This document shows positions 1 to 40,099 of a DNA stretch of 40,099 nt, piece by piece. The notes under the pieces were generated by a model. It made no database searches, was not told the DNA's origin, and was given only the letters and a program-made list of their open reading frames with translations. Numbering within the stretch: position 1 is the first letter of the stretch; the number at the start of each line of letters is the position of its first letter. Source of the stretch: Candidatus Daviesbacteria bacterium RIFCSPLOWO2_01_FULL_37_10. GTDB taxonomy: Bacteria; Patescibacteriota; Microgenomatia; Daviesbacterales; UBA10151. The stretch is taken from NCBI GenBank assembly GCA_001776865.1, contig MFDK01000010.1, positions 2,855 to 42,953 of the forward strand, read 5' to 3'. The translations under genes were made by a program, and so were the position numbers.

Positions 1-1
1 T

Positions 2-694
2 CTTGAATCAGTAAAAGATATTGCTGATGAGATAATTATAGTAGACGGTGGATCAAAGGATAAAACTGTGGAAATTGCAAGGTCATTTGGTGCAAAAATA
101 ATCAATACAGATAACCCGCCTATTTTTCATATTAATAAAAATAAAGCCATAGGTGCGGCTGCAAAGGAATGGATCCTGCAGCTTGATGCTGACGAAAGAG
201 TAACTAGAGATCTTGCAAGTGAAATTAAAAAGGAAATTAACAAGGACTCTCTGATAAACGGATTTTGGATTCCTAGAAGTAATTTTTTCCTGGGAAGATT
301 TTTAAAAAAAGGCGGACAATACCCGGATTATACCTTAAGGCTTTACAGAAATGGTAAAGGAAAACTGCCGGCCAAAGATGTACATGAACAAGCAGTTGTA
401 GAGGGAAAGGTAGATTATTTAAAAAATCCTTTGCTTCATTTTAGAGATAATAGTTTAAAAAAATATTTGAGCGGATTAAATAGATATACTTCTATTATGG
501 CTTTACAAATGGGAAATGATAAGTTGCCAAAGGATCCGAGAACCTTTTTAATATACTTTCTGCTTAAACCTATCTTATGGTTTCTAAAAACCTATTTAAG
601 GCATAAAGGATTTATGGATAGCTGGCAAGGTTTTATATTTTCCTTTTTCTCGTCTGTTAGATTTCCGATAGCATATTTAAAATATATAAGATGA
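2..694 (+). CDS. Glycosyltransferase family 2 (WaaE/KdtX-like), 5'-truncated by window edge
   Basis: Frame is open upstream of the listed ORF start: LESVKDIADEIIIVDGGSKDKTVEIA...; GT2 motifs VDGGSKDKT and LQLDADERV. Confidence 0.85.
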   Translation, partial: LESVKDIADEIIIVDGGSKDKTVEIARSFGAKIINTDNPPIFHINKNKAIGAAAKEWILQLDADERVTRDLASEIKKEINKDSLINGFWIPRSNFFLGRFLKKGGQYPDYTLRLYRNGKGKLPAKDVHEQAVVEGKVDYLKNPLLHFRDNSLKKYLSGLNRYTSIMALQMGNDKLPKDPRTFLIYFLLKPILWFLKTYLRHKGFMDSWQGFIFSFFSSVRFPIAYLKYIR

Positions 695-1767
695 AAACGA
701 TAAAAGTTGCATTCTGTACAAAACCTTTACATTCAGGGCACAGTGTAAGAGGGGTAGGGTACTACGCAAGAAATATACTTGAAAACCTGAAGAGTTTGGA
801 TGATGTTGAGGTTGAAGAATTTGAGGATATTTCGAAAATTAAAAAAGCGGATGTAGTTCATTATCCGTGGTTTGATCTTTTCAATAGAACTCTGCCTATA
901 AATAAGAGATTCCCAACTATTGTAACTGTACATGATGTGATTCCGCTTTTATATCCCGACCAATATCCACCCGGAATTAAAGGAAGACTTAATTTTGCAT
1001 TACAAAAGATAGCACTTATAAGTTGTAAGTATATAATTACTGTTTCCGAAGCGAGCAAGAAGGATATTGAGAACTATTTGAAGGTTAGAAAAGAAAAAAT
1101 TATAGTAACTTATGAAGCAGCAAATGAAAATTTTAAAATCCAGCCTGATTCTAAGCAGCTTAAAATAAGAAGAAAATTCAACTTACCTGAGCGCTTTCTA
1201 CTGTATGTTGGGGATGCAAACTTTAATAAGAATACACCCATGTTAATTGAGGGGTTTAGGAAACTTAAAAGTCTGCCAGAGTTTAAGGATCTGAAACTTG
1301 TTTTAATTGGAAATGTTTTTTTAAAAAAACCTGAGAATATAAATCACCCGGAACTTGAGAGCTTAAAGAAGACTTTATCCCTGATTACTGAATACAAACT
1401 CGAGAATGAAGTTATAATACCAGGGCAACTTGAAACTGATGAATTAGCTGCAGTTTACAATTTAGCACTAGTTTATGTTCAGCCATCCTTATATGAGGGA
1501 TTTGGCTTGCCTGTCCTGGAGGCAATGAGTTGTGGTGTACCTGTAGTGAGCTCGGATTCTCCTGCCTTAAAGGAAATAGGAGGAGAAGCTGTTGTCTACT
1601 TTAACCCGAAAGATTTAAATAGTTTTGTTGATTGTTTGAAAAGTGTTTTACAAAACAGGTCTATTCAAGATAAACTATCTAAATCCGGGTTAAATAGGGC
1701 AAGCCGTTTTTCATGGGAGAATACAGCAGATGAAACTATTAAAGTATATAAGCAGAGCTTGCAATAA
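691..1767 (+). CDS. Glycosyltransferase family 4 (GT-B)
   Basis: ATGA overlap with upstream gene; HDVIPLLYPDQYP, LPERFLLYVGDANFNKN, PSLYEGFGLPVLEAMSCGVPVVSSD motifs. Confidence 0.9.
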   Translation: MKTIKVAFCTKPLHSGHSVRGVGYYARNILENLKSLDDVEVEEFEDISKIKKADVVHYPWFDLFNRTLPINKRFPTIVTVHDVIPLLYPDQYPPGIKGRLNFALQKIALISCKYIITVSEASKKDIENYLKVRKEKIIVTYEAANENFKIQPDSKQLKIRRKFNLPERFLLYVGDANFNKNTPMLIEGFRKLKSLPEFKDLKLVLIGNVFLKKPENINHPELESLKKTLSLITEYKLENEVIIPGQLETDELAAVYNLALVYVQPSLYEGFGLPVLEAMSCGVPVVSSDSPALKEIGGEAVVYFNPKDLNSFVDCLKSVLQNRSIQDKLSKSGLNRASRFSWENTADETIKVYKQSLQ

Positions 1768-2923
1768 CTTCGTTATTGTGAAAAAGCTATGTCTGGATAA
1801 AGATGTACAAAAAATATTTTTACTCTTTATTTTTTGGAAATTTTTTTTAATTTTAGTTTCATTTCTTTCACTGAAATTTTTAGCTTTACGCGGCAAGGAT
1901 TTTTTTGGCGGAGGATTTGAAGCTTATATTAAAACCCCTTTATTTTACGGGTGGGCTAACTTTGACGGCGAACATTATCTGTCCATTGCGCAGGTAGGAT
2001 ATAGGAGTTTAGAACAAGCATTCTTTCCGGTTTATCCTATACTGATTAATTTTTTTGCGAAACCTTTTGGGGGCACTATGGAAAATTTAGTAGTAAGTGG
2101 TCTTTTAATATCTAATGTATCATTTCTAGCAGCCCTTATTGTTCTGTTTAAGCTCATTATTCTTGATTATCCAAAAAAAATTGCTTATTTTACTGTACTT
2201 TTACTTCTACTTTTTCCAACGTCATTTTATTTTGGAGCATTATACAGCGAGTCTTTATTTCTGCTTTTGACTGTTGCATCATTTTACCTTATAAGAAAAG
2301 GGTACTGGTTTTTTGCCTCTTTACTTGGAGTATTTTCTTCCGCAACAAGAATTTTTGGCGTACTTTTGGTTCCTGCTTTTTTACTTGAAGCCAGTGAGAA
2401 AAAGCTAAAAGTTAATAAGTTTGTATTCACCTTCCTTATTCCTACTGGTCTTTTAGCGTATATGTATTATCAGTGGATAAATTATGGTGATCCGCTTGCT
2501 TTTTATCATTTACAGAAAATTGTCGGTCCACAACATGAATCTGGAATTACTCTACTCCCGCAAATTTACTACAGGTATATAAAAATGATGCTAACAACTC
2601 CTTTTTCAAATCCTATATACTCAACTATTATACTTGAGTTTATCGTCGGAATTTTATTTTTCATCTTACCAATCCTGGGATTTTTAAGGAAGATGAAAGC
2701 TTCCTATTTATTTTATGCATTCGCTGGGTTTATACTGCCAACAATTCAAGGTAGTTTTTCTTCTGTCCCAAGGTATGTAATAGTTTTATTCCCCGCATTT
2801 CTTATTATGTCTATTTTGCTTGAAAGTTTTAAAAAGCCGGTAAAAATTGCCATTTTGTTTTTATCAGGAATATGTCTTATTATTGAGACTGCCCTTTTTT
2901 TTAGAGGGTACTGGGTGGCATAA
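1730..2923 (+). CDS. Multi-pass mannosyltransferase, PIG-V-like (GT-C)
   Basis: Hydrophobic multi-TM protein; FDGEHYLSIAQVGY and AFFPVYPILI resemble the PIG-V/GPI mannosyltransferase 2 N-terminus. True start may be downstream because it overlaps the previous gene. Confidence 0.65.
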   Translation: MKLLKYISRACNNFVIVKKLCLDKDVQKIFLLFIFWKFFLILVSFLSLKFLALRGKDFFGGGFEAYIKTPLFYGWANFDGEHYLSIAQVGYRSLEQAFFPVYPILINFFAKPFGGTMENLVVSGLLISNVSFLAALIVLFKLIILDYPKKIAYFTVLLLLLFPTSFYFGALYSESLFLLLTVASFYLIRKGYWFFASLLGVFSSATRIFGVLLVPAFLLEASEKKLKVNKFVFTFLIPTGLLAYMYYQWINYGDPLAFYHLQKIVGPQHESGITLLPQIYYRYIKMMLTTPFSNPIYSTIILEFIVGILFFILPILGFLRKMKASYLFYAFAGFILPTIQGSFSSVPRYVIVLFPAFLIMSILLESFKKPVKIAILFLSGICLIIETALFFRGYWVA

Positions 2924-2955
2924 TGACAATTGATTTGTACAAAATCTCTAATTAA

Positions 2956-4200
2956 ATGACAAATTACAAGTTAGTTATTACTAAAATATTAAAACATCCT
3001 CTATTTACCGGTAGTGCGATTATGGTAATTGGTCATAACATTTTTAACATTGGGCAGTTTTTTTATTATTTTTTAACAATAAGACTTCTTAATACGACCG
3101 AGTATGGCGATCTTGCAGCAATAATTTCTATACTTGGGATAATCGGTATCATCCAGCTTGCCTTTGGGCTAACTATAGTGAAATTCGTAGCTTCACAAAA
3201 AACTGAAGCAGCAGTTTCTAATTTGATTAAGTGGTTTAATTACTGGGGATTTTTGGCAGGTGGAATTGCTGCAGTTTTATTATTATTGTTATCACCAATT
3301 GCGAGTATTTTCTTAAATTTAACTCAGCCCAAATTATTTTATCTAATTTCCCCGATGTTCTTTCTTTTAGTAATAGTCTACGTTTACCGTTCAGTCTTAC
3401 AAGGTTTATTGTTGTTTAAAACGTACATAGCAAGCTTACTCGTAGATGTGGTTATAAGAATAAGTTTCACTGCACTGTTGATTCTTTTAGGTACGGCACT
3501 CTTTGGAGCTATAATTGGTATGTTCATAGGTATAATTTCAGGGTTTATTATTACCAGATCCGCACTAAATCCATATTTTTCCGGTAAAAGAGGATTAAAA
3601 CCTAAGATTATGCCTCTCTTAAAATACTCATTTCCAGTACTTATACAGGGGCTTGCTTTTACGTCCTTTTATTCTACAGATATTTTACTTGTTAAGCATT
3701 TCTTCTCCCCCCATGATGCAGGAACTTATGCGTATTTATCCGTTTTAGGGAGAATTGCAATGTTTTGCACAAGTCCTATCACGAGCACAATGTTTCCGAT
3801 TATTGCAAAAAGATTTGCAAGTAATCTGCCATACCTTAAAATTTTTTACATATGTTTTTTATTAGTTACGGGTATTTCCCTTTTTGTAGTATTAATATTC
3901 AAACTGGTGCCGGATATACCGATTTCATTACTTAATAAAAACGAGGGACAGGATATACTTTGGTGGTTTGGGCTTTTTATGGCATTTCTTGGTATTGCGC
4001 TTCTTTTTGAGCAATTCTATCTCTCAATCGGAAAAACAAAGCCAGTTTGGTTTTTTGTAGCAGCCGCAGCGCTTCAAGCAGTATTTATTTGGTTTATACA
4101 CCCGAGTCTTTTTTCGGTAGTTCAAATTTCAGTTTTATCTACTGCTTTACTGAATATTGCGCTTTTTGTATACTTCCCGTATTATCGTCGTCATGGCTAA
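2956..4200 (+). CDS. Polysaccharide/O-antigen flippase-like (Wzx, MOP superfamily)
   Basis: ~12 TM segments; N-terminal LNTTEYGDLAAIISILGI and LLKYSFPVLIQGLAFTSFYSTDILLVKHFFSPHDAGTYAYLSVLGR, typical of Polysacc_synt. Confidence 0.8.
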   Translation: MTNYKLVITKILKHPLFTGSAIMVIGHNIFNIGQFFYYFLTIRLLNTTEYGDLAAIISILGIIGIIQLAFGLTIVKFVASQKTEAAVSNLIKWFNYWGFLAGGIAAVLLLLLSPIASIFLNLTQPKLFYLISPMFFLLVIVYVYRSVLQGLLLFKTYIASLLVDVVIRISFTALLILLGTALFGAIIGMFIGIISGFIITRSALNPYFSGKRGLKPKIMPLLKYSFPVLIQGLAFTSFYSTDILLVKHFFSPHDAGTYAYLSVLGRIAMFCTSPITSTMFPIIAKRFASNLPYLKIFYICFLLVTGISLFVVLIFKLVPDIPISLLNKNEGQDILWWFGLFMAFLGIALLFEQFYLSIGKTKPVWFFVAAAALQAVFIWFIHPSLFSVVQISVLSTALLNIALFVYFPYYRRHG

Positions 4201-4993
4201 GTTTAAGAAGAAACTTCTCTCAGTAATTGTACCTGCTTTCAGGCAAGAAAGAACAATTAAGAAAGACTTGGAAAATATTGAACAAGTACTTAAGGAAGGG
4301 CTCAGTGAATTTGATTTTGAAATTATTTGTGTAGTGGATGGTGATATAGATAAAACATTTCTGAACGTTAAGCAAATTAAGTCTAAAAAAATTAAGGTAT
4401 TCGGATACAATAGCAACAGAGGGAAAGGATTTGCAGTTAGATTTGGTATGGTAAGAGCAAAAGGAGATTTAATTTCATTTCTTGATGCGGGTATGGATAT
4501 AAGCCCTAAAGGAATAATGATGTTGATGGCACATATGGAATGGTATAATGCAGATGTAATTGTAGGTTCTAAAAGACATCCTGTTTCCCGGGTTAACTAT
4601 CCCCTGCGCCGCCGTATTTATAGTATTGGATATCATCTGGGTGTGAAGATGCTATTTGGATTGCCTCTTACTGATACACAATCAGGGATCAAAATATTTA
4701 AAAGAAATGTTGTTGAAAAGGTATTACCAAGACTTCTCGTGAGGAATTACGCAATGGATATAGAAATGCTGGCTGTTGCCAAATATATTGGGTTCGGAAG
4801 GATCTATGAAGCACCGATTGAAGTCAGGTTTGACAAAAGAACAAGTAGAATACGCTGGCATACAATTTTCCGTATGGTTGTAGATACGTTAGCAGTTTTT
4901 TATAGATTAAAAATTATCCGCTACTATGATATTAACAACAGACGTCTTTGGAAGCTGGATCCGGAATTGAAATTCAGGGTTAATATGGGGTAG
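4193..4993 (+). CDS. Glycosyltransferase family 2 (dolichyl/polyprenyl-phosphate sugar synthase-like)
   Basis: ATG at 4193 overlaps the previous stop; LLSVIVPAFRQERTIKKDLENIEQVL, GKGFAVRFGMVRAKGDLISFLDAGMD, DTQSGIKIFKR. Confidence 0.85.
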   Translation: MAKFKKKLLSVIVPAFRQERTIKKDLENIEQVLKEGLSEFDFEIICVVDGDIDKTFLNVKQIKSKKIKVFGYNSNRGKGFAVRFGMVRAKGDLISFLDAGMDISPKGIMMLMAHMEWYNADVIVGSKRHPVSRVNYPLRRRIYSIGYHLGVKMLFGLPLTDTQSGIKIFKRNVVEKVLPRLLVRNYAMDIEMLAVAKYIGFGRIYEAPIEVRFDKRTSRIRWHTIFRMVVDTLAVFYRLKIIRYYDINNRRLWKLDPELKFRVNMG

Positions 4994-5008
4994 TATATAA
5001 TACTTACT

Positions 5009-6040
5009 ATGGAAATTTTTTCAGAAGCTAAGGCAAATTTTGGTTATTTTGTAGCAAGAAATATTCTTGAAAGATTAGCCCCTAAGGTTAATCTGAAATA
5101 TAAAGATAGCGTAACTTTAGAAACAGCAAAGGAGTTTGAGGTAAATAACTCTTCGTTTGATGAATTAGCAGACATATACTATTCAGTAGTTTTATTTAAT
5201 CATCGGAATGCAGAAGAGGCTATTGAATCGACTATCAATTTATCTCAGCAACTGATTAATTTAGGTGATTTTAGAAGTTCAAAATACTATCTTAGTAAGT
5301 TTGTTCCTCGGTATCTCTCGGGTATAGATTCTTATAGACAATATTATTATCTGGCTAGAAGGGAAGAAAAATTTGCATGGATTGCTGATTATGAAATAGG
5401 TTATAAAGATGAACTTAATCATTTATCTTCTGCAAAAAAGTTTTTAGAAAATATTCCTCACGATTTATGGCGAAATGAAGAGAGGAGCCTTGATTCTACA
5501 ATAATGCATTTTGCAGGAAGAGCATATTTTGGGTTGGATAACCAGGGATTTCATAGAGGAGGATATATACATAATGCGGTTGGTTACTTTAATTATGATT
5601 TGGAAAAATATAGGGATTTAAGGGAAAATGGAAATCCAAATCCAGCAGGTGAGGGTTTTAATCATGCGTGGTTAGCAAGATGTTATATGAATTTGGAGGA
5701 CTGGAATACCTCATTGAGGGAGTTAGATACAGCAGGAGTATTATTTGATGAGGTATCAGAAAGCAGTAAGAGCGGACTAAGAGCACATTTTAATTTTCTA
5801 AAAGGCTTATATGAACTAAGGAGTGCAAACGGCTCTGTTGGCGAATCAATACATTATTTTTCTGAAGCCGCTAGAATTTGGGAAGATTTAGCACGATACC
5901 CATTTGGTGCAGCCAGTGCTCATTTAGGATTGGCTAAGACTTATTGGAAATGGCATAAACCTATTGATGCAGTAAGACATTTAAAAGTTTCCGTTCAAAC
6001 TAACCCTTACGTTTTACTAAGGGGAGTTCCTGGAGGATAG
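5009..6040 (+). CDS. Uncharacterised helical-repeat (TPR-like) protein
   Basis: 343-aa ORF with helical Tyr/Leu/Ala repeats (FNHAWLARCYMNLEDWNTSLRELDTAG; SAHLGLAKTYWKWHKPIDAVRHLKVSVQ); TATAAT 7 nt before ATG. Confidence 0.55.
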   Translation: MEIFSEAKANFGYFVARNILERLAPKVNLKYKDSVTLETAKEFEVNNSSFDELADIYYSVVLFNHRNAEEAIESTINLSQQLINLGDFRSSKYYLSKFVPRYLSGIDSYRQYYYLARREEKFAWIADYEIGYKDELNHLSSAKKFLENIPHDLWRNEERSLDSTIMHFAGRAYFGLDNQGFHRGGYIHNAVGYFNYDLEKYRDLRENGNPNPAGEGFNHAWLARCYMNLEDWNTSLRELDTAGVLFDEVSESSKSGLRAHFNFLKGLYELRSANGSVGESIHYFSEAARIWEDLARYPFGAASAHLGLAKTYWKWHKPIDAVRHLKVSVQTNPYVLLRGVPGG

Positions 6041-6106
6041 AAAGATCTATTTTGAATGAGTATATTAATTTTTCCCTGGAGTTTTCTAAGTAAATATTTA
6101 TTGCTT

Positions 6107-6134
6107 TAAATATAACACTACGTAGTGCTATACT
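6107..6134. promoter_or_regulatory. Palindromic operator candidate upstream of TrpR-like gene (core CACTACGTAGTG 6116-6127)
   Basis: TATAaCACTACGTAGTGcTATA: 10 of 11 base pairs symmetric; overlaps TATACT (6129-6134), a -10 candidate. Confidence 0.7.
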
Positions 6135-6144
6135 TTGGAAAAAT

Positions 6145-6702
6145 ATGTCAAAAAAAATCTATTTTGAAAAAATAAAAAGATTAGAAAAACTTACTAAAGA
6201 TGAACAAGAGGATTTACTGTTTGATCTTCTTAGTGCATTTCAAATAATAAAGACAGTTGATGATGCGGCACTTTTTGTGCAAGATTTATTAACGCATGCT
6301 GAAGTTAAAAGACTTTCAAAAAGATTGAGAATCGCTAAGTTACTTTCTGAGGGGTATACTTATGAAGCGGTTGAGAAACAACTGCACACCAGTCATGCTA
6401 CTATAGCAAAAATTGCCAACTGGTTAGCTGATAAAGGTGAAGGATTTCGTTCAGTTTTAAGGAGACTCCCAAAAAGAGAGAACTCTCCAGCACTAACTAT
6501 ATTAAGTGATGAATGGGATCAAATAAAAAGGAGCTACTCCCGATATCTATGGCCGGAAATTCTTCTTGAAGAAATTATTAAAACAGCAAGTAAAAAGAAA
6601 AAAGAAAAATTAGGAATAGTGCTTAGTAACCTTAAAATTAAAAGTGATCTTCATAAAAAATTAGAGTCATTAATACATGAACATAAGTATACTACTACAT
6701 AG
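6145..6702 (+). CDS. TrpR/YerC/YecD-like DNA-binding regulator with C-terminal extension
   Basis: LLTHAEVKRLSKRLRIAKLLSEGYTYEAVEKQLHTSHATIAKIANWL matches the TrpR-like helix-turn-helix (YerC/YecD) pattern. Confidence 0.85.
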   Translation: MSKKIYFEKIKRLEKLTKDEQEDLLFDLLSAFQIIKTVDDAALFVQDLLTHAEVKRLSKRLRIAKLLSEGYTYEAVEKQLHTSHATIAKIANWLADKGEGFRSVLRRLPKRENSPALTILSDEWDQIKRSYSRYLWPEILLEEIIKTASKKKKEKLGIVLSNLKIKSDLHKKLESLIHEHKYTTT

Positions 6703-6712
6703 TAATATACTT
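6685..6712. promoter_or_regulatory. Second palindromic operator candidate, between TrpR-like gene and downstream GT4
   Basis: AAGTATACTACTACATAGTAATATACTT: 12 of 14 pairs symmetric; 22/28 identical to the upstream site; overlaps regulator stop codon. Confidence 0.7.
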
Positions 6713-6759
6713 TCGAATTAACTTGTTAAAGTTTTATATTAAAAGCTTTTTTGGATATT

Positions 6760-7872
6760 ATGAATATTCTAATTTTTTCTTGGAGAGATATTAAACATCC
6801 CCTTGCGGGTGGCGCAGAGCAAGTTATGCATGAGCATGCAAAGGGTTGGATAGAGGTAGGACATAGTGTAACGCATTTTTCGGCACATTTCTCAGGAGCA
6901 AAGATATATGAAGAAATTGACGGAATTAAATTAGTAAGATTTAGCCATCAGTACTTAGGGGTACAGATAGCTGGATTCTTTTTTTATATAAAAAACAGGA
7001 ATAAATTCGATGTAGTTATCGATGAATTTCACGGGCTTCCTTTTTTCACACCGCTTTATGTTAGAAAAAAGATTCTTGCAGTAGTGCAGGAAACCGCAAG
7101 AGGTGTTTGGTTTTTTAATTCGTTGCCTACTCCTTTGAATTGGCTGGTTGGATTTATTGGCTATATTATTGAACCATTTGCCTTTTTATTTTACAGACAG
7201 GTTAATTTTATGACTGGTTCAAGATCCGCCAAAGAAGACATTGCTAAAATGGGAGTTATTTCTGGAAACATTACGGTTATCCCTCATGGCGTCATTACCC
7301 CTAAAAAAAACTCACAGCATAAAAATAACAAAAAAAATACTGTAATGTTTTTGGGGAAGTTATCTAAGGATAAAGGGATTGAAGATGCAATTAAATGTTT
7401 TTCTATTCTTAATAGCAGGGAAAATTTTCAATTTTGGATTATAGGTAAACCGGAGACTAAAAATTATGGGGATAAAATTAAGGAGATGGTTATTAATGCA
7501 AATTTGGATAAGAAATTAAAGTTCTGGGGATTTGTTTCTCAGCAAAAAAAATTTGATCTTCTTTCAATGGCACATATTTTAGTAAATCCATCTATCAGAG
7601 AGGGTTGGGGGCTTGTAAATATCGAAGCAAATTCCGTTGGAACTCCTGTAATCGCGTATAAATCAGCAGGGCTTATCGATTCGGTAAAAAATGGACTAAA
7701 TGGATTAATATGTAATCAGAATTCGCCGGAAGAATTAGCAAATAAAGTATTAAGTTTATTTAATAATGATAAACTTTATATGAAACTGAGTACCGGAGGA
7801 AAAAAATGGAGTAGGAAATTTTCATGGAAACGATCATGTAAGCTATCGTTAAAACTTTTGGAAAGTATTTGA
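6760..7872 (+). CDS. Glycosyltransferase family 4
   Basis: MNILIFSWRDIKHPLAGGAEQVMHEHAKGW; VMFLGKLSKDKGIEDAIKCF; PSIREGWGLVNIEANSVGTPVIAY. ATG at 6760 preferred over the TTG at 6751. Confidence 0.9.
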   Translation: MNILIFSWRDIKHPLAGGAEQVMHEHAKGWIEVGHSVTHFSAHFSGAKIYEEIDGIKLVRFSHQYLGVQIAGFFFYIKNRNKFDVVIDEFHGLPFFTPLYVRKKILAVVQETARGVWFFNSLPTPLNWLVGFIGYIIEPFAFLFYRQVNFMTGSRSAKEDIAKMGVISGNITVIPHGVITPKKNSQHKNNKKNTVMFLGKLSKDKGIEDAIKCFSILNSRENFQFWIIGKPETKNYGDKIKEMVINANLDKKLKFWGFVSQQKKFDLLSMAHILVNPSIREGWGLVNIEANSVGTPVIAYKSAGLIDSVKNGLNGLICNQNSPEELANKVLSLFNNDKLYMKLSTGGKKWSRKFSWKRSCKLSLKLLESI

Positions 7873-7915
7873 AAAGGTTGGTAAATTTGGGTTTAGTTTG
7901 ATAAAATCTTAAGTC

Positions 7916-8899
7916 ATGAGCGCTACTTATAAAGGTAAACGTATACTAATCACAGGGGGGTTGGGGTTTATAGGAAGTAATCTTGCGATTAAACTAGTTT
8001 CATTGGGAGCTAAGGTAACACTTATCGATTCTTTGATTCCTGAATATGGTGGAAATTTGTTTAATGTTAAGCCAATAAGAGGGAAGATAGTAATTAACAT
8101 ATCTGATGTTAGGGATAGTCATAGTATGGATTACTTAGTTCAAAATCAGGACATTATTTTCAATTTGGCAGGAACGCTGTCACATGTTGATAGCATGACG
8201 GATCCATTTACAGACTTGGAAATAAATTGCCGTAGCCAACTATCAATTTTAGAATCTTGTAGGCGATTTAATCCAGAAGTAAAAATTATCTATGCCGGAA
8301 CAAGAAATCAATACGGTAAAGCTAAATATCTACCGGTAGACGAAGAACACCCGCAAGATCCTACAGATGTAAATGGTATTAATTGTATTGCGGGTGAATT
8401 TTATCACTTACTTTATTACAAAGTTTATAAAATTAGGACATCTTCCCTGAGATTAACTAATACATTCGGTCCGAGGCATCAAATGAAACATCCCCGCCAA
8501 GGAGTTCTCAACTGGTTTATACGCCAATTGCTGGATGGTGAAAAGATAGAGCTTTTTGGCAGTGGAAATCAAATTAGGGATATTAACTTTGTGGATGATG
8601 TAGTGGATGCATTTCTTTTAACAGGTTTATCAGAAAAAGTTTGGGGGCAAGTATTTAATCTTGGCGGAAGTCCAACTTCACTCTCAGACTTTGTTAAACT
8701 AGCTATTAAAATTAGAGGGAAGGGGGAATTTGAAATTGTAAAATTTCCCGATGACAGAAAAAAAATTGAGATTGGAGATTATATAGCGGATTATAATAAG
8801 ATAGTAAATACGCTGGGATGGAAGCCTAAAGCTGGTCTAGAGCATGGTTTAAGAAAAACTGTCCAATTTTATGAAAAGAACAAAAAATACTATTGGTAA
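7916..8899 (+). CDS. NAD-dependent epimerase/dehydratase (extended SDR), degenerate YxxxK
   Basis: ILITGGLGFIGSNLA Rossmann motif; AGTRNQYGKAKYLPVDEEHPQDPTDVNGINCIAGE. Confidence 0.85.
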   Translation: MSATYKGKRILITGGLGFIGSNLAIKLVSLGAKVTLIDSLIPEYGGNLFNVKPIRGKIVINISDVRDSHSMDYLVQNQDIIFNLAGTLSHVDSMTDPFTDLEINCRSQLSILESCRRFNPEVKIIYAGTRNQYGKAKYLPVDEEHPQDPTDVNGINCIAGEFYHLLYYKVYKIRTSSLRLTNTFGPRHQMKHPRQGVLNWFIRQLLDGEKIELFGSGNQIRDINFVDDVVDAFLLTGLSEKVWGQVFNLGGSPTSLSDFVKLAIKIRGKGEFEIVKFPDDRKKIEIGDYIADYNKIVNTLGWKPKAGLEHGLRKTVQFYEKNKKYYW

Positions 8900-10016
8900 A
8901 GAAATTTCACTTTTCAATCTAAAATCAGAATATCTTTTGATAAAACATCAGATAGATAAAGCAATTTCTAAAGTACTTTTAAGCGGTAGCTATAGTCTTG
9001 CAATAGAAGTTGAAAACTTTGAGAAAGAACTTGCAGCATTTATTGGTATTAAATATTGTATAGGAGTTGCCTCCGGTACAGACGCCCTAACGCTGGCTTT
9101 AAAAGCTCTGGATCTTAAGAAAGGAGATGGAGTTTTATTACCTGCTAATGTCTATCCAAGCGCTTTTGGTGTAACTTTGTCAGGAGTGAAACTTCAGCTA
9201 TGCGATGTTGATCCAAACACACTCAATTTATCTGTTGAATCCTTAGAGAAAGTTTGTAATAAAACAACCAAGGCAATAATTACAGTACATCTTTATGGTA
9301 ATCCTGTGAATATGACTGAAGTTATGGCATTTGCAAAAAAAAGAAAACTGTTTGTAATTGAAGACTGTGCTCAAAGTATGGGAGCGATTTTTAGCGGAAA
9401 AAAAACAGGGAGTTTTGGGATTTTAAGTTGTTTTAGCTTTTATCCAACAAAAAATCTTGGTGGTTACGGAGATGGGGGAGCAATATTAACAAATAGTAAA
9501 AAGTTGTATAAAAGAGTAAAAAGTTTAAGAATGTATGGAGAGATTGCGAGATATAAAAGTAATGAGGTAGGTCATAATAGCAGACTAGATGAGATACAAG
9601 CTGCCATACTGCGAATCAAACTTCGGTATGTAAATAGGTGGAATGAAAAAAGACGAAAACTGGCTTTTATCTACCGGGAACAACTTAAGAATTTGCCTGT
9701 AAAGTTGCTTAAGGAAGAGCAGGAAGGAAAAAGTGTTTATCATTTGTTTGTAGTCTATGTAAACAGAAGAAAAGCATTAACACGTTATTTACAAAAGAGA
9801 GGAATTTTGACAGGTATACACTACCCGATTTCTATACATCTGACAGAAGCTTTTAAATACTTAAAATATAAACGCGGAGCTTTTCCCGTATCAGAAAGAT
9901 CGAATAGAAAAATACTATCATTACCTATGCACCCAAATCTTAGAGAGAATCAAGTGATAGAAATCTGTAAGAACATTGAAGATTTTTATCGCAGTAGTTC
10001 TACTGTAAACTCTTGA
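8871..10016 (+). CDS. DegT/DnrJ/EryC1/StrS-family PLP aminotransferase
   Basis: VASGTDALTLALKAL, VIEDCAQSMGA, and FSFYPTKNLGGYGDGGAI with intact PLP Lys. Confidence 0.92.
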   Translation: MKRTKNTIGKEISLFNLKSEYLLIKHQIDKAISKVLLSGSYSLAIEVENFEKELAAFIGIKYCIGVASGTDALTLALKALDLKKGDGVLLPANVYPSAFGVTLSGVKLQLCDVDPNTLNLSVESLEKVCNKTTKAIITVHLYGNPVNMTEVMAFAKKRKLFVIEDCAQSMGAIFSGKKTGSFGILSCFSFYPTKNLGGYGDGGAILTNSKKLYKRVKSLRMYGEIARYKSNEVGHNSRLDEIQAAILRIKLRYVNRWNEKRRKLAFIYREQLKNLPVKLLKEEQEGKSVYHLFVVYVNRRKALTRYLQKRGILTGIHYPISIHLTEAFKYLKYKRGAFPVSERSNRKILSLPMHPNLRENQVIEICKNIEDFYRSSSTVNS

Positions 10017-10042
10017 CTAATATAGAAAACATCGCTTATAAT
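10013..10042 (+). promoter_or_regulatory. Sigma70-type promoter: TTGACT (10013-10018) - 18 nt - TATAAT (10037-10042)
   Basis: Near-consensus hexamers directly upstream of the secreted protein pair. Confidence 0.7.
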
Positions 10043-10070
10043 TTAGGACATTGTCAAATTAGATGGATAC

Positions 10071-10586
10071 ATGTTTAAAATTTATTATCTAACCCTTATT
10101 TTATTAGTTACGAGTTTGTTTACACTATTCTCATCGAATGTTGTGTTTGGGCAACAGGAAGCTACGTCTAGTCAAAAAACTACTTTTGAGGCTTTTTGGC
10201 CGCTTACAGCTGGAAGAACTATGGGTGATCCGCTATATTCTTTAAAGATTTTTAAAGAAAATTTAAGAGGTTTTTTAGTTTTTGGGAGTCCACAGAAAGC
10301 AGATTATGCAGTATTTATTGGAACCAAAAGGGTACTTGAGGCGGATAAACTTATTTCTGATGGTAATAAAGATTTGGCAGATAAAACTTTGGAGAAAGCA
10401 GCTGAACAATTTGATATTGCGGCGAGAAATATAAATGATGCTAAATCAAATAAAAGGTCGCTTGGAAATGTGGAGTACACAATTAAGCCAAGGTTGGAGA
10501 ATTTAATAATTTTAATGTCAAATATACAGACAAATAAAGCAGGGACAGTTTTGCAAAAAATAAAAGACCTTAAGGGTAGTATCTAA
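10071..10586 (+). CDS. Secreted protein, DUF5667-like
   Basis: N-terminal signal peptide ending ...SSNVVFGQQ; FWPLTAGRTMGDPLYSLKIFKENLRGFLVFGSPQKADYAVFIGTKRVLEADKLI, paralogous to next ORF. Confidence 0.6.
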   Translation: MFKIYYLTLILLVTSLFTLFSSNVVFGQQEATSSQKTTFEAFWPLTAGRTMGDPLYSLKIFKENLRGFLVFGSPQKADYAVFIGTKRVLEADKLISDGNKDLADKTLEKAAEQFDIAARNINDAKSNKRSLGNVEYTIKPRLENLIILMSNIQTNKAGTVLQKIKDLKGSI

Positions 10587-10587
10587 T

Positions 10588-11160
10588 ATGCGTGTACATT
10601 TAATAACATTAATCATTTTGAGTATATTTTCTTGTCAGGTAGTTAAGACGGTTAATGCCGAGATAGGTTCTGTTAAAACCCAGGAGACTACTGCGACTTC
10701 AAAAACCTCTGCAACACCTTCGTCCGAGATCAGTTCCTATATCCTTTTTTGGCCCCTAACTGCTGGAAAAACAGAGGGTGACTCACTTTATTTTTTAAAG
10801 ATGGCTAAGGAACAAATAACCGGTTGGTTTATCTTTGGTAATATGAAAAAAGCTGATTATGCATTGTACTTAGGATCAAAAAGGGTTCTTGAGGCGGAAA
10901 AACTTTTGAAAGCCGGGAAAAACGATCTTGCACTTAAAACTCTGGAAAAAGCTATGTCTCGATTTTCTTCTTCATACAAGAATGTAAAAAAAGAATCTGC
11001 TAAAAAACAGATTTCAAAAGATGAAATTAGGAGGGATAGGTTAATTCATATAAAAACTTTGATTGATTTTCTAAAAACTACTTCTTCGGAAGAAACGCGC
11101 CCAGTTCTAGAAAGTGTAAAAGATAGTGCAGATGCAATACTTAGAGATTACCTCCCTTAA
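10588..11160 (+). CDS. Secreted protein, DUF5667-like, tandem paralogue
   Basis: Signal peptide; FWPLTAGKTEGDSLYFLKMAKEQITGWFIFGNMKKADYALYLGSKRVLEAEKLLKAG closely matches the previous ORF. Confidence 0.6.
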   Translation: MRVHLITLIILSIFSCQVVKTVNAEIGSVKTQETTATSKTSATPSSEISSYILFWPLTAGKTEGDSLYFLKMAKEQITGWFIFGNMKKADYALYLGSKRVLEAEKLLKAGKNDLALKTLEKAMSRFSSSYKNVKKESAKKQISKDEIRRDRLIHIKTLIDFLKTTSSEETRPVLESVKDSADAILRDYLP

Positions 11161-11173
11161 TTTGAATCTAATA

Positions 11174-13300
11174 TTACGGATTTACATTGTATAGATTTGT
11201 AAAAGTGTGTACAGAAAATATAATATCAGATAAACTACAAGAATAATTTTTTGGAGGAGTTATCTTAATATATTTTGCCTCATCTCCAGGATACAGATAA
11301 ACAAAATCAGCATCGTATCCAAATATTTCTCTGTCGGAAAAATTATTTATTCCTTCGGCTTTTTGTAAATAATCTATGCCGTCACTGGAAATAGAAATCT
11401 TTGCACCAACCAGAGATTTTTTACATTCTGTATTTGAAAATGTTATTCCCAGTCCTTTAAGATCCTTTTTTTTATCAAGTACGATAATTACTACTTCTTT
11501 ATCCCTATCTCTGATTATTTTGATATTTTGATTTTTTTCAATTTGACTTTCAAAATTTACATCTTTAAGTTGATCTTTGCTATTCTTCCAGATTTTAAGG
11601 AGAGGTATGCCTTCAACGTTTAGGGTATACACAGGATTTAAAAATGAAAGATATTTATATCTAAACGTCTCAGTAAGCGGATCATTTCCTTCTATAAGCA
11701 GCATTTGATATTCGCTTTCCTGATTGTAGCCGCTTCTGTAGTTATTTGAATAATCGATGTCCGCTCTTATTTGTCCCCTTGATAAGTTTTGCCCTAGTCC
11801 GGAAACTAAAGCAAGTTTGGTATTTTTAGTTGCATTCAAATTTAGCCATTTAACCCCTTGTGTATATGCGTTACCATAAGTATTTCCATATCCTGGAAAA
11901 TTACTTTCTGCAGCTCCTTTAAACCCGCCGATAAAGTAATTGAAGTATATATTTTCATTAGGATGTAGTTTTATTAGTACCAAAGATATTGGTATAAATC
12001 CAGAGATAATTAGAACAGATAAAAAAATTGTTACACTCTTTTTATCTAAATGGACTCGGAGCAAAAGTTTTGCTATTAAATTCCTTAAAAAAAGTGCACC
12101 AATTCCGGAAATTATAGCCAAAGGTCCGATAAATTCCATAATTTGTCTTAAGCCTCCGTAAATTGAAGATATTGATAAAGTGACTCTAAGTATTGTAATT
12201 AGAAAAAAGAATAAAATTAAAAGAAGGACATAATTGTTACGTTTTATCCAAAATATGCTAGCAAGTAATCCAGTGGCGAATAAAAAAAGTGAGTAGGGGG
12301 GTGTTGTAAAGAAAATGTATTTTAAAGTGATTAAGTTAGTACACTGCTTCCACCAGGATGGAGTAAGATAAGTATAAGCACATGAAGATCCGCCGATATC
12401 TTTATAGTACCTAAACACCTCTGGTACATTTTTAAGTGGATCCGACCATAATGCCGGCCAGGTTAAAAAGAAAACCAGAAATACGATTACTGGATACAGA
12501 ATAATAGCTATTACCATATTCTTGGAGAGTATTGTCTTAATAGACTTTTTGTTAAACAGGATTTTCCCATAAGTTAAAATCCATGGAAGTAAAATAAATG
12601 GAGCGAATACAAAATTAAATTTTGTACCGAAAGATGCACCTCCGGTAAAGGCTGAGAATATTAGATATTTTGGCTTATTTTTTACTACAGCAAGCCAGAA
12701 TAGATATATCGAGAGAGTAAAAAATGTAGCCATAGGAGGATCTTTAACGTTAAAATGCTGTTCTCCAGCAAGAAGCGGGAAAGTATAAATTGTCAGAACT
12801 GCTATTATGGATGCAAAAGTGCCAAAGGTTTGTTTAGTCCAAATTGAAACTGTTAATGCAAGTATGAAAGTCGTAAATATTGAATATAGATGGTAAGCAG
12901 GAATATCTTCTACCCAGCCGAGTGTTTTAAAAAAAATTGTGTTGCTTAGTGCAAGCATGATTCCGGAAAATGCAGGATGACCGTATACTGCTTTTGCAGC
13001 CCAGCTGTTAAAATCAAGAAGACTGCTTTCATATTCACTAACACGAACTTTTCGGTGTCTATCGCAGATCTCTCCTGTAACATAATCAACTGAAGATGAT
13101 TGATTTTGTGAATTCATGCAGTATTGAGGTGATCCTGCGTAATTAGTTTTTCCGGTCAGCATATATCTGAGATATGCCTGACCCCTTGCAAAGTGTATCG
13201 GGGAATCCCAGTTCATTCCATAGTCATATAAAGTAAAGAGGGCAACTGCGAAAAAAAAGAGTGGTAACCAGACCCAGGAAAAACGCTTAATAAAAGACAT
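11174..13300 (-). CDS. PMT/ArnT-like (GT39/GT83-type) membrane glycosyltransferase, paralogue A
   Basis: DYGMNWDSPIHFARGQAYLRYMLTGK, FNVKDPPMATFF, LHPNENIYFNYFIGGFKGAAESNFPGYGNTYGNAY; multi-TM with soluble C-terminal domain. Confidence 0.75.
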   Translation of the reverse strand: MSFIKRFSWVWLPLFFFAVALFTLYDYGMNWDSPIHFARGQAYLRYMLTGKTNYAGSPQYCMNSQNQSSSVDYVTGEICDRHRKVRVSEYESSLLDFNSWAAKAVYGHPAFSGIMLALSNTIFFKTLGWVEDIPAYHLYSIFTTFILALTVSIWTKQTFGTFASIIAVLTIYTFPLLAGEQHFNVKDPPMATFFTLSIYLFWLAVVKNKPKYLIFSAFTGGASFGTKFNFVFAPFILLPWILTYGKILFNKKSIKTILSKNMVIAIILYPVIVFLVFFLTWPALWSDPLKNVPEVFRYYKDIGGSSCAYTYLTPSWWKQCTNLITLKYIFFTTPPYSLFLFATGLLASIFWIKRNNYVLLLILFFFLITILRVTLSISSIYGGLRQIMEFIGPLAIISGIGALFLRNLIAKLLLRVHLDKKSVTIFLSVLIISGFIPISLVLIKLHPNENIYFNYFIGGFKGAAESNFPGYGNTYGNAYTQGVKWLNLNATKNTKLALVSGLGQNLSRGQIRADIDYSNNYRSGYNQESEYQMLLIEGNDPLTETFRYKYLSFLNPVYTLNVEGIPLLKIWKNSKDQLKDVNFESQIEKNQNIKIIRDRDKEVVIIVLDKKKDLKGLGITFSNTECKKSLVGAKISISSDGIDYLQKAEGINNFSDREIFGYDADFVYLYPGDEAKYIKITPPKNYSCSLSDIIFSVHTFTNLYNVNP

Positions 13301-13317
13301 TGTAATATTATATACTA

Positions 13318-14446
13318 CTAGGTTGCATATAGGGGTTGTTTAGTCCACGATCTAAACACAGAAGTTATTTTTGGATAATTAATTTCACCCTCATCCATTG
13401 AGTTAAACAATATTTGTTTAAACTGTCCTGACCAGCCCTTACGAAGCTCATCAAAGAGCCCATGATATTCATTCACAGCTTGCATCAAGCGATTTATTGA
13501 TAAGAGATATTCCATTTTTTGTTAGTCGGGTTTTTTGAATCGTAAGTACCACCATTTGCTGTAGATCCTTCTAATAATGCCTCTTCTGCTTGATCTGAGA
13601 TTCCTTCAAAATAATTGAGGAGAAACCACCGCAGGAAATAAAAATCAAGAGCTGGAGGAGCTGACTGGCAATATTCAAGATCAAAATAACCGCTCGGTTT
13701 ACCGTTATCATCAACTAGGAAATTTTTTGGATGAATGTCTGTTATAGCAAGTATGGGTTGTAAACTGGAAGTTTTAGTAACATCTTCTAAATCACTTAGT
13801 TCTGATTGGAGAGTATGTTTTAGATAAGCCAATTCATTGGAGTTTAAAGTTCCTAGTTGTTCTGCTCTTTTAATCTTTGGTTCGGTAATTATCCTGATTC
13901 TCTCTGCAAAACTTGTAATGTTTCCGGGTTGTATAATATCTTCTCTAATAATATCACCAAAACTTATAAATTTTACTTTGTGAGCATTCGCCATATCAAA
14001 TCCAATAAACTTGAGTGAATTAAGATATGCTTCTTTTGAAAAATTATTTTTTCAATGTATTCACTCCAGTAAATACCGGGTAGATTCTCAACTATTAAAA
14101 ATGGTGTAGGTGTATCTTCATACATTCCGTAAACTCGAAGGGCTGGTAGGTTTGCTTGCTCTCGAACTAAATCTATTAAATTTCTCTCTCTACTAATTGA
14201 AATAGGACCATTGAATTCAAAATCCCTTCTGATACCGTCGAGGCCAACTCCTCTACCTGACTTTTCAAACCTTGCGATTGATATTAAACCGGCTCGATCT
14301 ACTATTCTGAAGATATAATGTGCTCTGCCTTCTGGAATTAAAGCTATAGATTCAACTTCATGTCCAGTTAATTCAAGTGTTTCTCTAGTTTGGCTCACAA
14401 TATACTCATCAAGAAATATAACATCTTTTGAAAACCCCTCTTGCAT
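13318..14446 (-). pseudogene. Aminoglycoside-phosphotransferase-fold (APH) kinase-like gene split by two homopolymer frameshifts
   Basis: Three consecutive minus ORFs (13973-14446, 13494-13994, 13318-13515) read as one protein if one base is added at each of two homopolymers; ITDIHPKNFLVDDNGKPSGYFDLEYCQSAPPALDF resembles the APH catalytic loop. Confidence 0.7.
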
Positions 14447-14502
14447 AATGTTGGAATTATACTACAATACTTTTTGTAACTCATTGGGGAAGGATTAATG
14501 AA

Positions 14503-15507
14503 ATGAAAATGTATACACCAATTATTACTCAAACGCCGATGAGGATAACTTTGGGGGGTGGAGGGACAGATGTTTTGTGGTATAGCAAGCTTCGAGGTGG
14601 AGCCTGGATATCTGCTGCTATTAATAAATACGTTTATATTTTCTTAAATAAAACTGATGACCCGGATGTTTTAAAAATATTTGACGGAAGCGATTACTAT
14701 GTTGTTAATAATATAAGTGAAATAAAAAACCCGATTGTTTATGAATGTTTAAAACTTTCAGGAGTAAAAAATGGTTTGCAAATTACAACTATTTCCGAAA
14801 TCTCTGGCCGTTCCGGACTTGGCGGATCAGGGGCATTTGAAATAGGGTTACTAAATGCTCTCTTCACATTTCAGAAAAGAAGAATTCCGCCACTTAAGCT
14901 GGGAAACCAAGCTGCAGATATTGAAATAAAAAAACTTAAAAAATCTGTTGGTCCTCAAGATCAATTAATTGCAGCAATTGGCGGAATGAATTATTTTGAA
15001 ATTGATAAAAAAGGTCGGGTGAAAGTAGAACCATTGAAACTGTCTAAACCTACGATCAAAGGCTTGGAAACAAATCTCTTATATTTTAGTACTAGAATAA
15101 ATAGAGATGCAGAGGCAGTTTTAGGGGATCAAAAGAAAAAAGTAGAGAAAGATCCTGAAAAGTCTGCCGTGATAGAATCTTTAGATAGTATAAAAGAGTT
15201 GGGACAAAGAGTTAAGCGATATCTTCTTAATGGGGAGATAAATAAATTTGGTCAGTCTTTACACGAGCACTGGTTAATTAAGAAAACTCTATCCGGAAAA
15301 ATGTCAAACTCAAAAATTGATTACTGGTATGAAAAGGGTATTGATTTTGGAGCACTTGGTGGTAAAATCATGGGAGCTGGTGGTGGTGGATGGTTTGTTT
15401 TCTATGTTAATAAACACCATGAAGGATTTAAAAATAAAATGAATAAGATTGGACTGATTTCTCAGGATGTAAAATTTGATTTTAAAGGGACAAGACTGCT
15501 CACTTAA
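14503..15507 (+). CDS. GHMP kinase, D-glycero-D-manno-heptose-7-phosphate kinase (HddA)-like
   Basis: TPMRITLGGGGTDVLWYSKLRGGAWISAAINKYVY; GRSGLGGSGAFEIGLLNALF; GALGGKIMGAGGGGWFVFY; preceded by a GGGGAAGGA SD-like sequence. Confidence 0.88.
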   Translation: MKMYTPIITQTPMRITLGGGGTDVLWYSKLRGGAWISAAINKYVYIFLNKTDDPDVLKIFDGSDYYVVNNISEIKNPIVYECLKLSGVKNGLQITTISEISGRSGLGGSGAFEIGLLNALFTFQKRRIPPLKLGNQAADIEIKKLKKSVGPQDQLIAAIGGMNYFEIDKKGRVKVEPLKLSKPTIKGLETNLLYFSTRINRDAEAVLGDQKKKVEKDPEKSAVIESLDSIKELGQRVKRYLLNGEINKFGQSLHEHWLIKKTLSGKMSNSKIDYWYEKGIDFGALGGKIMGAGGGGWFVFYVNKHHEGFKNKMNKIGLISQDVKFDFKGTRLLT

Positions 15508-15510
15508 AAT

Positions 15511-16143
15511 ATGGCAAGGAAAAGTTTAAGTGAAAAAATAACTGAAAATACTTCCGGTGCGGAAAGTTTTATTGATGAATATTTGGGAGGTGTTTTGTCT
15601 GCGGTATTTCAACTTTCAAAAAAAGATATTGCCGATTGCATAATATTACTAGCTAACTTAAAAGAGAGAAATGGTAGGTTGTTTTTATTGGGAGTTGGTG
15701 GAAGCGCTGCAAACTGTTCTCACGCGGTTAATGACTTTAGAAAAATTGCGGGGATTGAATCTTATGCTCCAACTGATAATGTTGCAGAGTTAACAGCAAG
15801 AACAAATGATGATGGTTGGGAAACAATTTTTATAAATTGGTTAAAGGGGAGTAATTTAAATAGTAAAGATGCGATTATGGTTCTTTCGGTTGGGGGTGGA
15901 AATTTAGAAAAAAATGTAAGTATAAATATTGTGGAGGCGTTAAAATATGCAAAACAAGTTAAAGCATCTGTGATTGGAATTGTTTCAAGGGATGGCGGAT
16001 ACACTAAGCAGGTGGCAGATGTATGTATCATGATACCTGTTATAAAAGATGAATTTATTACTGCATACGCCGAATCTTTCCAGGTAGTTATTTGGCACCT
16101 GCTAGTTTTTTCACCAGCGCTTAGGGCGATTAAGCCTTATTAA
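15511..16143 (+). CDS. SIS-domain sugar-phosphate isomerase, GmhA-like
   Basis: LFLLGVGGSAANCSHAVNDFRK; MVLSVGGGNLEKNVSINIVEAL; located with HddA/GmhB/NTase genes. Confidence 0.85.
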   Translation: MARKSLSEKITENTSGAESFIDEYLGGVLSAVFQLSKKDIADCIILLANLKERNGRLFLLGVGGSAANCSHAVNDFRKIAGIESYAPTDNVAELTARTNDDGWETIFINWLKGSNLNSKDAIMVLSVGGGNLEKNVSINIVEALKYAKQVKASVIGIVSRDGGYTKQVADVCIMIPVIKDEFITAYAESFQVVIWHLLVFSPALRAIKPY

Positions 16144-16846
16144 AAGTTTTTCTGGCAAGCTCTAATTTTTCTAAATTACCAATATCAACAAAATAGCCTG
16201 TTGTCGGATACGCATACAATGGTTTTTTAGCTTTCAGTAACTTCGGGAAAATATCTGATCCAAAATCAAGTTTTGTATTATCCGGGATTAAGTCAAAAAT
16301 TTCCGGCTCGAAAATATAGAAAGAACCATTCACCCAAATAGATTTATTTTTTAAATCATTTTCTTTAGGCCGCTCAATAAAGCTTATTACTTTATGATTT
16401 TTATCTATGGTTACCATACTTTTAGCATCTTTGCTAATTCTCTTGTATACATTTAAGGTTACAAATGACTTTGATTTTTTGTGAAAACTTATCATTTTCT
16501 TAATATCTAAATCCCTTAAAATATCTCCTGAAGTCACAATAAAAGTATCTTTTATGAATTCCCTGGATATTGAAATTGCACCTGCAGTTCTCAATGGTTT
16601 TTTAGGATCCTCATAAGTATAGGTAATGTTAACTCCAAATTTTGAACCATCACCAAAGTAATTAGTTATTACATCCGGGAGGAAACAGGTTGCGACTATA
16701 AAATCAAAAATGCCATGCTCTTTAAAATGGTTAATAATATGTAAAAGTATTGGTTGACCGCTTACTTCAACCATTGGTTTTGGTATTTTTTCTGTAAGAG
16801 GTTTTAATCTTTCCCCTCTACCTCCGGCAATAATTATGGCTTTCAT
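16130..16846 (-). CDS. Sugar-1-phosphate nucleotidyltransferase (HddC-like)
   Basis: MKAIIIAGGRGERLKPLTEKIPKPMVEVSGQPILLHII; IVTSGDILRDLD; FVDIGNLEKLELAR. Confidence 0.9.
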   Translation of the reverse strand: MKAIIIAGGRGERLKPLTEKIPKPMVEVSGQPILLHIINHFKEHGIFDFIVATCFLPDVITNYFGDGSKFGVNITYTYEDPKKPLRTAGAISISREFIKDTFIVTSGDILRDLDIKKMISFHKKSKSFVTLNVYKRISKDAKSMVTIDKNHKVISFIERPKENDLKNKSIWVNGSFYIFEPEIFDLIPDNTKLDFGSDIFPKLLKAKKPLYAYPTTGYFVDIGNLEKLELARKTFNKA

Positions 16847-16849
16847 ATT

Positions 16850-17404
16850 TTAAATAATATCAAGTGAATCAGATAATTTTCTTACTGTAAAATCAGGTTT
16901 TACATTATATTGTAATAAATAATCTGTCTCTAAATCTTTCGGATCAAGTAAGATGGTTTTAACCCCTGCCAGATATCCTGCTTTTATATCTGATGCCCTG
17001 TCTCCGATTATAAAAGAATCCAGGGGATTAATATTATGGTCACTTATCGCTTTTAAAAGTAACCCGGGTTTTGGCTTTTTACAATTGCATTCTATAGCAT
17101 ATTTTTTGATAATTCCTTTTGGGTGATGGAAGCAATAATAAATACCATCAACTGAAATATTATTTTTATAAAGCAATTCTTTGAATTTTTTTACAAGAGC
17201 ATTTTTTGTATTTTCATCTATTATTCCGAGAGTTACGTCTGGCTGGTTAGAAACTACTATTATTTTATAGCCCTGTTTCTGGAGTTTTTTAATAAAAGGG
17301 ATTGAATTCGGGATTAACTCTAAATCTTTAGGGTTAGTAAGAGCCTCGCCGTTAATATTTTTTACTATAACTCCATCGCGGTCAAAAAAAACAGCTTTGT
17401 TCAT
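16850..17404 (-). CDS. HAD phosphatase, D,D-heptose 1,7-bisphosphate phosphatase (GmhB)-like
   Basis: MNKAVFFDRDGVIVKN; GmhB-type zinc-binding pattern CFHHPKGIIKKYAIECNCKKPKPG; IGDRASDIKAG. Start at 17404 preferred over the longer ORF. Confidence 0.9.
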   Translation of the reverse strand: MNKAVFFDRDGVIVKNINGEALTNPKDLELIPNSIPFIKKLQKQGYKIIVVSNQPDVTLGIIDENTKNALVKKFKELLYKNNISVDGIYYCFHHPKGIIKKYAIECNCKKPKPGLLLKAISDHNINPLDSFIIGDRASDIKAGYLAGVKTILLDPKDLETDYLLQYNVKPDFTVRKLSDSLDII

Positions 17405-17476
17405 GAAATTCATTCTAGCACAGTGGATATACCTATTGCATTTATGATTTCGTTGATGTAAATTTAGGGTATTCAA

Positions 17477-18262
17477 ATGGCACAATCGCTACATTTCAAC
17501 CGCTCTATTTTTATAGACTCCTCAAATATAGAAGAGGTAAAGAGGTGGAATGCAGCAGGTATAATAGATGGAGTTACAACGAATCAGTCCATTATGTTAA
17601 AAGATGGACTAAATATTAAAGATTTCGAAAAAGTGGTTAAATTAATTTGTAAGGAGATGGGTAAAAAACCTGTTTCTGTTGAGATTACAGACAGCAGCGC
17701 TCCTGCTAAAGATATGATAAAAGAGGCGAAACGGATGAACTCTTTTGCTCCTAATGTAGTGGTAAAAGTTCCATTAATTCCGGATACTACTAAGAGTTTG
17801 GAAGTAATACAGGAGTTAATCTCTTTAAATATTGCAATTAATGTGACGGCTATAATGACTTTTGAGCAAATGGTTGTTGCAGCTTTAGCGACGAGAACCA
17901 ATAAACGTACTTCATTTATCTCTCTTTTTTGGGGACGTTCTATGGAAGATCAAGTTAAGTATAGGGGTAGATTTGATTTTATGGCAGACTATAAAAGAGT
18001 TGGACTTGAATCCAGAGTTAATAGTGATCCAAAAAATATTGTAGAGAGTACAGCTGCTTTTTTGAAAGAAGGGGGTTATGAGAACCCGAAAATTATAGTG
18101 GGGAGTATTAGAACTGCAACAATGGTTGGGGAATCTTTTGCTGCTGGAGGTAATATTGTTACAATTACCCCTGAAATTTTGATGTCTATGCTTTTTTCTC
18201 AAAGAACAAAAGAAACAATTGAACAATTTGATTCGGACTGGAAAAAACTTCAAAAAAAGTAG
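17477..18262 (+). CDS. Transaldolase (TalC/FSA-type class I aldolase family)
   Basis: IFIDSSNIEEVKRWNAAGIIDGVTTNQSIM; VVVKVPLIPDTTKSLEVI (Schiff-base Lys context); LNIAINVTAIMTFEQ. Confidence 0.9.
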   Translation: MAQSLHFNRSIFIDSSNIEEVKRWNAAGIIDGVTTNQSIMLKDGLNIKDFEKVVKLICKEMGKKPVSVEITDSSAPAKDMIKEAKRMNSFAPNVVVKVPLIPDTTKSLEVIQELISLNIAINVTAIMTFEQMVVAALATRTNKRTSFISLFWGRSMEDQVKYRGRFDFMADYKRVGLESRVNSDPKNIVESTAAFLKEGGYENPKIIVGSIRTATMVGESFAAGGNIVTITPEILMSMLFSQRTKETIEQFDSDWKKLQKK

Positions 18263-18274
18263 TAAAATCTCCAT

Positions 18275-19117
18275 ATGCTTTTTAACAAAAATGCTGTTAT
18301 AACCGGCGGAGCTAGAGGAATTGGTTTTGCTATAGCAAAGGAACTGGTTAGCCGGGGCGCAAAGGTAGTTATTTGTTCCAGGACTAAGTCGGATTTAGAG
18401 AAAGCTCTTGTAAATTTAAATCAAGATCGTGAAGTTGCTTACGGTATCTTGTGCGATGTTTCTAATTTAAGTAGTTGTAAAAAGCTAATTAAATTCGCCA
18501 AAGTTAAATTAAAAAGAATTGATATTTTGGTTAATAACGCTGGAATATATGGTCCAATTGGAGCTTTTGAAAAGATAAATTTAAAAGAATGGGAAAAAGC
18601 ACTGCATATAAATTTTATGGGAATGGTTTATTGTTCGTATTTAGTAATTCCGGAAATGGAAAAAAGCGGAGCTGGAAAAATTATTAATTTATGCGGAGCA
18701 GGAGTTGGTGGAAAAAGTTTACCAAGGTTTAGCGCATATTTTAGTTCTAAATTTGCAGTTGCTGGATTTACGGAAGTATTAGCTGACGAACTAAAAGATG
18801 AAAATATTCAGGTTAATTCAATATCCCCTGGGGGAGTTAATACTTACATAAATGAATATTTACTAAAACAAGGACCAAAAAAAACGGGTAAAGAAATGTA
18901 TGAACAAGCTTTAGAGCAGAAAAAAACCGGTGGGATTCCTCCTGAACTGGCCGCAAAATTAGTTGCATTTCTTGCATCAGATGAATCAAGTCACATTACC
19001 GGAAGGCTGCTTAGCGCAAAATGGAATTCGCCGGAATCTCTAAAAAAAGTAAAATTTAGTAATAGTTTATATAAACTAAGGAGAATTGATCAGGAGTTAT
19101 TTTATGAAAAAAAATGA
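18275..19117 (+). CDS. Short-chain dehydrogenase/reductase
   Basis: AVITGGARGIGFAIAKEL, LVNNAGIYGPIG, SAYFSSKFAVAGF (intact YxxxK). Confidence 0.93.
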   Translation: MLFNKNAVITGGARGIGFAIAKELVSRGAKVVICSRTKSDLEKALVNLNQDREVAYGILCDVSNLSSCKKLIKFAKVKLKRIDILVNNAGIYGPIGAFEKINLKEWEKALHINFMGMVYCSYLVIPEMEKSGAGKIINLCGAGVGGKSLPRFSAYFSSKFAVAGFTEVLADELKDENIQVNSISPGGVNTYINEYLLKQGPKKTGKEMYEQALEQKKTGGIPPELAAKLVAFLASDESSHITGRLLSAKWNSPESLKKVKFSNSLYKLRRIDQELFYEKK

Positions 19118-20399
19118 TTTAAATATTGGAGTTTTAGGACTTTGGCATCTGGGATGTATTTATGCAACCTCTTTAGCCAAAAAAGGGTTTAAAGTAACTG
19201 GGTATGATATAAATCAAGCTGTGATTGATAATTTAAATGCAGGAAAAACTCCAATATTTGAACCGGGATTGGATATTTTATTAAAAAATCATCTTATTAA
19301 AAATCTTATCTTTACTAAAGATCCCAAGGAAGCAATAAGTAAAAAAAAATATATCTTTATAACACTGGATGTTCCGGTAAATGATGTAGATGAGCTGGAT
19401 TTAAAACCTCTAAATAAACTGTTTGACAATCTGATAAAGTATATTTCATCAAATAGCGTTATTGTTATTTCATCTCAGGTACCGGTTGGGACATGTAGAA
19501 AACTACAGGAGAGATTTACCAGATTAAATAAAAAAGTTTCAGTAATTTATTTTCCTGAGAATTTAAGACTAGGTAGTGCATATAAATCGTTTCTGGAACC
19601 GGATAGGATTATTTTAGGAGGAGAAAAAGAAGTATTGGAAAAATTTTTAAAGGATTTTGATTTTGTAAAATTTCCAAGTTTCTTAATGTCGCTGGAAAGT
19701 GCCGAAATGAGTAAGCACGCATTAAATTCATATCTTGCAACTTGTATTAGTTTCTCAAGCGAGTTAGGCGATATTTGCGAATTAATAGGAGCTAGTATGG
19801 AAGATGTAGTGAAAGCTTTGAAAAGCGAGAAAAGGGTAAGCGTTTATGCACCTTTGAATCCAGGTCTTGGTTTTGCTGGAGGAACTTTAGGAAGAGATAT
19901 AAAAACTTTAATGTCAGTTTCAGAAAAAATCGGATACAACCCTATTTTTTTAAAATCAGTTTACAAAGTAAATCAGATAAGAATAAATAATCTGGTGGAG
20001 AAAATAAAAAAAGTGTTGGGGAAAATTAAGGGTAAAAAAATCGGACTGCTTGGGTTAACATATAAACCCGGAACAAATACTCTCCGAAGGTCTATGTCTT
20101 TAGACTTGGCAAAAAAGTTAACAAAACATGGAGTAAAGATTCATGCCTTTGACCCGAAAGTTTCAGGAATGGTTAAAGGATATGAATTTGTAAAAATAGA
20201 AAAAAAATTGGAAAATTTTTTTAAGGATCTTGACATTGCAGTTTTAATGACAGAGTGGTCGGAGTTTAAAAATGATAATGTTGTAAGAAACGCTTCTTTT
20301 ATGGAAAACAAAGTAATTATAGATACAAAAAACTTTCTGGACAAAAAGTCATATGAAAACCATGGAATAAAATTACTTAGGATAGGAGAGGGTATATGA
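19104..20399 (+). CDS. UDP-glucose/GDP-mannose dehydrogenase-superfamily protein with atypical active-site loop
   Basis: IGVLGLWHLGCIYATSLAKKGFKVTGYD; SAEMSKHALNSYLATCISFSSELG; NPGLGFAGGTLGRDIKTLM; GLTYKPGTNTLRRSMSLDL. Confidence 0.9.
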   Translation: MKKNDLNIGVLGLWHLGCIYATSLAKKGFKVTGYDINQAVIDNLNAGKTPIFEPGLDILLKNHLIKNLIFTKDPKEAISKKKYIFITLDVPVNDVDELDLKPLNKLFDNLIKYISSNSVIVISSQVPVGTCRKLQERFTRLNKKVSVIYFPENLRLGSAYKSFLEPDRIILGGEKEVLEKFLKDFDFVKFPSFLMSLESAEMSKHALNSYLATCISFSSELGDICELIGASMEDVVKALKSEKRVSVYAPLNPGLGFAGGTLGRDIKTLMSVSEKIGYNPIFLKSVYKVNQIRINNLVEKIKKVLGKIKGKKIGLLGLTYKPGTNTLRRSMSLDLAKKLTKHGVKIHAFDPKVSGMVKGYEFVKIEKKLENFFKDLDIAVLMTEWSEFKNDNVVRNASFMENKVIIDTKNFLDKKSYENHGIKLLRIGEGI

Positions 20400-21370
20400 A
20401 TGTTGCCATAGTTGGAGCCGGGCTAATAGGCAGGAAAAGAGCGAGAGTGTTGCCAAAAGGAGTAAATTTAACAACTGTCTGTGATGTAAATTTAAATAAA
20501 GCTCAACACTTTGCCCGGGATTTTAAATGTAAAATAGAAACAGACTGGAGAAAAGTTGTTAAAGATTCCAAAATAGATGCAGTTATAATTTCAACAACAA
20601 ATAAATTTCTGTCGCCCATTGCAGTAGAGGCAACATTGCATGGTAAGCATGTATTAGTAGAAAAACCTGGAGCCAAAAATTTAAATGAATTAAATAAAAT
20701 TGCAAAGGTCTTCAGTGGAAAATCAGTTCTTATGTTTGGGTATAATCACCGTTATCACCCTGGAATTAAAATGGCTAAAAAAATAATTGATTCCAAAAAA
20801 TATGGTCAAGTTCTTTTTATGAGGGCTAAATATGGGCACGGTGGAAGACTTGGTTACGAGAAAGAATGGAGATTTGATAAAGACTTATCTGGAGGTGGCG
20901 AACTCTTGGATCAAGGAACTCATCTAATTGATTTAGTAAATTATTTTTGCGATGAAATGACACAAGTTCTTGGTGTAACTGGAAATCTTTTCTGGAAGTC
21001 TAAACTTGAGGACAGCGCCTTTTTCATCCTAAAAAACAAAAAAGGTACAATTGCGCAATTATCTGCTACTTGCGTTGAATGGAAAAATCTTTTTTGTTTT
21101 GAGGTAATGCTGCAGACAGCAAAAATTCAGATAGATGGACTTGGTGGAAGTTATGGCAGGGAAAAGTTAACTCTTTATAAAATGAAGCCAGCAATGGGGC
21201 AACCTGATGTGAAAGAATATATATTTGAGGAAAAAGACAATTCCTGGAAACTTGAGACTCAAGAGTTTTTTACTCGTATTAAAAAAAAGATATATAGTGA
21301 TAGGGCTATAAAAGATGTAAGGTATGTCTTGAGCATAGTGGACAAATTATACAAAAAAAATTCATTATGA
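20396..21370 (+). CDS. Gfo/Idh/MocA-family oxidoreductase
   Basis: NVAIVGAGLIGRKRARVL; HGKHVLVEKPGAKNLNEL; ELLDQGTHLIDLVNYF; ATGA overlap with upstream gene. Confidence 0.92.
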   Translation: MNVAIVGAGLIGRKRARVLPKGVNLTTVCDVNLNKAQHFARDFKCKIETDWRKVVKDSKIDAVIISTTNKFLSPIAVEATLHGKHVLVEKPGAKNLNELNKIAKVFSGKSVLMFGYNHRYHPGIKMAKKIIDSKKYGQVLFMRAKYGHGGRLGYEKEWRFDKDLSGGGELLDQGTHLIDLVNYFCDEMTQVLGVTGNLFWKSKLEDSAFFILKNKKGTIAQLSATCVEWKNLFCFEVMLQTAKIQIDGLGGSYGREKLTLYKMKPAMGQPDVKEYIFEEKDNSWKLETQEFFTRIKKKIYSDRAIKDVRYVLSIVDKLYKKNSL

Positions 21371-22320
21371 AATATTTAGTAACCGGAGGAGCAGGTTTTA
21401 TTGGTTCACATATTGTTGATGAAATACTTAAAGGCGGAGATAAAGTTATCGTTTACGATAACTTATCAACAGGAAGAAAACTTTTCGTAAAACATAATCT
21501 GAGTAATAAAAGATTTAAATTAGTTATTGGGGATGTGTTAAATACTAAAAAACTAACTAGGGAGATGAAGGGAATCGATTTTGTTCTTCATATGGCAGCA
21601 CATGCAGATGTAAGAGAAGGGTTTAAGGATCACAGCATTGATCATGTGCAGAATCTTGAAGGAACTCAGTCAGTTCTTGAGGCAATGTACAAAACTGGGG
21701 TTAAAAAAATTGCATTTGCATCAACATCTTCTGTTTACGGTGATGCAAAAGTTCATCCGACTCCGGAGGATTATCCTTTTGAATCAACATCACTATATGG
21801 TGCGACAAAGGCGGCATGTGAAAGTTATATTCAGACCTATGCAAGTTATTACGGATGGAAAGTATACATTTTCCGCTTCGTTTCTTTTATAGGAGAAAGA
21901 TACACCCATGGAATTATTTTTGATATTTTAAAAAAAGTTAAAAAAAACAAAAAAGTTTTAGAACTACTTTCAGATGGAACTCCTAAAAAATCATCAGTTT
22001 ATGTTGGTGATGGAATAGATGCTATGTTCAAAGTGATTGACTTATCAAAAGAGCAAATTAATATTTACAATATCGGACATGATGATATTTTAACGGTTGA
22101 TCAGATTGTGGATACGATTATAGAAGCTGGTAACATAAAAATTAAGAAAAAATATCTGGGAGGAAAAAAAGGCTGGATGGGAGATAATAATTTTGTACAC
22201 TTGGATAACAGTAAACTTAAAAAATTAGGCTGGAAACCAAAATTAAGTTTTAAACAAGGTATTAAGAAAACAGTAGAATATTTGCAAAGTGAAGAGTCAA
22301 AAAATTCACTTTTCCGTTAG
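21367..22320 (+). CDS. NAD-dependent nucleotide-sugar epimerase (UDP-glucose 4-epimerase-like)
   Basis: YLVTGGAGFIGSHIVDEIL; STSSVYGDAKVHPTPEDYPFESTSLYGATKAACE (intact YxxxK). Confidence 0.9.
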   Translation: MKYLVTGGAGFIGSHIVDEILKGGDKVIVYDNLSTGRKLFVKHNLSNKRFKLVIGDVLNTKKLTREMKGIDFVLHMAAHADVREGFKDHSIDHVQNLEGTQSVLEAMYKTGVKKIAFASTSSVYGDAKVHPTPEDYPFESTSLYGATKAACESYIQTYASYYGWKVYIFRFVSFIGERYTHGIIFDILKKVKKNKKVLELLSDGTPKKSSVYVGDGIDAMFKVIDLSKEQINIYNIGHDDILTVDQIVDTIIEAGNIKIKKKYLGGKKGWMGDNNFVHLDNSKLKKLGWKPKLSFKQGIKKTVEYLQSEESKNSLFR

Positions 22321-22817
22321 GGATCAGAACTAAATTTATCTAATGGAATTCTGGGTGTTCCCGAAGTAATCCATGGATACGCTTGCTTTGATGTAGGTAA
22401 TGAGTGTAAATATACTAAAAGATTTTCGGTAGTACCATGATGGGTTATTTGGATTTGATAGTTTCTAAGAAATTCTTTGTATGATGGTAGAGAAGTAAAT
22501 TCGTGAATAAACTCAGTAGTTGCAAAACCGAACCCCTCTGGTGAGGTTAATCTTACAGCACAAAGACCGTACACTCTTTCACTAGCTGGTTCATCAGGCA
22601 CAAAAAACCAGCCATATCTAATTCTTTGAGTTCCGTATAAATGTCCGTCTCCAGGTACAGTTTCCCCCTCACCATATGACACTTTGGTGTAACCTTCGTC
22701 TAGTTTCTGGGTAATATAATCGATTCTTGTTATACCTAAGCCCTGTATACACTTTGGATCAGATGAAAATAAAGATTGGATTTCTGTCATAAGGTTATCT
22801 TGGAAACATTCTAACAT
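22317..22817 (-). CDS. Uncharacterised protein
   Basis: 166-aa intact ORF in an otherwise empty minus-strand slot between two plus operons; no family recognised. Confidence 0.6.
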   Translation of the reverse strand: MLECFQDNLMTEIQSLFSSDPKCIQGLGITRIDYITQKLDEGYTKVSYGEGETVPGDGHLYGTQRIRYGWFFVPDEPASERVYGLCAVRLTSPEGFGFATTEFIHEFTSLPSYKEFLRNYQIQITHHGTTENLLVYLHSLPTSKQAYPWITSGTPRIPLDKFSSDP

Positions 22818-22914
22818 AAGATTTGATTAAAATCAATTTTTTGCAACTCGAGTCTATAACCTATGATAGTTGTATTTAAGTTCCAAATAAGATAAATTAG
22901 AGAATACTTTTTAT

Positions 22915-23685
22915 ATGGAAAACGCATTTATCAAAGGTCTGTGGACAAATTTTACTGAAACTCTTGGAACAACTATAATCCATCCTCAATATACAGTTTT
23001 AAGGTTTCAGAGAGAAGCAATTATAGAGGCAAAAAGGTATGCTAAGGGAAAATTGATTGACATTGGATGCGGACGTATGCCATATAGGAAAGAACTGGAG
23101 CCACTTGTTGAATCGTATATTGGGGTGGATCATCCGAATGTTTCTAAGCTCTATAGTGGAGGATATAAACCGGAAGTTTTGGCAAATGCTAAAAAGCTTC
23201 CTTTTAAAAATAATATGTTTGATATTGCGTTATTGCTTCAGGTTTTAGAGCACGTTGATGACCCGGGAAAAGTAGTAAAAGAAGCCGCCAGAGTTTTGAA
23301 ACCTAATGGAGTATTAATTATTTCTATACCCTTTTTTTATCCACTACATGATATGCCTTATGATTTCGGCAGGTATACAAAGACCGCTCTTAAAAGTTTT
23401 ATTGATGGAGCACATCTGCGTATTATTAAGATTGAGACACAAGGAAGATTTTTCGAATTTTGGCTGCAGATGTTAAATACTTTTCTTATCAAACGGATAA
23501 ATGACATGTTTAAAAATTTAAATTTGCCAACAATTATTTTACTTATTCCGACTATTATTTTAGCTGTGCCACTTATCTTAGTTAATAATTTTCTAATACT
23601 TATTATTAAAAGATTATCTCAAGTAGTTCCAAGATATCCGGATTATTTTCCACTGGATTATTTGGTAGTTGCAAGGAAAAAGTAA
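22915..23685 (+). CDS. Class I SAM-dependent methyltransferase (Methyltransf_11-like)
   Basis: KLIDIGCGRMPYRKEL; FDIALLLQVLEHVDDPGKVVKEAARVLKPNGVLIISIPF. Confidence 0.88.
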   Translation: MENAFIKGLWTNFTETLGTTIIHPQYTVLRFQREAIIEAKRYAKGKLIDIGCGRMPYRKELEPLVESYIGVDHPNVSKLYSGGYKPEVLANAKKLPFKNNMFDIALLLQVLEHVDDPGKVVKEAARVLKPNGVLIISIPFFYPLHDMPYDFGRYTKTALKSFIDGAHLRIIKIETQGRFFEFWLQMLNTFLIKRINDMFKNLNLPTIILLIPTIILAVPLILVNNFLILIIKRLSQVVPRYPDYFPLDYLVVARKK

Positions 23686-24917
23686 TGAAGACGCGAAAGA
23701 CTAGAGTTCTTGTATTAACAAGCTCGTTTCCCCGTTATAAAAATGACTGGTGGCAGCAAGCCATTTTAAGTATTTACTCTAATATGGATAAAGATAATTA
23801 CGACATTACTGTTATCGCGCCAAGCAGTCCCGGAGCTAAGTCTAGTGAGGATATAGAGGAGGTTCATGTTAAAAGATTTAAATACTTCTTTCCGTCCTCA
23901 CTGCAGCTTTTAACATCAGGTGAGGGGGTACTTTATTCTAGTAGAAAAAATAAATTTTTGGGTAAAGTTCAAATAATTACTTTTGTTTTAGCAGAAACTT
24001 TATTGGTAATCAAAACTTTGGCAAAAAATGATTTTGATATTATACATGCAAACTGGATTATACCTCAGGGAATAGTTGCTATAATTGCAAAATTTTTTTT
24101 CAAAAAGCCCGTTATTATAACTATTCATGGTACTGATATATTTTCCTTAAAAAAATTTGATTTTCTTAAAGCCTTAAGTTTGAAGTATTGTGATATTTGT
24201 ACAACCAATAGCAGTGCTACATATAAAGCGGCAAATAAAATTTATCCCAGTGAAGAGATTAAGATTATCCCGATGGGGGTAGATGTAAATTTGTTTGATC
24301 CTAAGAAAAAAGATGTTTTTTGGAAGAAAGAATTCGGGGAGAATGCAAGAATTATTTTAGGAGTTGGCAGGTTAATAAAATGGAAGGGATTTGAATATTT
24401 GGTAAGGTCGTTCCCCTTTGTATTAAACAAATTTCCGGAAGCAAAGCTCATAATTATCGGTAAAGGTCCAGAGGAAGAAAATCTTAAAAAATTAGCTCTG
24501 AAATTAAACCTTAAAATAGGTAAGAATATTTTTTTCCCTGACCATTTTTCAGCTAATAAATTGCCTGGAATTTATGCTGCCAGTGATGTAGTTGTTTCGC
24601 CGTCAATCACTGACTTTCAAACAGGAGAGAAAGAAGGTCAGGGTAATGTTGTTTTGGAGGCGCGTGCTTCAGGAGTACCTGTTATAGCCAGTAGATCTGG
24701 TGGATTAATTGATACAATTGATGGGACATCAACAGGATTACTATTTGAGGAAAGAAATTACAAGGAGCTGTCAGAAAAAATTATCTATCTTTTGTCGGAT
24801 AAAAAGATATGGAGAAAATTTTCCGAAAACGGCTTAAAATATGTAAGGAAAAATTATTCATGGAAAAAAGTAAGCAAGAGATTTGGAGAACTTTATGAGG
24901 AAATTACTAAACGCTAA
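23685..24917 (+). CDS. Glycosyltransferase family 4
   Basis: TRVLVLTSSFPRYKNDWWQQAIL; ILGVGRLIKWKGFEYLVRSF; VVLEARASGVPVIASRSGG. Confidence 0.92.
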   Translation: MKTRKTRVLVLTSSFPRYKNDWWQQAILSIYSNMDKDNYDITVIAPSSPGAKSSEDIEEVHVKRFKYFFPSSLQLLTSGEGVLYSSRKNKFLGKVQIITFVLAETLLVIKTLAKNDFDIIHANWIIPQGIVAIIAKFFFKKPVIITIHGTDIFSLKKFDFLKALSLKYCDICTTNSSATYKAANKIYPSEEIKIIPMGVDVNLFDPKKKDVFWKKEFGENARIILGVGRLIKWKGFEYLVRSFPFVLNKFPEAKLIIIGKGPEEENLKKLALKLNLKIGKNIFFPDHFSANKLPGIYAASDVVVSPSITDFQTGEKEGQGNVVLEARASGVPVIASRSGGLIDTIDGTSTGLLFEERNYKELSEKIIYLLSDKKIWRKFSENGLKYVRKNYSWKKVSKRFGELYEEITKR

Positions 24918-27030
24918 CCTTTTCTTTGTTTTTTTGGTTCCGGTAGCATTTTTAGTCGTATCCATTTTGACTTTGAATGATTATGGTATCAACTGGGATT
25001 CGCCCAAACATTTTATCCGCGGTCAATCCTATCTTCATTTTATTTTGACTGGTAAGCGCGATTTTCTTGATTTGCCAGTTTATCAAATAATGAAGGGCGA
25101 ACCGGATTATGTTGATTTCAACGTAGAAGGTGTAACTAATAGTGGAATAGTTAAGGAGAGGAGTTTGGAAATTACTAATGTGCGTCGAAGTTATTTTCAG
25201 TCGGATTTTTATACATTTGACTATTTTATGACCAAACATATTCATACTCATCCGGAAGTGAACGATTTATTGTTGGCAGCTACTAACTACATTTTTTACC
25301 AAAAAATGGGAGTGATGGGTGATATTGAATCTTATCATTTTTTTATAGTTCTGGTAACTTTTGCGCTAGTTGCTGCAGTTTCCTTTTGGACATACAGACA
25401 GTTTGGCAGTCTTGCATCAATTGTTTCATCGGTCTCGCTGGTATCATATCCTTTAGTTTTTTCTGAATTACATTTTAATGTTAAAGATCCAATACTGATG
25501 TCTTTTTTTGGATTGTCCATCCTATCTTTCCACCACGGTGTTTTAAGAAATAAATCGATCTATATACTTTTGTCTTCGGTTTTTGCCGGCTTTGCCCTGG
25601 GAACTAAGTTTAATGCATTTTTTCTGATACCTATTTTAGGCCTTTGGTTTTTATTTGTTGTTTTTAAAAGATATCGGGAAAAAGGGAAGAGGCTTAAACT
25701 AATTGATCTTCTAGGCGGATGGAATGTATTAATTGCGTTTTTCATATTTCCATTCATTTCACTATTCATACTTTATATTTTTTCGCCGTATCTCTGGATA
25801 GATCCTGTTGGCCATTTTATGGAAATAGTTGAGTATTATAAAAGTATAGGAACTGAAACCTTAACCCCTGAAATGTCGAGATTTTTGGTGAGGGGTTGGA
25901 ATACGTATCCTGTTTTTTGGATTATTATTACTACTCCGTTGCCGATTTTGTTTGTATTCACAGTTGGAATTTGCTATTCTATGTTTTTGCTTTTCAGAGA
26001 AAAAAGTGAGATGACCTTTTTAATTCTGTTGTGGTTTTTTATACCAATAGTTAGAGTAATTTGGCCCGGTACAAATATATATGGTGGTGTACGGCAAATA
26101 ATGGAATTTATCCCGGCTATGGCAATACTTTCTGGAGTGGGAGCAAATTGGTTAGTAACAAATACAGTTAAGGCTACAAGTTACAAGTTAAGGAATATTT
26201 TGCAAATTATCTTGTTATTTGTTATTTGTTATTTGTTACTTTTGCCTATTATTAAGTATCATCCAAACCAAAATGTATATTTTAATAAGCTTATTGGAGG
26301 ACTCAAAGGAGCAAAAGAGAAAAATATGCCTTCCTGGGGAAATACTTATGGCAATGTTTATTTACAGGGAATTGAATGGCTAAATGATAATGTCGAAAAA
26401 GATGCGAAGCTTGCATTGCCTGTAAATTATATCAGTTCAATACCCAGGCTTAAACTCAGAGGTGATATAGATCTTGATAATCATTACTTTAGCGGGACGA
26501 ATAGAGAAGGTGAATATGCTATGGAAATGGATTATGATTGGCCGTTAAAGTCTAGATATAAGTATTCATATTATGATACATTTCTGGATCCTGTTTATGA
26601 GGCCAAGGTGGATGGGGTTACTCTTCTTAAGATATGGAAAAATGAAATTAAGCACACTAAAGTAAAATATCTGAAAAACGAATTAATTCTAAAACCGTCC
26701 TCTGTAAAAATTGAACAGCAAAAATTAGTAATTAATTTTACTGATAGGGTTTATCTTACTAAATTAGTTTTGGATTATTCAACAAATAATTGTGAGAAAA
26801 AATTGGGTGACGCTTATATCTCTTTGTCTGATGATGGTAAAAACTTTATTAGGGAGCCGAATCCATTGTTTGACCCTGAATCACCAGAATCTTCGCCCGG
26901 AATGGATGAAGACACTTTTGTTTATATGTTTGCTGCAAAATCAGCTCGTTCGATTGTCCTGAACACACAAAATTCCCATTCTTGTATTTTGAAAGATTAC
27001 AATGTTAAAGTAATGGGGTTTCCAAGATGA
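24895..27030 (+). CDS. PMT/ArnT-like membrane glycosyltransferase, paralogue B
   Basis: DYGINWDSPKHFIRGQSYLHFILTGK; IYGGVRQIMEFIPAMAILSGVG; YHPNQNVYFNKLIGGLKGAKEKNMPSWGNTYGNVYLQGIEWLN. Confidence 0.8.
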   Translation: MRKLLNANLFFVFLVPVAFLVVSILTLNDYGINWDSPKHFIRGQSYLHFILTGKRDFLDLPVYQIMKGEPDYVDFNVEGVTNSGIVKERSLEITNVRRSYFQSDFYTFDYFMTKHIHTHPEVNDLLLAATNYIFYQKMGVMGDIESYHFFIVLVTFALVAAVSFWTYRQFGSLASIVSSVSLVSYPLVFSELHFNVKDPILMSFFGLSILSFHHGVLRNKSIYILLSSVFAGFALGTKFNAFFLIPILGLWFLFVVFKRYREKGKRLKLIDLLGGWNVLIAFFIFPFISLFILYIFSPYLWIDPVGHFMEIVEYYKSIGTETLTPEMSRFLVRGWNTYPVFWIIITTPLPILFVFTVGICYSMFLLFREKSEMTFLILLWFFIPIVRVIWPGTNIYGGVRQIMEFIPAMAILSGVGANWLVTNTVKATSYKLRNILQIILLFVICYLLLLPIIKYHPNQNVYFNKLIGGLKGAKEKNMPSWGNTYGNVYLQGIEWLNDNVEKDAKLALPVNYISSIPRLKLRGDIDLDNHYFSGTNREGEYAMEMDYDWPLKSRYKYSYYDTFLDPVYEAKVDGVTLLKIWKNEIKHTKVKYLKNELILKPSSVKIEQQKLVINFTDRVYLTKLVLDYSTNNCEKKLGDAYISLSDDGKNFIREPNPLFDPESPESSPGMDEDTFVYMFAAKSARSIVLNTQNSHSCILKDYNVKVMGFPR
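26212..26239 (+). repeat. Four tandem copies of a 7-nt unit (TTGTTAT x3, TTGTTAC) inside GT paralogue B
   Basis: Read directly: ttgttat ttgttat ttgttat ttgttac. Confidence 0.9.
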
Positions 27031-29501
27031 TTAGAATTCTTTTAATAATTCTTCTTTCAATACCAATTTTCCAGTTCCGTATATATTGGCTTTTAGTTGA
27101 TAGTATTAGTGTAGGATGGGCATATGTAATTGATCAGTTATTGCCTTTGGTTGTAACTTGTATATTTGCATTTTTGATAGTTAAAAAAAATGTCCAATTC
27201 ATTAAAATTAAGCAATGGTTAAAAACTAATGCCTTACCCCTTTTAGCAATTACAGTCACTATTTTAGTTGTTCACGGATGGATATTGGGTAATTATTTTA
27301 TGGGGGAGGAACCGAATACAATATTAACTAATGTAAACAACAGAAATAAAGAAGTTTTAGTTTATGGTATTTTACGTGGCTATCATTATGGAATATATGT
27401 ACTATCTTATGAATTATTTCATACACATGCAATGCTTTATAATGTTGTAGCTTTGACACTCTATGTTTTAACAGCGGCTATACTTTATATATTTCTTAAT
27501 TTATTGTTTAACAAAAAAATCATACCCGCGTTTATAGGAACTTTATTTTTTGTAACCACACCCTCTTATATGGATATGTTTTTTTGGCAGTCCAATTTTT
27601 CCGGAATGCCGATAGCTTTATCCGTAGGGATGCTCTCACTTATTTTTCTACTTGCTTATCAAAAAAATAACAAGATGTCTTTTTACTTGCTGTCGCTTTT
27701 GTTTTTTCTTTCAATGATAAAAATTGGTTTTAATAGAATGCATGCTTTTATTGTTTTGCCTTTATTTATGTGTTTGTTTCCAATTATATCCGGGAAGTTT
27801 AACAAATTGGGAATTAAAAAAATCTTTTTCACAGCTCTACCATTTATTTGTATTTTTTTAAGCTTTATATTAATGATTTTTATATTTCCTGATCAGGTAT
27901 TTGAAAAAGGGATATCGATTCGAGGCGCGCCGTTAAATGTAGAAGGTTATACAACGGTTTTTTTAATGTTCATTGCTTATTTGTTTATCCCAAGTCAGTT
28001 TGCAGAAACCTACTATCCGAAAATCAAGCATTTTTTGATAGGAAGTAGCGAGGTTAGTATTACTATTTTATTCGGAGCTTTAGGGTTTGCATTACTAGTG
28101 GTAGTAGGTTTAATTGCTTTAAGACATATACGAAAAGAATGGGGACGATTATTAATTTTTGCACTTGTTACTATATTTTCTAATTTAATCCTAACTCCTC
28201 TTTTCATACAAGGGTATAATAATAGTCCAGCAGGTATTGATCAAAGATTTTCAAACACAGGCGTGAGTAATGGACCAGGAATTAGATATGTGTTTGTTTC
28301 AGCAATGGGTTTTTCTTTGCTTGTTGCGGTACTTACATATTGGGTAGTTATTAATAAAAGAAAATACAGGAATATTTTGTTAATAACAATATTTGTCTTG
28401 TTTGTATATTATTCGTATTTAAGTATAACGAGTTATAAATCTGCCTTGGAGAGTATTAATCCCGGAAAAAGCGCAGTACCAAATAGTGTTTTTTCTATGG
28501 TTCCAAAGGATGGTAAGAAGAAATTACTTTATTCAGTTAACCCGCAATATAATGCAATAGACTCCAAAATAGGAGATTGGATACATGCTTTCTATAAATT
28601 AGATGAACTGAAATACTCTAATTCGTTTACGGATGTTAGTGGATTAATCGATAGTGGCAGCTACGAAAGAAGCAATTTTTACGCTTTTTATAATAATCCT
28701 CTGACTCAATCATTTAAGGATGTTTCGGAACTTGCTCGAGTTGAATTTTATGATGGTGCTATTCCAGTTGCGATTCAGCCGATTCAAGATTCTACTTTAA
28801 TGACATCATTTACGGATTCTGATAATCTTTCTTTTCCCCGAGTCCTCAGTAGAGGAATTTACATATTAAAGGACATTAATCTGCGGGTTTTATCGCCCCA
28901 CAAATTTACGATCTCTATACAAAAACAGATGATATTTAACGAGTTTCCATACGTTGACGCCTTTATAGTCAAAGAAGATAAAATTTGGCGTGGTGCACCT
29001 TTTCCTATGGAAATTTGGGATATGTTGAAAAATAAGCCGTTGATTGTGGATATAGGTCAACTTAATGTGCCCCTTAGTGTTCCATCTTTAGGAAACCAAA
29101 CAATAGACAAATACCCCTTAGATTTCAGACTTAAGGCTGCCAGAGAGTTAATTAAGCGTGAAAATTCAAAAGAGCCTAATGAAATTATCATGTCAGATGT
29201 AGAGAAAATAAATAAACATTACATAGATACTCCGGAAATACTAAGTACTTATTTGGAAAGCCCAAGCTTTAATTCTCTGGTGTTTGTTTACGCCTGCGCT
29301 GAGGATAGCGATTGGGATAATCAAAATAGTTCTCAGTTAATTGTGAGTGGCATTTGGTATATGAAAGAGTTTAGATTAGGTAATAGTACAAATGAAAAGT
29401 TGGAAGACTCGTTAACATGTTTTGGAAGCGTCCTGCGTAGAATAGTTTTAGTAGGTCCGCCAGTTCCCGGTAAAATCAATGTAAATCTTGAATTTCAGTA
29501 A
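27027..29501 (+). CDS. Large multi-TM membrane protein, putative GT-C-fold glycosyltransferase
   Basis: 824 aa, ~10 hydrophobic segments followed by a ~350-aa hydrophilic tail; ATGA overlap with upstream GT. Confidence 0.5.
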   Translation: MIRILLIILLSIPIFQFRIYWLLVDSISVGWAYVIDQLLPLVVTCIFAFLIVKKNVQFIKIKQWLKTNALPLLAITVTILVVHGWILGNYFMGEEPNTILTNVNNRNKEVLVYGILRGYHYGIYVLSYELFHTHAMLYNVVALTLYVLTAAILYIFLNLLFNKKIIPAFIGTLFFVTTPSYMDMFFWQSNFSGMPIALSVGMLSLIFLLAYQKNNKMSFYLLSLLFFLSMIKIGFNRMHAFIVLPLFMCLFPIISGKFNKLGIKKIFFTALPFICIFLSFILMIFIFPDQVFEKGISIRGAPLNVEGYTTVFLMFIAYLFIPSQFAETYYPKIKHFLIGSSEVSITILFGALGFALLVVVGLIALRHIRKEWGRLLIFALVTIFSNLILTPLFIQGYNNSPAGIDQRFSNTGVSNGPGIRYVFVSAMGFSLLVAVLTYWVVINKRKYRNILLITIFVLFVYYSYLSITSYKSALESINPGKSAVPNSVFSMVPKDGKKKLLYSVNPQYNAIDSKIGDWIHAFYKLDELKYSNSFTDVSGLIDSGSYERSNFYAFYNNPLTQSFKDVSELARVEFYDGAIPVAIQPIQDSTLMTSFTDSDNLSFPRVLSRGIYILKDINLRVLSPHKFTISIQKQMIFNEFPYVDAFIVKEDKIWRGAPFPMEIWDMLKNKPLIVDIGQLNVPLSVPSLGNQTIDKYPLDFRLKAARELIKRENSKEPNEIIMSDVEKINKHYIDTPEILSTYLESPSFNSLVFVYACAEDSDWDNQNSSQLIVSGIWYMKEFRLGNSTNEKLEDSLTCFGSVLRRIVLVGPPVPGKINVNLEFQ

Positions 29502-30819
29502 AGGTATCTATAACCGGATTAGTATGTAACTCACCATTCTTATGCGGTTTTAAATTAGTAGGCAGATTATCAGGTAGTGTTGGAATATTAGTTATTTTTT
29601 TGGCATACTTTTCAAGAAACTTTCGGGCAGAAAAAGCTATCAAATCCGTTTCCTTTTTGCCCATTCCCTGATGACATCCAAGTAAAAATCCATGAGCCAT
29701 AATATAATCAGCATTATCTAGGGTACTTGCAGTTCTCCAGAGCCCGTTGTTTTTATAAGCAGGATGTCGGATTATATTGCCGGAGAATATAACTCTTGTT
29801 TGTATCCCGTCTGTTTCTAAGTGTTTTAAGAAGTCATATCTGGTAAATGGAGCATCTTCTTTTACTAGAAGCGGGAAAGCAAGCCAATTTGTTGTTGCCC
29901 CATCAATTAAATAAGGCAAATAAAACCACTTCTCAAAATTTTTAAACAAACTCATTAGTTCCTCAAAATTTTGCTGTCTTATTTTGATAAAATCAGGTAG
30001 CTTTTTAATTTGTTCCAGTCCGAATGCGGCTGATACCTCATTCATTTTAAGATTGTAACCAAGCTCTGTATAAAGAAATTTGCTGTCATAAGGTATACCA
30101 TCTATAAATGAGTTAAATCTTTGATCAAATTCTTCCAGGTCATTTCCAATCCTGCCCCAGTCTCGAAGTGTTATGACTCTTGCAGCAGTTTCAGAGTTAT
30201 CTGTTAATACCATACCCCCCATACCGCATGTAGTTATTATGTGAGATCCATAGAAGCTAGTAGTGGTTACATCTGCATAACTTGCAACAGATTCCCCTTT
30301 TAAAGTCGGAGCTAAGGTATCGCAAGAATCATCAATTAGATATAGATTGTACTTATCAGCGATTTCCCTTAACTTTTCCATATTACAAACGCCGCCTATA
30401 AGTTGAGGAACTAATATAGCTTTTGTAACGCCAGGATTAATTACTCTTTCCACGAGATCTTCATTTATTGTGTATCTTCCGATTACTGAATCTATAAATA
30501 CAGGGACTAGATGATTGTTAATTATTTCTGAAACTGTGGTAGCAAATGTACAAGCCGGGGTTATAACTTCAGATCCTGGTTTTATTCCGAGTGCGTGTAT
30601 TGCCAGTAAATTTGCAGAGGATCCGGAGTTTACCGCAACACCATATTTTTTACCAAAAAGAATCGCGATTTTTTCTTCAAATTCATTAACAAGAGGTCCT
30701 GATGAAAGCCAGCCATTTTCCAATGAGCGAAGCACTGCATCTTTTTCTTCTTGTCCAAAGACGGCCTTCGCATATAAAACCTGCTTTTTAATAACTCCTG
30801 CGCTGGATTTTATTGACAT
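29476..30819 (-). CDS. DegT-fold PLP/PMP enzyme, RfbH/ColD-type 3-dehydratase-like
   Basis: RfbH-like DWGRIGND, LGYNLKMNEVSAAFGLEQIKKLPDFIKIRQQNF; catalytic Lys replaced: TSFYGSHIITTCGMGGMV. Confidence 0.85.
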   Translation of the reverse strand: MSIKSSAGVIKKQVLYAKAVFGQEEKDAVLRSLENGWLSSGPLVNEFEEKIAILFGKKYGVAVNSGSSANLLAIHALGIKPGSEVITPACTFATTVSEIINNHLVPVFIDSVIGRYTINEDLVERVINPGVTKAILVPQLIGGVCNMEKLREIADKYNLYLIDDSCDTLAPTLKGESVASYADVTTTSFYGSHIITTCGMGGMVLTDNSETAARVITLRDWGRIGNDLEEFDQRFNSFIDGIPYDSKFLYTELGYNLKMNEVSAAFGLEQIKKLPDFIKIRQQNFEELMSLFKNFEKWFYLPYLIDGATTNWLAFPLLVKEDAPFTRYDFLKHLETDGIQTRVIFSGNIIRHPAYKNNGLWRTASTLDNADYIMAHGFLLGCHQGMGKKETDLIAFSARKFLEKYAKKITNIPTLPDNLPTNLKPHKNGELHTNPVIDTFTEIQDLH

Positions 30820-30873
30820 GACTTATATTTTCTAATTTGCATGTTAGTATAAAGTAATTTTAAAAACAATACC

Positions 30874-31935
30874 CTATTCTAGTTTGGGCTCACTGGGAAG
30901 AGATTTTAAAATAATTTGACGTCGGTTTGCTAAGGAAATAAGTACGTCTTCAAGCTCTTTTTTGAAAGCGTCTTCTTGGTTACGATCAAAGTTAAAAATA
31001 TGTAAATGGTTTCTTAATAGCTCCAAATATTGCTGCTCTGTTCTAAAGCGGTTATCCCATTCTTTGGGTGAGATTGTACTTTTTAAACCCAACGTTCTCA
31101 TGTAGACTTGCTGTAGCAGACTATATTTTCTTGTAAGATCTTCTTTTCTGAGTGGAAAATGAAATACCCCGTTTTCTGTTGGTATAACTCTTGCCACAAA
31201 GTTGTCCAAAACATATTGTTCTGCTTCTTCTCTAAATTGTTCTGGAGTCTCAAAAGTTAAAACATTAAGCGTTTCTACCGAATTAATTCGAGCACCCATC
31301 TCTTTAGCAATTAAAAGCCATTTAGGGTGAGGGAAACTAACAGGTTCCATTTGTGAAGACCTACTTGTGACTGCTTCTAAAACATCAGTTGAAAAAACGT
31401 GTGCAGTACTACCAATATCTAGATTTATCCCGAAGACCTCGGAATATAATCTGTTAAATTCAAGCTCTGTTTGAACTAGTGGCGGATGATGAGTTAGGTA
31501 ATCTTCCCCGCTGCGCCTGAAATTTAAATAGCTTAATTCTTTATCTATTGAGGTAGCCATAGTAGCTATATCTTGAAAATCCCTAGGATAGTACTTCGCA
31601 GCAACAATAATTCTGTCTCCATCGGTGTACTGTATTTTTCTCAAATTTAACCTTTTTGATAACTTAAGAGTTTTATTCAACAGAAATAAATGATCATTTT
31701 CTATCGGGTCAGAAGCAACAGTGTTTTTCGGATCTGTCTCTGAGAAAAAAAGCCCTTGATTCCAGTAGGATTTAATTTGCTGCTTAACATTCGGGTTAGT
31801 ACTTTTTGTTGTATTAATAACCCAGCCGGCATAATTTTCTAAAACTTTTACTGTAACTTTTGGTAAAGTTTCCAGGAAAACTCCACGAGGGTCATGCAAG
31901 GTAGAACTTAACAAAACTTCGGAAGATCTTCTCAT
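30874..31935 (-). CDS. Uncharacterised protein (possible glycosyltransferase-like enzyme)
   Basis: 353-aa intact ORF; DGDRIIVAAKYYPRDFQDIATMATSIDKELSYLNFRRSGEDYLTHHPPLVQTELEFNRLYSEVFG; TGC-TATAAT 7 nt before ATG. Confidence 0.6.
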   Translation of the reverse strand: MRRSSEVLLSSTLHDPRGVFLETLPKVTVKVLENYAGWVINTTKSTNPNVKQQIKSYWNQGLFFSETDPKNTVASDPIENDHLFLLNKTLKLSKRLNLRKIQYTDGDRIIVAAKYYPRDFQDIATMATSIDKELSYLNFRRSGEDYLTHHPPLVQTELEFNRLYSEVFGINLDIGSTAHVFSTDVLEAVTSRSSQMEPVSFPHPKWLLIAKEMGARINSVETLNVLTFETPEQFREEAEQYVLDNFVARVIPTENGVFHFPLRKEDLTRKYSLLQQVYMRTLGLKSTISPKEWDNRFRTEQQYLELLRNHLHIFNFDRNQEDAFKKELEDVLISLANRRQIILKSLPSEPKLE

Positions 31936-31981
31936 GCAGCAGATTATAGCATGAGAGAATGTTATATGATATATTTTGAAT

Positions 31982-32932
31982 ATGAAACAGCTATCGTATT
32001 TTATAACTGGAGGTTATGGATTCATTGGTTCCGAACTTGTTAATAACATAGATGGGAAAGTTACAATTTTGGTTAGATCAGAAAAACATAAGGAAAGAAT
32101 AAAGAACAAAAACTGTAAAGTAATTAAAAAAGATATTTCTAATATTACTAAAAAAGATCTAGAAGGGATTGATGTTATTTATCATCTTGCCAGCACAGTC
32201 GATAATTACAACGTTTTAACTAATCCGTATCTTGACGTTAAAACGAATATTACGGGTACAATAAAACTTCTTGAGATTTGTAAAGACTTACCAAAAAAAC
32301 CAAAAATTATTTATCTTTCAACTTTTTTTGTTTATGGAAATGAATATAGCAAGTCTAAAAAGTCAATAAATGAGGAGTCAAAAACTGATCCTTTGGCTAT
32401 ATATCCGGCAACAAAACTGTGTGCTGAATCAATAATTAAATTATACTCCCGACTTTATAAAATTCCATACATAATTTGTAGATTGACTAATGTATACGGC
32501 GAGCACGAAGACTATAATAACAAGAAAAAAGGAGCTCTAAACTATCTGATCATGCAGGCAGTAAAAGATGAGCCCTTGTTGATTTACAAAGGAGGTAATT
32601 TTAAAAGGGATTATATTTATGTTGATGATGTTGTTTCTGCTATACAATTTCTTGAGAAAAAAAACATAGTTAATGATACTTATTTAGTAGGATATGGCAC
32701 TGCGATTTTATTTAAAGATATGATTGATTATATTCATAAACTAACTGAAAAAAAATCTAGAATTATTCAAATAGAGCCGCCGGAGTTTCATAAAGTTGTT
32801 GGAATAGCTGATTTTACTGCAGATACATCAAAGATTAATAAATTAGGATGGAGAGCGAAGATTGATTACAAAGATGGCGTTATGAAAATAGTAAAAAATT
32901 ATCAAGAAATTATGAAAACTTCAGGGGATTAG
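31982..32932 (+). CDS. NAD-dependent epimerase/dehydratase
   Basis: YFITGGYGFIGSELV; STFFVYGNEYSKSKKSINEESKTDPLAIYPATKLCAE (intact YxxxK). ATG at 31982 preferred. Confidence 0.9.
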   Translation: MKQLSYFITGGYGFIGSELVNNIDGKVTILVRSEKHKERIKNKNCKVIKKDISNITKKDLEGIDVIYHLASTVDNYNVLTNPYLDVKTNITGTIKLLEICKDLPKKPKIIYLSTFFVYGNEYSKSKKSINEESKTDPLAIYPATKLCAESIIKLYSRLYKIPYIICRLTNVYGEHEDYNNKKKGALNYLIMQAVKDEPLLIYKGGNFKRDYIYVDDVVSAIQFLEKKNIVNDTYLVGYGTAILFKDMIDYIHKLTEKKSRIIQIEPPEFHKVVGIADFTADTSKINKLGWRAKIDYKDGVMKIVKNYQEIMKTSGD

Positions 32933-33688
32933 GAAATCTGCTTTTTTAAACTTAAGTTTGTGTAGGATATATTCAAGAAGAAGTCTTAAATTTTCAATTC
33001 CATGTTCTACTGATTTACTAAAATTTGGAGAAATACCTTCAGGATTATATGCTTTGGACACAGGGACGTCATAAATCTTAAATCCAAAATATATGGCTTG
33101 AATTAAAAATTGCGGGTCAAAGATATATCCATTTCCATTTTTTTGAAAAGGGATTTTTTCAAGAACTTGTCTTGTATAACCCCGGTATCCAGTATTTGCT
33201 TCACTTAAATTTGTCCCCAGTACTAAATTAAAAAGTAAAGTTATCCCCCGGATAGAAATAGATTTATAAAATGGGGTATTTTTGTCTCCGTGGGAAAGAA
33301 ATCTTGAGCCAAGAATTACATCGCCTTTTTTATCTTCCAGTGATTTTATAAAAAGAGGGAGGTCATTTGGGTCATATTGACCATCTGGATGAAGCATTAT
33401 TACAAAATCCGGATCGTATTTCAATGCTTCCTTGTAACATGTTTTTTGGTTTGCTCCGTAACCGCTATTTTTTTTGTGAACGATTGTTTTAATTCCTAAT
33501 TTTTTTGAAACAGCGGCAGTATTATCCTTAGAGCCGTCATCTACAAGAATAACTTTGCTGATTTCTTTTGGGATTCCTTTAAAAACCTTTTCAATGGTAC
33601 GTTCTGCATTGTAAGCAGGAAGAACAACAGTTATTTTATTATCTTTGCTTTGTTTACTTTTCATCATTTGCATAATGTATAATAACAT
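32921..33688 (-). CDS. Glycosyltransferase family 2 (DPM1/polyprenyl-phosphate glycosyltransferase-like)
   Basis: ITVVLPAYNAERTIEKVFKGIPKEISKVILVDDGSKDNTAAV; VIMLHPDGQYDPNDLP; EANTGYRGYTRQVLEKIP. Confidence 0.92.
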   Translation of the reverse strand: MLLYIMQMMKSKQSKDNKITVVLPAYNAERTIEKVFKGIPKEISKVILVDDGSKDNTAAVSKKLGIKTIVHKKNSGYGANQKTCYKEALKYDPDFVIMLHPDGQYDPNDLPLFIKSLEDKKGDVILGSRFLSHGDKNTPFYKSISIRGITLLFNLVLGTNLSEANTGYRGYTRQVLEKIPFQKNGNGYIFDPQFLIQAIYFGFKIYDVPVSKAYNPEGISPNFSKSVEHGIENLRLLLEYILHKLKFKKADFLIP

Positions 33689-33704
33689 ATAAATTAAAAA
33701 GATT

Positions 33705-36077
33705 GTGCTAACTTTAGTAAAAAAATATCCATTTATAATTATTGCGTCTTTGGTATTTTTGGTATGTTTACTTTCTTACGGAAAAATTGTCGGTATGCAT
33801 TTTTTCCTTGAGGATTATTTAATGCTTTATTCAATTCAAAATCCCACTTCTTCTGACGCAGGATATGGATCTGGTGTGTTTGGACGACCTTATGGGTATG
33901 CAGTAACGCCTTTTATCCCCTTTTATTATTTATTCAGACTTGAGTCCCGGGGTTATTATTTTATTGAATTAATTCTTTATTTTTTTGCTGCTTTGTCAGT
34001 TTACTTTTTTGCAAAAACATTAACTAATAGTAAAAGAGCAGCTTTTGGTTCTTCATTAATTTTTGCTTCCGGATACGTGGGTTCGTCATCTTTATATAGA
34101 ATGGCTGTTGGTTGGCAAAATTTATTGGCAGCTATTTTTCTTACACTCACTGTAACCTTGTATTATAAATACGTAAAATCTTCTAAAATAAAATTATATC
34201 TTCTAGCTTTTACGGTTTATATTTTTACTTCTGAATTCTCATTTTATCGAGCTCATGGCATTATTCTTTTGATTATTGGGATTGAACTACTTTTTAACTT
34301 TAAACCCTTGAAATCACTGGTTCGCATAACGCCTTTTGCGATAAGCTATTGGTATTTTTATGTTTACTCTCTTCCTTCTATGGAACAAGGTTCGAAAATC
34401 GCGTCTTTTGTACAAACAGTTTTTACTCAAAAAAATTATCATTTTTTACTAAATCCTTTTATAACTTTAGAAAATCTATTTATTCCCGATAAATTTAATT
34501 TTCCCGTCTTACTTTTCATAGTAGTAATTTTATTTATTCTAATCTGGAAAAAAAATAAAATTTTGATTTATTGCTTGATATTTGCCGTTGGAAATTATCT
34601 AGTTTATTTTTACAACTCACCAGGAAGCGTGCAGGAAACGACTCATAGATATCTGACTGTTTCTTTCGCTGGGGTTGCTACTTTCCTGGGACTTTTCTTA
34701 AGTCAAATTAATAAAAGTAATTTCAAATATTTGTTCTTGTGTTTATTGATTGTAGCTTTGAATCTTACTTTGGTGCGTAGTGAACAGATTGAGATTATTC
34801 AAAATAGAAGTAAGCCTGCAAAAGAGTTTTGGTCATCATTTCAGATGAAAATTCCTTATTTACAAAAGAATTCAGTTATATATATTGATTCAAAGCAAGA
34901 TGGCGTGAGTAAGCCTGCACGCGATACAGCAATTGGCGCAGGATCTATGAGCGCAACTACGTCTTTTGCAACATATTATGGACTAAATTGGAGTGATATT
35001 TACCTGGCAGAAAATTTTTCAGAACTCTTAAGCCTTATAAAGAAAGAAAATATTAACCGTGATAACATTTATACTTTTTTTTATAGCAGACAAGATGGTT
35101 TGGTTGATACTAGCGCAGAAATAAAATCTGCACTTTTCGGAAATGAAATCTCCGCTAGAATAATTGATTTTACAAATACAAATGTTCCATTTTATTCGCC
35201 TCATTTATTAAATTTTTTGGCGGAAATAAACGTTGATTTTTCGGATGTTAAGTACGTAAAAAAAGATAAAATCGACTTATTAAGTTATCTTGATTTTTTA
35301 ACTTCGCGCGAAAAGTATTGGACTAAAGTTACTGCGACTTCTACAACAGAAGCTGAATATGCAGAGATTGCATACATTAAAGATCAGGACAAATCTACTG
35401 CCTGGAAAGGAGATGATTTGGCTTGGGAAAAAAATAAACAAGAAGAAGTTACTCTTAATTTGGGCGAATTACGGCAAATTGGAGCAGTAAGTATTACTCC
35501 AGCATCTTTAGCTAGAGCTCCTGTAGAATATCTATATGAGTGTTCTTTAGATAAGATCTCCTGGAAGCAACTCACAGTTATTGAAAAAGAAGTTAAATCA
35601 ATAGAATCATTTAAGGATAAGTTTAAGGAAGCAAATTGTGTTTTCGTAAAACTTACTATTTATAAAACAGTTTCCGGCGGACCTCCGCAAATCTCAGAAA
35701 TAGAAGTAAGGGAAAGCAGATTTGTTGACTTTGACTATACACTTGCAGAAGAAATAGAGAAAGATCCGTTTAAATATATAAAATCAACATTAGATAGGCA
35801 AATATTGTTTGAATATTTTACTCAAAATGGTATCAGCGGAAAAATTTGTGTTTATACAAATAGATATAAACCGTTAGAGCCAATTTGCAAAAAATATAAA
35901 TTTTCTCTGAGTAATAAGGAGCAAGGATTTTTTATCGACCAAGGAGGCACTGTTATAGAAAAAATTGAATTTTTACTTCCGCCACAGGTGAAATTTGATA
36001 TTAAGTATGCCAAGTTAGATAGCTTAAGCTTTACGGAGCTTGAGAAAATGGGATACATAACGAAGCATGCACACTAA
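33705..36077 (+). CDS. Multi-TM GT-C-like membrane protein with C-terminal F5/8 type C (discoidin)-like domain
   Basis: GTG start; ~10 TM segments; C-terminal DQDKSTAWKGDDLAWEKNKQEEVTLNLGELRQIGAVSITPA...ANCVFVKLTIYKTVSGGPPQISEIEVRE. Confidence 0.6.
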   Translation: MLTLVKKYPFIIIASLVFLVCLLSYGKIVGMHFFLEDYLMLYSIQNPTSSDAGYGSGVFGRPYGYAVTPFIPFYYLFRLESRGYYFIELILYFFAALSVYFFAKTLTNSKRAAFGSSLIFASGYVGSSSLYRMAVGWQNLLAAIFLTLTVTLYYKYVKSSKIKLYLLAFTVYIFTSEFSFYRAHGIILLIIGIELLFNFKPLKSLVRITPFAISYWYFYVYSLPSMEQGSKIASFVQTVFTQKNYHFLLNPFITLENLFIPDKFNFPVLLFIVVILFILIWKKNKILIYCLIFAVGNYLVYFYNSPGSVQETTHRYLTVSFAGVATFLGLFLSQINKSNFKYLFLCLLIVALNLTLVRSEQIEIIQNRSKPAKEFWSSFQMKIPYLQKNSVIYIDSKQDGVSKPARDTAIGAGSMSATTSFATYYGLNWSDIYLAENFSELLSLIKKENINRDNIYTFFYSRQDGLVDTSAEIKSALFGNEISARIIDFTNTNVPFYSPHLLNFLAEINVDFSDVKYVKKDKIDLLSYLDFLTSREKYWTKVTATSTTEAEYAEIAYIKDQDKSTAWKGDDLAWEKNKQEEVTLNLGELRQIGAVSITPASLARAPVEYLYECSLDKISWKQLTVIEKEVKSIESFKDKFKEANCVFVKLTIYKTVSGGPPQISEIEVRESRFVDFDYTLAEEIEKDPFKYIKSTLDRQILFEYFTQNGISGKICVYTNRYKPLEPICKKYKFSLSNKEQGFFIDQGGTVIEKIEFLLPPQVKFDIKYAKLDSLSFTELEKMGYITKHAH

Positions 36078-36994
36078 ATAGGCAATTTTTTCCTTACACT
36101 TACCCAAAAGAAAAGATTGAGAAGCTCTGAACAGATTAAAATTATTCTGGCCAGTACAGCAACGAGTACTGCTTGAGGAACACCAATTTGCGGTCCTGCA
36201 AGTAATACAAAAACACCCTCCCGTATCCCCAGCCCCATAGGGATGATTATACTTAAATAACCTATCAGCCAAGCTAAGAGTGCTGATGATAATAGAAGTA
36301 CAGGATCATTAATTTTTGTAATTTCGGTTATTAGAACAAGATAACCGATGCTATATAATGACCAGCTAAGAAACTGGAATATTAGAGCTGTAATTATTTG
36401 CTTTGGGAATAATATTTTACCTGTTAATCTTCTTAAGACTTTATAAACTGGCTTGTGGAGAATTAGAATTAATAGGATTGTAAGCAGTGAAGCTATCAAA
36501 ATAATATCAAAAACTGAGTTTGTATAGAATAGTTTTAAGTTCTTTATTATTGAGTATGAAGATAAAACAGCTGTAGTTGTTATAATGATAATTGCTTCGA
36601 AAGGCGATATAAGAATGGAAATGCTGCGCGAAACTTTTTTTTGTTGAGCAAGATATGACCTGGAAACAAATGACCATACATTACCCGGGATATATCTAGT
36701 TGCTTCAGAGAAAAACCAAATGGATAAACTGTTTGTTTTATTAAGTGGCGCTCCTAAAAAGTGAATTAAGGATTTCCAGGATAATGCGCGGCAGTATAAG
36801 TAACCTAGAAAAAATAACAAGGAAAGAAATACTCTAACTGGTGAAATAGAATAAATTATATGTTGGGTTTGATCGTAATAGTCTAAAAGAGTTTTAGAAA
36901 GAAATATAGTGGTTATAATTAAAACTATTATAGTGGTGACTGTCTTTATTTGTCCCGGAATAAACTTAATTTTTTTGTAGAGATACTTCTTCAT
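36074..36994 (-). CDS. Lysylphosphatidylglycerol synthase TM-like / UPF0104 membrane protein
   Basis: FFSEATRYIPGNVWSFVSRSYLAQQKKVSRSISILISPFEAII; LSIIIPMGLGIREGVFVLLAG. Confidence 0.75.
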   Translation of the reverse strand: MKKYLYKKIKFIPGQIKTVTTIIVLIITTIFLSKTLLDYYDQTQHIIYSISPVRVFLSLLFFLGYLYCRALSWKSLIHFLGAPLNKTNSLSIWFFSEATRYIPGNVWSFVSRSYLAQQKKVSRSISILISPFEAIIIITTTAVLSSYSIIKNLKLFYTNSVFDIILIASLLTILLILILHKPVYKVLRRLTGKILFPKQIITALIFQFLSWSLYSIGYLVLITEITKINDPVLLLSSALLAWLIGYLSIIIPMGLGIREGVFVLLAGPQIGVPQAVLVAVLARIILICSELLNLFFWVSVRKKLPI

Positions 36995-37030
36995 TATTTT
37001 TGTTCAATTTACATTGAATAAAAGTTGTTG

Positions 37031-39214
37031 ATGTTTTATCATAACAAGGTTATAAAGGATACGCAAATGGTTTTCTTAACTTTTTTTTCAACAATATTCT
37101 TTTTTATTTTTGGAATGGGGACTTTGCCGGATTACGGTATTAATTGGGATGCAGCAAGCCATCTGTCTCGTGGTCAGGCATATCTATATTATTATTTGAC
37201 TGGTGAAGAGGATTACTCTAATTTCAATAATTTGAAATTATATATTGAGAAGGAAACAGGCATTAAAAAAAATATAACAAAATATTCTGTTTTCAGGCAA
37301 AGATTGTACCAGCAAAATCCAAACACAATCTTTTTTAGTCCGGATATACCCAAGTCACAAATACCAAGAATTAGTGTATATCAGAATACTGGAGCTGATC
37401 TTCAAGATATGAAGGATCGCTATGATTTTGGACATCCGCATATAAGTGATGTGTTAGCTTCCATATTTAATTATGTACTCTTTCAGAAATTAGGATTATT
37501 GAACGATATAGATTCTTATCGTGTTTATAGTGTCTTGCTTTCTAGTATGCTTGTTGGTTTGGTATTTTTTTGGACAGCAAGCTCGTATGGAAAATTTGCA
37601 GGTATAGTTGCCACTTTATCTCTTGTACTATACCCTCTTTTTTGGTCAGAATCGCATTTCAACAACGAAAAAGATATACCAGAAACTGTTTTTATTACGT
37701 TTATGCTCTTTTCTTTTTGGAAAGGTATAACGGGTAAAAGCTGGAAATGGATATTGACTTCAGGTGTTTTTTTTGGTCTGGCACTGGGCACTAAATTTAA
37801 TGTACTTTTTTCTATATTTGTTATATTACCCTGGTTGATTTGTTATCTGATTTCTAAACGCAGTAAAAAATTATCTCCTAGAAATTTTTTCAAAAAGTAC
37901 GCCAAGATTATTATTGCAATAGCGGCAGCACCTATTTTAGGCTTTCTTATCGTTTTTGGGACTTGGCCGCTATTTTGGACAGATCCTTTACGAAAAATTT
38001 CCCGGATAGTAGATTTTTATAAAACAATTGGTACTGCAGCCAATATAGATCAAGGTTTTATCAGTCTGTTTGGAGTTAATACATATCCGTTTCAATGGAT
38101 TTTATATACTACTCCGGTTGTAATTTTATTCCTGGTGACTTTTGGAATCATCAAGATCTTCTTAGATAAATTTAAAGAAAAAAAAATGCAGTCGTTACTT
38201 TTTTTACTGATGCTTGTAATTCCTGTGGCTCGAGTTACATGGCCTGGTATGAATATCTATGGGGGAGTAAGGCAAATAATGGAATATATTCCTCCTATGG
38301 CAATGATTGCAGGTATAGGAGGAGAATTTCTCCGAAGCTGGATATGCAGGCTGCTGATTAGGATAACAATCAGTAAATATAAGCCAATTGTTTTTTCTTC
38401 AGCGTTGGTTTTTGTGCTCTATATTCCCATAACTTTGAAATTATTTGAAATCCATCCCAATGAAAATGTTTATTTCAATCCTTTAATCGGAGGGCTTAAA
38501 GGGGCTAGTGAGCGCAATTTTCCAGGTTGGGGTGTATCGTTCGGTGCTCCTTATAGGGAAGCAATCGAATGGATAAATAAAAATGTTGAGCCGGGAGCAA
38601 AATTGACTACTGGCTACGAGATATTAAGTAATATTCCAGCTATATTTATTAGACCGGATATAGATTACAAAAGTAATAGGAGCGGATATTTAAGGGAGGG
38701 GGAGTATGTAATATCACTAAGATTTCAAGGGGTTGAAAAGCGGTCTTATTTTGATATGTATTTAGACAATATAATTGAACCTGTTTATCAAATAAAAGCT
38801 GATGGAGTACCTATACTGAAAATTTGGAAAAATGATCTAGACCACCTAAGATCCGGATGGAGCAATGAGGAGATTATAGATAATTTAAAATATACGAAGA
38901 ACGGTAAGGGAATATTATTTGACATAGGTAAAGAGGTTAAGTTGTCCCGCCTGGAAGTAAACTATGACCAAAATGGTTGTCCTGAACTCGATTCTGGATA
39001 TTTAATGATTTCAAAGGATAGAAATGTGTGGGAAAGAATCCCTGGTGTATTGCCTGAGGAAGTGAGAATTAAAACTCTTGGTATTCAGCCTCGTGATGGA
39101 AGTTTTATTGAACCATTCGCAGGTCAAACAGCAAGATATATAAATTTTTTTGTTACACCTGTAGATACTTGTGTCACTCAGATAGAAAGAGTAAGATTGT
39201 ATTATTTCAAATGA
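37031..39214 (+). CDS. PMT/ArnT-like membrane glycosyltransferase, paralogue C
   Basis: DYGINWDAASHLSRGQAYLYYYLTGEEDY; IYGGVRQIMEYIPPMAMIAGIGG; IHPNENVYFNPLIGGLKGASERNFPGWGVSFGAPYREAIEWIN. Confidence 0.8.
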   Translation: MFYHNKVIKDTQMVFLTFFSTIFFFIFGMGTLPDYGINWDAASHLSRGQAYLYYYLTGEEDYSNFNNLKLYIEKETGIKKNITKYSVFRQRLYQQNPNTIFFSPDIPKSQIPRISVYQNTGADLQDMKDRYDFGHPHISDVLASIFNYVLFQKLGLLNDIDSYRVYSVLLSSMLVGLVFFWTASSYGKFAGIVATLSLVLYPLFWSESHFNNEKDIPETVFITFMLFSFWKGITGKSWKWILTSGVFFGLALGTKFNVLFSIFVILPWLICYLISKRSKKLSPRNFFKKYAKIIIAIAAAPILGFLIVFGTWPLFWTDPLRKISRIVDFYKTIGTAANIDQGFISLFGVNTYPFQWILYTTPVVILFLVTFGIIKIFLDKFKEKKMQSLLFLLMLVIPVARVTWPGMNIYGGVRQIMEYIPPMAMIAGIGGEFLRSWICRLLIRITISKYKPIVFSSALVFVLYIPITLKLFEIHPNENVYFNPLIGGLKGASERNFPGWGVSFGAPYREAIEWINKNVEPGAKLTTGYEILSNIPAIFIRPDIDYKSNRSGYLREGEYVISLRFQGVEKRSYFDMYLDNIIEPVYQIKADGVPILKIWKNDLDHLRSGWSNEEIIDNLKYTKNGKGILFDIGKEVKLSRLEVNYDQNGCPELDSGYLMISKDRNVWERIPGVLPEEVRIKTLGIQPRDGSFIEPFAGQTARYINFFVTPVDTCVTQIERVRLYYFK

Positions 39215-39235
39215 GAATGAGCATTGTTTAGGTAT

Positions 39236-40096
39236 ATGAGTTTATTGTTTAACATTTTTAAGAAAGCTGCGTATACACTTAGAGGGCGTCACTTAAACAG
39301 ATTCCACCTTGTTCGTATAGCACTAAATTTTCTGTTGAGTAATTTGAAACCGGATTTTGTGATAGTTGATGGTAATCGTATGTTTTTAGATAAGGGTGAT
39401 AGCATGCGTTTATCGATTCTTGGTATATATGAACCACTGGCGGTTAAAAACTTTCAAGAAAGTGTTCAGGCTGGGGATGTTGTTTTAGATATTGGTGCAC
39501 ACATAGGATATTATACCCTTATGGCAGCAAAACGGGTTGGTAAAAAAGGGAAAGTATATGCATTTGAGCCGAATGATGACAATAGTGCTCTTTTGACAAA
39601 GAATCTCAAGATCAATGGATATAAAAATGTTACAGTTATAAATAAGGCAATTGCAGAATCTACGAAAAAGGTTAAGCTATTTCTTTCCCGAGTCAGTACT
39701 GGAATGCACAGTCTTATTGATATAGATAATGATGCTGAATTTAGCATGTTAGTTAATACTGTAAGCATTGATGATTTCTTTGGTAAAAATCCACCGCGGA
39801 TTTCTGCTATAAAGATGGATATTGAAGGCGGAGAGTTTGCAGCACTTGAAGGGATGACCCGGATACTCACAAAAAATAAACATATAAGTATTTTAACTGA
39901 ATTTTCTCCTTTCTCAATGAAAATGGCCAAGAAATCTCCGCTTGGATTTTTAAAACTTCTAAAATCCTATGGTTTTAATCTATATAGCATTGATGAGGTG
40001 TGCAAGTCAACCCTGCCTATTAATAATCTGCAAACCTTTCTCTTAACTTGTCCGGTAGATCGTGATTGGCATATTAATTTGCTAGCAGTAAAATAA
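39236..40096 (+). CDS. FkbM-family methyltransferase
   Basis: AGDVVLDIGAHIGYYTLMAAKRVGKKGKVYAFEPNDDNSALLTKNLKINGYKNVTVINKAI; IKMDIEGGEFAALEGM. Confidence 0.9.
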   Translation: MSLLFNIFKKAAYTLRGRHLNRFHLVRIALNFLLSNLKPDFVIVDGNRMFLDKGDSMRLSILGIYEPLAVKNFQESVQAGDVVLDIGAHIGYYTLMAAKRVGKKGKVYAFEPNDDNSALLTKNLKINGYKNVTVINKAIAESTKKVKLFLSRVSTGMHSLIDIDNDAEFSMLVNTVSIDDFFGKNPPRISAIKMDIEGGEFAALEGMTRILTKNKHISILTEFSPFSMKMAKKSPLGFLKLLKSYGFNLYSIDEVCKSTLPINNLQTFLLTCPVDRDWHINLLAVK

Positions 40097-40099
40097 CTT

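Follow-up and report, generated by a model that had tools for sequence, protein, structure and literature searches.

Most long-form TrpR-like regulator genes of the Patescibacteria, those whose products carry a C-terminal extension, are flanked by two matching near-palindromes whose sequence is specific to each lineage. This phylum-wide bracketing by matching, lineage-specific near-palindromes is the new finding presented here; a literature search found no paper on such bracketing. The analysis starts from a 40,099-nucleotide stretch of DNA from Candidatus Daviesbacteria bacterium RIFCSPLOWO2_01_FULL_37_10 (the window), in which one near-palindrome stands at each end of a TrpR/YerC-family gene. 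The best explanation, to which a probability of roughly 60% is assigned, is that the protein is an autoregulator with cognate operators at both gene ends, probably bridged, and that in the lineage of the window a small regulon including glycan genes is under its control as well. The features of the locus are as follows.

5009..6040, + strand: upstream gene for a TPR-like protein of 343 aa (TPR_12 below its gathering cut-off), with a 67-bp gap to the first palindrome
6105..6134, + strand: promoter-like TTTAAA-18-TATACT with an extended -10 (TG), overlapping the upstream palindrome (consensus match only)
6108..6135, no strand: upstream near-palindrome AAATATAACACTACGTAGTGCTATACTT, a putative autoregulatory operator (from sequence)
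6145..6702, + strand: gene for the TrpR/YerC-family regulator, 185 aa (PF01371, TIGR02531, structure relatives)
6226..6468, + strand: TrpR-type helix-turn-helix domain, residues 28-108 (domain and structure/fold searches)
6469..6699, + strand: C-terminal extension of about 77 aa, absent from TrpR and the short YerC forms, helical by low-confidence prediction
6685..6712, no strand: downstream near-palindrome AAGTATACTACTACATAGTAATATACTT, overlapping the regulator stop codon (from sequence)
6763..7872, + strand: next gene, a GT4-family glycosyltransferase (start 6763 or 6751)

The regulator belongs to the TrpR superfamily, and the TrpR/YerC-like identity given to it in an earlier note on this DNA is borne out. 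The Trp_repressor profile PF01371 matches residues 28-108 (7.9e-16; 58.3 bits against a gathering cut-off of 27), and the YerC/YecD model TIGR02531 scores 50.9 against a curated cut-off of 42.2; the trp operon repressor equivalog TIGR01321 stays at 23.7 bits, below its cut-off of 67.25. The nearest solved structures, 3kor, 3g1c, and 3frw in the PDB, are HisR/YerC-like. An AF2 model built from 3 sequences has a mean pLDDT of 54.7 and is unreliable in the extension, and a fold search with this model recovered only the TrpR domain (best E 0.04). Domain profile searches likewise found the TrpR domain alone in the protein, with no nuclease or recombinase domain. The single regulator protein retrieved no close orthologues from the genome contig collection or from viral contigs.

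Each window palindrome is 28 bp long, has the core ACTAC(A/G)TAGT, and pairs at 12 of 14 positions, a degree of pairing that only one further 28-mer of the window attains. The two copies match at 22 of 28 positions, and both depart from symmetry at the seventh pair counted from the centre, figures of the earlier note that a recount reproduced. Both palindromes that it described exist, the second exactly at 6685-6712 and the first shifted by one, at 6108-6135 rather than 6107-6134. It had also placed the first over a likely -10, and an extended -10, TG-n-TATACT (6129-6134; consensus match only), is found within that palindrome, ending 10 bp 5' of the start codon. The second palindrome does lie ahead of the glycosyltransferase start, but it begins inside the regulator gene instead of following it, and covers the last codons and the stop codon at 6700-6702.

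A palindromic operator over the gene's own promoter is the arrangement of the TrpR and HisR autoregulators, and the predicted operator of the window gene is placed in the same way. Escherichia coli TrpR shares with the window regulator the PF01371 family, the half-site TACT/AGTA, and an upstream autoregulatory palindrome (detected at -56 at E. coli trpR); it differs in its length of about 108 aa without an extension, and trpR has no matching downstream palindrome. HisR (YerC of Bacillus subtilis), the histidine repressor, shares the YerC/YecD family and lineage-specific palindromic operators. In the parts of the HisR study drawn on here, the operators of the TrpR family are lineage-specific palindromes, about half of the hisR genes are preceded by a site, and autoregulatory sites are described upstream only (PMC9413887). 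The HisR motif given there is 20 bp long, cacTTTAnnnnnnTAAAgtg, and controls his genes (PMC9413887), whereas the window sites span 28 bp with the core ACTACRTAGT and none lies beside his genes.

Sites of the window type recur in the host genome (970 kb in 40 contigs, 95% complete). The earlier note had proposed a genome-wide scan for such palindromes, and a core pattern search finds six of the form AAGTATAnnACTACATAGTnnTATACTT, including the bracketing pair; two of those beyond the pair are in polysaccharide loci. Because the 24-base core pattern has 6 forward and 5 reverse matches in this genome against 0 and 0 for a backwards control, a chance origin of the window-type sites is excluded. The arms are fixed across the six sites and the inner nn positions are free, as would be expected of a protein-binding site. 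No his genes adjoin any of the six, and the sites away from the regulator are placed as follows.

L012: between ABC polysaccharide-exporter-like permease and ATPase genes (wzm/wzt-like)
L013: between GT4 and GT2 glycosyltransferase genes
L011: between a divergent amino-acid-kinase-family gene and a UPF0047 gene
L008: after purF, ahead of a convergent gene

The glycan link made in the earlier note is supported to the extent that glycan genes recur near these sites (the GT4/GT2 and wzm/wzt-like loci), and glycosyltransferase genes are also recurrent neighbours of sites in other genomes. Clade-specific sites number six in this genome (G000), six in G313, six in G082, and eleven in G134; G295 has only its own bracketing pair. 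Purine genes, named from their translations, adjoin sites in G000 (after purF) and in G313 (between purB and purE), and trpS is a recurrent place of sites in G327 and G365. In these last two genomes, which belong to two genera, a window-type palindrome lies between the pRiA4b ORF3-like and tryptophanyl-tRNA synthetase genes (L110, L111), and their own long regulator has a different palindrome. The murT genes of G162 and G313 contain operator-like palindromes at matching codons (L108 and L117; SSMLLHSNVL and SSIILHSTIL), and each palindrome has the form characteristic of the regulator of its genome.

Homologous loci belong to Woesebacteria and Daviesbacteria, both within the Patescibacteria. 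Each of the two closest homologues, a paralogue on contig C36 of the same genome and a gene of another Daviesbacteria genome (G043), lies between two matching palindromes whose sequence differs from that of the window pair and which have no further copies in either genome. The earlier note had made its reading depend on palindromes being conserved near orthologues: what is conserved there is the bracketing and not the palindrome sequence. In the paralogue (L017, G000:C36:51768-52118), an in-frame TGA replaces a conserved Phe while both palindromes are retained; the gene is probably a recent pseudogene.

Three sets of loci show how far the bracketing extends. A search of 374 genomes of the class gave 22 long homologues, and in 18 of these the score of the upstream/downstream pair exceeded all 2200 shuffles, 17 through palindromes. 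In the eighteenth (L066) the score is due to another repeat, and the palindromes are visible by eye; this direct repeat, ATTCTCCCGAAGATTC, lies outside both palindromes at about -100 and +73 (G221:C32) and is possibly an insertion trace. Of the four remaining class loci, L070 shows a half-site, L071 has its copy within the last codons, an insert interrupts one copy at L075, and L073 lacks a downstream copy. The 17-bp insert that splits the upstream palindrome of L075 (G063:C18), CCTGTCTGCGCAGGCAG, is itself part of a palindrome. In the family set, initially chosen as controls, 11 of 29 other TrpR-like loci are bracketed, namely the long ones. Bracketed loci in the phylum set number 41 of 48 where the extension reaches 40 aa, 8 of 15 where it measures 25-40 aa, and 1 of 25 where it is shorter. 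All these counts come mostly from metagenome assemblies with automatically set starts and extension lengths, and loci of the same clade are not independent in them. The threshold was passed by 77 loci, while 177 ordinary genes taken from the same loci as a control yielded no pass. Short TrpR-like forms almost never pass it, and E. coli trpR falls below it with a pair score of 19, although its known upstream operator is still detected. The association between extension and bracket has a Fisher value of 1e-14 in raw counts, but only 7 independent pairs are available (about 3 for, 0 against), and it is not significant when the tree is allowed for. One genome of 0.8 Mb, G424, contains eight TrpR-like paralogues (e.g., L161, L191, L193, L195, L201, L209, and L212), most with a private palindrome pair.

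The two sites of a locus match each other closely and differ between loci. Identity between upstream and downstream copies is about 88-91% within one locus (87.5% in the bracketed class and family loci), compared with 46% across loci. Site similarity tracks protein similarity in the class and family loci (Mantel r 0.60; 0 of 2000 permutations), a correlation also expected under common descent alone; the added point is that two physically separate sites change together, and in the bracketed loci of these sets upstream similarity tracks downstream similarity with r 0.83. The family-wide half-site is about AATACT, which includes the TACT of the E. coli trp operator; the half-site of the window is AAGTATAnnACTA. 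The asymmetric centres are 95% identical between the two copies of a locus, compared with 90% for the arms, and are co-oriented in 48 of 50 informative loci. This shared orientation is unexplained by a symmetric dimer, which needs none, and could stem from an ancestral direct pair with stepwise change, or from gene conversion or recombination. Two units that are 82% identical in DNA (L170 in G565 and L174 in G556) differ by inversion of the centre of the downstream near-palindrome.

According to the preferred explanation, the regulator would be a TrpR/YerC-family repressor that has a C-terminal extension and recognises a long near-palindrome. One predicted operator covers the extended -10 promoter before the gene and the second lies at its 3' end. 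With both occupied, the protein most likely represses its own transcription, the two operators being held together by a higher-order assembly through the extension, so that a loop of about 0.5-0.7 kb would close around the regulator gene. Because bracketing is tied to the C-terminal extension, the extension is suggested to let the protein hold two operators. Four further sites of the window genome, including the two in polysaccharide loci, are probable targets of this regulator as well. DNA binding and repression, and any ligand, are predictions here. In phage lambda, OL and OR lie on either side of the cI region, about 2.4 kb apart, and are joined by repressor looping. The likeness is a repressor gene set between operators that can be joined by looping, tuning its own expression; CI differs in its unrelated protein, its spacing of about 2.4 kb, and its multi-site operators. 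Counting against the preferred explanation are the small number of independent transitions behind the extension-bracket link, the lack of helical phasing between the two sites, the unreliable model of the extension, the shared orientation of the asymmetric centres, the mixed genes of the regulon, and the two sites inside murT in other genomes.

A downstream operator could also act without a loop, as a roadblock or insulator at which bound protein stops read-through out of or into the regulator gene. This is unlikely. It agrees with a site that stands at the stop codon whatever the next gene, with the position of the first palindrome at pgk-eno, where relatives carry a terminator-like hairpin, and with the lack of helical phasing between the two sites (Rayleigh p about 0.7); it leaves the association with the C-terminal extension unexplained, and co-directional promoters are not consistently absent.

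Autoregulation from the first site with control of the following glycan operon from the second was the reading of the earlier note. The palindromes do behave as cognate operators of the regulator would. The first half of this reading is the likeliest role for the first site; its second half lacks support as a general rule. Across 72 bracketed loci the next gene is co-directional at 54 and convergent at 18, and the downstream palindrome is kept in both arrangements. As a rule, this site cannot be an operator of the next gene, because it is kept at the 18 convergent loci; its position instead follows the regulator stop codon, usually within about 35 bp. A plain regulon, in which the second site is simply the operator-promoter of the following gene, is therefore unlikely even with the 54 co-directional loci in its favour, together with the window site about 50 bp ahead of a co-directional glycosyltransferase and the sites elsewhere ahead of wzt-like, GT2, trpS, and purE genes. 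In the window, the site may serve both functions. Related units in other families adjoin GT4, bacterial sugar transferase, and Wzy_C genes, and others are found at pgk-eno, gyrB-gyrA, corA-cysS, and glucokinase (ROK) loci (most names read from translations); because of these latter loci the family as a whole, judged by gene context, is not a glycan regulator.

At the pgk-eno junction, G479 and G724 carry the unit and five other genomes lack it, among them G465, a congener of G724. At the empty junctions a terminator-like hairpin, with no palindrome, takes its place; a single leftover palindrome was sought in the five genomes and none was found. Such presence or absence as a block, even within one genus, would suit a mobile or selfish cassette, in which palindrome, gene, and palindrome would move together, with the palindromes serving as ends or recombination sites of what is transferred. 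The identical and co-oriented centres (48 of 50) and the patchy distribution, with up to 8 paralogues per genome, fit as well. Such a cassette is nevertheless quite unlikely: the regulator lacks nuclease and recombinase domains, the palindromes of each unit vary in step with its own regulator, and neither a target duplication nor a lone palindrome at empty pgk-eno junctions was seen. Because many orthologous units share flanking genes on both sides across genera, vertical inheritance is favoured for them over frequent jumping. Distinctly improbable, too, is the wider proposal of an element widespread in Patescibacteria, in which a TrpR-like gene and two direct oriented near-palindromes would be one heritable unit that can be gained or lost, the identity of its sites maintained by active recombination or gene conversion and its regulator part of a new selfish, cassette-like regulatory element. 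In REP/RAYT and pdif/Xer modules, too, a gene stands between short imperfect palindromes (20-30 bp) whose centre is asymmetric. Unlike the former, the window unit has no Y1 (HUH) transposase, only the TrpR domain, and a low copy number; unlike the latter, it has no recombinase, and the bracket arms vary by locus with the regulator and are not constant dif-like arms for XerC/XerD.

RNA or single-stranded DNA hairpins (terminators, or REP elements with an associated gene) in place of double-stranded operators would share the REP-like layout of a palindrome-flanked gene with dispersed copies, but this reading was rejected as highly improbable, since arm mismatches are balanced between G-T and A-C on either strand, some lineages such as G295 have only the two bracketing copies per genome, and no Y1 nuclease domain is present.

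The proposed autoregulator with putative operators at both ends of its gene bears on a phylum whose transcription control is little known and most of whose species are uncultured. The bracketed layout points to an unusual and widespread way for a regulator to control its own gene. The bracket yields dozens of predicted regulator-operator pairs straight from sequence, a natural set on how TrpR-type proteins choose their DNA, and the conserved two-operator design of autoregulation that it suggests is testable in E. coli reporters. It also offers a way into how surface glycans are controlled, which is possibly relevant to bacteria with a presumed life on host cells.
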